NCBI RefSeq assembly: GCF_900142735.1
Contig: NZ_FRBY01000005.1
Coordinates: forward strand, 62,001 to 126,000
Origin: Flavobacterium saccharophilum
Lineage (GTDB): Bacteria; Bacteroidota; Bacteroidia; Flavobacteriales; Flavobacteriaceae
Direction: 5' to 3'
DNA length: 64,000 bases
Below, in pieces: positions 1-64,000 of the stretch (its first letter is position 1; each line of letters starts with the position of its first letter). The notes under the pieces were generated by a model. The model was given only the letters and a program-made list of their open reading frames with translations. It was not told the origin of the DNA and ran no database searches. The position numbers and the translations under genes are program-made.

Positions 1-100
1 AGAAAATTTGCATTCAACTGAAGAATTATTAGTAATATTGGACAGTTCCTTTCAAAAAAGCTCAGCATTATTAGCTGAAATAAAAAAATTACTTTTATGA
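1..100 (+). CDS. 3' end of an upstream gene, probably the type I R-M methylase (hsdM), partial
   Basis: An open frame enters from the left edge and ends with TGA at 98-100, overlapping the ATG of hsdS at 97 (ATGA overlap). Only about 32 residues are visible, ending in a lysine- and leucine-rich helix (LLAEIKKLLL). Translational coupling to an hsdS gene is what one expects of hsdM, but no methylase motif lies inside the window, so the identity is inferred from position only. Confidence 0.45.
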   Translation, partial: ENLHSTEELLVILDSSFQKSSALLAEIKKLLL

Positions 101-1719
101 AAAACTGGAAAAAAGTAAAATTAGGGTCTCTCTTAACTGAATCCAAAATAGTGTCAGAAAATCCAAATACTGAAAACCGGATCAGAGTAAAACTTAATAT
201 TTTAGGAGTAGAAAAAAGACCAGATATTAAAGAGAAAAAAGGTGCAACGAAATATTATACAAGAAAAGCAGGTCAATTTGTTTATGGTAAACAAAATTTG
301 CACAAAGGAGCCTTTGGAATAATTCCAAAAGAACTAGATAATTTTGAGTCTAGCTTAGATATTCCTGCTTTTGATGTAAACGATTCTTGTTATCCAGAAT
401 GGATATTTTACTTTTTTAAGAAAGGTAATTTTTACTTAAAGTTAGAAAATTTGGCCAAAGGTGTAGGTTCAAAAAGAATTCATCCTAAACAGATTTATCA
501 ATTAGATATTTATTTACCTTCTAAAGAAGAACAAAGGAGAGTCTTAGATGAAATTGAAAGAGTTGAAGCTAGTAATCAAAAATTAATTAGAGAATTACAA
601 TTGCAAGAAGAAAACTTAGCTAAACTTCGAAAATCTATTTTTAATGATGCAGTACAAGGTAAATTAACATTAGAATGGCGAGAACAAAACCCAACCGTAG
701 AAACTGTAAATCAGTTATTAAAGAAAATTAAAGTAGAAAAAGAGAAATTCTTTCAATATAATAAAATTAAAAAAGAAAAACCTCTACCAAAAATTCCTAA
801 CGAGAAAACTCCTTTTGATATACCTGAAAGTTGGAGTTGGTGTAAATTTCAAGATATATATAATTATATTGAAGCTGGAAAAAGTCCTAAATGCTTACCA
901 TATCCGGCTGAAAATAATCAATGGGGAGTAATTAAAATAAGTGCAATATCTTGGGGGACTTTTCAGGAACAAGAAAACAAAACATTGCCTTTAAATTTTA
1001 GTCCATTTGTTGAAAAGGAAATAAAGCCAGGAGATTTTATTCTTACCCGTGCTAACACACGTGAACTAGTCGCTAGAAGTGTCATTGTCGGAGAAAATGT
1101 TAGGGAAAAGCTTCTTCTTAATGATAAAACATTAAGAGTAAATGTTTCTAAATTCATAAATGAGGAATATCTAAATTTAGCAAATAATAGTCCATATGCA
1201 CGAGATCACTATTCAAAAATAGCTTCGGGAACCAGTGATTCAATGAAAAACATTTCTAGATTAGATATTAGTTTAATGAATTTTCCAATTCCCCCATTTG
1301 ATGAACAAAAAGAAATAGTGAAAAAAATAAATCAATTGCAATCAAATTGTAACCAAATTGAATATGAAATTATTTCTAATAAAAAAAATTCTGAAAAACT
1401 TATGCAATCAGTTTTAAGTGAATTATTAGGAGATGAAAATAGTTCGTTATTTAGTAAGATTTCAATTGTAAAAAGAAATGATATCCCTACAAGGGAAATA
1501 AAATACAATAGTAAAACTACCAATATGGATTTAATAAAACTATTAAAAGAAAATGGCAAATTACATGCCGAAGATCTTTGGAAAATGTCCGAACATTACG
1601 ATGATAAAAACATCAATGATAGTATTGATAAATTTTATACAGATTTGAAAAATAAAATTGAAATTGACAAGACAATCAAAGAATCTAATGATGATAAAGG
1701 ATACATCGAATTAGTATGA
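97..1719 (+). CDS. hsdS: Type I restriction-modification specificity subunit HsdS
   Basis: Determines which DNA site the HsdM/HsdR complex recognises. The 540-residue protein has the two-fold HsdS layout: target recognition domain 1 (about residues 5-140), a central helical spacer (about 140-220) containing KEEQRRVLDEIERVEASNQK and LRKSIFNDAVQGKL, target recognition domain 2 opening with the typical IPESWSWCKF (about 247-256), and a second helical spacer with PPFDEQKEIVKKI (about 400-445). Beyond the usual end there is an extra tail of about 70 residues (about 470-540) that looks like a small helical, possibly winged-helix module. It overlaps the upstream gene and the downstream ATPase gene by 4 bases each, so it belongs to one operon with them. 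hsdM and hsdR are not in the window. Confidence 0.93.
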   Translation: MKNWKKVKLGSLLTESKIVSENPNTENRIRVKLNILGVEKRPDIKEKKGATKYYTRKAGQFVYGKQNLHKGAFGIIPKELDNFESSLDIPAFDVNDSCYPEWIFYFFKKGNFYLKLENLAKGVGSKRIHPKQIYQLDIYLPSKEEQRRVLDEIERVEASNQKLIRELQLQEENLAKLRKSIFNDAVQGKLTLEWREQNPTVETVNQLLKKIKVEKEKFFQYNKIKKEKPLPKIPNEKTPFDIPESWSWCKFQDIYNYIEAGKSPKCLPYPAENNQWGVIKISAISWGTFQEQENKTLPLNFSPFVEKEIKPGDFILTRANTRELVARSVIVGENVREKLLLNDKTLRVNVSKFINEEYLNLANNSPYARDHYSKIASGTSDSMKNISRLDISLMNFPIPPFDEQKEIVKKINQLQSNCNQIEYEIISNKKNSEKLMQSVLSELLGDENSSLFSKISIVKRNDIPTREIKYNSKTTNMDLIKLLKENGKLHAEDLWKMSEHYDDKNINDSIDKFYTDLKNKIEIDKTIKESNDDKGYIELV

Positions 1720-3317
1720 GGATAGACAAAATTTATATAGAAGAATTTAAAAATCTTAAAGATTTTACCATTGATCTAAACAGTAATTATATGAGTACTG
1801 TTCTGTTAGGTCAAAATGCCGCTGGTAAATCTAATTTACTCGAAGCTATTGTTATAATATTTAGAGATTTAGATTTGGATGAGCAAACAAATTTCAACTA
1901 TTCAATAGAATATGAGTGCAAGAATAATTTATTAAAAGTTGATGGGGGACCAAATGTAAAAGGTAAATATCTATTCTACAAAGGGAAAAAAAAAGACAGT
2001 ATAATAAATTATTCAACTTTAATATCGAAAACTGTAGTTAGAAAGGATAAGTCAGAGTACTTACCTAAGTACGTTTTCTCTTACTATTCAGGAATTAGTA
2101 ATCGATTGTTAGAACATTTTGATAAGCATCAAACAAGGTTTTACAAAGCATTGTTAGACGGAGTTGATGCTCCTCCAAGACCTTTATTTTATGCTCAACA
2201 AATACATAGTTATTTTGTATTGATGGCTTTTTATGCATTCACTGATGCAAAGGTTAGTTTATTTTTAAAAGAATTTTTAGGAATAATTGGACTAGAATCT
2301 GTTCTTTTTGTGCTAAAAGAGCCTGTTTGGGCAAAAAATAAAAAGAATGCAAAGCCCTTAAATTTTTGGACTGCAAAAGGTGTAGTTCGTAAATTTTTAG
2401 ATGATTTGTGGAATGCTTCTATGGCTCCGATTGTTCAAGAAGATAATGTGAGAGAAGATTTTAGAAGAAGTCATACACAAGAGCAACTATACTTATTTAT
2501 TTCTAATCAAGAGAAATTAATTGAAATAGCTAAAAAATATGGTACTAATACAGAGTTTTTTAAAAGTTTAGAGAGTACATATATATCTGATTTAATTCAG
2601 GAAGTAAGGGTGAAAGTTAAAAAAGTTAATGTTGATGGTAATATAACTTTCAAAGAATTATCTGAAGGTGAACAACAACTCCTGACAGTGTTAGGATTAT
2701 TGCGTTTTACTAAGGAAGATGAATCCTTAATACTTTTAGATGAACCTGACACTCATTTAAATCCTTTGTGGAAATGGAAATATATGAATTTATTAGAAGA
2801 ATATTCTGGTAAAGATGAATCAAGTCAAATTCTAATGACTACTCACGATCCATTAGTAATTGGAGGACTAAGCAAAGAAGAAATTAGAATTTTTCATGCT
2901 AAAAAAGAATTTGATAAAGATGGAAAAGAATTTCAAAAGATAGAAACGTTTGAACCTGATTTTGATCCAAAAGGCTTAGGAGTTGCTGGAATTTTGACAA
3001 GCGAATTTTTTAATTTACCGAGCACACTTGATGAGAATACTCAAAATGAATTGAATAAGTATAGGTCATTAGAAGTAAAAGAAAGAAAAGGCAATTTATC
3101 AGCGGATGAAAAAACTTTTTTAAATAAATATGCTGGGTATTTTGATTCATTAGGTTTTAATAAATATACACGAGACCCTCTCTATTCTAAGTTTATTGAA
3201 AAAGTAGCAAACCTAGCTGAATTTTCATCAATTCCAAAAAACTTAAACGAACAGAAGAGACAAGATGAATTGACTATTTCAATTTTACAAGATTTATTAA
3301 AAGATGAATCAGAATGA
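1716..3317 (+). CDS. AAA/ABC-type ATPase, PtuA-like (Septu-type defence)
   Basis: Predicted cytoplasmic ATPase of the RecF/SMC-like overlapping family used in anti-phage systems. Visible motifs are Walker A GQNAAGKS at residues 32-39, an ABC-type signature LSEGEQQ at about 315-321, Walker B LILLDEPDTH with D342/E343, and a switch histidine in TTHDP at 375-379. The 533-residue length fits PtuA-like ATPases. It starts inside the hsdS stop codon and overlaps the next gene by 4 bases, so it is co-translated with a partner HNH nuclease. ATPase plus HNH nuclease is the Septu pairing, also known as the effector pair of retron Ec78. The assignment to Septu rests on this architecture and on the partner's motifs, not on a database search. 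It could instead be a dedicated accessory of this type I R-M operon. Confidence 0.7.
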   Translation: MRIDKIYIEEFKNLKDFTIDLNSNYMSTVLLGQNAAGKSNLLEAIVIIFRDLDLDEQTNFNYSIEYECKNNLLKVDGGPNVKGKYLFYKGKKKDSIINYSTLISKTVVRKDKSEYLPKYVFSYYSGISNRLLEHFDKHQTRFYKALLDGVDAPPRPLFYAQQIHSYFVLMAFYAFTDAKVSLFLKEFLGIIGLESVLFVLKEPVWAKNKKNAKPLNFWTAKGVVRKFLDDLWNASMAPIVQEDNVREDFRRSHTQEQLYLFISNQEKLIEIAKKYGTNTEFFKSLESTYISDLIQEVRVKVKKVNVDGNITFKELSEGEQQLLTVLGLLRFTKEDESLILLDEPDTHLNPLWKWKYMNLLEEYSGKDESSQILMTTHDPLVIGGLSKEEIRIFHAKKEFDKDGKEFQKIETFEPDFDPKGLGVAGILTSEFFNLPSTLDENTQNELNKYRSLEVKERKGNLSADEKTFLNKYAGYFDSLGFNKYTRDPLYSKFIEKVANLAEFSSIPKNLNEQKRQDELTISILQDLLKDESE

Positions 3318-4147
3318 GAACAATAGACATAAGTAATTTGGAAGATTTACTTCCTGATGGTTGGAAAGAAAATGCTAAAGTTTTAAAAGACTCATTGGAA
3401 GGGAAAACAGCGATAGAAAGAAGGAAAATTTTTAAAGACAATCCTATATGGCAAGACTTGGTCGTTATTTTCAAAGGTTTATCGAATAACAAATGTTGGT
3501 ATTCAGAGGCTCAAGAGGTTATGTCTGATATGGATATAGATCATTTTAGACCAAAAAATGAAGCTAAACAAATTGTCGAGGGAAAAATTATTATAAGAGA
3601 TGGTTATTGGTGGTTAGCTTATGATTGGAAGAATTATAAATTGAGTTCTATTTATTCTAATAGATTAAGGAAAGACAAACATACTGATGAAAATGAATCA
3701 TATGGAAAAGGATCATTTTTTCCATTAAGAAATGGATGTATCGCTGCAACATGTGACGAGGAATTAGATGATGAGGTCATTTATCTTTTAAATCCTACCA
3801 ATCCAAATGATCCCGATTTGTTGTTTTTTTCTGAGGATGGTAAGGCAATCCCTTCCGTGGAACAAGAATCTGAGCCTTGGAATTATGCCCGAGCTGAAGT
3901 TTCAATTGATATTTACCATTTGAATCATACACCATTAAAGGACGCAAGATTAGTTGTATGGAATTTATGCCAAAGAAAAATTGATCAAATAAAATTGATT
4001 AATCAAAAAGCACATAGAACAGCTGGAGACAATGCAAGAATAGAGATCATAAAAACTGAATTACGTGAAATGATTCTAAAATCCTCAGAATTTTCAGCAG
4101 TTGCTTTAGCTTGTATCGAAAAAAATAAAATTAGAATGGCGGCCTAA
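3314..4147 (+). CDS. HNH endonuclease, PtuB-like effector (TIGR02646-type)
   Basis: Likely nuclease effector of the ATPase encoded just upstream. The 277-residue protein has KCWYSE at residues 60-65, in the place where this family normally has a Cys-containing KCAYCE-type motif, followed by DIDHFRPK at 74-81 with the catalytic D76-H77. Further on are the WLAYDWKNYKLSS block and a conserved Asn (N of YSNR), then the FFPL strand. This order (xCxYxE, IDHFRPK, LAYxWxNY, NR..K, FPL) is characteristic of PtuB/retron Ec78 HNH proteins. Two zinc-ligand positions look replaced (S64 for Cys, YS for xC before N), so metal binding may differ. It is the last gene of the run, ending about 250 bases before a convergent gene. 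Confidence 0.75.
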   Translation: MRTIDISNLEDLLPDGWKENAKVLKDSLEGKTAIERRKIFKDNPIWQDLVVIFKGLSNNKCWYSEAQEVMSDMDIDHFRPKNEAKQIVEGKIIIRDGYWWLAYDWKNYKLSSIYSNRLRKDKHTDENESYGKGSFFPLRNGCIAATCDEELDDEVIYLLNPTNPNDPDLLFFSEDGKAIPSVEQESEPWNYARAEVSIDIYHLNHTPLKDARLVVWNLCQRKIDQIKLINQKAHRTAGDNARIEIIKTELREMILKSSEFSAVALACIEKNKIRMAA

Positions 4148-4361
4148 TTATAATTTAAAAGATAATAAAAGTAAGGTTATAATATTGACTATTAACAGTC
4201 TATTTAATTAATCATTATTATATAGCTCAGTAAACTGATTTTAATAGCAATTACAGAAGATTGGCAATTAATTATTTTTACGAAATATATTAATTAAAAA
4301 ATATTCTTTTAAAAAAGATATTACTACCGTAGAAATACCTGTTTTAAATTTCATTGAGCAT

Positions 4362-4386
4362 AAAAAAAGACGCCGAAGCATCTTTT
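4362..4386 (-). terminator. Rho-independent terminator of the small XRE operon
   Basis: On the minus strand AAGATGC, a TTCG tetraloop and GCGTCTT form a 7-bp stem followed by a run of T. It lies just downstream of the 58-residue gene at 4403-4579. Confidence 0.7.
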
Positions 4387-4402
4387 TAATTTATAAATTT
4401 AT

Positions 4403-4579
4403 TTACAATCCAGCATTTTTCCTAAAATTTTGTGCAATTTTAAACAAAACACACGCTTTTACTTCATCTTTTGTTGTTTCCCCTTGATCTATACATTCTT
4501 TAATATACTTTTTAATGTCTCCATTAGGAATCTCATTATAAATCTCAATTGCTAAATCATTAATCTCAACTTGTGTCAT
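4403..4579 (-). CDS. Small hypothetical protein (58 aa), second gene of an XRE operon
   Basis: An unrecognised protein of 58 residues starting MTQVEINDLAIEIYNEIPNG and ending in FRKNAGL. It is acidic in its N-terminal half and predicted mostly helical, with a single pair of cysteines spaced about 14 apart. It begins 41 bases after the helix-turn-helix gene on the same strand and is followed by a good terminator, so the two form an operon. The pairing of a small XRE repressor with a very small acidic protein could be an antitoxin or regulator accessory, but nothing in the sequence fixes a function. Confidence 0.55.
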   Translation of the reverse strand: MTQVEINDLAIEIYNEIPNGDIKKYIKECIDQGETTKDEVKACVLFKIAQNFRKNAGL

Positions 4580-4592
4580 ATTTATCTATTTA

Positions 4593-4612
4593 ATTAAGAT
4601 GCCAATGCATCT
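4593..4612 (-). repeat. Short hairpin between XRE gene and the 58-aa gene
   Basis: AAGATGC-CAAT-GCATCTT forms a perfect 7-bp stem in the 41-base spacer. It has nearly the same stem sequence as the terminator at 4362-4386. It may attenuate expression of the second gene. Confidence 0.5.
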
Positions 4613-4620
4613 TTTAATAT

Positions 4621-4863
4621 TTATTCCTTTTCTAAGTCAAATTTAAAATCAAATAGTTCTTTAGGTTCAATATCTAGACCCTTTGCTATTGAAATTATTG
4701 TACCTAAAGACGCTCCATGTTCTCCGTTTAGAACTCTATACACCTGCTTAAGTTCAATCTTTCCAACAGAAGCAATAGTCATAACATCTTTTTTATTGTC
4801 ATCCATTACCCTTTGTAAATTTTGACCAAATGCTACATAATATTTTTTTTTAATCTCCTTCAT
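4621..4863 (-). CDS. XRE-family helix-turn-helix transcriptional regulator (80 aa)
   Basis: Small DNA-binding regulator. Nearly the whole 80-residue protein is one Cro/C1-type helix-turn-helix domain: FGQNLQRVMDDNKKDVMTIA (helices 1-2), KIELKQVYRVLNGEHGASLG (recognition helix and following turn), then TIISIAKGLDIEPKELFDF. It is transcribed away from the SusC region, together with a 58-residue gene. Such stand-alone HTH proteins are common beside defence loci and may control the upstream ATPase/HNH operon, though the two are convergent and no operator was found. Start chosen at the ATG at 4863, which leaves a complete first helix. Confidence 0.85.
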   Translation of the reverse strand: MKEIKKKYYVAFGQNLQRVMDDNKKDVMTIASVGKIELKQVYRVLNGEHGASLGTIISIAKGLDIEPKELFDFKFDLEKE

Positions 4864-4980
4864 AAAGTGAAATTGAGACTATTAGATCAAAATAAATTGT
4901 CAAATTTGACAATTTTGTGATTTTTTTCATATATTTGAATTCTAAAAAATTATTTAAAGAAATTTTAAATAGGATTTTAT

Positions 4981-4988
4981 TAATTTTG
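4981..4988 (+). promoter_or_regulatory. -7 promoter element for the 6S-like RNA
   Basis: TAATTTTG matches the Bacteroidota -7 consensus TAnnTTTG and is placed a few bases before the expected RNA start. No convincing -33 TTTG was found at the right spacing. Confidence 0.45.
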
Positions 4989-4992
4989 CGAC

Positions 4993-5163
4993 TCTTCAAT
5001 TAAAAATATTTGAAGCATTCGCTTTGAATCTCGAACAGAAAACTGGCGTTTTTTAAACCACGAGAGGATAAGTAAGATGCTCACGTCATTGGCGTGGGCT
5101 CACTTATTGTGGTTGGTGCCGCCAGTACCTCTGTTCGATAAGCTGAGTTCCATGCCTTTTTTT
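4993..5163 (+). ncRNA. ssrS: Probable 6S RNA (6S-Flavo type)
   Basis: About 170 bases that fold into one long interrupted hairpin: GCAT(5015-5018)/ATGC(5152-5155), GCTT/AAGC, TCGAACAGA(5031-5039)/TCTGTTCGA(5130-5138), ACTGGCG(5042-5048)/CGCCAGT(5120-5126), AACCAC/GTGGTT, and an apical GCTCACGTC-ATT-GGCGTGGGC stem. A T-run at 5157-5163 ends it. A Bacteroidota -7 element TAATTTTG (4981-4988) sits just upstream of the expected 5' end. The size, the rod shape with internal bulges and the terminator fit the flavobacterial 6S RNA, which sequesters RNA polymerase. The family name is from memory of the class; a covariance search would settle it. Confidence 0.68.
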
Positions 5164-5299
5164 ATAGCAACCAGATAAAATTCATAGCAAATCTTCCCTT
5201 ATAATTTAAAGACTCGCATTTTAACCGAACCTTTAAAAATAAGCATGTGAAGTAAAATATCCTTCTTTATGATCATTAAGCCGTTTACTTAATGCATAA

Positions 5300-5350
5300 A
5301 AAATGGCCCTCTACCGTAGCGACCAAACTAGCATAGAGGACCGTAGCTAA
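5300..5350 (+). promoter_or_regulatory. Leader of the SusC operon with inverted and direct repeats
   Basis: Within the 220-base stretch before susC, CCTCTA (5308-5313) pairs with TAGAGG (5334-5339), and CCGTAGC occurs twice (5314-5320 and 5341-5347). This may be a regulated leader hairpin or a binding site. Nothing else is seen between the 6S-like RNA and susC. Confidence 0.35.
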
Positions 5351-5383
5351 TCAAATCTTCGTTTAACTAACCAATCCAATATT

Positions 5384-8300
5384 ATGAATAATTTTTCATT
5401 TTACAAGGATGGGAAAGGTCTTTATTGCCTGTTTTTTATATGGCTTTGTTTTTCTTTTTCATCTGTCTATGCCAAAACAACAGTCCGGCACAGTACTATT
5501 TTTACTCAACAACATCAAATTCAAGGGACTATAACCGATGGTCTCAATCCATTGCCTGGTGTTACTATTACTGTTAAAAGCAGACTTAATTCGTCTACTA
5601 TTTCAGATTATAGTGGACAATACACCCTTTTTTCCGCTCCAAATGACACCTTAATTGTTTCTTTTATTGGTTTTAAAACTGCTTTGATCCCAATAAAAAG
5701 TCGAACGAATATTGATATACAATTGCTTTATGATATCACAACCCTTCAGGAAGTTAAAATCAATGCAGGTTATTATTCCGTAAAAGAAAGTGAACGCACC
5801 GGAAGTATTGCTCGTATCACTTCCAAAGATATCGAAACACAGCCCGTAACTAATATCCTTGCAACGATGCAGGGCCGTATGGCTGGAGTGAGTATAACCC
5901 AGGCAACTGGAGTTCCAGGTGGAGGCTTTGATATAAAGATAAGGGGACAGAACAGCATCAGAACGGATGCCAATGCACCTCTGTATATTATTGATGGTGT
6001 ACCCTATTCCTCGGAACCCGTTGGGTCCTTTTATACTGGAACAACTTTCCCCACACTTACCAGTCCTTTAAATAGCATAAATCCTGACGCGATCGAAAGC
6101 ATAGAAATTCTAAAAGATGCAGATGCTACCTCTATCTACGGATCTAGAGGTGCCAACGGTGTCGTTTTGATTACAACCAAGAAAGGTAAAGCCGGAAAAA
6201 CAAAGTTTACCGTGACGGCATCGACAGGTACTGGGACGGTGACTAAGTTTATAAAACTGATGAATACACAAGAGTACTTGGATATGCGCAGACAGGCCTT
6301 TATAAATGATGGGATTAGCGAGTACGGGATTTCTGATTATGATATAAACGGAACATGGGATCAAAACCGCTATACAGACTGGCAGAAAGAACTACTTGGA
6401 GGAACAGCTCAAATAACGGACCTGCACGCATCTGTGTCAGGAGGTTCACAGAACACACAGTTTCTGGTTAGTGGTTCTTACCATACAGAATCTACTGTGT
6501 TTGCGGGTGATTTTTTATACCGAAAAGGGGGCAGCCAGATAAATTTAAACCACCAGTCAGAGGATAATAAATTTAAGATGACATTCTCGGCAGGATTTAA
6601 TAGACAGGATAATAACCAGCCGTCATTTGATTTTACCTATGATGCGCGGGCGCTGCCTCCTAATGCGCCAGCTTTATATAATTCGGATGGTGAACTAAAT
6701 TGGGAAAACGGAACTTGGGATAATCCGCTTAGGAATCTTAATACGGAATTTGAATCTGCAACCAATGATTTAACAGCAAATACAACTCTTACATACGAAC
6801 TAGCAAAAGGATTATCGGTAAAAAGCAATCTTGGATATACGCTCTTACATAATGATGAAACCCGAATCGTGCCATCCACAATTTATAATCCGGCAAATAA
6901 TGTAAGCAGTGCAGGTTCTGCCATCTTTTTAAATAATACAGATCGCTCGTCATGGATTATAGAACCACAGATCAACTGGAAAAAAGATCTTGGTAAATCT
7001 AATCTCGACATTCTCTTGGGAGCCACATTTCAAAGCCAGAAGTCCCAATCGCTTGTTCAGTCGGGAACAGGTTTCGCTTCCAACAATCTAATTTATAACC
7101 TTGCCGCCGCAAAGAATGTACGTGTGCTCAATAATGACCAAACTCAGTATAAATATCAGGCTTTTTTCGGAAGGATAAATTACAACCTAAAAGAGCGGTA
7201 TATCATCAATCTGACAGCAAGACGAGACGGATCCAGTCGTTTTGGTCCTGGAAATCAATTTGCTTATTTCGGGGCAGCAGGTCTGGCTTGGATTTTTTCA
7301 AATGAAAATTTACTAAAAGACAGCTCGTGGCTAAGTTTTGGTAAAATCCGTTCCAGTTATGGAACAACCGGAAATGATCAAATCGGGGATTATCAATTTC
7401 TTGATACCTATACAACCTCATCAGTGCTTTATGGTGGCAACACCGGACTTTCTCCCTCCAGATTGTATAATGCAGATTTTGGATGGGAGACAAATAAAAA
7501 ATTTGAAGCGGCGCTCGAACTTGGTTTTTTTCAGGATCGCATATTTGTAACAGGAGCTTGGTATCAAAATCGATCGTCCAATCAGCTGGTGGGCTTATCC
7601 TTGCCGGGCACAACAGGTTTTACAAGCATACAGTCTAATCTTGACGCTGTTGTAGAAAACAGCGGACTGGAATTTACACTTCGTACCAGTAATTTTGTAA
7701 AAGGAAATTTTACCTGGATAACAAATCTAAACTTAACGTTTGCCAACAATAAATTGGTGCGTTTTCCAGGTCTGGAAAGCTCAGCCTACAGCCAGCAGTA
7801 CCGCATTGGAAAACCTTTAAATATAGCACTGCTCTACGACCTCAAAGGTGTTAATCCGCAGACAGGCTTATATGAATTCGAGGATTTAAATGGCGATGGC
7901 AGTATTACATTTCCTGAAGATAGACAGGCAATGGCCGATCTGAATCCGAAATATTTCGGAGGAATTCAAAATCAGCTGACATATAAAGGAATCACTTTAG
8001 ATTTTTTATTTCAGTTGGTAAAACAGAAAAACAGAACCTATCCAATGGGACCTGCCGGAATGATGTCCAATCAGCAGCAAAGAATAACCGGCAGCTGGAG
8101 GGAACAGAACGATATTGCGCCATATCAGATCTACACTACCGGGTATAACGATGATGCTATGACAGCCAGTTATTTACTTGATGAAAGCACGGGATCTGTT
8201 ACCGATGCTTCATTCGTTCGGTTGAAAAACATATCTCTTTCCTACAACCTGCCTCTTTCGTTAAAAGAAACCCAGTGTAAAATTATGCTGCAGGGGCAGA

Positions 8301-8407
8301 ACCTTTTGACATTCACTAAATATAAGGATGGGGATCCGGAATTTTTAAGTTACGGTTTTCTGCCGCCACTAAAAGTTATAACAGCAGGAATACAATTAAT
8401 ATTTTAA
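5384..8407 (+). CDS. SusC/RagA-family TonB-dependent outer-membrane transporter
   Basis: Outer-membrane import channel working with the SusD-type lipoprotein encoded next to it. The 1007-residue protein has an N-terminal signal peptide ending near VYA, a carboxypeptidase-D-like regulatory domain (about residues 40-112, IQGTITDGLNPLPGVTITV to VSFIGFKTALI), the plug with VKINAGYYSVKESERTGSIA and ADATSIYGSRGANGVVLITT, then the 22-strand barrel to the C-terminal aromatic residue. The plug phrase LYIIDGVPY is diagnostic of SusC/RagA. It is 10 bases from susD. The third gene is an S9 peptidase and there is no glycosidase in this cluster, so the cargo is more likely peptide (RagA-like) than glycan. 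This is inference from neighbours. Confidence 0.95.
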   Translation: MNNFSFYKDGKGLYCLFFIWLCFSFSSVYAKTTVRHSTIFTQQHQIQGTITDGLNPLPGVTITVKSRLNSSTISDYSGQYTLFSAPNDTLIVSFIGFKTALIPIKSRTNIDIQLLYDITTLQEVKINAGYYSVKESERTGSIARITSKDIETQPVTNILATMQGRMAGVSITQATGVPGGGFDIKIRGQNSIRTDANAPLYIIDGVPYSSEPVGSFYTGTTFPTLTSPLNSINPDAIESIEILKDADATSIYGSRGANGVVLITTKKGKAGKTKFTVTASTGTGTVTKFIKLMNTQEYLDMRRQAFINDGISEYGISDYDINGTWDQNRYTDWQKELLGGTAQITDLHASVSGGSQNTQFLVSGSYHTESTVFAGDFLYRKGGSQINLNHQSEDNKFKMTFSAGFNRQDNNQPSFDFTYDARALPPNAPALYNSDGELNWENGTWDNPLRNLNTEFESATNDLTANTTLTYELAKGLSVKSNLGYTLLHNDETRIVPSTIYNPANNVSSAGSAIFLNNTDRSSWIIEPQINWKKDLGKSNLDILLGATFQSQKSQSLVQSGTGFASNNLIYNLAAAKNVRVLNNDQTQYKYQAFFGRINYNLKERYIINLTARRDGSSRFGPGNQFAYFGAAGLAWIFSNENLLKDSSWLSFGKIRSSYGTTGNDQIGDYQFLDTYTTSSVLYGGNTGLSPSRLYNADFGWETNKKFEAALELGFFQDRIFVTGAWYQNRSSNQLVGLSLPGTTGFTSIQSNLDAVVENSGLEFTLRTSNFVKGNFTWITNLNLTFANNKLVRFPGLESSAYSQQYRIGKPLNIALLYDLKGVNPQTGLYEFEDLNGDGSITFPEDRQAMADLNPKYFGGIQNQLTYKGITLDFLFQLVKQKNRTYPMGPAGMMSNQQQRITGSWREQNDIAPYQIYTTGYNDDAMTASYLLDESTGSVTDASFVRLKNISLSYNLPLSLKETQCKIMLQGQNLLTFTKYKDGDPEFLSYGFLPPLKVITAGIQLIF

Positions 8408-8417
8408 ATCAATTAAT

Positions 8418-9803
8418 ATGAAAACACTTTTTAATACATCGATCAATGCCTTGTGCTGTATTATTATAATTTCGATGTTCTCCTGTGATTCGTTTGTAGA
8501 AGTTGATCTGCCAAAATCCCAGCTGACCACGCCAACTGTTTTTGAAGACTATAATACTGCCAGTGCAGCACTTTTAAATATTTACTCCAATATTAGGGAT
8601 GCGGGAATTTTCACTGGAACAGCTGTAGGTATTTCAAATCAGCTTGGCAACTATGCAGATGAAATTAAAAGCAGTGAAAGTCCAACCAATTCCAGTTTAA
8701 GTTTTTATAAAAATACACTTTTGCCCGCCAACACTGTTATCAGTGGGTACTGGAACGCAGCTTATAATCAAATTTATGCTGCAAATGGGATAATCGAAGG
8801 CTCAGCTGCAAGTAGCAATCTTACCCTTGATCAGAAGAATCAGCTTCAGGGAGAAGCATTGTTTATCAGGGCACTGGTTCATTTCTATCTTACAAACCTT
8901 TTTGGAGATATACCCTATATTACTAGCACTGATTATAAAGAAAACAGCACTGTTAGCAGAAAACCTGTTGCGGAGATATATGGAAAGGTTACAACAGATC
9001 TTGAAAATGCTATTCTTTTACTGCCTGTTCAGTATCAGGGACAGGAAAGAGTGCGTCCTAATGTTTTAACTGCAAAAGCTCTTCTTGCCAGAGTCTATTT
9101 GTATTCAAAAGCTTATCCGGAAGCGGCAAATGCCTCCTCTGCTGTACTTAACAGAGAAGAACTTTATCATCTGGAAAGTCCCGACCGTACATTTTTATTG
9201 AATTCAAATGAAACTATATGGCAGCTGCAGGCTGGAGCTGCAGGCAGAAATACAGCAGAAGCTGCCACTTTTACTTTTATTTCGATTCCTCCCCCTCGTG
9301 TTTCGCTCAGCAGTTTTCTGGTCGATTCATTTGGAGCTGGTGATCTGCGCAGGTCCCTATGGATAAAAGCAGTTAAAAAAAATACTTCTACATTTTACCA
9401 CGCATATAAATACAAAGAAAACAACTCAACAGCAGTTTCAAAAGAATATGCAATAATGTTTCGATTAGCCGAGCAGTATCTTATCAGAGCAGAGGCCAGG
9501 GCCTATCAGGGGGATCTCATTGGTGCCAAGGAAGATTTAAATAAAGTAAGGCATCGCGCAGGCCTTATTGCCACTTCAGCTGCAACGCAGCAGGAAATTT
9601 TGGACGCCATAATTATTGAGAGAAAATGGGAACTTTTTACTGAGTACGGGCATCGTTTTTTTGATCTTAAAAGGAAGGCTAAATTAGACATTGTACTCAG
9701 TGGAATTAAACCTGGCTGGAATACAACTGATAATTTATTACCTATTCCTCAAAGTGAGTTTAGTGCAAATCCTTTTCTTGGTTCTCAAAATCCGGGATAT
9801 TAA
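8418..9803 (+). CDS. SusD/RagB-family surface lipoprotein
   Basis: Extracellular substrate-capturing lid for the SusC-like transporter. The 461-residue protein has a lipoprotein signal with lipobox SMFSC and acylated Cys23. The SusD fold is shown by FIRALVHFYLTNLFGDIPYI (about residues 149-168), the TPR-like helices LTAKALLARVYLYSKAYPEA, the AEQYLIRAEARAYQGDLIGA block (about 350-372) and the RKWELFTEYGHRFFDLKR signature (about 400-417). It ends with FSANPFLGSQNPGY, the usual SusD C-terminal strand. It follows susC by 10 bases and precedes an S9 peptidase gene by 10 bases, a compact three-gene operon. Confidence 0.95.
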   Translation: MKTLFNTSINALCCIIIISMFSCDSFVEVDLPKSQLTTPTVFEDYNTASAALLNIYSNIRDAGIFTGTAVGISNQLGNYADEIKSSESPTNSSLSFYKNTLLPANTVISGYWNAAYNQIYAANGIIEGSAASSNLTLDQKNQLQGEALFIRALVHFYLTNLFGDIPYITSTDYKENSTVSRKPVAEIYGKVTTDLENAILLLPVQYQGQERVRPNVLTAKALLARVYLYSKAYPEAANASSAVLNREELYHLESPDRTFLLNSNETIWQLQAGAAGRNTAEAATFTFISIPPPRVSLSSFLVDSFGAGDLRRSLWIKAVKKNTSTFYHAYKYKENNSTAVSKEYAIMFRLAEQYLIRAEARAYQGDLIGAKEDLNKVRHRAGLIATSAATQQEILDAIIIERKWELFTEYGHRFFDLKRKAKLDIVLSGIKPGWNTTDNLLPIPQSEFSANPFLGSQNPGY

Positions 9804-9813
9804 ATTTATAATT

Positions 9814-12462
9814 ATGTTTTTCAATATAATAAAGAAGCATCTGAGAACCATGAGGTTCTGTGAAATGCAATGCCCACTATATTTAGTTTTATTATTTATT
9901 TTGCCATTAGTAGCCTGTCCCTTATGGGGGCAGGTGGTGCAAAAAAAAGTCTTGTCACCTGATGAGTACCATCTTTGGGGAGACGTTCGTTTAGACAAAG
10001 TAAGCCATGATGAGAAATGGGTAGTATACAATATGGAGTATACCAGCGGAAACGATACTTTATTTGTTCAGAATATCGAAAAAAACACTACATATGCTTT
10101 TCCGGACGGCGAAAACGGCAGCTTTGCGCCTAATGATATATTCGTTTGCCATTCAGGAGATAACCTGCATATTCTTAATTTGAAAACTGCAAAAAAAGAA
10201 ACAGTACCCAATGTGATGCAGTATTCATTAAGTGAAACAGGATATTTAATTTGTTTGCGAACAAATAAGAATAATAAAAAAAACCTTGAAATCAGATCGA
10301 TGCAAAGCGGAAGCATCAAAAAGATCAATGATATAACTAGTTATCTGATGAGTCCTGATGGTAAAAATTTGATCTATACAACCTTATTGGATAACAGGAA
10401 TGCTATTGCTTTAATTAGTATTAAAAAACCGGAACAGATAAAATGGTTTCAGCAGGACAGCAGGGAAAAATTCATAGGTTTGACATGGCAGAAAGAAGGG
10501 AATGCGCTGGCCTTTATAAAGCAGTATGATGATTCCAAAGAAAATATTTTGTTTCTGTACAACCTATTGAATCATAAATTAGATCATCTTAGCGCATCTG
10601 ATATAAATTTCCCGGAAAATTGGTCCATAGTAAATGACACTTTTCGAAAAATTCTAATATCTGAAGACCTGCAGAAAGTTTTTTTTGCTGTTGTTACCTC
10701 ATCTGCTGTAATACAGCAGGAATCAAATGTTGAGATATGGAATGCAAATGATAAGTGGATATATCCGGTTGAAAAATTTCAGGGCAGTATTGAAAAGAAA
10801 TCAAAATTAGGTTTATGGCAGCCTGCAGAAAGCAAAGTAAATATTATTACCTCAAATGAGTTATCAAGTGTTATGCTTACAACCGATATGAAGTATGCTG
10901 TACTATCAAATCCCAAAGAGTATGAACCCCAATTTGAAATAGAAGGTCCGAGAGATTATTACATCTTAAACTTGAAAACTTTCGAGAAAAAATTAATTCT
11001 GGAAAAACATCCCTATGATTTAGAGGCATTGAACCCTTCGCCCACAGGAAAATACCTGGCGTACTTTAAAGAAAATAACTGGTGGGTTTATAATACGTCC
11101 ACTGATACCCATACAAATATTACTGCCTCAACAGGCATTAAATTCAAGGGAAAAAAGCAGGAACTTGTTCCGGAATCAGTCTATGGAAATCCAGGGTGGA
11201 CAAAAAAAGACAATGAGATTATCTTATACGACCAATACGATATTTGGGCCATTACCCCTGATGGAAGTAATTTTAGAAGATTAACTAAAGGAAGGGAGCA
11301 GCAGATACAATACAGAATTATTAATCCGTCTGTCAATTATAGAAAACTCGTATATGACGGACCCGTTATAGAGACCTTTGACCTGAACAAAAAAATATTT
11401 CTAAGGGCAAAGGGAAATGACGGCAAGATGGGCTGTTTTAGATGGGATAAATCTTCCTTTGAAAAAAGAATAGTCTATTTAGACAGTTATATTGATCAGT
11501 TTAAATACAGTGAGAAAAGAAATAAAATTTTCTATCGAGAGCAAAAATTTGACATGCCTCCGCAACTCGTCATCAGTAATAATTCATCGCTGTCGGTTAG
11601 TTTTTTTAAAAGCAATCCACAGCATGAAAAATACTATTGGGGAAAATCCGAACTGATTAATTTTAAAAATTCAAGAGATCAGAATTTAAAAGCTGTTCTA
11701 TTATATCCTGCCGCTTACAATCCCAAAAAAAAATATCCAATGATTGTTAATATTTATCAGGGTAAAGCCGATGAGCTGCATCTATATCAAAACCCTACCT
11801 TTGCAAACGAAGGAGGATTTAATGTTACTGTAATGACATTGGAAGGATATTTTGTGCTTCTTCCCGATATCAGCCTTATTTACCAGAGCCCAGGTATTTC
11901 TGCTGCTGACTGTGTGGTTTCTGCAACAACGGCAGTAATAAAAAAAGGGATTGTAAATTCGGCAAAAATAGGGCTTATGGGACATTCTTTCGGCGGATAT
12001 GAGACCGCTTTTACTATTACACAGACCCCTATGTTTGCTGCTGCAATTGCCAGTGGGGCGATAACGGACCTGGTAAGCCTTTATTATTCTGTCGGCAGAT
12101 CTGGAAATCCGGAAATGTGGCGCTTTGAGGGCGAACAATGGAATATGGGTGGATCTCCACATGATATACCATCAAGCTATCATGCTAATTCACCTCTTCC
12201 AAATGCTGTAAATATTCAATCACCTCTACTGCTGTGGAGTGGTAAAAATGACAAACAGGTAGATATACACCAGAGTTTAGAATTTTACCTGGCAATGCGC
12301 CGATTAAAGAAAAAAAGCATCATGCTTTTATATGCTGATGAAGGTCATGTTTTTACAAAACCAGACAATCAAAAAGACATTACGATACGCATGATAGAAT
12401 GGTTTAATTACTTCTTGAAGGATGATCATTCCTATTCTTGGATTAATAAAGGAGTACAATAG
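9814..12462 (+). CDS. S9 family prolyl oligopeptidase / dipeptidyl-peptidase-like serine peptidase
   Basis: Secreted or periplasmic peptidase likely to cut peptides imported by the neighbouring SusC/SusD pair. The N-terminal region (to about residue 620) is a beta-propeller with repeated strands such as YLAYFKENNWWVYNTSTD and NEIILYDQYDIWAITPDG. The C-terminal alpha/beta-hydrolase carries the triad Ser725 (GHSFGGY), Asp813 (KNDKQVD) and His845 (DEGHVF). Start chosen at ATG 9814, 10 bases after the susD stop, giving 882 residues and a signal peptide ending near CPLWGQ; an ATG at 9850 is also possible. A longer reading from 9691 would overlap susD deeply and is unlikely. Confidence 0.9.
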   Translation: MFFNIIKKHLRTMRFCEMQCPLYLVLLFILPLVACPLWGQVVQKKVLSPDEYHLWGDVRLDKVSHDEKWVVYNMEYTSGNDTLFVQNIEKNTTYAFPDGENGSFAPNDIFVCHSGDNLHILNLKTAKKETVPNVMQYSLSETGYLICLRTNKNNKKNLEIRSMQSGSIKKINDITSYLMSPDGKNLIYTTLLDNRNAIALISIKKPEQIKWFQQDSREKFIGLTWQKEGNALAFIKQYDDSKENILFLYNLLNHKLDHLSASDINFPENWSIVNDTFRKILISEDLQKVFFAVVTSSAVIQQESNVEIWNANDKWIYPVEKFQGSIEKKSKLGLWQPAESKVNIITSNELSSVMLTTDMKYAVLSNPKEYEPQFEIEGPRDYYILNLKTFEKKLILEKHPYDLEALNPSPTGKYLAYFKENNWWVYNTSTDTHTNITASTGIKFKGKKQELVPESVYGNPGWTKKDNEIILYDQYDIWAITPDGSNFRRLTKGREQQIQYRIINPSVNYRKLVYDGPVIETFDLNKKIFLRAKGNDGKMGCFRWDKSSFEKRIVYLDSYIDQFKYSEKRNKIFYREQKFDMPPQLVISNNSSLSVSFFKSNPQHEKYYWGKSELINFKNSRDQNLKAVLLYPAAYNPKKKYPMIVNIYQGKADELHLYQNPTFANEGGFNVTVMTLEGYFVLLPDISLIYQSPGISAADCVVSATTAVIKKGIVNSAKIGLMGHSFGGYETAFTITQTPMFAAAIASGAITDLVSLYYSVGRSGNPEMWRFEGEQWNMGGSPHDIPSSYHANSPLPNAVNIQSPLLLWSGKNDKQVDIHQSLEFYLAMRRLKKKSIMLLYADEGHVFTKPDNQKDITIRMIEWFNYFLKDDHSYSWINKGVQ

Positions 12463-12475
12463 AAATTTATATAAA

Positions 12476-12501
12476 AATGCAGTCCCAAATGGGACTGCAT
12501 T
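12476..12501. terminator. Bidirectional terminator between S9 peptidase and the small exported protein
   Basis: A perfect 11-bp stem AATGCAGTCCC/GGGACTGCATT with loop AAAT. On the minus strand it is followed by ATTTTTATA, so it terminates the convergent minus-strand gene best; on the plus strand the T-run is weak. Confidence 0.8.
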
Positions 12502-12519
12502 CTTCCATGAAAACGAAAA

Positions 12520-12816
12520 TTACTGACCATTTACAACACGATATAAAGGTTGAACACAATTGTTTTGGTCATCTTTTTCATAAGCAACAGGACCTGATGT
12601 TACGTTAAGACGACATAGCTGAGGCTTTTGAATGTTAGAGCAATCTATTGGTTCTTCTTCAGTACAGTCTCCATTTGAATCAGGAAAGTATCCTGGTCGA
12701 ATGGCAAGGGTATCTGCTTTTGGCGAACTCTGCATGGAGGTAGTTGCAAAAGCTCCTGCCATTGCCAATAATACGGCAGCCACAGGCATCCCATTTTTTA
12801 AAAATAAACTTTTCAT
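12520..12816 (-). CDS. Small exported Cys-containing protein (DUF6520-like)
   Basis: A 98-residue exported protein. The first 30 residues are a signal sequence (MKSLFLKNGMPVAAVLLAMA, then GAFATT). The mature part is polar, with four cysteines (C51, C59, C68, C87) that could form two disulfides, and a GYFPDSNGDC to RVVNGQ core. I recognise the general pattern of the short flavobacterial proteins annotated DUF6520, typically found beside MauE/DoxX-like membrane proteins, as here (about 80 bases downstream of the MauE-like gene, same strand). Its role is unknown. The redox-type neighbour and the secreted peptidase suggest a disulfide-bonded secreted peptide or a small surface protein, which is inference. 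Confidence 0.72.
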   Translation of the reverse strand: MKSLFLKNGMPVAAVLLAMAGAFATTSMQSSPKADTLAIRPGYFPDSNGDCTEEEPIDCSNIQKPQLCRLNVTSGPVAYEKDDQNNCVQPLYRVVNGQ

Positions 12817-12897
12817 AATATTAAATTTAAAATTATAATTTGATCTACTTTTTCTACAGGTTTCGATCTGTTTCCTGTCACCAGCGCTGGTAAATTT

Positions 12898-14427
12898 TTA
12901 ATTATTGAATTTCATTTCATTCTTAATTATTTTTTTTAGTTCATAAACCACAAGATCATTCCCAATTATAGCATACAAATGCGTATCAGTTGCTGCAAAA
13001 GAATTAAGGACTTTGCTCGAAGTATGGAAGAGAGGAAAACTGAGCAGATATGTATTGTTTTTTAGATTGTATACATCTATAATAAAGGATTTATCCCATA
13101 ACTTTTTATTCTCATACCTGCCCTTTACCCTGGAGTGCACGAAGAGCAGATTGCCGACTACTGCGGCATTTGCATTTACTACGAATGATGGCGTGGACAT
13201 TGCATATTGTTTTCCATCCCTGAGGAGTGAAACCTTTAAATTTGGATGGCTTATAGTATCAATGGTATGTCCTCTGGTGATAAGTTTTCCGTTTTTTTCA
13301 GCGGTCATAAATTCATTGCGGTAATAGTATAGGTAGACAATTTTCTTTGCAGCTTCACTGTACAGAAGCGTTCCATCAGTATCAAAAATGCCATCATTGC
13401 GGCTCTGCAGAAGTTCTCTGCTATATGTTGTTTTTTGTTCGGCGTCAGCATTATAAATCCCCAAAACATTTGCCAGTTTTTTTGAATTGTTTGATCTGAA
13501 TACCGCCATGCTGCTGTCAATTGGGACTATCCTTGTAAAGTAAGGAACTGAGTTTAATTCTCTAGTGATGGTCCAGTTTTTCATATCTCCTCTAAGAAGC
13601 ACAGGAACATTGCCGTCCGATAAATAAAAATAGGGTTCTCTGACACTTATCGTAATTGATTGGAAGGGGAATTTTTTTGCATCGAAATGCAGTTTATCTA
13701 ATTTTTTGTTCTTTAGATTTTGGTCCAATGAAAGTACATACATTGGATATTGATAGTTTCCAAGATAGATCCTGTTATTTGCAAAACCGGCAATATAATA
13801 TGAATGATGTTTTAAATCTATTGTATTTGAAAACTCAGCTGGATGATTTGGATATGTTCTTATAAAAGGGTTGTTATGATGTATGATATTTTCAGAGGAA
13901 AGAAATAAAATAAACACAATCAGTATACTGCCAACAATAATTCCAATTGTTAATTTAACCGTTCTGGTGCCTGTTGTAGATGCAGTAGCATTAATGTTGG
14001 TTTGTTTTTCTAGCACAATTGCAAAAAGGGCCAGGACAATAAATGTACAATTGAAAATCAAGTGCATATTCCAGCTCATTTTCTCTAAAATCCCTCCGCA
14101 GGAACAGGGAATAAAAGAACTGAAATTTAGAATTATAAAAATATAAGCAGAAAACATTGTCATCAAACCCAGTCCAGCATACAAACCTATTGATTGCAAT
14201 TTGGGTACTAGCAGTGCTGCAGCGATTAATAGTTCAATACTAATTACCAGCCACGAAATCCACGAGGCATAAATACTTAATAATGGAGACTGACCAAGCT
14301 GCACTTCAAAATTCTCAAAATTCAATAATTTACTTACTGCTGCATAAACAAAAAGAATTGTATACAAGAGACAAATGATCTCCGCAATTGCTTTTTTACT
14401 ATGTAAATTTAATTTTTTCATCTTCAC
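12898..14427 (-). CDS. MauE/DoxX-family redox-associated membrane protein with large C-terminal domain
   Basis: Inner-membrane protein of 509 residues. The N-terminal part (about 12-140) has four predicted transmembrane helices in the MauE/DoxX arrangement, with a C108-x-C110 motif (IPCSCGG) at the membrane boundary that resembles redox-active sites feeding disulfide formation. A fifth helix (about 157-178) leads to an extracytoplasmic domain of about 320 residues with repeated strands (YYIAGFANNRIYLGNYQYPM, GNLLFVHSRVKG, DTHLYAIIGNDLVVYEL), possibly a propeller. It is the first gene of a two-gene minus-strand unit with the small Cys-containing exported protein, supporting a role in that protein's oxidative maturation. 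Family by pattern; function inferred. Confidence 0.75.
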   Translation of the reverse strand: MKMKKLNLHSKKAIAEIICLLYTILFVYAAVSKLLNFENFEVQLGQSPLLSIYASWISWLVISIELLIAAALLVPKLQSIGLYAGLGLMTMFSAYIFIILNFSSFIPCSCGGILEKMSWNMHLIFNCTFIVLALFAIVLEKQTNINATASTTGTRTVKLTIGIIVGSILIVFILFLSSENIIHHNNPFIRTYPNHPAEFSNTIDLKHHSYYIAGFANNRIYLGNYQYPMYVLSLDQNLKNKKLDKLHFDAKKFPFQSITISVREPYFYLSDGNVPVLLRGDMKNWTITRELNSVPYFTRIVPIDSSMAVFRSNNSKKLANVLGIYNADAEQKTTYSRELLQSRNDGIFDTDGTLLYSEAAKKIVYLYYYRNEFMTAEKNGKLITRGHTIDTISHPNLKVSLLRDGKQYAMSTPSFVVNANAAVVGNLLFVHSRVKGRYENKKLWDKSFIIDVYNLKNNTYLLSFPLFHTSSKVLNSFAATDTHLYAIIGNDLVVYELKKIIKNEMKFNN

Positions 14428-14598
14428 AGATTTTGAAAATCATTCCTGTTTCAAATTCTAGAAAGGATATCTTAACTTGAAGTTTTACTAATTAGAATTT
14501 GATAAGACAAAATTACAGTGACCTCTGCAATAAACTGTTACCGAAAACAAGCCAAGATTTTTCAAAAACAATCAATCATAGTTAAAAAAATAAAAAAA

Positions 14599-14630
14599 GA
14601 CATTACTAAACTATTTTGTTTAGCAATGCC
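14599..14630 (-). terminator. Terminator of the 99-aa gene
   Basis: On the minus strand GGCATTGCTAAAC and GTTTAGTAATGTC form a 13-bp stem with one wobble, followed by a run of T. It sits just after the stop codon of the gene at 14659. Confidence 0.75.
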
Positions 14631-14658
14631 TTGATTAAATAATTCAATTCAAAGAAAA

Positions 14659-14958
14659 TTACTTACCCGTTTCACTCAACGTTTTTAGTTTTTCACTAAG
14701 TTCAATCAGTCCGGCTTTTTGTAAACATTCATCTCCAAAGAATCTTAACTCCTGAAGATTTTCGTCTGGGATACTCGTCATGAGAATTGAGGGTTTGTCA
14801 TTGTCATTAACAGATAATCCACGTTCAATAACATGGTTCAATAATAATACATTTTTTCGTGAAATTTTCAAATCAATCTTCACTACATCATTCATGCCTG
14901 GGATACTAAGTACAGTATCAAAAACCTTGGCCACATCATTTGTTGTCATAATCTTCAC
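14659..14958 (-). CDS. Hypothetical protein (99 aa)
   Basis: Unrecognised, single-copy reading frame with its own terminator, which supports it as a real gene. The 99 residues start MKIMTTNDVAKVFDTVLSIP and contain KIDLKISRKNVLLLNHVIER followed by two helices ending KLKTLSETGK. No signal peptide, membrane segment or known motif is visible. The start may be the methionine at residue 1 or 4. It lies at the left flank of the mobilisation region and points away from it, and could belong to the island or the chromosome. Confidence 0.6.
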   Translation of the reverse strand: MKIMTTNDVAKVFDTVLSIPGMNDVVKIDLKISRKNVLLLNHVIERGLSVNDNDKPSILMTSIPDENLQELRFFGDECLQKAGLIELSEKLKTLSETGK

Positions 14959-15585
14959 GCTTTTAATTAATAATTTATTTCTACAAAGGTATAAAGCCAG
15001 TCTTAAAGTGTCATGGACATAATATGTCCATCATAGGTAAAATCCATTTCGCTTACTTAATTTTGTCTCTGAAATAAAAAGGAAAGGTTAAAATGAGCAA
15101 TCAAAAACCTTCCCTAAAACGGTCAGGATTTTGTTGTTTTGAAATTGGTTTATTGCTTTGAAAGAGCACGTTTTTCAATCTAAGATTCGGAAGATAAATT
15201 GGCATAATTGCTACCCAGTTATAATAGTTCTGAATTTTATGCAGTGTGCACTTTCCTTGCGTTCTAAAATAAAATGAAACAGATTTTATAAAAGGATATT
15301 GAAACTTTAATGACTTAATGGATACGGCATTGAATTTCCGGAATACTAGAATTAATACATCACATAGTATAAAAAAAGTCTGTAAAAAAGAAAATTATGT
15401 TTTGAGTGTTTTGGAAATATCGAAATATCGGAAAGACACTTAAAGTATCAGGAAGATTGCAACGTTCCTGCAATCAGCAAGATGTCCTGTTGTTAAACAC
15501 CAGCCTTCTTGCTGCTCCACACTCGGGACTCGTTAGCAGTGATACTGGAAGAATAAAAAGAGCTTGATAATAATGAAAAAGAGAG
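14959..15585. other. 627-base spacer upstream of the mob genes, candidate oriT
   Basis: No coding frame was found. Close to the relaxase genes it holds an inverted repeat GATTGCA(15455-15461)/TGCAATC(15469-15475) and a second imperfect one, GCTGCT/AGCAG, around 15512-15541 with a GC-richer loop. Hairpins directly upstream of mobC/relaxase genes are where origins of transfer usually lie. The nick site itself cannot be recognised. Confidence 0.35.
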
Positions 15586-15981
15586 ATGATGAAAAGAGAA
15601 AATTCAAACAGAACACGCATTGTCGGGTTACGGTTTACACCCGAAGAGTATGCAAAAATTGAAAAAAAATGGAAAGCAAGTACTTGCCGCAAGCTTAGCG
15701 ATTACATCCGAAAGCACCTATTTAACAAATCTATAAACACCACTTACAGGAATCAGTCTTTGGATGATATGATCCATGAAATGACCCAGTTGTTCAGGCA
15801 ATTAAATGGCATTGGAAACAACTTCAATCAGGCGGTAAAAAAACTGCATACACTAAATCAAATTCCGGAATTCAAGGTATGGATTATAAGTGCTGAACTG
15901 GATAAAAAAATCCTTTTTGATAAGATGGATGAAATCAAAATATACATCCAGAAAATCTCGGAAAAATGGTTGCGATCATAA
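15586..15981 (+). CDS. MobC-like plasmid mobilisation relaxosome protein
   Basis: Accessory DNA-binding protein that helps the relaxase nick at oriT. The 131-residue protein has an N-terminal ribbon-helix-helix-like segment (NRTRIVGLRFTPEEYAKIEK to LSDYIRKHLF) and a conserved helical part with NGIGNNFNQAVKKLH, the motif typical of MobC/BmgB-type proteins. It overlaps the relaxase start by 16 bases, indicating translational coupling. Bacteroidota elements often call the equivalent gene mobA, so I leave the symbol empty. Confidence 0.85.
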   Translation: MMKRENSNRTRIVGLRFTPEEYAKIEKKWKASTCRKLSDYIRKHLFNKSINTTYRNQSLDDMIHEMTQLFRQLNGIGNNFNQAVKKLHTLNQIPEFKVWIISAELDKKILFDKMDEIKIYIQKISEKWLRS

Positions 15982-17270
15982 AGACCGGACATTCCCTTCA
16001 CAAGGTTTTTTATTACAATGAAAACAAAGTAAAAGAGCATGTGGCAGAATGTATAGGAGCCGGAAATTATCCTATTGATGTTGATAAAATGGGACCTACT
16101 GTAAAACTGAACCGATTTTTAAAACAGCTGGAACTAAATGAAAATGTAAAACGAAACAGTGTACATATTTCGATCAACTTTGATCCGTCAGAAAATTATT
16201 CCAAGGAAAAATTAATGGCTGTTGCTGATTCGTATATGGAAAAAATCGGATTTAGCCAGCAGCCTTATCTGGTATATCAGCATCATGATTCCGGACATCC
16301 GCACATCCATCTGGTCTCCATAAATGTTCAAAGGGATGGTACACGAATTGACATGCAAAATATTGGTAAAAACCGATCTGAACCGGCAAGAAAAGAAATC
16401 GAAGAAAGCTTTGGACTTGTTAAGGCGCAAGGGAATAAAAACAGTCTGGATTTCCAGATCAAACCAATCACGTCAGGAAAGATTCAATACGGGCGAAGCG
16501 AATCAAAAAAGGCTATTACAAATGTACTGGGTCAGATACTTTCATCATATAAATATACCAGCCTTCCACAGCTTAATGCGGTGCTCAAACAATACAATGT
16601 TTTAGCAGACCGGGGCAATGAAGATTCAACAATGTTTAAAGCAAAAGGATTAATGTACAGGATACTCGATGAAAATGGAAAACCTATTGGTGTACCCATA
16701 AAAGCCAGTCTTTTTTACAACAAGCCTACACTAAAATTTTTAGAAGAAAAATTCGCATCCAATACCACAAATCAAGTCTCAGATAGAAGAAGGGTGAAAA
16801 ACGCCATTGATATGGCATTTTTCAAAGCGCAAATATCCCTCACAGAATTAGTTCAGCTACTGGAAAAAGAGGGTATCAATACTGTTTTTAGAAAAAACGC
16901 AGAAGGTTTACTTTACGGTATTACCTACGTTGACCATACCACAAAATGTGTTTTTAATGGAAGTACACTCGGTAAACAATACAGTGCCAAAGCAATACAG
17001 GAAAGGTGTACGTCAATTAATCAGGAAGAACAAAAAATGCCAAATTTGGTTACTGAAAAATTACACGAAATCAAATTTGAAACACCGAAATCGGAAATAG
17101 TTGCAGCACTGTTTGGAGATGATTTTAGGGATAACAAGTATTTAGGATCCAGTACTATAATGGGCCAATTAGCAGAGATGCTCACACAAGCTGAACAGAC
17201 ATCTAATTACCTTCCATACGAGCTGAAAAACAAAAAGAAAAAAAGAAGAGGACAGTCTAATAATCGATAA
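15966..17270 (+). CDS. Relaxase / mobilisation nuclease
   Basis: Nicks and covalently binds one strand at oriT to start DNA transfer. The 434-residue protein has the relaxase N-terminal domain (PF03432-type): TGHSLHKVFYYNENKV near the start, HISINFDPSE (about 67-76), and the metal-binding histidine cluster YQHHDSGHPHIHLVSINV with H107, H111, H113 and H115. This is followed by a linker and a C-terminal region ending in a basic KKKKRRGQ tail. It overlaps the MobC-like gene and is followed 11 bases later by the coupling protein gene. The length and set of genes fit the mobilisable elements of Bacteroidota. Confidence 0.9.
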   Translation: MVAIIKTGHSLHKVFYYNENKVKEHVAECIGAGNYPIDVDKMGPTVKLNRFLKQLELNENVKRNSVHISINFDPSENYSKEKLMAVADSYMEKIGFSQQPYLVYQHHDSGHPHIHLVSINVQRDGTRIDMQNIGKNRSEPARKEIEESFGLVKAQGNKNSLDFQIKPITSGKIQYGRSESKKAITNVLGQILSSYKYTSLPQLNAVLKQYNVLADRGNEDSTMFKAKGLMYRILDENGKPIGVPIKASLFYNKPTLKFLEEKFASNTTNQVSDRRRVKNAIDMAFFKAQISLTELVQLLEKEGINTVFRKNAEGLLYGITYVDHTTKCVFNGSTLGKQYSAKAIQERCTSINQEEQKMPNLVTEKLHEIKFETPKSEIVAALFGDDFRDNKYLGSSTIMGQLAEMLTQAEQTSNYLPYELKNKKKKRRGQSNNR

Positions 17271-17281
17271 AACTTAAAATT

Positions 17282-19270
17282 ATGGCTATGCAGACAGGAG
17301 AAAACGAACAGGCACTGAGAAAGATCTTGGATATGACAAGACTCATCAGTATTATTATTTTAACAATCCATTTTTATTATTACTGTTATGCAGCCTTTCG
17401 GGAGTGGCATCTGGTCAGTGGGTTCAGTGATAAAATTTTAGGCAATATTTACCATACAGGATTATTCAGTAATTTTCATAAGTCCAAACTCTATGCACTG
17501 GGATTTTTAATAATCTCACTACTTGGAGCTAAAGGACGAAAAGATGAAAAACTGAATTACAAAACAGCTTTTGCTTATATAATTACGGGGATTCTAATTT
17601 ACTTTATAAGTTATCTTTCACTATACGTGAAAATAGAATTAATGCTCGCTGCAATTGCCTATATGACCATCACTTCCAGTGGCTTTCTTCTGATGCTTTC
17701 CGGAGGTACATTATTATCCAGAATTATAAAAAACAGGCTCAACAGCAAGGATATTTTTAATACCGAAAATGAAACTTTCCCCCAGGAAGAAAGGTTCCTG
17801 GAAAATGAGTATTCTATTAACCTGCCGGCCCGATACCATTTAAAGGATAAGATAAGGGACAGTTGGATAAACATTATTAATCCTTTTCGGGGACTGTTGG
17901 TTTCAGGTACTCCCGGATCCGGGAAATCTTATTTTGTTATACGTCATGTTATTACCCAGCACATACGTAAAAAATTTACCATGTTTGTCTATGATTTCAA
18001 GTTTGATGACCTGACCAAAATTGTCTATAATACCTGGCTTAAATACAAACATCTCTATCCAAAATTACCTCAGTTTTATGTCATTAATTTTGATGATCTG
18101 ACCCGGACCAATCGGTGTAATCCGTTAGAGCCGTCAGGCATGAGTGACATTACGGATGCTTCGGAATCGGCACGTACTATTCTGTTAGGGCTCAATAGGG
18201 AATGGATAAAAAGGCAGGGAGATTTTTTTGTAGAATCTCCGATTAATTTTCTATCGGCCATAATATGGTATTTACGAAAATATAAAGACGGTGAATTCTG
18301 CACGCTTCCCCATGTGATCGAACTCATGCAGGAAGATTACGATAGTCTCTTTACCCTGCTCAGAACCGAAAAAGAAATCGAAGTACTCATTAATCCCTTT
18401 GTGAATGCCTATTTAAATAACGTAATGGACCAGTTGGAGGGGCAAATTGCTTCGGCAAAAATTGCCATGGCCCGTCTTTCTTCTCCACAATTGTATTATG
18501 TTTTATCGGGTAGTGATTTCACATTGGATATCAATAATCCGGACGAACCGAAGATCGTATGTATGGGGAATAATCCGCAGAAAATCCAGATATATGGAGC
18601 TGTGTTATCACTTTATGTAAACCGATTGGTTAAACAAGTGAACCAAAAAAACAAGCAGAAAAGCAGTCTGATATTCGATGAATTTCCAACTATCTACCTC
18701 AACAATATGGACAGTTTGATTGCCACATCCAGGAGCAATAAAGTAGCAACTTGTTTGGGTATTCAGGATTTTAGCCAGCTGCGTAAAGATTATGGACGAG
18801 AACAGGCAGACGTGATTATGAATATTGTTGGAAACGTAGTAAGCGGACAAGTTACAGGTGATACTGCCAAACAATTGTCAGAGCGTTTTGGAAAAATTAT
18901 GCAGGACAGGGAAAGCCTTTCTATTAATAGCGGAGATACTTCTATAAGCCGGTCCAAACAATTGGAATCTGCTGTACCGCCGTCCAAAATTTCCGGACTT
19001 AGTTCCGGTGAGTTTGTTGGTATGGTAGCCGATGATCCTGATTGTAAAATAGAACTAAAAACATTTCATTCTGAAATAGCAAATGACCATGAAGCATTAA
19101 AAAAAGAACAGGATCAATATGTTGATATTCCTATTATTCGCAAAGTTGATAATGCAATGGTACAGCGCAATTATCTACAGATAAAAAAGGACATCAAGGA
19201 TATTATTTATGCTGAGAAAGAAAGATTGTTAAATGATATTGAACTGAGCCATTTAGTAATTAAAAAGTGA
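17282..19270 (+). CDS. VirD4/TraG-type type IV coupling protein
   Basis: Inner-membrane ATPase that delivers the relaxase-DNA complex to a conjugation channel. The 662-residue protein has several N-terminal transmembrane helices (about residues 18-150), Walker A GTPGSGKS at 209-216, a Walker B-like LIFDEFPTIYL with D466/E467, and the TraM-recognition region with IATSRSNKVATCLGIQDFSQ. It is the last gene of the three-gene mob unit. No mating-pair formation genes are present here, so the element is mobilisable rather than self-transmissible, unless those genes were lost at the truncated right end. Confidence 0.92.
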   Translation: MAMQTGENEQALRKILDMTRLISIIILTIHFYYYCYAAFREWHLVSGFSDKILGNIYHTGLFSNFHKSKLYALGFLIISLLGAKGRKDEKLNYKTAFAYIITGILIYFISYLSLYVKIELMLAAIAYMTITSSGFLLMLSGGTLLSRIIKNRLNSKDIFNTENETFPQEERFLENEYSINLPARYHLKDKIRDSWINIINPFRGLLVSGTPGSGKSYFVIRHVITQHIRKKFTMFVYDFKFDDLTKIVYNTWLKYKHLYPKLPQFYVINFDDLTRTNRCNPLEPSGMSDITDASESARTILLGLNREWIKRQGDFFVESPINFLSAIIWYLRKYKDGEFCTLPHVIELMQEDYDSLFTLLRTEKEIEVLINPFVNAYLNNVMDQLEGQIASAKIAMARLSSPQLYYVLSGSDFTLDINNPDEPKIVCMGNNPQKIQIYGAVLSLYVNRLVKQVNQKNKQKSSLIFDEFPTIYLNNMDSLIATSRSNKVATCLGIQDFSQLRKDYGREQADVIMNIVGNVVSGQVTGDTAKQLSERFGKIMQDRESLSINSGDTSISRSKQLESAVPPSKISGLSSGEFVGMVADDPDCKIELKTFHSEIANDHEALKKEQDQYVDIPIIRKVDNAMVQRNYLQIKKDIKDIIYAEKERLLNDIELSHLVIKK

Positions 19271-19729
19271 TGATAATTTTATAAAAAAAACTTACAACTT
19301 ACTATTTTAAAAAAAGTTTTTAAAAAACATCTGGACTTGTCGCCATAAACTCGATAAAAGTAAAAGAAGTGAAGCAGATTAGAAATTCAAACGAAGATAT
19401 GCTTTAACCTGCCTGAATCAGTGGAGGTATCAAAAACAAGTTCTGTATACAAGAGAATATTTCTATATGCTCTTAAAGCGGAAAATTTATCTTCAGGACG
19501 AGTATCTTTAAGGTATGATGCACATCAGCAACAAACATTTTAACATTACACGAATCACATACTGATACGTATTATCAAGATTAAATGTAAAATCCTTTTT
19601 TTAGAGCCACATATTTATCCAGATATTGGAGGATAAATATTATCATTAGTAACACAAATCTTGTGATTTTTATATAATAAAAAAACACTTCATTGTTTTT
19701 GATGCAATAAATTTTCCTTCAATTTTATT
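19271..19729. other. 459-base spacer after the coupling protein gene
   Basis: No convincing gene or RNA was seen. It contains short open stretches such as one encoding SIKVKEVKQIRNSNEDML and then stop, which may be a degraded remnant, and AT-rich sequence. It separates the mob genes from the convergent ATPase/nuclease cargo. Confidence 0.3.
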
Positions 19730-20344
19730 TTAATCTACAGTAAAACTAGTTTGGACCTTTAACTCTACACCAATTTTATCTTTTAAAATTTTCTTTTGTA
19801 TCATCTCTGACTGATGTGTACGAAAGAATGACTTATTTGAAACAATTGGCTCAATAATTAAATTAGAAAGATTTGGATGATGCTCTTTAAAACTTAAGAT
19901 AGTTTCTTCAAATTTTCTTCTTGCGTCAATCAGCCAATCACCTTTTGGACGATTTTTAATTTCAAAAAACAATACCCATTTATCATCTTTGTATAAAAAA
20001 CCTTCACACCTTTTTATTATTCCTCTGTCAATTGTATTAACGCTATCGGAAGAAAATTCATTAATACTGCTATTGTTATCACTAACATCATATGTCCCAG
20101 TCCTAAATATATCCAGACAGTAGTCAATTGCTTTATATTTTACTTCTATGTTTTTTGGATTTTCAATCGTAAAATCCCATTGATTTTCGTTGTCTAGTAA
20201 AACAATTGCAGGTATGCGTGCATTTGCATTTGCATCACTTATCCCAAAACGATCATTGGAAAAAGGAAAATGACATTGAATAGATTCGGTTTGACAATTA
20301 CCAACTGGATTATTACAAGGCGATAAAAAAAAATTTATTGGCAT
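19730..20344 (-). CDS. Uncharacterised protein, putative nuclease partner of the adjacent ATPase
   Basis: Second gene of a two-gene unit; its start overlaps the end of the ATPase gene by 10 bases. The 204-residue protein is not recognised. It has a Cys-rich N-terminus (CNNPVGNCQTESIQC) and a segment WVLFFEIKNRPKGDWLIDAR (about residues 122-141) preceded by GIIKRCEGFLYKDD. The EGFLY...FEIKNR arrangement resembles the E-x-K core of PD-(D/E)XK nucleases, where an acidic residue precedes a strand with E-x-K. If so it would be the effector acting under ATPase control, as in many two-gene phage defence systems. The nuclease call is inference from a short motif. Confidence 0.6.
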   Translation of the reverse strand: MPINFFLSPCNNPVGNCQTESIQCHFPFSNDRFGISDANANARIPAIVLLDNENQWDFTIENPKNIEVKYKAIDYCLDIFRTGTYDVSDNNSSINEFSSDSVNTIDRGIIKRCEGFLYKDDKWVLFFEIKNRPKGDWLIDARRKFEETILSFKEHHPNLSNLIIEPIVSNKSFFRTHQSEMIQKKILKDKIGVELKVQTSFTVD

Positions 20345-21564
20345 AATTCGTCTTCAATATCTAATAGGTTAGAAAAAAGTTCATTTGATTCTGCAAGGAC
20401 ATCGTTCAGATAGTTTTTGTCTGAAGGGAGACCTTTGTAAGTTTCCAGTTTAGTAATGATACCATTTGTTTCTTCCAATTGATATACAACTAAAGTATTT
20501 CCATTAAGCGTAGAATTTAATGGGACGATTTTATCTAATCTATTTTTTAATTCAGAAGATGATTTTTTTACTTTATCTTTTACTTTATCCGCTTCAACAG
20601 CCAATGTTAGATAATTTATCAAATACGGGCTATGAGTTGTCATTATCAACATATTACTTCCATTATTGTACGCTAATAGACTATTCAATAACAATCTTTG
20701 TGAACTTGGAAATAAATTCTGTTCGGGTTCTTCAACAATATTGACAAAGTACCTACTGACATACTTTTCATTTATTCTTTTTTCTTTTGTTCGTATTGTT
20801 TTTTCATCAAGCTCTAACTTATTCAACTCTTTTAATTCATTATTTCTTCGAATAGTTTGATCTGTGCTTAATAATTCCAATAATTTCTTTTCTCCCTGCT
20901 TTACAAATTCAATTAAATATTTTGTTACCCAGTATAATGGTACTATTGAATGAAAGCCACTTGACGCATCAGAAAGTTTTAATCGTTTACCCCCATCAAA
21001 TTCGAGATAGTTTTCATCTTCTTTTGGATCATAAACAACTTTAGTATCGTTTATAGGCAGTTCAATTGGTTTTCCTTTGTGAGAAAGTTGAGCATTACGA
21101 AATTCAACAGAATAATTTTTTAAGCTTCCCACAATCAGGTCAGAAACCTTGTTGATATTAGTAATTGAACTTAAAAAATTTCGCTCTGCAGGAACATACA
21201 TAATTTTAGGCTGCTTGACCGATTTATTATTTAGTTTTATGGCACTAACAGAATTTTCAGCATAAACAATATGGTACGAAACTCCTTTATATTCGATCTT
21301 TGTATCAGCAAATAAATAATTTTCTATTCTATGAAATTCAATAAGTTCAATAAAATAGTTAAAGGAAATATTACTAGCCTTTACATCTCCTCTTACCAAT
21401 GCTTTTTCTAACCATATAAATGAAGAAATTAACTTTGCTAGTGTACTTTTTCCTGAGCCCTGATTCCCAATAAATACGGTGACTTTGTTTACCTCAAACC
21501 ATCCATCATTATCTTGATAGCCATCTTTAATCGGTCCAAAATTCTTAATTTTTAATTTAATCAT
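20335..21564 (-). CDS. AAA (RecF/OLD-like) ATPase of a two-gene candidate defence system
   Basis: Cytoplasmic ATPase of 409 residues. It opens with the strand IKNFGPIKDGYQDNDGWFEV typical of ABC-like AAA_13/AAA_15 proteins, then Walker A GNQGSGKST (about residues 33-41), a signature-like region KLSDASSGFHSIVPLYW (about 196-212), Walker B FVNIVEEPEQNLFPSS (about 272-287) and the switch MTTHSPYLINYL (about 308-319). The insert between is short and lacks long coiled coils. It overlaps the downstream 204-residue gene. The pair sits between the coupling protein and ssb of a mobilisable island, a classic place for defence cargo. No TOPRIM domain is visible, so it is not an OLD nuclease by itself. 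Confidence 0.8.
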   Translation of the reverse strand: MIKLKIKNFGPIKDGYQDNDGWFEVNKVTVFIGNQGSGKSTLAKLISSFIWLEKALVRGDVKASNISFNYFIELIEFHRIENYLFADTKIEYKGVSYHIVYAENSVSAIKLNNKSVKQPKIMYVPAERNFLSSITNINKVSDLIVGSLKNYSVEFRNAQLSHKGKPIELPINDTKVVYDPKEDENYLEFDGGKRLKLSDASSGFHSIVPLYWVTKYLIEFVKQGEKKLLELLSTDQTIRRNNELKELNKLELDEKTIRTKEKRINEKYVSRYFVNIVEEPEQNLFPSSQRLLLNSLLAYNNGSNMLIMTTHSPYLINYLTLAVEADKVKDKVKKSSSELKNRLDKIVPLNSTLNGNTLVVYQLEETNGIITKLETYKGLPSDKNYLNDVLAESNELFSNLLDIEDELCQ

Positions 21565-21860
21565 TGTTCAAAAGGTAAGTTAAGCAAATTTACATAATTT
21601 ATAAATCAAAAACTACGAACAATCATCAATGTTATTTACAAAGAACTCTTTGGTCTACTTAAAATTTTCTGAAATATTATTTACGTAAACTCCATTTCTT
21701 TAGTCTATAATAATCTTTTTCTAAATGTCTAAAATTGTTAAGGGACCGACAGTTGCTTATTCTAAAACAAATTAAAAAATATTAAAAATCAAGCATTTAT
21801 ATTATTTTTGTTACAGTTTTTAAAAACTGAAACTGCTAGATAATATTTCTTCTGGTTAAG
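21565..21860. other. AT-rich spacer upstream of the ATPase gene
   Basis: About 300 bases between the divergent ATPase gene and the structured region at 21861. It probably contains both promoters, but no clear box or operator was found. Confidence 0.3.
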
Positions 21861-21909
21861 AAGGCTGCCGGATATTGCTGGATACTCAAAGTAGCAATAG
21901 AACAGCCTT
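21861..21909. repeat. Nested inverted repeat upstream of the TIGR02391-type gene
   Basis: AAGGCTG (21861-21867) pairs with CAGCCTT (21903-21909), and inside it ATTGCT (21874-21879) pairs with AGCAAT (21893-21898). The result is a two-step hairpin about 70 bases before a gene start. It has no T-run, so it is more likely an operator, replication or recombination site than a terminator. Confidence 0.5.
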
Positions 21910-21931
21910 GAAAATGTTATTGCATATTAAA

Positions 21932-21961
21932 AACCTTTATTAACCTTTATTAACCTTTATT
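21932..21961 (+). repeat. Three tandem copies of AACCTTTATT
   Basis: A perfect 10-bp unit repeated three times just before the start codon at 21976. It may be an iteron-like binding site or slippage-prone spacer that changes the distance between promoter and gene. Confidence 0.65.
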
Positions 21962-21975
21962 GAATCTAAAAAATC

Positions 21976-22786
21976 ATGGCTAAAACAGTTATAAGACGAC
22001 CAATATTTGAACCTCATATTTTAGAGGGTATTTGCAAAACAATTGGACACACAAATGATGGATCAACAGGTCCGGAAATTGATCAGACATTACGTAATTG
22101 TGATATGATAGATGTAGATCCTTCAAATACTAAATGGAAAAGATTGTATAATGCATTTGCACAGTGGCAGAATAAAAATCAATGTTCAAATCATGTCTTA
22201 AAATTTATTCAAGTCGCTATGCAGCCTGTTAGATATATAGGGCAAGAAGCTGTATTTCAAGATAGAAGAATAGAATTAAATAAAAGACTTTCATTTGTGG
22301 GATTTGAGTTGACAGAAACTGGAAAATATAAAAATATTAATAAAATCAGCTACCATTTCAGAAGCAGAAGAAAGAGCAAATCGTTTCAAGCATAAATTAG
22401 AAACCAGAAATGTTCATCGCTTTATCTTTGATTATTGCAAAGCGGAGTTATTAGTAGAAAATTATTTTCATTCTGTCTTTGAAGCTGCTAAAAGTATAGC
22501 AGACAGAGTACGAGATATTACAGGACTTCAAAATGACGGAAATGCTCTTGTGGAAACTGCTTTTTCTACGACAACTCCATTAATAAAAATAAACGAGTTA
22601 CAAAATGATAGTGATAGAAGTGAGCATATTGGATTGTGTAATCTTATGAAGGGCATATTTGGATTAATAAGAAACCCAACTGCTCATGAACCTAAGATAA
22701 AGTTTATCATAACAGAAGAGGAAGCACTTGATGTAATGGGAACAATATCATATATACACAAACGACTTGATAAAATAATTATTTAG
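21976..22786 (+). pseudogene. TIGR02391 (Ymh)-like HEPN protein gene, frameshifted
   Basis: Two frames together give one protein of about 269 residues. The first frame runs from 21976 to a stop at 22395, but the homologous continuation (SATISEAEERANRFKHKLET and onward) is in the next frame from about 22340, where the sequence is A-rich, and runs open to 22786. A one-base change there would join them. The C-terminal half contains GLIRNPTAHEP, an R-x4-H motif typical of HEPN RNases, and the family (TIGR02391) is associated with abortive infection. It is the likely toxin or defence cargo of the island. As read here it is broken; a sequence error or slippage is possible. Confidence 0.72.
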
Positions 22787-22833
22787 CTATCTCTAAGTAC
22801 TATTGTTTTTCTTCCATAGAATTACCTTCCTAA

Positions 22834-22863
22834 TCTGATACCGAAAGTATCAGATTTTTTTTG
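22834..22863 (+). terminator. Strong terminator after the TIGR02391-type gene
   Basis: TCTGATAC-CGAAA-GTATCAGA forms a perfect 8-bp stem followed by nine T. Confidence 0.9.
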
Positions 22864-23211
22864 TTTAAAAAAATGCTGCACAAATCTTCTTTGGTTCTGT
22901 TACTAATTTACAGATTACCATTAAGTAAGAACAGCCCAATTACATTTTAATTAAAGTCCATTAAGAAAATTTTTCTTAAAGCTTTCACTCGAAACGGACT
23001 AAAAGGGCAGCTAAGATAGTGACTTAAGCATGCCCCGTGCGCATAATGGCGGCGCTTCCCTTGCCACCCTTCGGGACTTATAGCACTTACCCATCCTTAA
23101 GCCACTTACATCTTGCTTTCTTTTTTCCCGTTTTTTCGTTTTGAAAACATTTTTTGTGGGAGCAGGATTAGAGAGAAACTAAAACAGTAGTAATCTTTAA
23201 ATTTTAAAATT
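22864..23211. other. Spacer upstream of ssb with a GC-richer conserved-looking block
   Basis: About 350 bases without a gene. The part from about 23020 to 23105 is clearly richer in G and C than its surroundings (it contains CCCCGTGCGCATAATGGCGG), which suggests a conserved element sequence such as a replication or transfer site, or an untranslated leader of the ssb operon. No fold could be assigned. Confidence 0.35.
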
Positions 23212-23598
23212 ATGGAAATCACAGGACGAGTAACAGCAGATGCATCAGTTCAAAAAGTGAACAATGACAAACAAGTGGTCAATTTCAGTATTGCCATCAA
23301 TGACAATTACAAGCCAAAAGGCAGTACCGAAGTAAAGGAAGTAACAACCTATATCAATTGCTCTTATTGGTTAAATACTGCTACAGCACAGTGGCTTAAA
23401 AAAGGAACTATTGTACAGCTCTTTGGGCGTATTGGCATGAATGTTTACAATAACAGCGAAGGCGAAGCAGTAGGCACGCTGACTTTTCACACCAATAATA
23501 TTAAAATTTTGGTTTTTACCAAAAAGACAGAAACTAATACAGCCAGTTCAGCGGTAAAGGAAAAGAAATCAAAAAAAACAGCAGACGTACCTTTTTAA
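23212..23598 (+). CDS. ssb: Single-stranded DNA-binding protein (element-encoded)
   Basis: Coats single-stranded DNA during transfer or replication of the island. The 128-residue protein has the OB-fold pattern MEITGRVTADASVQKVNNDK, VVNFSIAIND, TTYINCSYW, KKGTIVQLFGRIGMNVY and LTFHTNNIKIL. It ends in KKTADVPF, a less acidic version of the normal SSB tail that recruits partners, which is usual for plasmid or ICE copies. It stands 30 bases before the DUF932 gene on the same strand. Confidence 0.92.
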   Translation: MEITGRVTADASVQKVNNDKQVVNFSIAINDNYKPKGSTEVKEVTTYINCSYWLNTATAQWLKKGTIVQLFGRIGMNVYNNSEGEAVGTLTFHTNNIKILVFTKKTETNTASSAVKEKKSKKTADVPF

Positions 23599-23628
23599 TA
23601 ATAGCGTAATCGCTTAAAATGTAACATC

Positions 23629-24690
23629 ATGGCACACAATATCAATTACAACGAGCAGTCAGGAAAACACAGTTTTTTCAGCACTAAACAAACAGCATGG
23701 CACAATTTGGGACAGATCATTACCGATTATCCAACAAGCGCCGAAGCTATTTTACACGCAGGTTTGGATTATGAAGTAGAAAAACGAAAGTTGTTTACAC
23801 CTACTTCAGCCGAAATTATTTTGGATAATGAAAGCATTCACAATAAAATAGAAGTCCCGAATTATTTCAGTACGGTGCGCACCGATAATGATGCCGTACT
23901 CGGCGTTGTGGGCAAAGACTACCAGATTGTACAAAATAGGGATGCCTTTTCTTTTTTTGACAGTATCGTAGTCGGTGACGGAATCCTATACGAAACCGCA
24001 GGGGCACTCGGAAAAGGGGAACGCATCTTTATAACGGCAAAACTACCCGATTATATCAGGGTTGGTAACGATGATTTGATTGAAAAATATCTTTTCCTGA
24101 CCACTTCCCATGACGGAAGCGGAAGCATAACCGCAGCATTCACCCCTATACGTATCGTATGCAACAATACCCTGAATGCCGCTATGAACAATAAGACCAA
24201 TACCGCGCGTATCCGCCATACCTCAAATGCCAAACAGCGTTTAGAACAGGCACACAAAGTAATGGGTATATCAGATATGCTGTCTTCGCAAATGGAATCC
24301 ATTTTTAACCATTGGACAAAAATCCGAATAACGGACAATGAAGTGAAAAAACTAATACGGTCCGCCCTTGTTCCTAGTAAGGAAGTGCTCAAAACTATAC
24401 AAAATGGCAGGGAAGGCGAATTATCTACTTGTTTTACCAATATGGTCGATAGCGCATTTGAATATGCCATGAGCAACCCTACACAACTGATGGGCACCAC
24501 CAAAGGGACTGTTTTTGGGGCTTACAATGCAATCACAGGATATTTTCAGAATGTTAGAAATTACAAGAGCGATGAAGCCAAATTAACTTCCATTTTAATG
24601 GGTGGTACAGGACAGATTCGCACACAGTCCGCTTTTAACCTTTGTGTGAATTTTGCTAATAAAGGCTCGGATGCCTTGATTTTGAATTAG
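23629..24690 (+). CDS. DUF932 / phage-plasmid-like protein (TIGR03299 type)
   Basis: A 353-residue protein with the hallmarks of DUF932: AWHNLGQIITDYPTSAEAIL near the start (about residues 22-41), VLGVVGKDYQIVQNRDAF (about 90-107), ITAKLPDYIRVGNDDLIEKY, LFLTTSHDGSGSITAAFTPIRIVCNNTLNAA (about 131-162) and TVFGAYNAITGYFQNVRNY near the end. The family is widespread on plasmids, phages and ICEs and often lies close to ssb and PRTRC genes, as here, but its biochemical role is not established. It is followed by a good terminator. Confidence 0.9.
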   Translation: MAHNINYNEQSGKHSFFSTKQTAWHNLGQIITDYPTSAEAILHAGLDYEVEKRKLFTPTSAEIILDNESIHNKIEVPNYFSTVRTDNDAVLGVVGKDYQIVQNRDAFSFFDSIVVGDGILYETAGALGKGERIFITAKLPDYIRVGNDDLIEKYLFLTTSHDGSGSITAAFTPIRIVCNNTLNAAMNNKTNTARIRHTSNAKQRLEQAHKVMGISDMLSSQMESIFNHWTKIRITDNEVKKLIRSALVPSKEVLKTIQNGREGELSTCFTNMVDSAFEYAMSNPTQLMGTTKGTVFGAYNAITGYFQNVRNYKSDEAKLTSILMGGTGQIRTQSAFNLCVNFANKGSDALILN

Positions 24691-24697
24691 CTAATCG

Positions 24698-24724
24698 GGA
24701 CAGGCATAACCTGCCTGTCCTTTT
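24698..24724 (+). terminator. Terminator after the DUF932 gene
   Basis: GGACAGGC/GCCTGTCC stem of 8 bp with a 7-base loop, followed by TTTT. Confidence 0.8.
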
Positions 24725-24737
24725 AAACCCTGAAAAT

Positions 24738-24944
24738 ATGATACAAATAGAAGATAAAAATGGAGAGAATATTGAAGTTCTAAATTTAGCAGATGCAATA
24801 AAACATGCAGACTATTTCAGAAATTTTGTCCATACCGATAAACGCTTTGAAAAGTTTGACCGAAAACGACAAGCTTACTGGCAGGATCTTTATGATAAGC
24901 TGATGAAAATTAATGATTTAGATGTACAACAAAGTAAACAGTAA
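24738..24944 (+). CDS. Small hypothetical protein of the element (68 aa)
   Basis: A 68-residue acidic-to-basic helical protein (MIQIEDKNGENIEVLNLADA, then FRNFVHTDKRFEKFDRKRQAYW). It is placed between DUF932 and a PRTRC-E remnant on the same strand, a typical slot for small conserved element genes in Bacteroidota. No domain recognised and function unknown. It has an ATG start 14 bases after the upstream terminator. Confidence 0.65.
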   Translation: MIQIEDKNGENIEVLNLADAIKHADYFRNFVHTDKRFEKFDRKRQAYWQDLYDKLMKINDLDVQQSKQ

Positions 24945-24948
24945 AGCA

Positions 24949-25059
24949 ATGGAAACCAATTTTTTTAAAGCAGTCCTTTCCTTGCAGGTAACAGGGAATT
25001 GGAAGAAGAATAGTAGCTTTTGGAAAACAATGTCTGGTATTCATTTAATGTATTTTTAA
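24949..25059 (+). pseudogene. Truncated PRTRC system protein E gene
   Basis: The frame starts 5 bases after the preceding gene and encodes METNFFKAVLSLQVTGNWKK, which resembles the N-terminus of PRTRC system protein E (FFxx-AL-ITGxW). After about 19 residues the similarity disappears and the frame stops at residue 36, far short of the usual length (about 150 or more residues). The rest of the PRTRC cluster (F, C, B, A, ThiF) is missing, and an unrelated sugar-catabolism locus follows. This marks the broken right end of the mobilisable island at about 25.0 kb. Confidence 0.55.
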
Positions 25060-25128
25060 ACCCTCAGATAATAGTTATTAAACAGGCGCGACAGAACCTT
25101 AAAAATTCTCCATAAGTATAGAAACTAG

Positions 25129-25800
25129 CTATTGATATCGTAATCTTGAGATAATTTCATAAACCTCTTTTACTTTTATAGTTAATCCAGCATAATCTTT
25201 GTTTGCAATGATTTCTTTTGTTATCAACTGAGATCCCATACCTACACAAGTAACTCCGGCATCAAACCAGTCTTTTAAGTTTTCTTCCGTAGGATTCACA
25301 CCTCCAGTTGGCATTATAGAAGTCCAAGGCTGAGGCCCTTTAATACCTTTTACGAAATTGGGTCCATATAGATCCCCAGGAAAAAGTTTTACCACTTCAC
25401 AACCAAGTTCTTCAGCTTTAGTGATTTCGGTCAAAGTTCCGCAACCTGGCGACCATAATACTTTTCTACGATTACAAACCATTGCAATATCTTCTCTCAA
25501 AACAGGAGTTACAATAAAGTTTGCTCCCAATTGCATGTATAAAGAAGCTGCAGCTGCATCCGTAACTGAACCAACTCCCATAATCATACCAGGCAATTCT
25601 TTGATTGCGTATTTTGTAAGTTCCGCAAAAACCTCATGAGCAAAATCGCCACGAGAAGTAAACTCCATCAAACGAGCACCTCCGTCATAACATGCTTTTA
25701 AGATATTTTTACTTAACTCAATATCATTACTGAAAAATAAAGGAATCATTCCAGTACTTTTCATTGCTTGCGCTACTTCAATTCTTGTAAACTGTGCCAT
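25129..25800 (-). CDS. eda: KDPG/KDPGal aldolase (2-dehydro-3-deoxy-phosphogluconate aldolase)
   Basis: Class I aldolase that splits 2-keto-3-deoxy-6-phosphogluconate or the galactonate epimer into pyruvate and glyceraldehyde 3-phosphate. The 223-residue protein shows the Eda pattern: E46 in ARLMEFTSRG with R50, GVGSVTDAAAASLYMQLGANFIVTP, and the Schiff-base lysine K138 in CEVVKLFPG, followed by IMPTGGVNPTEENLKDWFDAG. It follows the KDG kinase gene by 32 bases in the same operon. In an agar/porphyran locus this pair handles the 2-keto-3-deoxy-galactonate formed from 3,6-anhydro-L-galactose. Start at the ATG at 25800. Confidence 0.93.
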   Translation of the reverse strand: MAQFTRIEVAQAMKSTGMIPLFFSNDIELSKNILKACYDGGARLMEFTSRGDFAHEVFAELTKYAIKELPGMIMGVGSVTDAAAASLYMQLGANFIVTPVLREDIAMVCNRRKVLWSPGCGTLTEITKAEELGCEVVKLFPGDLYGPNFVKGIKGPQPWTSIMPTGGVNPTEENLKDWFDAGVTCVGMGSQLITKEIIANKDYAGLTIKVKEVYEIISRLRYQ

Positions 25801-25832
25801 TTTTTATTTATTTTTTTTAAATTTTTATTCTT

Positions 25833-26855
25833 CTATCTTGATACTAACCCTGTATGATCACCCCCAATTAATTTTTCAACTTCTCCTTCGGTTACTAAAT
25901 TATAGTCCCCAGCAATTGTATGTTTTAAACAACAAGCAGCTACAGCAAAATTAAGCGTACGTTGTTTATCTACTATTTTTTCATTCAAGCCATAAATCAA
26001 ACCTCCCATAAAGGCATCTCCACTACCTACGCGATCAATTACCGGAGTAACTTCATTTACATCTGCTTTAAATATTTCTTGTCCATCATAAAGAATTCCA
26101 CCTATTTTTTGATGAGAAGCACTCAATGAATAGCGTAAAGTTGTTGCGATATACTTTAAATTTTGGCATAATTTAAAAAGAGGATTATACAATTCTGGCA
26201 AAGAATCTAATTCTTTATAATCTGGAGTTACTGCCGGAATACCCAACATAAAGTTTGCAGTATCAATATCTCCTAAAATGACATTACTGTATTGTAACAT
26301 TTTTGGCATTACTTCTTGAGGAGTTTTCCCGTATTTCCACAATTTGGAACGATAATTCAAATCTGTCGAAATAGTGATTCCCATCTCATACGCTACTTCA
26401 ATAGCTTCTAAACATGCTTCAGCAGCAGACTCTGACAAAGCAGGTGTGATTCCACTCCAGTGAAACCAATTTGCATCTTTTAGAATTTCTCTCCAATCAA
26501 ACATTCCTTTTTCTAAAGTTGCCATCGCACTATGTGCTCTATCGTAAACAATATTGCTTGCACGGCTACTTGCCCCTGTTTCTAAGAAATAAATACCTAT
26601 TCTATCTCCGTCTAATAATACATTATTATTAACAACATTTAACTTTCTCATTTCTTTGACAGCACAAATACCCAATTCGTTATTTGGCAAACGTGTTACA
26701 AACTCAGCACTCATCCCGTAATTAGCTAATGACACCGCTACATTAAACTCGCCTCCTCCATAAGTTGCTTTATAAGATTCTGATTGAGAAAATCTCAAAT
26801 GTCTTTCAGTGGAAAGACGCAATAAAATTTCGCCAAAAGTAACTATTTTCTTCAT
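25833..26855 (-). CDS. kdgK: 2-keto-3-deoxy-gluconate/galactonate kinase (PfkB family)
   Basis: Phosphorylates KDG or KDGal before aldol cleavage by the next gene's product. The 340-residue protein has the PfkB signatures YGGGEFNVAVSLANYGM (about residues 32-48) and DRVGSGDAFMGGLIYG (274-289) with catalytic D280. The substrate-side features RAHSAMA and STDLNYRSKLW match KDG kinases. Its promoter region carries a palindrome TTCAATCGATTGAA like that in front of the divergent lacI-type gene, so the operon is probably controlled by that regulator. The anhydrogalactose dehydrogenase and cycloisomerase that should feed it are not evident in the window. Confidence 0.92.
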   Translation of the reverse strand: MKKIVTFGEILLRLSTERHLRFSQSESYKATYGGGEFNVAVSLANYGMSAEFVTRLPNNELGICAVKEMRKLNVVNNNVLLDGDRIGIYFLETGASSRASNIVYDRAHSAMATLEKGMFDWREILKDANWFHWSGITPALSESAAEACLEAIEVAYEMGITISTDLNYRSKLWKYGKTPQEVMPKMLQYSNVILGDIDTANFMLGIPAVTPDYKELDSLPELYNPLFKLCQNLKYIATTLRYSLSASHQKIGGILYDGQEIFKADVNEVTPVIDRVGSGDAFMGGLIYGLNEKIVDKQRTLNFAVAACCLKHTIAGDYNLVTEGEVEKLIGGDHTGLVSR

Positions 26856-26888
26856 TATTTATTTTTTTTAAATTGTTTTACATGTTTA

Positions 26889-26902
26889 TTCAATCGATTG
26901 AA
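26889..26902. promoter_or_regulatory. LacI-type operator upstream of kdgK-eda
   Basis: TTCAATCGATTGAA is a perfect 14-bp palindrome with a central CG, 34 bases before the kdgK start. It resembles the operator next to the lacI-type gene at 27008. Confidence 0.65.
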
Positions 26903-26918
26903 CAACTAATCAAAAAAA

Positions 26919-26940
26919 TAAGGAATCTTTACATTCCTTA
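26919..26940. repeat. Inverted repeat in the kdgK-lacI spacer
   Basis: TAAGGAAT and ATTCCTTA form an 8-bp perfect inverted repeat separated by CTTTAC. It could be a further regulator site between the two divergent promoters. Confidence 0.45.
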
Positions 26941-27002
26941 TGCCTCAAATTTTTAATAATATACAAAAATATTAACTATTATCTTTTTTAAAATAAATTA
27001 CA

Positions 27003-27027
27003 TACTTTTGTTCAAACGATGGAACAA
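27003..27027 (+). promoter_or_regulatory. Promoter -7 element and LacI-type operator of the regulator gene
   Basis: TACTTTTG (27003-27010) fits the Bacteroidota -7 consensus TAnnTTTG. It overlaps TTGTTC(27008-27013)...GAACAA(27022-27027), an inverted repeat with central CG, so the regulator would cover its own transcription start. Confidence 0.6.
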
Positions 27028-27040
27028 AAGTATAAAAAAA

Positions 27041-28069
27041 TTGGAAATAAAGAAAAAAACAACCATAAAAGATATTGGTGACCTCTTGGGACTAACCCCA
27101 TCCGCAGTATCTAAAGCCTTAAACAACCATCCCAGGATTAGTGATAAAACAAAAAAGGCTGTTCAAGATGCAGCAATTAAATTACAATATCAACCTAACT
27201 TTTTATCGAGTGCTTTGCGCAAAGGGAAAAGCAATATGGTCGGATTAATTGTACCTAGAATAAACACAAATTATTACTCCTCAGTAATTGAGAATATTGA
27301 AGATGTTTTAAATGAAAATGGCTACAATGTTATTATGGCGCAAACAAACGAATCCTATAACAAAGAATGTAAAAGCATTGATAATTTACTTAACATCCAA
27401 GTTGATGGCATCATTGCATCAATAGCAAATGAGACTGTCTCCTTTGATTATTATCAAAAAATAAAAGAGAAAGGTGTGCCCCTAGTGCTCTTTGATAGAG
27501 GAGAAAATGACTTAGATGTAGATTATATTGGAATTGATGACTACAATTGCAGTCATCTTATTGTAGCACATTTGGCGGGTCAGAATTACAAAAAAATAGC
27601 ACATATTACAGGGTATAGTCATACTCGAATTTTTAAAAACAGAATCAGAGGTTTTAGAGATGCCATGCAAAAGTTTGATTTGCCAATTCAGGAAAATTCA
27701 ATTATAGAATGCAATTTGCAAGTGGAAGATGGTAGACGTATCATGAAAGCGTTATTAAATCAAGAGAAAAGACCTGACGCCATTTATGCTGCCAGTGATA
27801 ATGCTGCTTTGGGTGCTTTAGAGGTATTACTTGAAGAAGGTATTCAGGTTCCAGAAGAAATGGCAATTGTGGGTTTCGGGAACGAGCCTTTTAGTACCAT
27901 CATCAAGCCTCAAATATCAACTATAAATCAATTTAATGCCGAAATTGGAAAACAAGCAGCTCTAGCCTTTTTAGAACGTATCAAAAATCCTGAAAAAAAG
28001 GTTTCGCTTAATAAAATAATACTTGATTCGGAGTTAATGATTCGGAGTTCTTCATATAGAAAATTATAA
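27041..28069 (+). CDS. LacI-family transcriptional regulator
   Basis: Repressor likely controlling the divergent kdgK-eda operon and itself. The N-terminal LacI helix-turn-helix is clear: TTIKDIGDLLGLTPSAVSKA, then LNNHPRISDKTKKAVQ and the hinge region, followed by a periplasmic-binding-like effector domain (MVGLIVPRINTNYYSSVIEN, DGIIASIANE, RPDAIYAASDNAALGALEVL, VGFGNEPFSTIIKPQISTI). I place the start at TTG 27041 (342 residues, MEIKKKTTIKD), because the open frame upstream of it runs through the promoter -7 box and operator; there is no in-frame ATG. The likely inducer is a keto-deoxy sugar acid or an anhydrosugar product. Confidence 0.88.
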   Translation: MEIKKKTTIKDIGDLLGLTPSAVSKALNNHPRISDKTKKAVQDAAIKLQYQPNFLSSALRKGKSNMVGLIVPRINTNYYSSVIENIEDVLNENGYNVIMAQTNESYNKECKSIDNLLNIQVDGIIASIANETVSFDYYQKIKEKGVPLVLFDRGENDLDVDYIGIDDYNCSHLIVAHLAGQNYKKIAHITGYSHTRIFKNRIRGFRDAMQKFDLPIQENSIIECNLQVEDGRRIMKALLNQEKRPDAIYAASDNAALGALEVLLEEGIQVPEEMAIVGFGNEPFSTIIKPQISTINQFNAEIGKQAALAFLERIKNPEKKVSLNKIILDSELMIRSSSYRKL

Positions 28070-28128
28070 AAAAATTAGACCTAAATTTGTTCATTAAAAG
28101 GAAATTTATTTTATTGCTATTTTAAAAA

Positions 28129-28155
28129 AGTGGAGTGTAAAAACTCCACTTTTAT
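28129..28155. terminator. Bidirectional terminator between lacI-type gene and symporter gene
   Basis: AGTGGAGT/ACTCCACT stem of 8 bp with loop GTAAAA. T-rich flanks on both strands serve the two convergent genes. Confidence 0.8.
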
Positions 28156-28202
28156 CCTTATCAAACTAATATCACATAAATTGTATTTTATTTTCCCCAT
28201 AA

Positions 28203-29867
28203 TTATTTCCAAAAAATACTATAAACAGCTATTAATATAATCATTATTGCAAAGGAGCAAATGTTAAATAAAGGAGTTGTATAAAATGTTTTAGGCGATA
28301 AAGAAATTCCTTTTTTATCATCCTCTCCTTTATTTTGAAATAAACTAAATATGACAACAAATATTATTGTAATTAATGTTGTTAGTCCCATTTGATCCAT
28401 CCATGGCAACGAAGGAAAAACATCTTCAAAACCTGTTCCTACTAGCCACCCTTTTGGTCCTACTTTAAAATACATGGCAATAGGTATCGATATTAAAGCA
28501 CCCCATATGGCTGCCTTATTTGTTGTTTTCCTCCAAAATAATCCAGGTATAAATACAGCTAAAATACCGGGACTAACAATCCCTGTATATTCTTGAATAA
28601 ACTGAAATGCTTGATCAATACCTCCTAGTAAAGGTGCTATAATTACAGCAATTATTAAAGCCATACCAGCAGACCAACGCCCTATTTTTACCAAATTTTT
28701 CTCACTTGAATTTTTATTGATATAAACTTTATAAATATCCATAGTAAAAATCGTAGAAGTTGAATTCAACATAGATGCTAGTGAAGAAACAATGGCAGCA
28801 GCTAAAGCAGCAAAAGCTAACCCTTTTAGTCCGGTTGGTAAAAAATGTAATAACCATGGGTAAGCTCTATCTGCAGTCCCCACTCCAGGTAAGTTTTCTA
28901 ATGCAGAAACTCCTAAACGGGTCATGATTTCTGGATCATTGATAATTACATACGCCGCAATACCCGGAATAACTACAATAAGCGGAATAATTAATTTTAA
29001 AAAAGCAGCCAATAAAATTCCCTTTTGAGCCTCTTTTAATGATTTAGCCGCTAAAGTACGTTGGATGATGTACTGATTGAATCCCCAGTAATATAAGTTA
29101 GCCACCCAAAGCCCACCGATTAAGACTCCAATTCCAGGCAAATTTGTATACTCAGGATTTGACTCATCTAAAATCATTACAAAACGTTCCGGCGCAGCAT
29201 GATAAATGGCTTTCATTCCTTCTAAAGCTCCTGCTCCATTTGAAACGGTATCTAATGCTAAATAAGTAGTAACCAATCCTCCTAAAAGCAAAAAGACAAC
29301 TTGAATAACATCTGTCCATGCCACTGCAGAAAGACCACCATATAAGGAATATGCTGCAGCAAATAATGCTAAACCTATAATTGCATAAATCATTTTAACA
29401 CCCAAAATAGTTTCAATTGCTAAACCACCCAAATAGAGAACGGTGGTTAAGTTTACAAACACATACAGAGCTATCCAGAAAACTGCTAAAATCGTTTTTA
29501 GATTGGTTGAAAATCGTTTTTCAACGAATTCGGGTATCGTATAAATTCCTTTTTCAATAAAAATGGGTAAGAAATACTTCCCTACGATAATTAATGTTAG
29601 GGCAGCCATCCATTCATACGAAGCAATTGCCAAACCCAGAGCAAATCCTGAACCGGACATACCAATAAATTGTTCAGCCGAAATATTAGCCGCAATCAAA
29701 GAAGAACCAATGGCCCACCATGGTAATGATTTACTAGCTAAGAAATAATCTTCTGCATTTTTTTCGTGTCCATCTTTATCTCTGGAAACCCATAAACCTA
29801 CACCTAAAATCAAAATAGCATAAGCTGCAAAAACCAAATAATCTATAAATCCAAAATGTGTTTCCAT
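28203..29867 (-). CDS. Sodium:solute symporter (SSS family), probable galactose/anhydrosugar importer
   Basis: Inner-membrane Na+-coupled transporter of 554 residues with about 14 hydrophobic segments. SSS features are DYFLASKSLPWWAIGSSLIAANISAEQ, of which the part SLIAANISAEQFIGMSGSGF is the sodium/substrate core, the GLSAVAWTDVIQ segment, and ALAAAIVSSLASMLNSTSTIFTMDIY, typical of SGLT-like members. It would bring neutral sugars released from agar or porphyran into the cytoplasm. I chose the start METHFGFIDYLV at 29867 because the 13 preceding codons are a lysine-rich stretch in the leader. A 34-bp element shared with the P450/GH16 spacer lies 66-99 bases upstream, suggesting common control. 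Confidence 0.9.
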   Translation of the reverse strand: METHFGFIDYLVFAAYAILILGVGLWVSRDKDGHEKNAEDYFLASKSLPWWAIGSSLIAANISAEQFIGMSGSGFALGLAIASYEWMAALTLIIVGKYFLPIFIEKGIYTIPEFVEKRFSTNLKTILAVFWIALYVFVNLTTVLYLGGLAIETILGVKMIYAIIGLALFAAAYSLYGGLSAVAWTDVIQVVFLLLGGLVTTYLALDTVSNGAGALEGMKAIYHAAPERFVMILDESNPEYTNLPGIGVLIGGLWVANLYYWGFNQYIIQRTLAAKSLKEAQKGILLAAFLKLIIPLIVVIPGIAAYVIINDPEIMTRLGVSALENLPGVGTADRAYPWLLHFLPTGLKGLAFAALAAAIVSSLASMLNSTSTIFTMDIYKVYINKNSSEKNLVKIGRWSAGMALIIAVIIAPLLGGIDQAFQFIQEYTGIVSPGILAVFIPGLFWRKTTNKAAIWGALISIPIAMYFKVGPKGWLVGTGFEDVFPSLPWMDQMGLTTLITIIFVVIFSLFQNKGEDDKKGISLSPKTFYTTPLFNICSFAIMIILIAVYSIFWK

Positions 29868-29932
29868 GTGTTTTTTTTTTTTACTATAAACTTTTTTACT
29901 AAACACTGAACTTGTGCTTTATTGTTGATTAT

Positions 29933-29966
29933 GAATTATACTCCAAAAACATCAAAATAGGTTGAT
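29933..29966. promoter_or_regulatory. 34-bp element upstream of the symporter gene (copy 1)
   Basis: Begins GAATTATACT and ends AAAATAGGTTGAT on the plus strand. It matches 28 of 34 positions, without gaps, to 34036-34069 upstream of the P450 gene. Probable regulator site. Confidence 0.55.
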
Positions 29967-30083
29967 TTGACAGTAAAAATTAGAATCGAAAAACATCACA
30001 TTGTTTTTGATTTTAATAGTGTTTATTCTCAAAATGATATAATCCTATTTTAAACTTACTAAAAACGAAAACCACACCTTCAC

Positions 30084-31001
30084 TTAAATAACATAATAAT
30101 CAGCAGACTCAGGACATACTGTGATTTTTCTATCATCAATTTCAATCAATGTGTTCTCAATCATTACTGACATACTTTCTAATGCTAAATCATTAGGCTC
30201 AATGCCGAAAGGATCTTCTAATTCATCTGCAATTGCCTCAAGAGCTACAAATGTATAACCTACAAATACTATTACGAAAGGAAGAATGCAACTCATACTT
30301 TTTAAAAATCCAAAGGGCAATAAAAAGCAATACAGATAAACTGTCCGATGCAATAAAACACTGTAAGTGTAAGGTATGGGAGTACTGGCTATTCTTTCAC
30401 ATCCTCCAATAATATCTGATAAATTCTTTAAATTTGAATCAAAAGCAACTTGTGTCATTTTGTTTAATTTCCCATCTCTTTTTGCCGTATTGATCCAAAT
30501 TCCCAACTCCTTTAAAATAAAAACAGGCTTAAAAACTGCGACTTGTAATTCTTCATCATATCCATTCGTTAACAATCGATCCATGTCTGTTTTAGGATCA
30601 GTATCACGTAATTGATGTTTTAAAGCATGCACTAAAGCTATCAACAGGTTAATGAACTCTGTTTGCTGTTTTTTATAATTTTTTCTATCTAACAATGTAT
30701 GGGTTTGGATTGCTAAAGACCTAGTGTCATTTAGAAGTGCTCCCCATAATTTTCTTGCTTCCCAGTATCGTTCATAACTTACTGTGTTTCTAAATCCCAT
30801 AAAAATGGCAAGAGCAATTCCAAAAAGTGTAAATATTGAAGGATCTATAAAAACATTATATAGAATCAATTCTTTTTTAAAATAAATAACAACTGAACAA
30901 AATATAAATAACAAGACTAATCTTGGTAATAACTGTGGGAGAACTGAGCCGTTCCATTCGAACAAAATTATAAACCAATTCTTTTTTTTCTTAATAATCA
31001 C
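30084..31001 (-). CDS. Bestrophin-like / RFP-TM family membrane protein (UPF0187)
   Basis: Predicted chloride/anion channel-like membrane protein of 305 residues. Family features are the early ILFEWNGSVLPQLLPRLVLL, the diagnostic GFRNTVSYERYWEARKLWGALLNDTRSLA (about residues 69-97; cited in two pieces as GFRNTVSYERYWEARKLWG and ALLNDTRSLA), IPYTYSVLLHRTVYLYCFLLP, and the late FVALEAIADELEDPFG motif. It is encoded between the symporter and ferredoxin reductase genes on the same strand, with about 70-220 bases between genes, so it may be co-expressed with the locus. Why an anion channel should be kept here is unclear; release of chloride or balancing of charge during sodium symport is speculation. 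Confidence 0.88.
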   Translation of the reverse strand: MIIKKKKNWFIILFEWNGSVLPQLLPRLVLLFIFCSVVIYFKKELILYNVFIDPSIFTLFGIALAIFMGFRNTVSYERYWEARKLWGALLNDTRSLAIQTHTLLDRKNYKKQQTEFINLLIALVHALKHQLRDTDPKTDMDRLLTNGYDEELQVAVFKPVFILKELGIWINTAKRDGKLNKMTQVAFDSNLKNLSDIIGGCERIASTPIPYTYSVLLHRTVYLYCFLLPFGFLKSMSCILPFVIVFVGYTFVALEAIADELEDPFGIEPNDLALESMSVMIENTLIEIDDRKITVCPESADYYVI

Positions 31002-31074
31002 GCGATATTGACTTATTATTTGTTGTTCTTATATACCTTTAAACACCATTCTTTTTATGATCTTTAATGACGAA

Positions 31075-32319
31075 TTAAAGAAATAAATTTTCTAACTTAA
31101 ATTCAGTATTCAAATCAGACAACTTTAATTTATCAATTAATTTTCTTTCTTTTATAGCTTTAGTTCCATAAACGTAAGCTTTTGCATTATTAACTGCATC
31201 AACAGCGAGCAACTCATTATCTTTGAAATACCAAACAGAAAATTTAATAATCTCTCCTATTTCTGTTCTTATTACAACATTATTATAGCCCGTTGACAAA
31301 CCAACTATTTGTAATTTAATGTCATACTGGTCAGACCAAAACCAAGGAATGGTATCATACCTATTATTCTGACCAACAATTGATGCGGCGGCAATTTTGG
31401 CTTGATCCACTGCATTTTGTACCGATTCTAATCGAATAAAACGATCATAATGCGGATTATAATGAAACGTACAGTCACCAATTGCATAAATTGAGGGGTC
31501 ACTAGTGCAATTGTATGCATCTACTTTTATTCCATTGTCAATTTCTAAACCAGCATCTTGCGCTAACTCTATATTCACTCGAATTCCAACGCCCACAACA
31601 ATGCAATCAGCGATAAAAGAAGAACCGTCAGAACAAAAAACAAAATTCTCCGAACCCTTAGCTTCAATATGCGTTACATTTTTATTTGTTAAAATAGAAA
31701 CATTATTTTTAGCATGTAATTCTTGAAAAAAATCAGACATTTGTGGAGCAGTAACTCTAGACAAAACTCTTTCTTCTCTTTCTAATATAGTAACCTTAGC
31801 TCCCATCTTATGTAATGAAGCCGCAGTCTCTAAGCCGATGTACCCTCCTCCTAACACTACAACTCGCTTGTTTAAGCAATTATTAACTGCATCACGAATA
31901 GCTGTAACATCTGCAGCAGTGCGCAATGAAAATAAATTTGAAGCATTCTCTAAACCAGAAAGTTCTGGAATAAAAGCGCGTGCTCCAGTTGCTATAACAA
32001 GTTTATCATAACTTTGTTGTGTTGCATCACTAAGAGTTAGTGTTTTATCGATCCGGTTTATTGACAAAACAGAAAGTCCTAATTGTAGTGTAATATTTCC
32101 CTTTTGATAACTTTCTTCCGATTTTAAAAGATTTTTATCAATACCATCTTTACTTGTTAAATATGCTTTTGATAAAGGTGGGCGGTGGTACGGCAAATGG
32201 AAATCTCCATCAATCAATCGAATCTCTCCTAGCCACCCTTGCTGACGCAAAGCAAATGCAAAATTGACCCCAGCATGACTAGCACCAATAATTACACAAA
32301 CATTATTATTTTCTTTCAT
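31075..32319 (-). CDS. FAD-dependent NAD(P)H:ferredoxin reductase (P450 redox partner)
   Basis: Passes electrons from NAD(P)H to the neighbouring [2Fe-2S] ferredoxin. The 414-residue protein has the two-dinucleotide-fold layout of putidaredoxin reductase: FAD-binding VIIGASHAGVNFAFALRQ at the N-terminus, LVIATGARAFIPELSG (about 106-121), NAD-binding VVVLGGGYIGLETAASLHKM (about 152-171), and the second FAD motif SIYAIGDCTFH (about 273-283). It is 33 bases downstream of the ferredoxin gene, with the P450 gene beyond that. The set matches the three-component P450 systems that oxidatively demethylate 6-O-methyl-D-galactose in marine Bacteroidota. Confidence 0.92.
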   Translation of the reverse strand: MKENNNVCVIIGASHAGVNFAFALRQQGWLGEIRLIDGDFHLPYHRPPLSKAYLTSKDGIDKNLLKSEESYQKGNITLQLGLSVLSINRIDKTLTLSDATQQSYDKLVIATGARAFIPELSGLENASNLFSLRTAADVTAIRDAVNNCLNKRVVVLGGGYIGLETAASLHKMGAKVTILEREERVLSRVTAPQMSDFFQELHAKNNVSILTNKNVTHIEAKGSENFVFCSDGSSFIADCIVVGVGIRVNIELAQDAGLEIDNGIKVDAYNCTSDPSIYAIGDCTFHYNPHYDRFIRLESVQNAVDQAKIAAASIVGQNNRYDTIPWFWSDQYDIKLQIVGLSTGYNNVVIRTEIGEIIKFSVWYFKDNELLAVDAVNNAKAYVYGTKAIKERKLIDKLKLSDLNTEFKLENLFL

Positions 32320-32352
32320 CGTTTAAATTGTGGTATTTCATTTAACATCGTT

Positions 32353-32661
32353 TTATCTGACCACTTGAAATACCACTCCATCAATTGCTTCCGATACTTC
32401 AATCTGGCAACACAAACGACTAAACTCATTTGCGTCATCATCTAATTCTAGCATGTCTTTTTCTATTTCGCTTGCTGGACCTGTTTTCAAAAGATCTGCT
32501 TCGTTTAGATAAATATGACAAGTAGCACAAGAACAAACGCCACCGCAATCACCATCAATTCCTTTTACATTTGCCTGTTTTGCCAACTCCATAACAGAAC
32601 CCGAAGTACCTTCTACAACAATACTCTGATTGTCCTTTGTAATAAATGTTATTTTTGCCAT
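32353..32661 (-). CDS. [2Fe-2S] ferredoxin (adrenodoxin/putidaredoxin type)
   Basis: Small electron carrier for the P450. The 102-residue protein has the cluster ligands C39, C45 and C48 (DCGGVCSCATCHIYL, C-x5-C-x2-C) and C84 in RLCC, the spacing of vertebrate-type ferredoxins. The acidic segment EKDMLELDDDANEFSRLCCQ is the usual docking surface. An additional C43 within the motif is unusual. It lies between the P450 gene (42 bases upstream) and the reductase gene on the same strand. Confidence 0.94.
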   Translation of the reverse strand: MAKITFITKDNQSIVVEGTSGSVMELAKQANVKGIDGDCGGVCSCATCHIYLNEADLLKTGPASEIEKDMLELDDDANEFSRLCCQIEVSEAIDGVVFQVVR

Positions 32662-32703
32662 TCTTTTTATAAAGTGTTATTTATTAATTATTTGTTGCTA
32701 GGA

Positions 32704-33861
32704 TTATAGTGCAGTAAATTTTACTCTAATGGAGTCATAACCCACTTTACGTTTAAATTCTCCTAATTCTTCTATATTTTCTTTACAATCTAGTATTGCA
32801 ATCGATTTTACTTTCTGAGACAAAGCCATTAATAGAATTTTCATAATCTGACGTGCATGTGTAGCACCCAAACAATTGTGGTGACTAAATCCGAAACTCA
32901 CATGAGGATTCATTTTTCGATCTAAAACAACTTCATTTGGATTTTCAAAAGTAGTCGCATCACGATTTGCAGAAGCCCAACATAAAGAAATTCTAGAATC
33001 AGCTTTTATTGCATGCTCACAAACTGCGGTGTCTTTAGTTACGACCCTTCCCATTTGTGTCAAGGGTGCAAAATAACGAATCAACTCCTCGACCGCTTTG
33101 TTTATAATTTCAGGCTCATCACGAAGCTTTTCTAATGATTGCTTATGCTCAGCAAAATAGGCAATACTATTAGTTACAGCATTAATTACTGTATCTCGCC
33201 CACCTGCAAAAGTTAAAATCATTACACCTTTTACCTCTTCTGCCGTAAGCTTTTTTCCATTTACCTCAGATGCCAAAAGAACAGAATACAAATCTTCTCC
33301 CGGATTTTGAATTGCTTTTTGAATTTGTTGGTCTATATAATTATACAAAATCAATGCTTTATCCCCATCTAGCGCCACACCATCACTTCTAAAAACGTGT
33401 GTTCCCCAGGAAATCCAGGTTTGTGCTTCTTCAAACGGAATATTTAACAACAAAGTCAATGCATTAGATTGTAAGCATAATGAAAAATCCGCAACAACTT
33501 CTATAGCATCTTTTACAAGTACAGCATCGACAATATCATTTATTTGTTTAGTCAACTTTTGTTCATATTCTGACTCCAAAGGACGCTTAAACCAAGGTTC
33601 TAAAATCGCTCTAAAATCACCGTGTAAAGGCGGATCTAGTTCGAACGGAATTTGACGAATATTGCGAATAGCAACTTCCGATGGTATAACAATGCGACCT
33701 GGTGTTGCGCCTGATTGAAAAGTATCCCAACTGTGTGCTGCTTTTCGAACATCTTTTAATCGTAAAAGCATGGTTACTGGGTCATTTTGATCATCCATTT
33801 CGCCATAGCCTTTTGATATACGGGCATCTTGAAATGGATCTGGTAATGAACTTTTTTTCAT
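32704..33861 (-). CDS. Cytochrome P450, predicted 6-O-methyl-D-galactose demethylase
   Basis: Monooxygenase of 385 residues with the bacterial class I P450 motifs: I-helix FAGGRDTVINAV, the ExxR of ELIRYFAP, and the heme loop FGFSHHNCLG with Cys330 as the thiolate ligand. It is followed by the ferredoxin and reductase genes, and sits beside porphyran-type GH16 enzymes. In Zobellia and Formosa, equivalent P450 systems remove the methyl group of 6-O-methyl-D-galactose as formaldehyde, making porphyran sugars usable (published work on algal P450s). Substrate is inferred from context. I use the ATG at 33861 (MKKSSLPDPFQDARISKGYG); a longer frame to 33972 adds an unlikely hydrophobic leader. Confidence 0.9.
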   Translation of the reverse strand: MKKSSLPDPFQDARISKGYGEMDDQNDPVTMLLRLKDVRKAAHSWDTFQSGATPGRIVIPSEVAIRNIRQIPFELDPPLHGDFRAILEPWFKRPLESEYEQKLTKQINDIVDAVLVKDAIEVVADFSLCLQSNALTLLLNIPFEEAQTWISWGTHVFRSDGVALDGDKALILYNYIDQQIQKAIQNPGEDLYSVLLASEVNGKKLTAEEVKGVMILTFAGGRDTVINAVTNSIAYFAEHKQSLEKLRDEPEIINKAVEELIRYFAPLTQMGRVVTKDTAVCEHAIKADSRISLCWASANRDATTFENPNEVVLDRKMNPHVSFGFSHHNCLGATHARQIMKILLMALSQKVKSIAILDCKENIEELGEFKRKVGYDSIRVKFTAL

Positions 33862-34001
33862 AATATTTGAAGTATAATTTGAATGACTGAGCAAGAAAAA
33901 AATTGACAAAAAAAAACGGTATCCATCTAAGTTGTTTTGGACAAAAGTTTGTAGTTGAAACAACTTTGACAAAGAAAAATATAATTGAAAGAGTACAATT
34001 T

Positions 34002-34032
34002 CTGTATTTTGACCAATTAATACTGTATTTTG
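34002..34032. promoter_or_regulatory. Direct repeats CTGTATTTTG spaced 21 bp, P450/GH16 spacer
   Basis: CTGTATTTTG occurs at 34002-34011 and 34023-34032, exactly two DNA turns apart, the arrangement bound by many AraC-type regulators. An AraC gene lies in the same locus at 60829. Confidence 0.5.
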
Positions 34033-34035
34033 TTT

Positions 34036-34069
34036 GAATTATACTTTATCAACATAAAAATAGGTTAAT
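34036..34069. promoter_or_regulatory. 34-bp element in the P450/GH16 spacer (copy 2)
   Basis: Begins GAATTATACT and ends AAAATAGGTTAAT. It matches the element at 29933-29966 at 28 of 34 positions. It directly follows the direct repeats at 34002-34032. Confidence 0.55.
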
Positions 34070-34304
34070 AAAAACACTTATCTCGATTAACTATTTATAG
34101 TAGTCATTTCTCCTTTATATGTGTAACGCACTATAAACAAATCATATTGAACTAAAATATAAAATCGTGTAGTCCTAGTGGAATTATCCCTCTTAACTAA
34201 AAGCAAACCATCTTTTTCGAATCTTCTATATTTAATAAGCAGTAGTGGTAAGAATGCATTTCATTTTAAAATACTTTAAAAAACGATTCAATTCGCTTAG
34301 AGGT

Positions 34305-34347
34305 AACAATATTTTCCTATTTCGTAGAAAAATATTGTTTTTTTTTG
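34305..34347 (+). terminator. Hairpin with T-run inside the P450/GH16 spacer
   Basis: AACAATATTTTC (34305-34316) pairs with the complementary GAAAAATATTGTT ending at 34339, followed by a T-run. It points toward the GH16 gene about 230 bases downstream. No plus-strand gene precedes it, so it may end a small RNA or act as a leader attenuator. The rest of the 710-base spacer holds no gene. Confidence 0.5.
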
Positions 34348-34571
34348 TTTTCAATAAAAAAAAACAGTTTTTAAAATCAAAATGACATTTGTATAGTTTA
34401 AATCTAGTTAACTATAAAACTACACAATAAAGGGCTCAAATCTTATTTACTAAGGGTATATAACTAGACTATAGTTTTTTAATTCAAAAATAAGCAACAA
34501 GTATATATTTGAATGATTTTTCATATTTAATTAAGAAATATATTAGCTATTAATTAATCAAATCATAACAC

Positions 34572-36665
34572 ATGGAAACACTATTAAATCAACAAAAAGT
34601 TTTAATTAAACACCATTTTATTACATTAAAACTAAAAACAATTGCATTTATCTTCTCATTATTTTTAAATTTTAACGCAAATGCACAAGAATGGGCATCA
34701 GTACCCGTACCCGCAAATGCAGGATCTGGAAAAAGCTGGCAATTGCAGGCAGATGTTTCAGATGATTTTAATTACACCTTTAATGCAACCAATCAAAAAA
34801 CAAATTTTGGAAGTAATAAATGGTATAATTTTTATCATAATGCTTGGGATGGTCCAGGCACAACCTATTGGCAGTACAATCACGTGGCCGTAGATGGTGA
34901 CAACCTCTCTATTAAAGCTTCCCGAAACACAAGTACAACTAAAATGGGGGTACAAGGAATAAATTCTGGATGCATCACATCAAACAAAAAAGTTCTATAT
35001 CCGGTGTATGTTGAAGCAAGTGTGAGTGTGGCAAATATTTCATTGGCATCAGATGTTTGGTTGTTAAGTCCTGATGACACCCAAGAAATAGATATCATAG
35101 AGTGTTATGGTGGCGTTGATAACGGAAATGCTTATTATGCGAAGGACATACATCTAAGTCATCATTCTTTTGTTAGAAATCCATTTCAAGATTACCAACC
35201 ACGTGGTCGTAATACTTGGTGGACAAGAAGTGACATTACAACATCATGGGGAGACTATTGTTGGAATGGAGGAAACAGAAAATATATTCAAATTGGTGTT
35301 AACTGGATTGGTCCAAAACATTTTGAATATTATATCGATGGTCAACTCGTTCGGGTGTTATATGAAAAAGCATGTGCTACAAAAAAAGGAAATACTTGGT
35401 ATTATACTTATCCCTCTATGAACAGTGGTGTGCTAGTTTTTGATGCAGATGGGTATCAGAAAGAAAATCAGTTTGCTACAGGTTCTTCTTATTCATTTAC
35501 AACTTTACAACAAGCAAGTAATACTTCAACAGTTAATGTTATTGATCCGTATAATTTTCAAGGAGGTTCCGGTTTCACAAAAGAACTTGACATTATCATA
35601 AATGTCGAATCTCAAGACTGGCACGTTGCTGCTGGAAGAACTCCAGGAAATGCTGAATTGAATGACCCTTCAAAAAACACAATGAAAGTAGATTGGTTGC
35701 GCGTTTATAAACCAGTAACTTCAGGAGGTAACAGTGCGGTGAATGGTATCACAATGACACCTTCAGCTCTATCTTTAGCAGTTAATACTACTGGGAATTT
35801 AACGGCTGCTATTTCTCCATCTACTGCCACCGTTAAAACAATGACTTTTACTTCTAATAACGTCGGAATTGCTACTGTCAATCAAAGTGGTGTAGTTACT
35901 GCCAAAGCAGTAGGAACTGCAATAATAACAGCACAATCAACAGATGGAGGATTTAAAACAACCTCAACAGTAACCGTTTCAAATACTGCTACATCATCAA
36001 TTGTAATAGAGGCAGAGAACTTTACTTCTACTGCAGGTACTTACAACGATGGCTTTGTACCTTATGGAATGGGCAAAAGTTCAGTAGGAGTAAATTATGT
36101 AAATAAAAATGATTCTGCGCAATATACTATTAATGTAACCAAAGCGGGAGCCTACACAATTACTTATAGAATCTCAACACCATCTAATAATGCTACTATA
36201 TCATTTTATGTAGATAATGTTCTTATTAGCAGTGATAACGTAGTTAATAATGGACAATGGGATAATTATCAAACACTTATCGCAACCAATAAACCAAACC
36301 TTACTATTGGAAGTCATACCGTGAAAATTATAGCATCAGGGACTAACGATTGGCAATGGAATCTGGATAAAATAACTTTATCAAGCAGTTCTACTCAAAA
36401 AAAAACAAATTCGTTGAAAGCAGAAACTACTGATTCTATTTCTGAAACAGTGATTTATCCTGTGCCAGCGGACAATGTACTGTTCTTTGACAGTATCGAA
36501 GTCATTAAAGCGATTAAAATTTATGATTTGACGGGTACATTTATACAAGATGTTAAAGAAGTAACCAATCCTATTAGTATTGGCAATTTAAACAATGGTA
36601 TTTATGTTCTAGAGCTTATTTCTGACAAATCTATTAAAACAAAACGTTTTATAGTGAAGCATTAG
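34572..36665 (+). CDS. GH16 beta-agarase/beta-porphyranase with Big2, CBM6-like and T9SS sorting domains
   Basis: Secreted endo-hydrolase for agar or porphyran. The 697-residue protein has a signal region ending at NANAQ (about 39), a GH16 catalytic domain (about 40-380) with the E172-x-D174-x-x-E177 catalytic motif (TQEIDIIE) and the substrate-cleft phrase HLSHHSFVRNPFQDYQP, a bacterial Ig-like group 2 domain (about 388-472), a CBM6-like carbohydrate-binding domain (about 475-605, IVIEAENFTSTAGTYNDG) and a C-terminal type IX secretion sorting domain (about 620-697, ending KTKRFIVKH). Subfamily assignment (agarase against porphyranase) cannot be made by eye; the P450 neighbour favours porphyran. 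The start is a compromise: an internal methionine is not available before the signal, so the leader is long. Confidence 0.9.
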   Translation: METLLNQQKVLIKHHFITLKLKTIAFIFSLFLNFNANAQEWASVPVPANAGSGKSWQLQADVSDDFNYTFNATNQKTNFGSNKWYNFYHNAWDGPGTTYWQYNHVAVDGDNLSIKASRNTSTTKMGVQGINSGCITSNKKVLYPVYVEASVSVANISLASDVWLLSPDDTQEIDIIECYGGVDNGNAYYAKDIHLSHHSFVRNPFQDYQPRGRNTWWTRSDITTSWGDYCWNGGNRKYIQIGVNWIGPKHFEYYIDGQLVRVLYEKACATKKGNTWYYTYPSMNSGVLVFDADGYQKENQFATGSSYSFTTLQQASNTSTVNVIDPYNFQGGSGFTKELDIIINVESQDWHVAAGRTPGNAELNDPSKNTMKVDWLRVYKPVTSGGNSAVNGITMTPSALSLAVNTTGNLTAAISPSTATVKTMTFTSNNVGIATVNQSGVVTAKAVGTAIITAQSTDGGFKTTSTVTVSNTATSSIVIEAENFTSTAGTYNDGFVPYGMGKSSVGVNYVNKNDSAQYTINVTKAGAYTITYRISTPSNNATISFYVDNVLISSDNVVNNGQWDNYQTLIATNKPNLTIGSHTVKIIASGTNDWQWNLDKITLSSSSTQKKTNSLKAETTDSISETVIYPVPADNVLFFDSIEVIKAIKIYDLTGTFIQDVKEVTNPISIGNLNNGIYVLELISDKSIKTKRFIVKH

Positions 36666-36743
36666 TATTTTAATTTCAATACTATCATTTCACACTACCA
36701 ATCCTTTTTTCCCCCTCAACCTACTTAAAAAATAAATAAAAAC

Positions 36744-36780
36744 CACCTCTAAATTATTCTAAAATGGAGGTGTTTTTTTT
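36744..36780 (+). terminator. Terminator of the GH16 gene
   Basis: CACCTC/GAGGTG stem extended by further A-T pairs and followed by eight T. Confidence 0.75.
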
Positions 36781-36974
36781 AAAAAAAATTGCCTTTTACA
36801 AAAAAAAATGAAAAAATTTGAAAACAGTATAATTCTTTATATATAAATACTAACTGTTTTAAACTAATTAATCATATAGATTAACTCAATAATCTATTTT
36901 TAAACTAATACAATGTAAAAATTTATATTCATTTAAATCAAAAGTAAATTTCACAATCGTTAATTGATAAAAAA

Positions 36975-37012
36975 AACCGCCTCATAACCAATTAAGGTTT
37001 GAGGCGGTTTTT
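36975..37012. terminator. Bidirectional terminator before the convergent GH2 gene
   Basis: AACCGCCTCA (36975-36984) pairs perfectly with TGAGGCGGTT (37000-37009). A/T runs on both sides make it active in both directions. With the previous terminator it fills most of the 362-base gap; the remainder is AT-rich and empty. Confidence 0.85.
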
Positions 37013-37027
37013 ACTTATATCTTAAAA

Positions 37028-39592
37028 TTACTTTTTAACTTTCAACTCATATCCACTTGCTCTAGGAATCTGAGTTTCGCTTTCATAATCTTTACCATTT
37101 TCACGAGTAACATCATCAAAGAAACGGTAATAATTACCATATCCGTATTTAGATTCTATTTTAACTCTTTCCCCTTTTTGAACTTTGAACTCAGCTGTAG
37201 CTTTTTGTTGATCGCCGATTAAGAAAAAGTAATCATTTTTAGAAATTACTACTCCTTTTTTATCAGTTAATTCTAGTTCAACAAAAAACTTTTTATCTAC
37301 TTTAGAAAGCACATTAGCCGAAATATCTATAAACTTTTTGGCGCTATTTTCAGTAATCTTTCCGACTTTGTACGTTTTGTTTTCGAGAACGACACCAGCA
37401 TCATTTTTAATTGTAAATTTTACTTCACAAGACTCATAAGACTCATATAAGTCATTTATGACCCATATACCGCCTTTAAACTCTTCTTTAGTACTCCATC
37501 TTCTTTTCTTGAAATCAAAATTAACAAGAACTGGCTGGTATGCTTTTTTCACAAAGAAATAAGAGTTCTTAGGTTTTTGATAATTATCAACAATTCCCCA
37601 TTTCATATCAGGCCAGTAAGTAATAAAGTGACATAAAGCAATGCCACTTAAACTTGGCTTATGGCGTCTGAAATATTCTATTCCATTCTGAAAAATTATT
37701 CCTTGAGCATCTTGTGATGCATTAACAAATTCTTCTAAACTGCCTAATTTTTCATCGCCAAAAACATCCCAATTTTGCATTCTTAAATGAGTAAGATCTG
37801 CCCAGTGATGTCCCCAACTTAGTCCAGGAGGCCACATTTCATTTTTTGGAATGAATTTTTCCAAACTCTCAACAGATGGTACCGAAGTAATAGCAAACTC
37901 AGGAACAATAGGAAAATCTAATGTTTGAAGCCAGTCTTCGTGCAACCACTCACCCATCTCATAAAAATAACGTAACGCATGCACAGCTTCTTTAGGTTTA
38001 AAACCTGCTTCTTGGGAAACTTCACATGTCAATGGAGAATCTGGCACGTAGGGTAAATTAGCATAGGCTTGCAAGGTATCTCCCAAACGTTCAAGAAATT
38101 CTCTACCAAATTTAGCATCTCTAGTTCTCAGTAACATTTCCTCTCCACCTTCCATCATAATTAGCGACGGATGATTTCTACGTTCCTTAATAACTCTCGC
38201 AGCTTCATTAAGTATATCTGCTAATTTATTTTCTTCACTTGGAATATTTCCAGTTCCCATTGGAATCATATCCTGCCAAACGGTTAAACCTGCTTCATCA
38301 CATAATTGATAAAACTCTGGGATTTCTGGAGGATGCCATCCAAAAATTCTAATATTATTCATATTAGCTTCTTTCGCTAATCGAATTAATTCTTTATACT
38401 CTGCTATAGAAGTTCTTCCCACAAAAATATCTGGTGGTCCACCCCAACAAGCCGATCTGATAAAGTGAAATTTATCATTAATATAAGTAGATCTTGGAAA
38501 ACTTACATCAACATCTTTTTTGAAACCAGGATTCCATTTTGAAGTTACTTCTCTTATCCCAAAAACAGTTTGGTTAAAATCATGATTTACCTTGCCTTCT
38601 TTCAAAGAAATACTAGCTTTATACAAATTTGGTTTTCCTAAATCCCATGGAAACCATAACTCTGGTTTATCTACATGTACGCGTTTAATGATCTTATGAA
38701 TACCTGGAGCAATCGAATTTTCGAAAGAAACATTAATTTCTTTGCTTTCAAAATTGTGTCCCTTCAAGGTAGTCTCAAAGTTCATTTTCTTCACATCTTT
38801 AGTCGTGTTTTCGATAGTCAACTCCAAATCGACATCAGCAGATCCATCTTTATTTATTTTTGTTTTTGCATACACATCATCAAAACGCAATTTCCCTGTT
38901 GAAATAATTTTTACAGGTCTGTAAATTCCAAAGGGAATCAAATCACGCCAGTAATCTCCAAACCAAGGTGTCTTTTTTCCTGCCACCAAAGCATTCACTT
39001 GTGGAGGCGTATCCAATTTTACAACCAACATATTCTTACTGGCCAAAAATTTATTTGAAATACGCAGAGCATGATTTATATCAAACGAAAAAGACGAAAA
39101 TGCACCTTCATGTTTTCCTAAATAATGGCCGTTAAGCCATACTTCACAACCATAATCAACACCTTCAAAGACAAGTTTTACCACTTGATCCTTAATCTCT
39201 TCGGTTACATTAAATTGTGTTGTGTACCACCATTCGTACTGTTGTACCCATTGCGCTTTCACACTATTTCTTCCAAAATATGGATCTTCGATGACTCCTG
39301 CTTTCCATAAATCGGTGTAAACATCTCCAGGAACTTGAGCATAATTCCATACCAAAGTTTCAATATCCTCTGGTGGTAAATTATTCAAACCTTTTTTAAT
39401 CCCTTCCCCTGGCAGCATCATTTTCATTGTCCAGTCAAATCCACTTAAATCACGAACTAACTGGCTATTTTCTTTGTGCGATTTCATTGTATTGGGTTGA
39501 CTCCAAACATGTCCACTCTGAACTAGTACGAAACAAGCCAGTAGCACTGCCCGTACCCAATTTACATTCTGCAAAAATTTATTTATTTTCAT
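37028..39592 (-). CDS. GH2 family glycoside hydrolase (mannosidase/galactosidase-like clade)
   Basis: Exo-acting hydrolase of 854 residues with a signal peptide (cleavage near HVWSQ). It has the GH2 domains: sugar-binding jelly roll (VWLNGHYLGKHEGAFSSFSF, about residues 150-170), immunoglobulin-like domain, TIM barrel with IRIFGWHPPEIPEFYQLCDE and GLTVWQDMIPM, and C-terminal beta domains. The nucleophile is probably E565 in PEFAITSVPS. The acid/base region reads MEGGEEM (E482-region; GGEE at 482-485) where the clade normally has GNNE, so E485 would be the acid/base and the preceding Asn is replaced by Glu. In this locus it probably removes beta-linked galactose or a modified residue from agar/porphyran oligosaccharides. 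Confidence 0.85.
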   Translation of the reverse strand: MKINKFLQNVNWVRAVLLACFVLVQSGHVWSQPNTMKSHKENSQLVRDLSGFDWTMKMMLPGEGIKKGLNNLPPEDIETLVWNYAQVPGDVYTDLWKAGVIEDPYFGRNSVKAQWVQQYEWWYTTQFNVTEEIKDQVVKLVFEGVDYGCEVWLNGHYLGKHEGAFSSFSFDINHALRISNKFLASKNMLVVKLDTPPQVNALVAGKKTPWFGDYWRDLIPFGIYRPVKIISTGKLRFDDVYAKTKINKDGSADVDLELTIENTTKDVKKMNFETTLKGHNFESKEINVSFENSIAPGIHKIIKRVHVDKPELWFPWDLGKPNLYKASISLKEGKVNHDFNQTVFGIREVTSKWNPGFKKDVDVSFPRSTYINDKFHFIRSACWGGPPDIFVGRTSIAEYKELIRLAKEANMNNIRIFGWHPPEIPEFYQLCDEAGLTVWQDMIPMGTGNIPSEENKLADILNEAARVIKERRNHPSLIMMEGGEEMLLRTRDAKFGREFLERLGDTLQAYANLPYVPDSPLTCEVSQEAGFKPKEAVHALRYFYEMGEWLHEDWLQTLDFPIVPEFAITSVPSVESLEKFIPKNEMWPPGLSWGHHWADLTHLRMQNWDVFGDEKLGSLEEFVNASQDAQGIIFQNGIEYFRRHKPSLSGIALCHFITYWPDMKWGIVDNYQKPKNSYFFVKKAYQPVLVNFDFKKRRWSTKEEFKGGIWVINDLYESYESCEVKFTIKNDAGVVLENKTYKVGKITENSAKKFIDISANVLSKVDKKFFVELELTDKKGVVISKNDYFFLIGDQQKATAEFKVQKGERVKIESKYGYGNYYRFFDDVTRENGKDYESETQIPRASGYELKVKK

Positions 39593-39664
39593 ATTTTATT
39601 AATTTATAAGACATTTATTTTATGTGATTAAACAGTCATATAATATTTATTTCAAACCTAAATA

Positions 39665-40807
39665 TTATGTAATTAATTCTTTTACTATTGCTGCAGTATG
39701 CTCTCCTAAAGAAGGAGACCCGACTGTAGAGGTAAAGTATTCCCCATCAATTTTTATTGGACAACGAGTTGTTTTATATTCAAAACCATCGCCCATTTTC
39801 ACGTTTTGAATCATCTCTAAAATTTTGAAACCCTCATGAGCAAAAAGTTGTTCCCAATCCATCACTTTGGCACACCAAATATCAGCAGGCTCTAGTAAAC
39901 TTAACCAATGTTCAGTGGTATTGGTAAGTAAATGATTGGCTAGGATTTTCTTGATTTCGTTTCTATTATTAAACCAACTTTCGCGTTCAGGATAATTTGA
40001 CAAAGCCTCACATCCTATCAACTCTCCAATTAAGGGAATTGCTCCCATAGCTAGTGAAATATAGCCCGATTTTGTTTTATAAATACCGTATGGAGCTCCT
40101 AAATACGCATGTGCACTGTTACTCTCAGGACGAATCGTAGGTGCGCCCCCATCATGATAAAAAGTGGTAATAGATTCAAATTGAAAATCAAGTATAGATT
40201 CTAACATGCTAACCGACACCTTACTGCCTGCTCCTGTTTTAGCTTTATGGATTAATGCAGCTAAAATGCCTTGAGCCAAATGCGCTCCTGATAAAATATC
40301 AACAATTGCTAAACCAACTGGAACAGGACCATCACTTATTTTTCCGTTTAACCACGTTAAGCCAGAAAGTGATTGCAATAATAAATCCTGACCAGGTTTT
40401 GTTTTCCAAGGACCTTCTTCGCCATACCCTGAAATATTTGCATAAATAATAGATGGATTTATGTTTTTAACAGTTTCATAATCTAATCCCAAACGTTCCA
40501 TTACTCCAGGTCTAAAATTATGAACAAGTACATCTGCTTTTTCAATTAACTTTAGTACTTGTTTTTTATCCTCTTCCACTTTTAAATCAGCTTGAAAACT
40601 TTCTTTATTTCTATTAATAGCTCTAAAAACAGAGGATTCTCCATTTAAAATCACATTAGAAACATATAGTTGACGACAAATATCCCCAGTCTCTGGACGC
40701 TCTACTTTAATCACTCTAGCACCTAAATCGGCTAACCTTAAACTAGCTGATGGTGCCGACAAAAACTGGCTCAAATCAACTATTAATATATCTTGTAATG
40801 GTTTCAT
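39665..40807 (-). CDS. Class III CoA-transferase (CaiB/BaiF family), copy B
   Basis: Transfers CoA between acyl-CoA donors and a carboxylic acid. The 380-residue protein has the family start ([20 protein letters not shown], then [12 protein letters not shown]), the NRNKES loop, [16 protein letters not shown], and the catalytic aspartate D141 in KPGQDLLLQ. The late part carries [19 protein letters not shown] and a wide insertion before the C-terminus. It is a paralogue of the next gene, the same length, in tandem with 20 bases between. Two such subunits may form a heteromer or act on different acids. The substrate is unknown; the tandem pair and the adjacent solute-binding-fold gene suggest one dedicated pathway. 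Confidence 0.9.
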
Positions 40808-40827
40808 TTTTTTTTAAAATATAAGGT

Positions 40828-41970
40828 TTACAAATTGAATTCTTTCTTTAAGTCTTCGGTATGCTGCCCAACTCTAGGAGCTGGTCTTTCAGAAAAAATT
40901 CGTTTATCATTCAAACGAATCGGACAACGTAAAGTATGTACTTTTTCACCTGAAAGTAATTTCAGTTTTTGATCCATTTTCAAAATTTTATAACCTTCAT
41001 CCTCTAGTAATTCACTATAATTATATATGGCGGAGGCCCAAATACCGGCGGGTTCTAAAATATCAAGCCATTGTTGCGTAGTTTTATTTATAAGAAAGGT
41101 TTCAAGCACCTCCATGATGTCGTTCCTTTTAGTAAACCAAGCATCTGAATTGGTATAGATACTAATTTCAGCACAGCCTATTACCTCACCTAGTTTTAAT
41201 AGAGACCCCATTGCAAGAGAAATAAAACCTTTCTTCGTTTTATACACACCGTAAGGCGCTCCAAGATAAGGCTGAGCGGAACCTTTTTCTGCTCTCGCAA
41301 TTTTTTTATTACCATCATTAAGAAAAGTAGTCAGGGACTCAAACTGTAAATCTAAAGTTGACTCTAATAAACTTACTTCTACCCAAGATCCTTGATTTGT
41401 TTTTATCCTTTTGAATAGTGCAGCCAATATTCCTTGTGATAAATGAGAACCTGTTATAATATCCGAAACTGCTGCCCCTACAGGCACAGGATCATCATTT
41501 TTATTACCGGATAAGTTTACAAATCCCGACATCGATTGGATTAATAAATCTTGTCCGGGTTTTTTGACCCAGGGTCCCTTAGTACCATATCCAGTAACAG
41601 TGGCATATATCATTTGTGGATTAATCATTTTTACTTTTTCATAATCCAAACCAATTTTCTCCATTACTCCTGGACGAAAATTATGAGTCATCACATCAGC
41701 TTGTTGAATCAATTTTTTAATGCATTCTAGATCCTCAGGACTTTTTAAATCGGCGGCATACGATTCCTTATTTCTATTTACAGTATGAAAAACCAAACTA
41801 CTGTTATCTAAGAATAAATTTTTTAGCGCAATTTGTCTTCCTGCTTCACCATGAACAGGACGTTCTATTTTTATGACTCTCGCTCCTAAATCAGCTAACC
41901 GCAAACCTGCTGATGGTCCTGCCATAAACTGAGCAAACTCAAGTACTATAATTCCTTCTAGTGGTTTCAT
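40828..41970 (-). CDS. Class III CoA-transferase (CaiB/BaiF family), copy A
   Basis: A 380-residue paralogue of the neighbouring CoA-transferase, upstream of it in the same operon. Motifs are [37 protein letters not shown], the NRNKES loop, [16 protein letters not shown] and the catalytic D141 in KPGQDLLIQ. Motif positions match the other copy residue for residue, so the pair arose by duplication, but side chains around the active site differ (MAGPS against LSAPS). It follows the solute-binding-fold gene by 87 bases. Cytoplasmic. Specificity cannot be read from sequence; members act on formate, oxalate, carnitine, dicarboxylates and others. Confidence 0.9.
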   Translation of the reverse strand: MKPLEGIIVLEFAQFMAGPSAGLRLADLGARVIKIERPVHGEAGRQIALKNLFLDNSSLVFHTVNRNKESYAADLKSPEDLECIKKLIQQADVMTHNFRPGVMEKIGLDYEKVKMINPQMIYATVTGYGTKGPWVKKPGQDLLIQSMSGFVNLSGNKNDDPVPVGAAVSDIITGSHLSQGILAALFKRIKTNQGSWVEVSLLESTLDLQFESLTTFLNDGNKKIARAEKGSAQPYLGAPYGVYKTKKGFISLAMGSLLKLGEVIGCAEISIYTNSDAWFTKRNDIMEVLETFLINKTTQQWLDILEPAGIWASAIYNYSELLEDEGYKILKMDQKLKLLSGEKVHTLRCPIRLNDKRIFSERPAPRVGQHTEDLKKEFNL

Positions 41971-42057
41971 TTTTTGATCTATTTTAAATTACTATACTAT
42001 TAGCATTTACTGTTTTGTATTTTAAAAAAACATTCCCATTTCGAAAATAACTAAAAA

Positions 42058-43212
42058 TTATTCTATTTCTAATGATTTTAAATATAGTTCATTTAGCTGG
42101 TTTAATAAAGCAACTTCATCACCGCCATTCATCAAATAATTTCTAATGGGAGCTCCTGCTCTATCTTGAAAATACATGTGCCCATTATACCTAGGGCGTA
42201 AAAAGGCTCTGTCTAAGCCAGGTAAAGTATTTTTGAAATAATCACATGTAACAGTATTGGTGTATTCATCTGTCCAAGCTTTTCTGTGACCAGGTTGACC
42301 TCCACCATCAAAAAATACTGTTTTTTGACATTCTTCTGAACCTACGTATTCTACGTATTTTATAGCCGTTTCAATTTCTTTAGATTGAGCAGATACTGCC
42401 AATCCTGTACCTCCCAAAGTAGAGATTGCTCCTACTCCATTAATTTCAATCATATCATGAAAATGCAATAATTTACGAGCATATCCATTTCGACTATAAT
42501 TTGAATATCCATAAGCCCAAGGACAATACGCATATTCATCAGTAAGTGTCATTGCTTCATAAACTTTAATAGGATTCCAATCATACATTTTAGGATCCAT
42601 TTCTACAGCCAAAGCTCTTAACATTTGTAAAGCCTGAACGCCAATTTTTTCACTCACGACATGTTCTTGAGACGCACATACTTCCTCTCCTAAATTACAG
42701 CACATCATATAAAAATTCATCAAAGTATCTTGTGGAATTCCTGGCATGATTACTAAACCTTTGTTTGCTAACGTCAATAACTCCTCATAATTCGTTGGAA
42801 TTTTTAAGCCTTTGGATTCTAAAATGTCAGGGCGACTAGAAGCAACTGGAGTAGCTGCATCAATTGCTAATGCATATTGGTGTCCGTTAGAACTATAGCT
42901 AATATGTGAATGTCCTACAGTATGCTCAGCTAAATCGTTTAAGAATTCTTTTGAAAGGTATTGATCTAGAGGCAAAATCACTTTTGTTTTTCCTGCAAAA
43001 CCTGCCCATGGATGATCGATAACTAACAAATCAAAACGTTTTGCTAATTCATCAATTGGCTCATCTGCAAAGGCTTGTAATGACCTTTTTTGCCATGTGA
43101 TTTCAACATTTGGATTTAACTCACAAAAGCGTTGTGCAGTTGCTACCATAGAAGTAAACCCTCTACTGTGATTCCAAGTAATTCCTTTTAATTGTATTTT
43201 CTCTGAACTCAT
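42058..43212 (-). CDS. Solute-binding-protein-fold protein (family 1 type) lacking a signal peptide
   Basis: A 384-residue protein of the extracellular solute-binding protein family 1 fold: LKGITWNHSRGFTSMVATAQ at the N-terminus, VEITWQKRSLQAFADEPIDE, FDLLVIDHPWAGFAG, and the later STLGGTGLAVSAQSKEIETAIKYVEYV and FFDGGGQPGHRKAW. It starts directly at the first strand, without a signal peptide or lipobox, so as annotated it is cytoplasmic. No ABC permease or ATPase gene is nearby. It is the first gene of an operon with the two CoA-transferases, divergent from iclR. It may bind the pathway's acid or CoA-ester as a sensor, chaperone or enzyme-like subunit; that is inference. An upstream in-frame start encoding a signal was not seen. 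Confidence 0.82.
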   Translation of the reverse strand: MSSEKIQLKGITWNHSRGFTSMVATAQRFCELNPNVEITWQKRSLQAFADEPIDELAKRFDLLVIDHPWAGFAGKTKVILPLDQYLSKEFLNDLAEHTVGHSHISYSSNGHQYALAIDAATPVASSRPDILESKGLKIPTNYEELLTLANKGLVIMPGIPQDTLMNFYMMCCNLGEEVCASQEHVVSEKIGVQALQMLRALAVEMDPKMYDWNPIKVYEAMTLTDEYAYCPWAYGYSNYSRNGYARKLLHFHDMIEINGVGAISTLGGTGLAVSAQSKEIETAIKYVEYVGSEECQKTVFFDGGGQPGHRKAWTDEYTNTVTCDYFKNTLPGLDRAFLRPRYNGHMYFQDRAGAPIRNYLMNGGDEVALLNQLNELYLKSLEIE

Positions 43213-43369
43213 TTTATTTGTAATCGGTTAATTGGTTTATAAAAAATCATTGATTTATATCTAATCGAAAAATGTTTTGAAGAGAACTATAAGTGATTTT
43301 GCTTTATACTGAAAGCCTAAAAAGAACTCTTTTAGTATAGTTTCAAAAGATAAGATTGAAAAATCAAAT

Positions 43370-43403
43370 ATTCATATACAAAACTATATTTTATATATGA
43401 ACT
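43370..43403. promoter_or_regulatory. AT-rich inverted repeat in the iclR/SBP-CoA-transferase divergent spacer (site 1)
   Basis: TTCATATA (43371-43378) and TATATGAA (43394-43401) form an inverted repeat. A closely similar element (site 2, 48131-48163) lies before the hydratase operon, so this is the candidate IclR operator. Confidence 0.55.
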
Positions 43404-43452
43404 AAACAAGTCTTTAATATTTTTTTTTAAATTTGCTTTAAAATAACACAAC

Positions 43453-44223
43453 ATGACTGTCGAACAATTAGTAAAATATAATGCCCCCGCACTTGATAAA
43501 GGTTTAGATATTCTCGAATTTTTATCTGCCGAAGGTACACCACAATCTCAGGCTGAAATTGCTCAAGGAATCAAGAAAACACCTAGTGAGATCTATAGAA
43601 TGCTGGTTTGTTTAGAAGAAAGAGGCTATCTAATTAGAGGTACAAACGCCGGAAAATATAGACTTTCCTTAAAGATGTATAGTTTATCACACCGTCATAC
43701 TCCATTTGATGAGCTAAAACGGGTAGCACATTATCCGATGCAAAATTTATCCGAAAAAATTAAACAATCTTGTCACTTGAGTATTATTAATAATGATCAG
43801 CTCTTAATCATTGCCCAAATGAGAAGTCCAAATGCAGTTTCTCTTTCTATAGAAGAAGGAACTCACTTCCCATTGGCTCTGACCACATCGGGTAGAGTTT
43901 TTCTATCCTTGTTTACAGACGAACAACGCAACGATTTTTTAAATCGTGATATACATTATAGTAAATGGAGTACTAAAGAACAGAAAGAGTTTGTTGCATC
44001 TATCTTGCAAGTTCAAAAAGACGGCTATAGATACGCACAAAGCAAAATTACGAGCGGTATAACTGATTTTGCCGTTCCGGTAGGTTTACATGATTCTGAT
44101 TTACAAGCAGTGTTAGCAGTTTCTGTGTTTACGTCTAGTATTGATAATGAAATTTCTAACGAACAAATCATAAATGCTCTCAAAGAAGCACAAGCTGAAA
44201 TCAATAAATTGATTGGTGGGTAG
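43453..44223 (+). CDS. IclR-family transcriptional regulator
   Basis: Regulator of 256 residues. The N-terminal winged helix (about 10-70) reads ALDKGLDILEFLSAEGTPQS, QAEIAQGIKKTPSEIYRMLV and CLEERGYLIRG; the C-terminal effector domain (about 80-250) has CHLSIINNDQLLIIAQ, HFPLALTTSGRVFLSLF and GITDFAVPVGLHDSDLQAVLAVS. IclR proteins usually sense small carboxylic acids. It is divergent from the solute-binding-fold/CoA-transferase operon with an inverted repeat in the shared spacer, and a like element precedes the hydratase-dehydrogenase genes. It therefore probably governs the whole block from 39.7 to 51.5 kb. Confidence 0.93.
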   Translation: MTVEQLVKYNAPALDKGLDILEFLSAEGTPQSQAEIAQGIKKTPSEIYRMLVCLEERGYLIRGTNAGKYRLSLKMYSLSHRHTPFDELKRVAHYPMQNLSEKIKQSCHLSIINNDQLLIIAQMRSPNAVSLSIEEGTHFPLALTTSGRVFLSLFTDEQRNDFLNRDIHYSKWSTKEQKEFVASILQVQKDGYRYAQSKITSGITDFAVPVGLHDSDLQAVLAVSVFTSSIDNEISNEQIINALKEAQAEINKLIGG

Positions 44224-44274
44224 TTCATAGGTATTTCGTCTTAACTCAATTATTGTTTTCTAAATCAAAGTCCA

Positions 44275-44307
44275 AAAGCACAATGTCCCAAGCAATGTGC
44301 TTTTTTT
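44275..44307 (+). terminator. Terminator of iclR
   Basis: AAAGCACA/TGTGCTTT stem with a 13-base loop and seven T. The following 350 bases up to 44663 are AT-rich with no gene visible; they should hold the promoter of the FG-GAP gene. Confidence 0.75.
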
Positions 44308-44662
44308 ATATCTCCAATTCTCTCTTTTAAAACACCACTTACTCAAATACTACATCTTTTGATAACTGCTGTAGTCAATTTACACTTGCCGAAGTTTATT
44401 TACACATCTTGTAATAAAACAACTTAAAAAATACCAAAAAAGCTTTTTTTATAGCTAATTGTACGATTGTTCAGTTTATGTCTAGGAGCTGTCAGTTACT
44501 ATATAAGTGTATAATTATACTTTTACCCTTAGCTTTTTCGGATTCATCAGATTATACTTCATGACCTACCTTTTTAAATAATTAAACTCTAACCAATAAT
44601 CAGAGTGTAAACTAATATCTAAAAAAAAACTAAGCTTTCTAATAATTATAACCTTAAATTTT

Positions 44663-47600
44663 ATGAAAATCAAATCAGTACAACTACTTCAAATTTTACT
44701 CGTCCTTTTTGTAGTTATCTCTTGCGGAGAGACAAAAAATCTTACAAAAACCCTTGAAGTTGCTCCTTCAAATCCTATAACAGTAGATTATAAAACAACA
44801 GGAAACTTGACAAAAAAAATCATTTTAAATATTACGAATCCTGGAGATTATGCTGGTTTGAGTGTTTTTGCTGATAATGTTCTTTTACTTGATGATTTTG
44901 ATATTCCTATTAAAGGCGCGCAGCAAGTTACGGGTATCGTTACATTTTCTAAAGAAGGGGATACAAAAATCAGATTTGAATCGTTAGATCAAAAACTGAC
45001 TATAAATAGTTATCAATTTGAAGGTTGTTCTGAACTGCAATTACCCATTTTTAAAGACATCTCAGTACAAGCCGGTTTAGAAAAAGCAAATTCTATTAAA
45101 TACGGTGGTCCTTCGGTTGCTGACATTGATAATGATGGTGATTACGATTTTATAGTAAACAATCACAATGCAGAGCCAAGTAAGCTCTATTGGAATAATG
45201 GTGATGGAACTGTGACTAAAGACGAGGAAAAACTTGCCCGATGGTTTAAACAAGATTTACATGGAACTGCTTTAGGTGACTATGATAACGATGGCGATCT
45301 TGATTTAGTGTTAACCCAAGGAGGTGGTAATGGTAAAGCACCTTCAACAGACATTTTTTACCTTAATAACAACAAAGACTTTATGATATATACTGGCGAT
45401 GTTGGTATTGATAAAGGGGGACGCGGACGAGGTGCCAGATGGATTGACATGGACTTAGACGGTGATCTTGATTTGCTATTGTTTAATGAGTCAACACTTA
45501 CATTTACCAAACCACAACATTTTTTTTACGAAAATAAAGGCGATGGGACGTTTGCCTACAAATCGGTAAATGGAATCCAGGACATAGAAGAATCTCGTGT
45601 TCTTGTTACTGATTTTAATAATGATAAAATAGATGATATTATATTTTATAGCCCGATGTCATTCTGGAAAGGAAATGGTGATTTTACTTTTACAGAAGTT
45701 AATACTATAATTCCTAAAGAGATTAGTTCGCTATCACACATTATGGCAATAACAGATATTGATATTGATAATGATGGTGATCTAGATTTGTATTTAGCGC
45801 AAGGAAATTTGTTTGAGCATGGAAAAGGAGAGACTCCTTCGCTCGATTTTAATCCACTTACCAAAGAATTAGCCTTAAAAACTAGAGCATATAAAGATGT
45901 AGATGCCTTTGATTTTACTGCAGATGGTACTATAACAATAGATAAATATTATTACTTAGCACAAGGCGCTTTTTTAAACAAAGATTATCCTATTTTCTTA
46001 GGAAAAAATAAAATTTCCAAAAAATTAAATTCTGGTGAAAAATTAGACATTAGTCCCGAAATGGCAATAGGTTGGCCAGATGACAGATCTGCAGATGGTT
46101 TCTATTTAGGGCATCTAGGAAATTCAAAATGGAAAGCCGCATTGGTTCGTAATGGTGATATTTTTTGGCAATACCGTTTTAGTCTTTTAGGTGTGAGTAG
46201 TGTAACTCCTAAATTTGTTCCACAAAACAGAAATCGTCCCGATATTCTTCTTAGAAATGATGGAACAAAATTTACTGATGTCTCTAAAGAATGGAATATA
46301 CCTCAAGGCGGAAATGCACTGGGAGTTACTACAGGCGATTTTAATAATGACGGATATCAAGATCTTTTTATTTATCGATGGGGACGCGTTGGCGCAAGAG
46401 TGTCTGATAATATGCTATTGAACTCAGGAAAGAATTCATTTGAAGCTACAACCATGCACGGTGCAAATGATGTTGGTGGCCCTGGAAACGGAGACATGGG
46501 GCAAGCATTTGACTTTGATTTAGATGGGAAGATTGATTTATTAAATGGTAGCGAAGGTGGTGAATGGTATTTGTATAAAAATAATACGCCACAGCAAGGT
46601 AATTACGCTTTAGTTAGAGTGGGCTATTCTCCTAAATCGCACATTGACCCCATTTCTGCTGAGGTAATTGTAACCACAGCTACCAAACAATACCGCAAAA
46701 GAGTTGGCTCTGCTGGAGAGGTATTCTCACAAAGTTTACTGAATATTATTCACTTTGGACTCGGAAAAGAAACCGAAATAAAAAGCATTCAAATCAGATG
46801 GAGAAATGGCGAAACTGCCGAATTTAAAAATAAAGCAGCTAACAATAAGTACGATACTGATAAATTAGATCCTGAATCTATAACTATCAGCCCCTTAAAA
46901 ATTCGCAAAGGAACAAGCGCAAAACTGTCACTAGAAGTAACCCCTAAAAATGCCGTGAATGCCGTTACTTGGTCATCTGATAATGACAAAATAGCAACTG
47001 TTGATGCAAACGGAATTGTGACTGCACTAGGAACACCTAATCAAACTGCGGTTATTACAGCGACTAGTAAATCAAATGGAATAACAAGTCAGACTACTAT
47101 TGCAATTACAGAATGGACACCACTACCTGTGACTTCTATTAAAATTGAAGCAAAGGAATCAACTTTTTACACAGGACAAAAAACTGCTTTGACTGCAATT
47201 GTATCACCCGAAAATGCTGACAATGCTAGAGTAAATTGGACTACTGAAAACTCTAAAATTGCAACCGTAGATAGTAACGGAATCGTAAACGCAATTGCTA
47301 CAGGACAAACTACAATACAAGCATCTACAGCTGATGGGGCGGTGGTTTCAAAAATTCCTTTTGAAGTAGTACCATTTATTAATCCATTTATTAAAATCAC
47401 CAACAAGGAACAATTAAAAAGCCAAACCTTAAAGGTTGGAGATGATTTTAAAGTAACCGTAAATTATAATGCCGGCTCAGGAAATCGGGTTATAGCAGCA
47501 GACGAAGGCGGAATTCGTTTTTGGTTGCGTCATTTTCAGAGTCAATGGATTCCTGTAAAAGATGTAGTCCTTATTGATACTGATGCCTTAAAAACAGAAT

Positions 47601-47755
47601 CTGGTAGTGCTACTAAAACATTTTCATTGAAAGGCTTAATTCCAACAAAAGACTTACCAGAAAATCATTTTTATCAATTAAGAGTTGGTTTTACTTCTAG
47701 CGATGGAAAATCCTATAATGATGAAATTTTGCCTTTGGAAATTGTGGCTGAATAA
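44663..47755 (+). CDS. FG-GAP/VCBS and UnbV-ASPIC surface lipoprotein with Big2 domains
   Basis: A 1030-residue exported lipoprotein (signal with VVISC, Cys about 21). After an N-terminal beta region come calcium-binding FG-GAP repeats with D-x-D-x-D-G motifs (DIDNDGDYDF, DYDNDGDLDL, DMDLDGDLDL, DIDNDGDLDL, DFNNDGYQDL, DFDLDGKIDL; about residues 155-650), an UnbV/ASPIC domain (about 655-730, ending IQIRWRNGETAEF), two bacterial Ig-like group 2 domains (about 745-905) and a C-terminal domain of about 115 residues. Such proteins are outer-surface binding or scaffold factors. It lies alone between iclR and the hydratase operon with its own terminator. Ligand unknown; it may capture the substrate of this block. 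Confidence 0.88.
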   Translation: MKIKSVQLLQILLVLFVVISCGETKNLTKTLEVAPSNPITVDYKTTGNLTKKIILNITNPGDYAGLSVFADNVLLLDDFDIPIKGAQQVTGIVTFSKEGDTKIRFESLDQKLTINSYQFEGCSELQLPIFKDISVQAGLEKANSIKYGGPSVADIDNDGDYDFIVNNHNAEPSKLYWNNGDGTVTKDEEKLARWFKQDLHGTALGDYDNDGDLDLVLTQGGGNGKAPSTDIFYLNNNKDFMIYTGDVGIDKGGRGRGARWIDMDLDGDLDLLLFNESTLTFTKPQHFFYENKGDGTFAYKSVNGIQDIEESRVLVTDFNNDKIDDIIFYSPMSFWKGNGDFTFTEVNTIIPKEISSLSHIMAITDIDIDNDGDLDLYLAQGNLFEHGKGETPSLDFNPLTKELALKTRAYKDVDAFDFTADGTITIDKYYYLAQGAFLNKDYPIFLGKNKISKKLNSGEKLDISPEMAIGWPDDRSADGFYLGHLGNSKWKAALVRNGDIFWQYRFSLLGVSSVTPKFVPQNRNRPDILLRNDGTKFTDVSKEWNIPQGGNALGVTTGDFNNDGYQDLFIYRWGRVGARVSDNMLLNSGKNSFEATTMHGANDVGGPGNGDMGQAFDFDLDGKIDLLNGSEGGEWYLYKNNTPQQGNYALVRVGYSPKSHIDPISAEVIVTTATKQYRKRVGSAGEVFSQSLLNIIHFGLGKETEIKSIQIRWRNGETAEFKNKAANNKYDTDKLDPESITISPLKIRKGTSAKLSLEVTPKNAVNAVTWSSDNDKIATVDANGIVTALGTPNQTAVITATSKSNGITSQTTIAITEWTPLPVTSIKIEAKESTFYTGQKTALTAIVSPENADNARVNWTTENSKIATVDSNGIVNAIATGQTTIQASTADGAVVSKIPFEVVPFINPFIKITNKEQLKSQTLKVGDDFKVTVNYNAGSGNRVIAADEGGIRFWLRHFQSQWIPVKDVVLIDTDALKTESGSATKTFSLKGLIPTKDLPENHFYQLRVGFTSSDGKSYNDEILPLEIVAE

Positions 47756-47851
47756 TAGTATATAAGGTATTTTAAAAATGAATTCTGATCGATAAATCAG
47801 TTTAAAAGTCTTTAGTATATCATCCATGCATACAATATTAATGGTTAAAAT

Positions 47852-47884
47852 AATTGGATTGACCTAATTCTGGTCAATCCAATT
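47852..47884 (+). terminator. Terminator after the FG-GAP gene
   Basis: AATTGGATTGACC/GGTCAATCCAATT, a perfect 13-bp stem with a 7-base loop, about 100 bases after the stop. The T-run is short. The following 240 bases are AT-rich without a gene. Confidence 0.7.
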
Positions 47885-48130
47885 AATAAATAAAGAATAC
47901 CATTTTTTTATTTAGCTTTTTTTTACAATACCATTTTTAACTATTCAGTGGCTAAATTACTAAGCTCTTTTATTTTTTATTTTTTATTTAAAATATTGTG
48001 AGTGATTTTTTAAGTTTTTTGAAATGATTACTATCGCATTTTAAAATTATCAGACAAAATCTTAGCAACTCAGTAACTCAGAATCTTAGTAGTTACTCCT
48101 ATTTATGTGTTTTAAAAAAAGAATTGTATA

Positions 48131-48163
48131 ATTCATATATAAATTATATTTTTACATATAAAC
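48131..48163. promoter_or_regulatory. AT-rich element upstream of the enoyl-CoA hydratase gene (site 2)
   Basis: ATTCATATATAAATTATATT (48131-48150) then a second half with ACATATAAA. It closely resembles site 1 at 43370-43403 and lies 20-52 bases before the start codon. Candidate IclR operator. Confidence 0.5.
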
Positions 48164-48182
48164 ATATCTCAACAACTACAAC

Positions 48183-48953
48183 ATGGAATCTATTGCGTAT
48201 TCACAAAATGGTGCTCACGTTACCATTACATTAAACAAACCACCAGCAAACAGTTATGAATTAAGTTTTTTGACAGCTCTTGGTAACATTATTGAAACAA
48301 TCAATCAAGACCCAACTTGTAAAATTGTATTAATTAACAGTGACTCTGAAAAGTTTTTTTGCGCTGGAGCAGATATCAAAGTCTTTGGAAATAATACGGT
48401 CGAACAAAACAAAGAAATGGTTGTTGCAGCTCGTAGAGTCTGTCATTTAATAAATACTAGCTCTAAAATATTTATAGCCGCTTTTAGAGGACACATCTTA
48501 GGTGGCGGATTAGAATTGGCCATGGCCTGTGATATACGTCTCGCTGCTGAAGGTCAATACCTAATTGGTCTTCCTGAAATTAAATTAGGACTAATCCCTG
48601 GAAACGGAGGAACGGTACGCTTAATTAATCTTATTGGTGCCAGTCGTGCTATGGAATTATTAGTTACAGGAAATACAATTACGGCAACTACTGCACATCA
48701 ATACGGACTAATAAACCATTTATACCCTACTGCTACTTTTGAAGAAGAAGTCAACAAATATTGCAGCACATTGGCATTAGGTGCCGGTGAAGCTATGGCA
48801 AGTATCAAAAAATTTGTATTACAAAGTCAAGGAATGAGCACTGCTGAAGCTTTAAATCTAGAAACTGCATTAGTTAATCCTTTGTACGAAACACCAGATG
48901 GAATAGAAGGTTTTCAAGCCTTTATAGAAAAAAGAACCCCTAATTTTAAATAA
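48183..48953 (+). CDS. Enoyl-CoA hydratase/isomerase (crotonase) family protein
   Basis: Crotonase-fold enzyme of 256 residues. The oxyanion-hole segment CAGADIKVFG (about 60-69) and GGGLELAMACDIRLAA (107-122) are intact. Both catalytic glutamates of true enoyl-CoA hydratases are present: E111 in GGGLEL and E132 in LPEIKLGLIPG. It should therefore add or remove water on a CoA ester rather than act only as an isomerase. It is the first gene of an operon with an aldehyde dehydrogenase (9 bases later) and a RhaT-like transporter. Together with the CoA-transferases 6 kb away it points to a CoA-ester route for a carboxylate. The actual ester is unknown. Confidence 0.92.
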   Translation: MESIAYSQNGAHVTITLNKPPANSYELSFLTALGNIIETINQDPTCKIVLINSDSEKFFCAGADIKVFGNNTVEQNKEMVVAARRVCHLINTSSKIFIAAFRGHILGGGLELAMACDIRLAAEGQYLIGLPEIKLGLIPGNGGTVRLINLIGASRAMELLVTGNTITATTAHQYGLINHLYPTATFEEEVNKYCSTLALGAGEAMASIKKFVLQSQGMSTAEALNLETALVNPLYETPDGIEGFQAFIEKRTPNFK

Positions 48954-48962
48954 ATCATAAGT

Positions 48963-50420
48963 ATGAGTCAAAACATAAAACATTACAAATGTTACATTAA
49001 CGGAGAATGGCTTGAGTCTTCTTCTCGTGACAATATCGAAGTACAAAACCCAGCAAACTTAGAAGTTTTCGCCACAGTTACTTCTTGTTCTAAACAAGAT
49101 GTACAATATGCATTAGAAAGTTCAGAAAAGGCACAATTGGCTTGGCAACTGACACCAGCACACCAAAGAGCATTGTATTTAATTGCTATTGCAGCTAAAT
49201 TAAAGCAAGAGCGCGATCATTTTGCTAATTTATTGGTTTTAGAGCAAGGAAAAACATTTGCAGAAGCTCAAGGAGAAGTTGATGGCACCATTCAATATTT
49301 AACTTATAATGCAGAAGCAGCTCGCCGTATTCAAGGTGCCATATTTCCTTCCGAAGGAAAAAATGAACATCTGGCCATTTATAAGATTCCTTATGGTGTA
49401 ACTGTGGGATTGTGTGCATTTAATTTTCCGTTAGCATTAATTGGTCGTAAAGTTGGACCGGCTTTGGTTACAGGAAACACTATGATTATTAAACCACATG
49501 AATTGACTCCGATTACCACATCTGAATTTTGTCGATTGGTACACGAAGTAGGTGTTCCTAAAGGAGTAATTAATATGGTGGTCACACAAAAGGCTGACGC
49601 TGCTTCGTTATTGGTTGAAAGCCCGATAACCAAATTAATAAGTTTAACAGGAAGTACTCGTGCAGGAAAAGGAATTTATAAAGCAGCGTCACAAAATGTC
49701 ACTGCCTTAACGTTAGAATTAGGCGGAAAAGCACCTTTCATTGTTTGTGATGATGCAGATATAGAAAAAGCAGTTGAAGCAGCAGCTATTTCACGTTATG
49801 CCAATTCTGGACAAGTGTGTATCTGTAATGAAATGGTAATGGTAGATGAAAAAATAGCAGATGAGTTTACCGATAAATTAATCAAAAGAGTCCAAAAAAT
49901 AAAAGTAGGAGATCCTTTTGATAGCACTGTTAATATGGGGCCTGGAGTTAGTTCGTTGGGTCTAGAACGTATTGACGGTTTAGTAAAGAAAAACATCCAA
50001 CAAGGAGCAGAATTAGCTCTTGGAGGAAAACGTCCTGATGGAGCTTATTTTGAAAAAGGAAACTGGTATGAACCAACCATTTTAACAAACGTAAAAAACG
50101 ATCATGCAACCATGCAGGAAGAAGTTTTTGGTCCTGTACTACCAATTATGAAAATTTCAGGTTTTGATGAAGCTCTAGAATTAACCAATGCCCGTGAAGA
50201 AGGTCTTTCTGCGTATTTATATACCAACAACTATAAGACTCACATGAAAGCAATTGACCAGATGCAAGTAGGGACTATTTTTATCAATCGTAGCATTGTT
50301 GGTTATATACAAGGATACCATTCTGGTCACAAAACGTCAGGAATTGGTGGTGAAGACGGTATCTATGGAATTGAAGGTTTTTTACAAAAAAGAACTATTT
50401 ATATGGATTATAACGATTAA
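48963..50420 (+). CDS. AldA-like NAD(P)-dependent aldehyde dehydrogenase
   Basis: Oxidises an aldehyde to the acid. The 485-residue protein aligns along its length, by eye, with E. coli lactaldehyde/glycolaldehyde dehydrogenase AldA, including the characteristic [10 protein letters not shown] with catalytic C286, E252 in LELGGK, N154 in FNFP, and the C-terminal [21 protein letters not shown]. Nine bases separate it from the hydratase gene. It may oxidise lactaldehyde-like or semialdehyde products in the CoA-linked pathway. An alternative is 3,6-anhydro-L-galactose dehydrogenase, which the surrounding locus would need, since those enzymes are also in this superfamily. Confidence 0.9.
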
Positions 50421-50439
50421 GCATTTGTTACAAATCAGG

Positions 50440-50484
50440 AGCCATTAGAAGAAAACCAACTCTACCTTTTCTAATGGCTTTTCT
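50440..50484 (+). terminator. Terminator-like hairpin between the dehydrogenase and RhaT-like genes
   Basis: AGCCATTAGAA (50440-50450) pairs with TTCTAATGGCT (50469-50479), then TTTCT. It may reduce read-through into the transporter gene. Confidence 0.65.
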
Positions 50485-50511
50485 ATAAACTTAAATCAAA
50501 ATTATCAAATC

Positions 50512-51543
50512 ATGGGAATTGGAATCTTGTGGGTCTTAATGGCCGCAATTATGCTAGGCTTTTACGCCTTACCTAGTAAGTATATAAAAAATTATGCCAT
50601 CGAAAATACTTGGGGCATATTTTGGGTTTTGGCCATGTTTGTAGTACCCGTTATTGCTGCTTTTGCATTAGTTAATGGACTATTGGATACATACAGTCAG
50701 GTATCTTCTTCCTTATTTATAACAATACTGTTCTTGAGTATTTTATGGGGAATCGGAAATTTATTATGGGGAATTAGCATCTCTAAAATAGGAATGGCAT
50801 TGGACTTTTCACTTTTAATTGGCGTAGGAACTTTATCAGGTTCGATTTTACCTTTCTTTATGGGAAGTGCTGATCAATTAAATACACCTCGCGGAATGGT
50901 GATTTTAGGTGGGATTTTTATAATTATGATAGGAATTATTGCCAATGGAAAAGCAGGTTTATTGCGTGAGAAATTTGAAAATAGCGACAAAGACCAATCA
51001 AATACAGATTCTAATAAAATGAGAAATGGTATTATAATTTGTGTTATTGGCAGTATTTGCGCAGCAGGTTTTAATCTTTCGTACCACGTAGCTGATAATT
51101 TAGGTCATATTGGTCAAATTTCTCAGGATCAATTTGGTAATGCACCTTGGGTAGCTCGCATTGCAGTGATGCTACCATCATTTATAGGAAGTGGGATTGC
51201 TACCGTACTTTATTTCAGTTCTCAATTAACCAAAAATAAAAGTTGGAGAAATTTTAAAACTCCAGAAAGTTCAAAAAATTTTGGGCTTCTACTAATTATG
51301 GCATTAGTGTACTGTACATCATTAATAATATATGGATTGGGTGCTTATGAATTAGGTCCACTAGGAACCTCAGTAGGTTTTGCTATTTTTCAAACGGGTT
51401 GTATAATGGTGGCGAATCTTTTAGGCTTTTTTACTAGTGAATGGAACAATGCAGGTTCCTTAAGTAAAAACTGGTTGTTCTCTGGATTGTTTATCATGTC
51501 CATCGGAATTATCGTAGTCGCTTACGGAAATGCTATTTCTTAA
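50512..51543 (+). CDS. RhaT-like sugar/proton symporter (GRP/DMT superfamily)
   Basis: Inner-membrane transporter of 343 residues with ten predicted helices in the pattern of E. coli L-rhamnose-proton symporter RhaT: an early GFYALPSKYIKNYAIENTWG, then LSILWGIGNLLWGISISKIGMALDFSLLIG (helix pair; WGIGN is typical), the mid-loop, CVIGSICAAGFNLSYHVADN and APWVARIAVMLPSFIGSGIA. No rhamnose isomerase, kinase or aldolase genes accompany it, so the substrate is probably another small polyol, deoxysugar or sugar acid processed by the hydratase and dehydrogenase encoded just upstream. It is 91 bases from the dehydrogenase gene with a hairpin in between. Confidence 0.88.
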   Translation: MGIGILWVLMAAIMLGFYALPSKYIKNYAIENTWGIFWVLAMFVVPVIAAFALVNGLLDTYSQVSSSLFITILFLSILWGIGNLLWGISISKIGMALDFSLLIGVGTLSGSILPFFMGSADQLNTPRGMVILGGIFIIMIGIIANGKAGLLREKFENSDKDQSNTDSNKMRNGIIICVIGSICAAGFNLSYHVADNLGHIGQISQDQFGNAPWVARIAVMLPSFIGSGIATVLYFSSQLTKNKSWRNFKTPESSKNFGLLLIMALVYCTSLIIYGLGAYELGPLGTSVGFAIFQTGCIMVANLLGFFTSEWNNAGSLSKNWLFSGLFIMSIGIIVVAYGNAIS

Positions 51544-51747
51544 ATAATAAAAAATACCACGAATTTGTAATTTCATATCTGTTCCAAATAGCAAAATAAT
51601 TTAGCGCTTTTGATTACATAAAAACTAAATCTGTTAAGCGAATTACATAAATTTTTAAATGTAAATTAAAAAATAAGTGATGCATATTATCAATCCTTTA
51701 TAACTAGATCTAATCAATGAAACTATTTCACTTACTAAAAAAAAATT

Positions 51748-53566
51748 ATGAATATAAAAGCTTTGTTTACAATATTTAGTACTGCAATTTTTATGCACGT
51801 TACAGCGCAGCAAACAAATATACTATGGATTGTCACCGACGATCAGAGGCCAGATGCTTTAGAATGTTATAACCTTGCAACTAGGGGAGAAAAAGAAAGT
51901 GCCTTTGGCTATGTGTCATCGCCTAATATTAATAAGTTAGCTGATGAAGGTGTAATGTTTGTCAATGCTTATACCAATTCACCAATTTGTGGCCCCCTCT
52001 AGAGGCTCTATGATTAGTGGCCGATATCCTTTTAGAAACGGGCATTATGCATTTGAACTAAGTCATCAAAATCCAGATTTTATAAAACCCTCTTTCCCTC
52101 AGACTTTACAAAGGAATGGGTATGTAACGGCTGCATTTGGAAAATCTGATTCATACATTTATAAATGGGGCCCAGGACAGGGGTTTTACGATGCCGGACA
52201 TTATAATTACAAAATGCACTTCAAGCATAATTTGCAAAATAACGGTATTGGTGATTTATGGATTGAATGGTTATACAATGAAAATGGTGCTATAAAGGAA
52301 AGTGTTCAATATCCAGATGGAGAGTTAGTGAAATACTATATTAAGAAGAATGATGGAGAGATTAGTAAAGAAGATATTGCGAAAAAGAAACAGGTAGACA
52401 AAGATTTTGATATTCTTAGGCTCACTGAAGGCTCAGGGATTATTGGCGGAGTTAATCCATTACCTGCAGGTAAGACAATAGACGCTTTAATTGTAAAAGA
52501 ATTTAAATCATACCTTAGTAATGAAAATACAAAATTTATTACAAGTTGGGGAGAAGAACGCGTAGGTGCGAACCCACAAAAACCTTTAATGCTAAATTTA
52601 GGATTTCATTTACCACATACACCCGTATTACCACCTAAAAAATATCGTAATAAGTTTAAAAAAATAAATTATAGAATCCCAACTTTTACTAAAGAAGAAT
52701 ATTCAAAACTTCCTGAACAATTAAAACAAATTTCTAATTGGGGAAGCCTTTCCGAAATGACTAACGAGGAGAAATTACAAGTTATCCAAGATTATTATGC
52801 ATTTTGTGCTTACGGAGATGCATTAATAGGTGAGTCTGTTCAAGCTTTTAAGGATTATTGCGCTAGAAATAATCAGGAATATTTAATTTTATTCACTGTT
52901 GGAGACCATAATTATCATCTGGGAAAACAAGGTAAAACAGAGAAAGCAGGTCCATGGAGACATTCAACGCAAGGTGCATTAATTGTTGTCGCATCAGATA
53001 AAGCACAGGTGCCTGCGGGATTAATTCAAAATCAATTAACGGAATATGTAGATATTGCTCCTACAATTTTAAAAACAGCTGGAATAGACATAGAAAACGA
53101 ACAGTATAATTATTTAGATGGTTATAACTTATATGACTTTATTGGTAACACCACAGAAAAAAGAGATTATATCTTAGGTGAAATAAATGTAATTAGTGGC
53201 CCTAGGGCCTATATGAGAACCAAAGATTTTGCATTTTCTATGCGAACAAGACCTTTGAATGACGCTAATCTAAATGATAATATTAAATGGGCCATAATAT
53301 GTGATGTTGAAGATGCCGAATTAGCAATGTACGACTTAAGGGTAGACTCCAATGACCTTAATAATATTGCTTATACAAATAAGTACGCTGGTTTGGCTCA
53401 GTGGTTTAGACATAAACTTGGGACCATTGTGTTAGGCGATGGTCGGGTTGAATGTGATTGGTCTAAACCAAATACATATTCGCTTAGTAATTTCGCACAT
53501 GGTTCAGATGATAAAAAATTGAATATCCCAGAAGATTTAATTCCACAAATAGTTGAAAATGAATAA
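51748..53566 (+). pseudogene. S1-family sulfatase gene with a frameshift at the active-site cysteine
   Basis: Two frames make one secreted sulfatase of about 605 residues. The first (51748-52002) encodes a signal peptide, TNILWIVTDDQRPDALECYN with the metal-binding DD, and YTNSPIC ending at Cys81. The rest starts with APSRGSMISGRYPFRNGHY in the next frame and runs to 53566 with GFHLPHTPVLPPKKYRNKF and VGDHNYHLGKQGKTEKAGPW. One extra G at 51991 splits the formylglycine motif C-x-P-x-R (CAPSR), whose cysteine is converted to the catalytic residue. If real, the enzyme is dead; if it is a sequence error, this is an intact sulfatase for sulfated agar or porphyran. Confidence 0.85.
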
Positions 53567-53785
53567 TACCTGTTGCTAACAATGCATCATAAAACATAAG
53601 GGTACAAGTGGTTTACGGAACTTATGTACGTCTAATCAAGCCCGCCAAATTTGCAATTTGACGAGTAGATTAAAAGTTTAAATTTGTGTCTAATCGCAAA
53701 TTTGGCTCAGTGCAAACATGATAGGTACTTCCATTAAAAACCCCTTACCTTTCATATGCTAGCCGTTGGCAGTAATTTATGCGTA
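53567..53785. repeat. REP/MITE-like intergenic element
   Basis: About 215 bases beginning near CCTGTTGCTAACAATGCATC and ending near CTAGCCGTTGGCAGTAAT, whose ends are imperfect inverted repeats of one another. It contains an 11-bp perfect inverted repeat GCCAAATTTGC (53644-53654) / GCAAATTTGGC (53696-53706) and two copies of GTCTAATC. I recall similar GTTGCTAACA...CCGTTGGCAG elements between genes in Bacteroidota. It stands exactly at the broken 5' end of the GH3 remnant. Confidence 0.55.
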
Positions 53786-54681
53786 CCTGAATGACATGAT
53801 TTCTATTTATGATGGATTAAAAGCTGAATTTGGTGATAAAAGAGAATTCTCCTATGCACAAGTTGTGTGTGTGGCAGTTTTAATGTTGCAGGAGAAAAAT
53901 TTATTCCTGAAGCGCTTACAGTCGCTCAAAAGAATGATTTGATAATAATGGTTTTAGGTTAAGAATTTTTTGGATGAGCGGTGAAGGTTGAGGAACCGCC
54001 GAATTGCATTTGCCTAGCACACAAGAAAAATTATTAGAGGAAATTGCCCAAAAGCAACAAACCTTTTGTTTCGGTTATAGTTTCAGGTCGACCTTATGTG
54101 TTGAAAAAATTAGCAGAAAAATCTGATGCGCTGTTGCAGGCATGGATGCCTGGTACAATGGGCGGAGAAGCAGTTGCTGAAATCATATCGGGAAAATTCA
54201 ATCCAAGTGGAAAACTTCCTGACCTGTCCTTTTCATGAAGGACAAGTTTCAATTTTTTACAATTATAAAAAAAAGTCATTCCCTTGAATCTGGATCTACA
54301 AACAATCGCTATAAGACTACATATCGTGATGTACAAAACAAACCCTTATTCCCTTGTGGTTTCGGATTTAGTTACACCACTTATTATTATTCGGAAATTG
54401 CATCGAGTACTGATAAAATGACAAAGAATGGCACTATTAAAGTGACCAACACAAGAAAATTAAAAGGCCGAGAAATTGTACAATTGTACCTTCACGATCA
54501 AGTTTGCTCCGTAACTCGAACAAGCAAAGACTTAAAATATTTTGTCATCTTAGATTTAGAACCTGGCGAAACTAAAACTGCCATTTTTGAAATCACTCCG
54601 AAACAACTTGAATATATAAGTATTGATTATAAAAATAAAATGGAAAACGGAAATTTTACCTCATTTTTCGGTAAGATTTAA
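53786..54681 (+). pseudogene. Degraded GH3 glycoside hydrolase gene (C-terminal part only)
   Basis: Pieces of a GH3 beta-glycosidase are readable in successive frames. IYDGLKAEFGDKREFSYAQV is followed, after shifts, by ALTVAQKNDLIIMVLG, MSGEG, GTAELHLPSTQEKLLEE, PFVSVIVSGRPYVLKKLAEK with ALLQAWMPGTMGGEAVAEII, and the C-terminal fibronectin-like domain GFGFSYTTYYYSEIAS to EFITPKQ-like ITPKQLEYI (54235-54681). At least three frameshifts and internal stops separate them, and the N-terminal catalytic domain is missing. It is certainly non-functional. The remnant suggests the locus once had an exo-beta-galactosidase-type GH3. Confidence 0.85.
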
Positions 54682-54798
54682 AAGGAAACGAATAAGGTCG
54701 AATTTAAATTAATACCCTAACTAATTTGCATTTATTTGATGTAAAAATTATTATTCAGATTATTTAAACGAAAAAAAATTACTCTTAATAAATTATTA

Positions 54799-54835
54799 AA
54801 AAAGCCGAATTTGTAACTATCAAATTCGGCTTTTT
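54799..54835. terminator. Bidirectional terminator between GH3 remnant and GH86 gene
   Basis: AAAAAGCCGAATTTG / CAAATTCGGCTTTTT, a perfect 15-bp stem with loop TAACTAT. A/T-rich on both arms. Confidence 0.9.
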
Positions 54836-54855
54836 CACAAAGTTGAAACTATAAA

Positions 54856-57012
54856 TTAATTTACGATCAATTTAGTTCTAGCTAACTTCTTATTATCTTT
54901 TTGAATTACAACAATATAAATTCCTTTACTTAAACTATTAAGTTTTACATTAGTATTTAACTGATTTAGTTTTTCCTTATGAACAATACTTCCTTGTATA
55001 GAATAAATATAGGCAACAGAATTCAGTAAATTTTCATCAATTGATATAACTGCTAAACTATCTTTAGTTGGATTAGGTGTAATTCGAACCGAATTATCAT
55101 ATTGAAACTCTTTAGTGCTCAAATGAGTCCCTTCATTATAAACTTGAAAGCCAAGGCTACTTACATTACCACCACTGTCAGGAAACTGTACTGTAACTAC
55201 ATTATTCTCAAGCAAGACATCATAAGGAACAGGAATTTCTAAAACTCCAAAAAAAGAAGTGCGTTGTGTTTGTAAATCTCCTCTAAAATCAGAAGGTAAG
55301 GTAATGGTAGTATTATTTACTTTTACTATTGGAGTCAATGATTTACCATGATCTCTCCCTATTCCTAAACGCAATACTGCTGAACCCGAAGCGCTTTTTA
55401 TAATTCCATTTACAGTATAACTAAGCGCCGTGTTAGCCACAACAGGTTTCAAATAAGTATCTGAATAATATTTTGTTTCCTCAATAACTTTATCCAAAGT
55501 CAATGAATTTGCAAATCTATATTCTAAAACCACATTGGTTTCAGGTTCTAACGTAAGAGACGTAATAGGGTTAGTAATAGTTGTTTCTTGTAAATCAGTC
55601 ATAAGACTAGCTGAAACCGTTAGATATCTTTTTACAATTTGAGTAATATTTTCGTTTTTGTTGTCAAATAAATTTAAGTTAATTGTTTTAGACACTTGTT
55701 CAAGGTTGTTAATAATTACGTATCCTTTATCACCATCAACATAGGCTTTAACTAAAATATCTGGATCATCGGATTTAATTTCTACGCGGGTTCCTTTTAC
55801 ATTTTTCCATTGTTGCCAAAACTTAACAAAATCAGTATAAACCCATTGTCCTGTGTAACTTTCAGGCTCATTCTCTTTTCGCATTAACCTACTACCATAA
55901 GGTATACCAGTGGTAGTATTATACCCCCATTCTGCTTTTACTACGGCAAAAGGAATAGCACTAACAATAGTATTAGGTCTTTCAAGAAATGTCATTAACA
56001 TAGAGTTAAATGATTTAATATTCAGCCAATCCCTATAGGAACTCCATTGCTGGTTGTTATAATCATGTGTTTGTGCTCCATATTCAGAAATTATATAAGG
56101 CTTAACACTCCCTAAAGAAATGTAGCTATACTGATCCATCATATCAAAAGTTGCTTCCATATAACTTCCGGAACGCATTTGTCTTTTTCCTCCAATAGTT
56201 GGAAAATCATATAAATGAACCGACCAATAATCCATGCTTGTACCTGCAATATCACAAAACATTTTGTCTCTATTTGTCCATTTCTGAAAATTATTCACTT
56301 CATAATTAGGAAAAGCATTTGTATAGCCCGCAATTTTGGCATTTGGTACTTCTGCTCTTATTGCACTCGCAACAGTAACATGAAAATCAGCAATTTCTTT
56401 TATTGAATTGGAAGATTCATTAATCCCACCTAATAAATCCCAATCAGGTTCATTAACAATTTCAACAAATGCGGGGTAATTAGGTCCCTCTCCTCCATTA
56501 AATGCTTTAATAAATTTTCCCATATATTCACCCGTAGCAGTCCCATTAGCTAAATACCAACCTTTTCCTGTTGGTTTGCTATCAGTTCCCGTCCAGAAAG
56601 GATACAATTGACCGCATAGAATTAGGTTTTTGCGGCTTTCATATTGCTTTAAAGCAGGTTTTGCTTTAAAATTATTTATGTGGTTAGCGCCTTTAGCACT
56701 AATATCACTTGGACTCGCAAAACCAGGTCGTAAAGGATCTTGGGCTACTGTATTTAAGGTGTATGTAATTAAGCCTGTTTCACGTCCTAAATAAACATCA
56801 TAACCATTAAGAAAATCATCGCGTAAATCTGCAATTTGATTATCACCATCCCATTCCGCTTCGGTTTGGTTGGCGTGAATGGTCATAAATTTTGATCTCT
56901 CAAAAGTAGATACACCCCCAACGGTGTGTTTAACATTCCAATTTACATCTACTTTTACTTGTGCATAAAAAGCAGTTGGAATCAAAAAGAATATCAAAAA
57001 TTTCTTGTTCAT
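54856..57012 (-). CDS. GH86 beta-agarase/beta-porphyranase with T9SS sorting domain
   Basis: Secreted endo-hydrolase of 718 residues. It has a short signal peptide (MNKKFLIFFLIPTAFYAQ), a TIM barrel with acid/base E in YPAFVEIVNEPDWDLLGG (about residues 180-197) and nucleophile E in VKPYIISEYGAQTHDYNN (about 304-321), GH86-type beta-sandwich domains (about 400-620), and a type IX secretion sorting domain (about 645-718, RITPNPTKDSLAV to ARTKLIVN). GH86 enzymes cut agarose or porphyran chains. It complements the GH16 enzymes of the locus and is transcribed alone, with a flavobacterial repeat upstream. Confidence 0.88.
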   Translation of the reverse strand: MNKKFLIFFLIPTAFYAQVKVDVNWNVKHTVGGVSTFERSKFMTIHANQTEAEWDGDNQIADLRDDFLNGYDVYLGRETGLITYTLNTVAQDPLRPGFASPSDISAKGANHINNFKAKPALKQYESRKNLILCGQLYPFWTGTDSKPTGKGWYLANGTATGEYMGKFIKAFNGGEGPNYPAFVEIVNEPDWDLLGGINESSNSIKEIADFHVTVASAIRAEVPNAKIAGYTNAFPNYEVNNFQKWTNRDKMFCDIAGTSMDYWSVHLYDFPTIGGKRQMRSGSYMEATFDMMDQYSYISLGSVKPYIISEYGAQTHDYNNQQWSSYRDWLNIKSFNSMLMTFLERPNTIVSAIPFAVVKAEWGYNTTTGIPYGSRLMRKENEPESYTGQWVYTDFVKFWQQWKNVKGTRVEIKSDDPDILVKAYVDGDKGYVIINNLEQVSKTINLNLFDNKNENITQIVKRYLTVSASLMTDLQETTITNPITSLTLEPETNVVLEYRFANSLTLDKVIEETKYYSDTYLKPVVANTALSYTVNGIIKSASGSAVLRLGIGRDHGKSLTPIVKVNNTTITLPSDFRGDLQTQRTSFFGVLEIPVPYDVLLENNVVTVQFPDSGGNVSSLGFQVYNEGTHLSTKEFQYDNSVRITPNPTKDSLAVISIDENLLNSVAYIYSIQGSIVHKEKLNQLNTNVKLNSLSKGIYIVVIQKDNKKLARTKLIVN

Positions 57013-57109
57013 ATATAAAATTTTAAATGAATTTAAATGAATATAAAAATCGGATATTTAAACTTGTTACCACAGCAATGCAACTAGATAAAAATAGACA
57101 ACCGCTAAA

Positions 57110-57245
57110 AGTTTGCTTTTGTTGAGCGTAACCCTCCGTACACTCCGGTTCAGGCTATCCGTTCCCGCTTTTTTGTCTTGCAAAGAACAAGGCAAAAAAG
57201 AGCTCCACTGCTATCCTTTACGCAAATCGCAGTCCTGCAAATTAC
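57110..57245. repeat. Flavobacterial interspersed repeat with hairpin
   Basis: A block of markedly higher G+C than its surroundings (CCCTCCGTACACTCCGGTTC, GGCTATCCGTTCCCG) containing the hairpin CTTTTTTGTCTTG (57168-57180) / CAAGGCAAAAAAG (57188-57200). Repeats of this kind, read on the minus strand as GATAGCAGTGGAGC...GCGGGAACGGATAGCC, recur between genes in Flavobacterium-type genomes. Only one copy is in the window. Confidence 0.55.
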
Positions 57246-57256
57246 AATACAAGATT

Positions 57257-58048
57257 TTAAAACTGATTAAAAAACAACAAACTGTCTTTAATATGTTCCT
57301 GCCAGTAAGGCCATTCATGAGCACCATCAAACTCTTGGTATTGGTGTTTTATATTGGCCTCAACCATTTTTTTATGGAGTACTCTATTGTGTTCAATTAA
57401 TAAATCGTCTTTACCACAATCTAATCGCAAATGCGGTAAAACCGATTTGTTTTTTAAAATAGTTTCAAAAACATCTTCATCACTTTGATCTTCCTGGGCA
57501 TAATTACTTTGGTCTTCTTCTACAAACAAAGGCATCTGATTGCAATTTGTAATTGATGAATGGGCTGATATGGCAGTATATTTTTCAGAATATTTAGCCC
57601 CCAATCGTAATGCTCCAAAACCTCCCATAGACAATCCCGATATAAACAGTGGAGATTTATCGCTCACACATTCTATGTTTTCAATAACAGCATTAATAAC
57701 ATCTTCGACAATCCAATTTTCAAAATCTAACTGATTATGTGGTAAATAGGCAGAACCATCACCCCACAATCCATCAGAAGGCATCGCTATAATCATTGGT
57801 TTCAATATTCCTTTTTTCATCAGTTCCATAGCTGTAAAATGAACGCCCGTTTTGTGCGCCCAAATCCATGCGCTTCCATAAACACCATGTAACAATGTCA
57901 CAATTGGTATGTCAGTTAATGTTACATTAGGAACAAAAACACAAATATCTCCTCTTCCTTTTAAATGGGAAGTTTTAACTGTAATAAACCGCAAATTATT
58001 GCTTTCAAACTCTGGGTTTGAAATTTCAGTAGTTCTGAATTTTGACAT
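57257..58048 (-). CDS. Alpha/beta-hydrolase esterase (esterase D / FrmB-like)
   Basis: A 263-residue esterase-like hydrolase without a signal peptide. It has VTLLHGVYGSAWIWA near the oxyanion hole, the nucleophile elbow SGLSMGGFGALRLGAKYSEK (serine at about residue 139), an acid in RLDCGKDDLLIEHNR, and His in FDGAHEWPYW (about 246). The pattern belongs to the putative esterase/FrmB group, which includes S-formylglutathione hydrolases and carbohydrate esterases. Because the P450 in this locus should release formaldehyde, a role in formaldehyde disposal is possible; deacetylation of a sugar is equally so. An element with AAAAATAGGT lies about 45 bases upstream. Confidence 0.82.
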   Translation of the reverse strand: MSKFRTTEISNPEFESNNLRFITVKTSHLKGRGDICVFVPNVTLTDIPIVTLLHGVYGSAWIWAHKTGVHFTAMELMKKGILKPMIIAMPSDGLWGDGSAYLPHNQLDFENWIVEDVINAVIENIECVSDKSPLFISGLSMGGFGALRLGAKYSEKYTAISAHSSITNCNQMPLFVEEDQSNYAQEDQSDEDVFETILKNKSVLPHLRLDCGKDDLLIEHNRVLHKKMVEANIKHQYQEFDGAHEWPYWQEHIKDSLLFFNQF

Positions 58049-58069
58049 TTTTATATGTTTGTTTTAAAT

Positions 58070-58108
58070 GAATTATTTACTCTGTTAAAATTGATAAAAA
58101 TAGGTATA
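58070..58108. promoter_or_regulatory. Degenerate relative of the 34-bp element, esterase/GH16 spacer
   Basis: GAATTATTTACT followed by GATAAAAATAGGT with 6 bases more spacing than in copies 1 and 2. It lies upstream of the esterase gene in the same orientation relative to the gene as the other copies. The rest of the 312-base spacer is AT-rich without a gene. Confidence 0.35.
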
Positions 58109-58360
58109 GAAACTTTTATTAGCATTTTATAAGAGTTATACAATTATATGCATTTTTAACACTAAAAACCTTCAGAAACGTTCTTTTTCTCATTTTGTCT
58201 AGTTTAAATCTATTTATAAATGACATAAAAGCACTATTATAAAAGGACTGTCTCTTTTTACATTTAGTTTATAGCCATAACTTTGTTTTAAACATTTAAT
58301 AACAAAAAACAACCTTTTAATTCCGCTTCATTATAAATAAAAAATATAAAATCAGTTATT

Positions 58361-59413
58361 ATGAGAAAAACAAAAATCCTACTAGTATTACTTCATGTAA
58401 GTTTCAATTTTATTTCTTGTTCAGAAAATTCGCCCGCCGAAACACCAATTGTGGTAACTCCAACACCTACCCCAACTCCTGAAATTACAGATTATAAGTT
58501 GATAGCTGTACCAGCAGACCCAGGAACAGGAAAAAAATGGGAATTTCAAACAGACATATCAGATGATTTTGATTATGCTTATACGCCTTCAGAAACAAAA
58601 ATTTCTTTTGGCGATGGGAAATGGACGAATTTCTACCACAATGCATGGGATGGCCCTGGATTAACAAAATGGAAATATGAAAATGTTACCATAGTCGACG
58701 GTATATTAAAACTTATTACTACTCGTGTTGAGGGAGAAACTAAAAGTTATGACTACGGAGGTTCAACACTAACGGGTAAAGCCACTAGACTTGGAGCTGT
58801 AGTTTCTAATAAACAAATTGTATATCCTGTATATATCGAGAGTAGAATAAAAATTGCCAATAGTGTAAACACTTCGGGTGCCTGGTTATTAAGTCCTGAT
58901 GACACCCAAGAAATAGACTTCATGGAGGCTTGGGGTGGAAAAGCAGCGAGAAATAATGTTGCTGGCGGAAGACAATTCTCTAAAACAATTCATTTAAGTC
59001 ATCATGTTTTTATCCGAAATCCATTTCAAGATTACCAACCAGGTGATATTACTACGTGGTACACAGACAATGCAGTTGGAGATTGGTCTGACGCTTATCA
59101 CCGTTATGGTGTTTATTGGAAAAGTCCAACTGAGTTAGAATATTACATTGATGGCAAATTAGTTCGCTCTACTAATAGTTTAGACAACTCTGAATCTAAA
59201 GAAGGTATTGACCCTAAAAATTTTACGTCACCAACTCTAGAAGCTTCAACTAGAACTGGACTCAACAAACCTATGGATATTTTATTCACCATGGAGGATC
59301 AAAACTGGAGAGCAGGAATTGGCTGCACACCTACAGACGAAGAAATCAAAAATACTGATGACCACACCATGAAAATTGATTGGGTTCGTGTTTTAAAACC
59401 TGTAAATAAATAG
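58361..59413 (+). CDS. GH16 beta-agarase/beta-porphyranase lipoprotein
   Basis: A 350-residue surface lipoprotein: signal with lipobox FISC (Cys20), a proline/threonine linker (TPIVVTPTPTPTPEITD), then one GH16 domain (about 50-350) with catalytic E184-x-D186-x-x-E189 (TQEIDFME) and the cleft phrase HLSHHVFIRNPFQDYQP. It lacks the extra domains of the larger GH16 at 34.6 kb, with which it shares N-terminal sequence (VPADPGTGKKWEFQTDISDD). It probably works at the cell surface on chains already shortened by the secreted enzymes. It has its own strong terminator. Agarase or porphyranase cannot be decided here. Confidence 0.92.
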   Translation: MRKTKILLVLLHVSFNFISCSENSPAETPIVVTPTPTPTPEITDYKLIAVPADPGTGKKWEFQTDISDDFDYAYTPSETKISFGDGKWTNFYHNAWDGPGLTKWKYENVTIVDGILKLITTRVEGETKSYDYGGSTLTGKATRLGAVVSNKQIVYPVYIESRIKIANSVNTSGAWLLSPDDTQEIDFMEAWGGKAARNNVAGGRQFSKTIHLSHHVFIRNPFQDYQPGDITTWYTDNAVGDWSDAYHRYGVYWKSPTELEYYIDGKLVRSTNSLDNSESKEGIDPKNFTSPTLEASTRTGLNKPMDILFTMEDQNWRAGIGCTPTDEEIKNTDDHTMKIDWVRVLKPVNK

Positions 59414-59448
59414 TATTCGAACACTATCCGAAGAATTATTTCTTATAA

Positions 59449-59492
59449 AAAATGCTCAATATTAAATAGTACTATTTAATATTGAGCATTTT
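59449..59492. terminator. Bidirectional terminator, 22-bp perfect palindrome
   Basis: A 22-bp arm beginning AAAATGCTCAATATT (59449-59470) pairs perfectly with the adjacent arm ending GAGCATTTT (59471-59492). It ends both the GH16 gene and the convergent alcohol dehydrogenase gene. Confidence 0.85.
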
Positions 59493-59556
59493 AACTAAAT
59501 ACCGAACCCATTCCTTGTTAACAAATTAGTTTTTTTTCTGTATAAGTATACTAAAA

Positions 59557-60675
59557 TTACTCAAAGACAATTACCCCTTTTGCATTTTTTCCAGCTAGCA
59601 TATCCTCTAATGCTTCTTGCAAATTTTCAAGACAATACGTTCGAGTGATCATTTCGTCTAATTTTATTTCACCGTTATTGTAATATTCAATAATTTTAGG
59701 AAAATCTTTTTGAGGATTACACTTTCCATACAACGGATTGATATATTTTTTATCCCATTCAAAAAGAGACATATCAATTAATACTTCTTCTTCAATACCG
59801 CTTACTTGTACAGCCGTACCTGCATTTCTAATCATTGCCAATGGTGCAGCACCAAGAGCAGGAATAGCAGTACACTCAAATGCATAGTCTGCTCCTCTTC
59901 CATTGGTCATTTGTTTTACTTTCTGAGCTGTGTGCAACAAGCCTTTGTCATTTTTATCGGCCAAAATAGTATGTGTTGCTCCAAACTCAACAGCCATATC
60001 TAAACGTGTTTGATTGATATCAATAGCAATAATTTTAGATGCTTTTGATACTTTTAGACCTTGAATTACGTTAAGACCAACTCCTCCAGTACCTAATACG
60101 ACTGCTGAAGAATCTGCTATCACTTTTGCGGTATTAACAACAGAACCAAATCCAGTCATTACCCCACAGCTTATAATACTTGCAGATGAAAAGCTCATTT
60201 CTGGCAAAGTATTTTTTACTACAGCAGAAGCTTTTACCAACGTATATTCTGCCAATGTTCCGATATTAAATGAGCGGATGATAGGAGTATCATTCCAAGT
60301 GGTGCCCTCTAAATGTGCATGACCTGGAGTAAAACCGTTTCCACCAGCTACAACTGGAGAATTATTTTCGCAGATGTGTTCATTTTCATTATTGCATTGA
60401 AAACAAGTGCCACAAGGAGTTGCCCAATTTAAGATTACAGCATCTCCTACTTGAACATGGGTTACATTACTGCCTATTTCAGCAACAATTCCAGCTCCTT
60501 CATGGCCCATAATGATGGGCTTACCCCAGCGTAGTGAATCATGATCTGTATGACACAAACCAGCTGCTTTTATTGCAACTAAAACTTCATCTTCTTTTGG
60601 CTTTTGTACAACTATGGTTTCTAAAGAAAAAGATCCATCTCCTTTTGCAATTGCTGCTTTACATGTTATGCTCAT
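59557..60675 (-). CDS. Zinc-dependent alcohol dehydrogenase (class III-like)
   Basis: Cytoplasmic dehydrogenase of 372 residues. Catalytic zinc ligands are in GLCHTDHDSL (Cys, His) and GHEGAG (His-Glu); structural zinc cysteines are in CGTCFQCNNENEHIC; the Rossmann motif is VLGTGGVGLNVIQG, followed by the acidic ID at the end of the second strand, which favours NAD. The start MSITCKAAIAKGD at 60675 is preferred to longer frames, which add a hydrophobic leader. ADHs of this type accompany the P450 demethylase in porphyran loci; they have been proposed for formaldehyde or sugar-derived aldehyde handling. The substrate is not known from sequence. Confidence 0.9.
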   Translation of the reverse strand: MSITCKAAIAKGDGSFSLETIVVQKPKEDEVLVAIKAAGLCHTDHDSLRWGKPIIMGHEGAGIVAEIGSNVTHVQVGDAVILNWATPCGTCFQCNNENEHICENNSPVVAGGNGFTPGHAHLEGTTWNDTPIIRSFNIGTLAEYTLVKASAVVKNTLPEMSFSSASIISCGVMTGFGSVVNTAKVIADSSAVVLGTGGVGLNVIQGLKVSKASKIIAIDINQTRLDMAVEFGATHTILADKNDKGLLHTAQKVKQMTNGRGADYAFECTAIPALGAAPLAMIRNAGTAVQVSGIEEEVLIDMSLFEWDKKYINPLYGKCNPQKDFPKIIEYYNNGEIKLDEMITRTYCLENLQEALEDMLAGKNAKGVIVFE

Positions 60676-60828
60676 AATTTTTAATCTATTAATTTTTAAT
60701 TTATAAAAATAGAAAGCATAGAGAATAAAAAAAGTACTTATTTCTTCTAAAAAAAGACTTATATTGATTATTATCAAAGAACTTAAAGGCTTTTAATATA
60801 CAATATTGAGTATCTTTGAAATAAAAAA

Positions 60829-61689
60829 ATGAAAGCCAAATTTGAAAAAATTAATGCGACAGAAGATCATTTACTACACGTATTTATCTATGAAAATGAA
60901 AAATTCGATGCTCCATGGCACTTTCATCCAGAGTACGAATTAACCTTTATTATTAAAGGTAAAGGGATGCGCTATGTTGGCAATAGTGTACAAGAATTTA
61001 AAGAAGGGGATTTCGTTTTATTGGGGCCTAACTTACCACACTGTTGGAAAAATACTTCTGCTACAGAAGAAGGTGTACAATCATTAGTAATACAATGGAA
61101 TGATAGTCTCTTGGGAGAGAACTGGATTGATAAAACCATTTTTCTAAATATAAAAAAATTGCTTGAATCAGCCTCTCAGGGAATCCATTACTCTAGTGAA
61201 GATGCAATTGTCTATTTGGAAAGACTTCATAATATTTTAGTTCAAAATCCTTTAAAAAAAACGCTTTTGTTTATTGAATTATTAGAAGAGCTTAGTCAAA
61301 TAAAAAAAATAAATAAATTAAGTTCTGACGGTTTTACTCCTAATTTAAATATTCAAACCAACGAGCGTATTAATACTATCTATCATTACATTCAAGAAAA
61401 TTACAATCAAAAATTAATATTGTCCGATATTGCGGGTCAGGTAAATATGAGCGAAGAAGCTTTTTGTCGTTTTTTTAAAAAGACCCTTAACAAATCACTC
61501 TTTACTTTCATCAATGAATACCGTATTAATATGGTATCAAAGTTACTCATAGAGACTACCGATCAAGTCAGTACTATTGCTTACGAATGCGGTTTTGAGA
61601 GTCTGCCTTTCTTTTACAAACAGTTTCAAAAATTTATGGATTGCTCTCCTTTAGTTTATCGAAAAAAATACCATCAGGATACTAATTAG
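60829..61689 (+). CDS. AraC-family regulator with cupin sensor domain
   Basis: Regulator of 286 residues: an N-terminal cupin (about 15-85) with APWHFHPEYELTFIIKGKGM and FVLLGPNLPHCWKN, which binds a small ligand such as a sugar, and a C-terminal pair of helix-turn-helix motifs (about 180-285) with LILSDIAGQVNMSEEAFCRF, FKKTLNKSLFTFINEYRIN and STIAYECGFESLPFFYKQFQ. It is divergent from the alcohol dehydrogenase gene. The repeated sites near 29.9, 34.0 and 58.1 kb could be its targets; this is inference. Confidence 0.93.
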   Translation: MKAKFEKINATEDHLLHVFIYENEKFDAPWHFHPEYELTFIIKGKGMRYVGNSVQEFKEGDFVLLGPNLPHCWKNTSATEEGVQSLVIQWNDSLLGENWIDKTIFLNIKKLLESASQGIHYSSEDAIVYLERLHNILVQNPLKKTLLFIELLEELSQIKKINKLSSDGFTPNLNIQTNERINTIYHYIQENYNQKLILSDIAGQVNMSEEAFCRFFKKTLNKSLFTFINEYRINMVSKLLIETTDQVSTIAYECGFESLPFFYKQFQKFMDCSPLVYRKKYHQDTN

Positions 61690-61691
61690 TT

Positions 61692-62458
61692 ATGAAAAAC
61701 TTTCTAGTATTTAATAAATGGAGGAAAAGCATCTCCTGAATTTGCTGATAATTGGCAAGATAAATTTTTTAATGGCTGGACGGGTGCTCCAAAAACGGTT
61801 TACAGTGCTTCACAAAATTCTATTGCTAACGGTGAATTGGTTTTTAAAGCAACAATTGATGGTCAAAAAGTATTAACAGGTTGTATTACTTCCAAAGAGA
61901 GAGTTGGTTATCCTCTGTATACGGAAGCTAAAGTTAAAATTAGCGAGTCCTCATTAGCGACAGCCGTTTGGATGTTAAGTGAAGATTCAACACAAGAAAT
62001 TGATAATTTAGAAGCTTATGGCGATAAAATAAATACTGCTTACGGTCAACGTTTACATTTAAGTCATCATGTTTTTATAAGAAATCCTTTTCAATATTAT
62101 CAGCCTACAGGATGGGAAGAAACTTATTATTGAGATGATAAAAGGAACTTATTGGGCAGATGATTTTCATACCTATGGAGTACTTTGGTTAGATCCATGG
62201 ACTATAAAATATTATGTAGATGGAAAATTAGTTAGAGAAACTCCTAAAATTGATATTGATCCTAAAAATTATACTAGTCCAGCTGGTATATCAGAAGATC
62301 CTACTGGTTTAAATAAAGACATGCACCTGATTATTAGTGCTGCTGCTCAACCATGGCGTGAAAATCAAGGCATTAATTATTTAACTGATCCTTCTGTTAT
62401 AAGTCCTAAAAGATCTACTAGTCGTTTTGATTATATTAGAGTTTACAAACCTGAATAA
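61692..62458 (+). pseudogene. Decayed GH16 beta-agarase/porphyranase gene
   Basis: Remnant of a third enzyme of the HLSHHVFIRNPF group. The catalytic part is readable from about 61720 (NGGKASPEFADNWQDKFF) through TQEIDNLEAYGDK and HLSHHVFIRNPFQYYQP to a stop at 62133. It then continues in another frame from 62135 (GTYWADDFHTYGVLWLDPW) to FDYIRVYKPE at 62458. The short frame from ATG 61692 does not connect to it, so the signal peptide is lost. The motif residue before the second catalytic Glu is Asn-Leu (EIDNLE), which still keeps E-x-D-x-x-E. Two shifts make it non-functional as read. Confidence 0.85.
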
Positions 62459-62527
62459 TTTTTTAAATAATTTTGCTTTCCAAACTAGTTATTTATAACA
62501 CATCTGAAAAAAACAGTTCCTAAAAAC

Positions 62528-62570
62528 AAGACCCAAAATGAGCTTCCATAGTCTCTAATTTGGGGTTTTA
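62528..62570 (+). terminator. Possible terminator after the GH16 remnant
   Basis: GACCCAAAAT (62530-62539) pairs imperfectly with ATTTGGGGTT (62558-62567), followed by TTATTA. A weak call. Confidence 0.4.
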
Positions 62571-62620
62571 TTATAGAGGAAAGCTGTTTTAAAATTATGT
62601 TTTTCAGCAATAACTTAATC

Positions 62621-63262
62621 CTACAAACTGAGCATCCTTGCTAATTCTTCATAACTATAAAATATAATAGCACCTTCTTTTTCTAATTCCTTTTCGTTGT
62701 GACTATTGGCTAATCCATAAACTGTAAAACCACCTCTTTTGGCGGCAATTACACCTGCTTTGCTATCTTCAATTACAATGCATTCTTCAACAGTAAATCC
62801 CATTTCTTTGGCTGCATGTAAGAAGATTCCAGGATCAGGTTTCCAACTATTTATCAAATACGAGCTAAACATTTTATTCTCAAATTGCTTAATAAATCCC
62901 GTAGTTGTTAGGTTTAAAAAAACTTTTTCGATGGGACCGCTTGAAGCTACACAAAAAGGAATTTTCAATTTATGGATAAATTCTTTAGCACCTTTTACAG
63001 GCTTCATTTCTTTTTTGAAGGCTTCAAAAGAACGTCGTCTAAACTCACTTTCAAAATTATCAGGTAACTTTTGTTCAATACCATCTTGAATGATTTGAAA
63101 GCAATTTTTAAGACTGGTACCGTTAAACTTCAAAAAAGCCTCTTGGAGACTCATTTTTAATCCCAATTCTTCTCCCATAGCAACTAATATTTTATTTCCA
63201 ATAGTTTCACTATCGACCAAAACACCATCACAATCAAAAATTACACATTTTATATTCTCCAT
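62621..63262 (-). CDS. HAD-family hydrolase, beta-phosphoglucomutase-like
   Basis: A 213-residue phosphatase/mutase. HAD motif I is VIFDCDGVLVDSE (nucleophile Asp near residue 9, general acid Asp 11), motif II CVASSG, motif III lysine in SWKPDPGIF, and motif IV VIEDSKAGVIAAKRGG. The cap domain is small and helical, as in beta-phosphoglucomutase and sugar phosphatases such as YniC. In a PUL it would convert a sugar phosphate, for example beta-galactose- or glucose-1-phosphate, or remove phosphate from an unwanted product. It stands alone between GH16 genes. Confidence 0.88.
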   Translation of the reverse strand: MENIKCVIFDCDGVLVDSETIGNKILVAMGEELGLKMSLQEAFLKFNGTSLKNCFQIIQDGIEQKLPDNFESEFRRRSFEAFKKEMKPVKGAKEFIHKLKIPFCVASSGPIEKVFLNLTTTGFIKQFENKMFSSYLINSWKPDPGIFLHAAKEMGFTVEECIVIEDSKAGVIAAKRGGFTVYGLANSHNEKELEKEGAIIFYSYEELARMLSL

Positions 63263-63358
63263 CTTTATATTTTTTATTTAATCAAAATACTCTGATTTTT
63301 AAACACCTAAATCTACTATGAGAATCTATATGTAATTTATCAATATACTAAATTAATA

Positions 63359-63386
63359 AAAAAGTCCCCAATAAAGAGGACTTTTT
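63359..63386. terminator. Terminator of the right-edge GH16 gene
   Basis: AAAAAGTCC/GGACTTTTT, a 9-bp stem (63359-63367 and 63378-63386). On the minus strand it follows the GH16 gene ending at 63427 and has a T-run. Confidence 0.75.
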
Positions 63387-63426
63387 GGTGCTATACCACA
63401 TAAGCAAGGTCAAAAACTAAAAATAT

Positions 63427-64000
63427 TTAATTTTGTCTAATATTAGCCAAAACGGGTTTATAAACCCTTACCCAGTCCACAAACATTTTATTTTTATTTT
63501 CGTCTAGCAAATCCTCATCGGTAGCAATGATGCCTTTCTCAGAACGCCAATCATGATCTTCAACATCAATAATCATGACCATTTCTTCATTCATGCCTTT
63601 GTTATTCAGTGGATCTTTTATAACATCATGGGTATTTGGAGCAATTCGTCTCACTAAAACGCCATCCAAATACCAGTCAATGTGCCATTCATCTATCCAA
63701 TGTGCTGCTACATTGTGGTAATCCTCTCTAAAAGGTGCATTATTGGGAAGAAAATGATCTCGTTGCCAATTGTGATTACCGTAAATTCCTTTTTCGGGGC
63801 TACGATCGAATATATGATAATTAGAATTCATATGACGGGATTCTGTATTGTGATCTTCACGATCACTACCATAGGTTTCTATTACATCTAATTCCTGACG
63901 ATCATTTGTGCTTAAAAACCAAAAATTTGATGAAATTGTTTGATTCATTACTTTGATTCGAGCCTCTACATACACTGGGAATTTTACTTTTTCTTTGCCT
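63427..64000 (-). CDS. GH16 beta-agarase-like enzyme, C-terminal part (runs off the right edge)
   Basis: The frame is open to the window end, so the 5' part including signal and the front of the domain lies outside. About 190 residues remain. They carry the catalytic motif RQELDVIETYGS (E-x-D-x-x-E), the phrase SNYHIFDRSPEKGIYGNHNW, and the closing strands VDWYLDG-like DWYLDGVLVRRI, VEDHDWRSEKG and MFVDWVRVYKPV. It differs from the other three GH16 enzymes, lacking HLSHHxFxRNPF, so it belongs to another subfamily, probably an agarase or related enzyme with different specificity. Confidence 0.88.
   Translation of the reverse strand, partial: GKEKVKFPVYVEARIKVMNQTISSNFWFLSTNDRQELDVIETYGSDREDHNTESRHMNSNYHIFDRSPEKGIYGNHNWQRDHFLPNNAPFREDYHNVAAHWIDEWHIDWYLDGVLVRRIAPNTHDVIKDPLNNKGMNEEMVMIIDVEDHDWRSEKGIIATDEDLLDENKNKMFVDWVRVYKPVLANIRQN

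Follow-up and report, generated by a model that had tools for sequence, protein, structure and literature searches.

A leaderless CUT1-type solute-binding protein family paired with class III CoA-transferases in sugar-catabolic loci

The SBP1 gene, its neighbours, and its fold

The window analysed here is a 64,000-nucleotide stretch of the Flavobacterium saccharophilum genome. Its minus strand encodes, at positions 42058 to 43212, a leaderless solute-binding protein (SBP) of 384 residues with an ATG start. This protein, termed SBP1, is assigned to the CUT1/MBP fold from its open reading frame, Pfam, an AlphaFold2 model, and structure matches. Two genes for class III (CaiB/BaiF) CoA-transferases follow on the same strand: transferase A (40828 to 41970), after a gap of 87 bp; and transferase B (39665 to 40807), after a further 20 bp. 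Both are 380 residues long, and the CoA_transf_3 domain (3.7e-94 for A, 3.3e-97 for B) spans the full length of each. This same-strand run with its two gaps agrees with the original prediction, made from the sequence alone, that SBP1 is the first gene of a CoA-transferase operon.

A gene for an IclR-type regulator (43453 to 44223, plus strand) lies upstream of SBP1 and diverges from it. Three further plus-strand genes have counterparts at other SBP1 loci: an ECH-family (enoyl-CoA hydratase/isomerase) gene (48183 to 48953), of a type that in many other loci directly follows the CoA-transferases; an aldehyde dehydrogenase gene (48963 to 50420), of a type paired elsewhere with the ECH gene; and the gene for a RhaT-family sugar/proton symporter (50512 to 51543), a recurrent neighbour of SBP1 (35 of 80 loci). 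Between the IclR and ECH genes, positions 44663 to 47755 encode a 1030-residue protein with FG-GAP, ASPIC/UnbV, and Big_2 domains; its cluster comprises five open reading frames from four sources, the window included.

SBP1 matches the Pfam families SBP_bac_1 (3e-9) and SBP_bac_8 (8.6e-8), and no NCBIfam model at E values up to 0.01. The AlphaFold2 model, built from a 38-sequence alignment, has a pLDDT of 94.9 and a pTM of 0.91, and places the first strand at residues 6 to 13. The model resembles CUT1 sugar SBPs: 5iai (Arad_9887; Z 38.8, 2.9 Å, 371 residues); 1eu8 (the trehalose/maltose-binding protein TMBP; Z 38.5, 2.6 Å, 372 residues); and SmoF (7ofy; Z 38.2, 2.6 Å, 365 residues). Across these structures, and including the SmoF entry 7yzs, the two-lobed fold is shared with Z 38.2 to 38.8 over 362 to 372 residues. 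With its SBP_bac_1 match and MBP-like model, SBP1 is predicted to be a full-length, two-lobed SBP of the CUT1 sugar-binding fold. It nevertheless differs from the CUT1 sugar SBPs in several respects: structural-alignment identity is 15 to 18%; leader and transporter genes are absent; the family has its own signature; and CoA-transferases are almost always alongside.

Conservation was assessed in two alignments, A1 (34 sequences, 29 to 83% identical to the window protein) and A2 (38 sequences), from which five diverged members were excluded. Invariant columns number 43 in A1 and 39 in A2. Residues invariant in both include T12, W13, H15, R17, W40, D66, H67, P68, D118, Y236, Y239, Q306, W313, R339, and R341. 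Three invariant segments correspond, by HMM alignment, to loops of 1eu8 (MDVAW, YID, and RP) that we take to be its ligand-contact loops: D66-H67-P68 (43009 to 43017, minus strand), in which D66 aligns with the Asp of MDVAW; D118-A119-A120 (42853 to 42861, minus strand), aligned with YID; and R339-P340-R341 (42190 to 42198, minus strand), in which R339-P340 aligns with the RP motif of both 1eu8 and 5iai. Structure prediction and ligand-pocket comparison, the check proposed at the outset, thus return a CUT1 sugar-SBP fold whose conserved residues align with sugar-SBP cleft loops.

A family without leaders or transporter genes

Members of the SBP1 family occur in Bacteroidota, Pseudomonadota, and Streptomyces plasmids, in line with the earlier statement that similar proteins accompany CaiB/BaiF genes in other phyla. 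Seven of 60 near relatives (own genome included) encode SBP1. Of 395 genomes from Bacteroidota, the phylum of the window, 19 do so (E up to 1e-20); among 398 from Pseudomonadota, to which Hirschia belongs, 18 do. Plasmid records matching at E 1e-5 number 152, with 151 covering over 80% of the query; we read the lowest-scoring among them (24% identity, Rhizobium) as ordinary SBPs. One match lies on pSymB of Sinorhizobium meliloti 1021, at 732459 to 733583. Streptomyces contributes three plasmid records at E 1e-10, one of which was inspected.

Two sets of loci were used. The first consists of the best 80 of 223 relatives from a genome-contig scan, and therefore leans to close relatives, mostly Bacteroidota. 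The second adds 44 loci from the genome search and 18 from plasmids, giving 142 motif-bearing loci (repeats included) with 133 distinct proteins; it omits seven SBP1 matches that lack the exact motif (L007, L008, L142, L146, and L149 to L151). L007 and L008, both from genome G031, are one SBP1 homologue split over two frames on a short contig, which may be an assembly error.

The signature lies near the amino terminus. It reads G10-I-T-W-N-H-S-R-G18 in the window (43159 to 43185, minus strand), with T12, W13, H15, R17, and G18 invariant in both alignments. Most members read G-I/M-T-W-x-H-x-R-G, and a second type reads L-T-W-D-H-P-R-G. Among the diverged members, L142 and L146 have Asp for the motif His (H15), and L149 to L151 read LAWDHRRCWG; either change could reflect a change of ligand. 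The original prediction had described the motif as GITW-H-RG. Its association with CoA-transferase genes in other phyla is real, but the true motif is broader: Ile or Met is accepted, the LTWDHPRG type exists, and five members diverge.

Could a leader have been overlooked? The stop-to-stop frame of the window protein encodes 389 residues, with only five codons ahead of the ATG, so a missed upstream leader is impossible for this copy. Elsewhere in the family, a simple hydropathy measure was applied to every possible start within 75 codons upstream, with a window mean of at least 1.6 scored as signal-like; 30 ordinary SBPs, gathered by homology to a CUT1 SBP, served as controls both here and for permease genes. 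A possible hydrophobic start was found at 1 of the 142 SBP1 loci versus 28 of the 30 controls. The single exception, L003, depends on a doubtful TTG start that L004 and L006, its relatives, lack; the scores ranking below it are 1.53 (L132) and 1.48 (L129). From the chosen start, SBP1 scores range from −0.04 to 1.25; the corresponding range is 1.63 to 2.52 for 13 SBPs of ABC or TRAP type encoded at SBP1 loci. In the 142 loci, the start codon lies 4 to 14 residues ahead of TWxHxRG, 14 being the preset limit. Moreover, each of the 19 SBP1-bearing genomes of Bacteroidota contains exactly one match up to E 0.01, so no leadered twin of SBP1 is seen there. By hydropathy, then, SBP1 lacks the export signal or lipobox of a CUT1 importer SBP. 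The frame length and the family-wide control led us to reject a missed upstream start or lipobox. The original prediction, that SBP1 has no signal peptide and begins at its first strand, therefore holds, and among the homologues examined none shows a clear signal peptide.

Transporter genes are likewise missing. Neither the window nor 77 kb of its flank yielded a match to CUT1 and Rbs permease and ATPase queries (phmmer, E up to 1), consistent with the earlier statement that no permease or ATPase is near. A CUT1 permease lies within 1.5 kb at 0 of 142 SBP1 loci versus 29 of 30 controls. In flanks of up to 8 kb, the 80 loci contain no CUT1 permease, and two (L015 and L019) contain an ABC ATPase. 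Within 1.5 kb, an Rbs-type permease was found at 2 of 142 loci (L148, and L094, where it is annotated with its own SBP), and an Rbs-type ATPase frame starts about 1.4 kb from SBP1 at four (L134, L135, L138, and L140). A complete CUT1 transporter does occur near SBP1 in five plasmid loci: L090; L091, from a record labelled Roseateles (label only); L100; L101; and L102. Each of these transporters has its own leadered SBP, which the SBP1 profile fails to match even at E 10, and a role for SBP1 as part of the nearby transporter was rejected on these grounds. Thus, nearby CUT1 importer genes accompany their own SBP, and SBP1 lacks an adjacent cognate permease and ATPase. Where the SBP1 members seen in public plasmid records carry an annotation, it is "extracellular solute-binding protein" or "(carbohydrate) ABC transporter substrate-binding protein"; the leader and partner evidence contradicts both labels.

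Pairing with class III CoA-transferases

The original prediction also coupled SBP1 to class III CoA-transferases, and this pairing proves near-universal. A CoA-transferase gene immediately follows SBP1 in 77 of 80 loci, and a CaiB-type enzyme lies within the 8-kb flanks of 79. In 111 of the 142 loci the closest transferase on the same strand lies downstream of SBP1 and in 27 upstream, so both gene orders occur; four loci lack one. The gap to the nearest transferase match is at most 30 bp for 90 of the 133 distinct proteins. The four loci are L002 and L037 (whose SBP1 proteins are identical to each other), L126, and L097. Nevertheless, the L002 and L126 genomes carry both transferases on the SBP1 contig, about 11 and about 60 kb away (genome G025, about 11 kb; G345, about 60 kb). 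L037, the one locus of the 80 without a transferase in its flank, has an SBP1 identical to that of G025; L097 has a transferase annotated on the opposite strand, about 4 kb from SBP1. The proposed phylogenetic profile was run on the 395 genomes of the window's phylum (transferase matches at E up to 1e-30): SBP1 and the transferase pair occupy the identical 19 genomes, each with two transferases scoring 402 to 851 bits, and the best score elsewhere is 207 bits.

Both transferases look active, as judged from an Asp at the catalytic position in all 91 transferases of the alignment (D170 in each window copy), which we take to be the equivalent of Frc D169. This argues that SBP1 is not simply compensating for a dead subunit. 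The neighbours match none of the named NCBIfam equivalogs (succinate-glutarate, CoA:oxalate, Frc, mesaconate, and carnitine) above cut-off; the highest score is 237 bits, where 750 is required. In 9 of 80 loci, all Hymenobacteraceae (L058, L060, L061, L064, L065, L069, L075, L078, and L084), a single open reading frame of about 790 to 835 codons encodes both CoA-transferases as a fusion. Fusion of SBP1 to a transferase was also considered; the long open frames concerned (up to 757 codons) look like upstream read-through, and no natural fusion was seen.

Other neighbours recur as well. Flanks of the 80 loci encode a MocA-type oxidoreductase (55), a second SBP (53), GH2 (42), an IclR-type regulator (41), MaoC (39 by clustering, 45 by phmmer), ECH (27), an aldehyde dehydrogenase (23), and FucP (23). 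Two operon forms emerge: SBP1-CaiB-CaiB-ECH-aldehyde dehydrogenase, as in Zobellia, Tamlana agarivorans, Agaribacterium, and Hirschia; and SBP1-CaiB-CaiB-SBP2-MocA-(ADH-SDR)-MaoC, which in Sphingobacteriaceae and Hymenobacter often includes FucP and a GH106-type alpha-L-rhamnosidase (one member tested). ECH or MaoC is present in 68 of 80 loci, and neither lies within the flanks examined of the other 12; SBP2 and ECH share a locus in 4 of 80.

SBP2 likewise lacks a leader and lies in the SBP1 operon (for example, L009:11551-12789, which matches SBP_bac_1 at 7.6e-28). In 49 of 53 copies, the motif IAVR lies 5 to 9 residues from the start, so that the protein begins at its first strand; in the remaining four, all from Hymenobacter, an ATG lies 7 to 8 residues before IAVR within a longer frame. 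Distant relatives of SBP2 include the exported CUT1 SBPs of the five plasmid loci (about 1e-31 to 1e-34). SBP2 was not detected in the window's own genome by a search that lacked a positive control.

A quick tree of 91 transferases, from which fused transferases and fragments below 330 residues were omitted, contains a well-supported type I clade of 61 rows, paired with SBP1. Fifteen type I rows bear the label unlinked; every one derives from an SBP1-bearing genome or record in which the flank was too short or the pair is apart. A type II clade comprises ten transferases, one of which (L100) has no adjacent SBP1; a third set comprises three rows, with SBP1 about 6.5 kb away. The label "transferase next to SBP1" requires 14 changes on this tree, and hence does not define a single clade. 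SBP1 of the L-T-W-D-H-P-R-G type accompanies type II transferases. However, the match between types is not strict: in L096, the transferase is of type II although SBP1 bears the first-type motif. In L100 (Martelella, 17427 to 19458), ECH directly follows a type II transferase with no SBP1 between them; the same plasmid also bears a first-type SBP1-transferase pair.

Patristic distances for SBP1 and its nearest transferase, with the same omissions, correlate with r 0.846 over 119 loci (the highest of 500 permutations is 0.239), and with r 0.778 over the 110 loci of the G-I/M-TW subset. Correlations of SBP1 with other neighbours range widely: GH2, 0.377 (33 loci); ECH, 0.544 (26); RhaT, 0.576 (34); aldehyde dehydrogenase, 0.708 (22); FucP, 0.858 (16); SBP2, 0.901 (45); IclR, 0.907 (41); and MocA, 0.920 (46). 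Since IclR, SBP2, and MocA correlate as strongly as the transferase, SBP1 travels with the operon core and not with the transferase alone. The mirror tree was accordingly rejected as proof of a specific SBP1-transferase pair.

Possible roles and substrate

The CUT1 fold itself is well known; for a family of this fold that lacks leaders and is linked to class III CoA-transferases, we found no report in the open-access literature searched. Other class III CoA-transferases function without an SBP. Benzylsuccinate CoA-transferase (9fn0), a two-subunit class III enzyme, likewise derives from two tandem CaiB-type genes; SBP1 loci differ in their sugar context and in SBP1 itself. We know of no SBP partner for benzylsuccinate CoA-transferase. 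The orphan Bug/TctC SBPs of Bordetella and relatives lack a permease of their own and lie near CaiB/CoA-transferase genes. Bug proteins are periplasmic according to an excerpt of PMC11452294. At E up to 0.001, the Pfam matches of SBP1 are confined to SBP_bac_1 and SBP_bac_8 and do not include the Bug/TctC family.

The original prediction imagined SBP1 as a ligand carrier, sensor, or enzyme subunit. Tentatively, we favour the reading, quite possibly right, that SBP1 serves sugar catabolism in the cytosol as a binding partner of the class III CoA-transferase. In this scheme, one or both CoA-transferases would convert a sugar-derived acid into its CoA thioester. SBP1, with its two lobes and strongly conserved, cation-rich residues, would bind the polyhydroxy acid or its acyl-CoA, present the acid to the transferase, shield the thioester from lactone collapse before ECH or MaoC acts, and hand the ligand over to that neighbouring hydratase-fold enzyme. 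Computation shows the fold, the family-wide lack of leaders and of ABC partners, the pairing, and the sugar-catabolic setting; we infer the physical complex, the ligand class, the protection, the hand-over, and the order of reactions. Counting against the scheme are the tree correlations that single out no one partner, the class III enzymes that need no SBP, the exceptions at L096, L097, and L100, the 12 loci with neither ECH nor MaoC in the flanks examined, and the lack of any natural SBP1-transferase fusion among the loci seen. A more far-reaching version, which we hold to be somewhat more doubtful, is that a sugar-binding fold has moved to the cytosol to become an obligate subunit of the class III CoA-transferase, serving a route through polyhydroxyacyl-CoA thioesters (transferase, SBP1, and a crotonase- or MaoC-type hydratase), with SBP2 also recruited in many Bacteroidota. 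If the partnership is real, it points to a sugar pathway, yet to be worked out, in algal degraders, soil Bacteroidota, and rhizobia, and to a transport fold that has been turned into a cytosolic part of metabolism.

The best rival, likewise doubtful but to be taken seriously, makes SBP1 itself an enzyme on an SBP scaffold, acting on the sugar acid or CoA ester by, for example, elimination, isomerisation, or lactone opening; H15, R17, D66, H67, D118, R339, and R341 would be candidate active-site residues, with the same reserve. The 43 and 39 invariant columns of A1 and A2, with His, Asp, and Arg among them at the cleft loops, speak for catalysis, although a fixed ligand pocket alone could explain them. 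Invariant columns also number 48 among 12 distant SBP1 sequences (41% mean identity) versus 13 among 12 ordinary SBPs (33%), but the sets are unmatched in divergence and so suggest catalysis at most; we rejected conservation as proof of it. No known catalytic motif is present, the signature is not kept by five diverged members (two have Asp for H15), and SBP2, leaderless in the same operon, would demand a second such invention. One SBP-derived enzyme is the PheC cyclohexadienyl dehydratase. PheC belongs to a different SBP class, SBP_bac_3, and enzymes of its type are exported, unlike the leaderless SBP1. In Pfam, SBP1 matches SBP_bac_1 and SBP_bac_8 only, and not the class of PheC. PheC nonetheless offers a precedent for an SBP scaffold put to use outside transport, as described in an excerpt of PMC10520331, which has Clifton 2018 among its references.

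A cytosolic ligand sensor, feeding the divergent IclR-type regulator or tuning CoA-transferase activity, is improbable. IclR-type genes are found in 41 of 80 loci and their tree correlates with that of SBP1 at 0.907, yet it is the CoA-transferase (79 of 80), not the regulator, that accompanies SBP1 most constantly. Moreover, the IclR-type protein has a carboxyl-terminal domain of its own (PF01614), and this domain binds ligand. Strongly disfavoured, and far less probable still, is an ordinary transporter SBP exported by a hidden or non-classical route. SBP1 does share its fold and Pfam family with exported CUT1 SBPs, and CUT1 or Rbs-type ABC genes do occur in some plasmid loci, with ABC ATPase frames starting within 1.5 kb at 4 of 142. 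Against it stand the counts for hydrophobic starts (1 of 142 versus 28 of 30) and CUT1 permeases (0 of 142 versus 29 of 30), the separate leadered SBPs of nearby CUT1 transporters, and the lack of any permease or ATPase match in the window and its 77 kb of flank.

As for the substrate, SBP1 has sugar-catabolic surroundings. The window is a porphyran/agar locus, with beta-porphyranase domains, GH16, a P450-ferredoxin-reductase set, a sulfatase, a PfkB-family sugar kinase, and a KDPG/KHG-type aldolase. In five plasmid loci of alphaproteobacterial type, the annotated neighbours are an amidohydrolase, L-rhamnose mutarotase, MocA, and MaoC, with L-fuconate dehydratase in two of the five; the L090 amidohydrolase resembles L-fucono-lactonase, at 103 bits, below the cut-off of 400. 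No sugar genes of that kind were seen adjoining the pair in Sinorhizobium L089 and L092, and L096 and L097 have TRAP transporters in their place. From this context, a plausible guess is that an L-galacto-configured sugar acid is the common substrate, derived from L-galactose here and from L-fucose in the alphaproteobacterial loci. 3,6-Anhydro-L-galactose is in our reading the less likely substrate for a CoA route, because an enolase-superfamily gene (L161:2452-3543) and another aldehyde dehydrogenase gene, presumably the usual route for this sugar, lie just right of the window.

The P450, 2Fe-2S ferredoxin, and ferredoxin reductase genes occupy positions 31075 to 33972. An excerpt of PMC10033563 describes demethylation of 6-O-methyl-D-galactose, from porphyran, by a P450 system; by analogy, the window set would fit such a demethylase. 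Members of the same three clusters also lie near the SBP1 operons of L014, L017, L022, and L023. The enolase-superfamily gene right of the window is 35% identical over 327 columns to the copy at the SBP1 locus of L090, and a gene on the same side, taken by eye for GH117, matches GH43 in Pfam.
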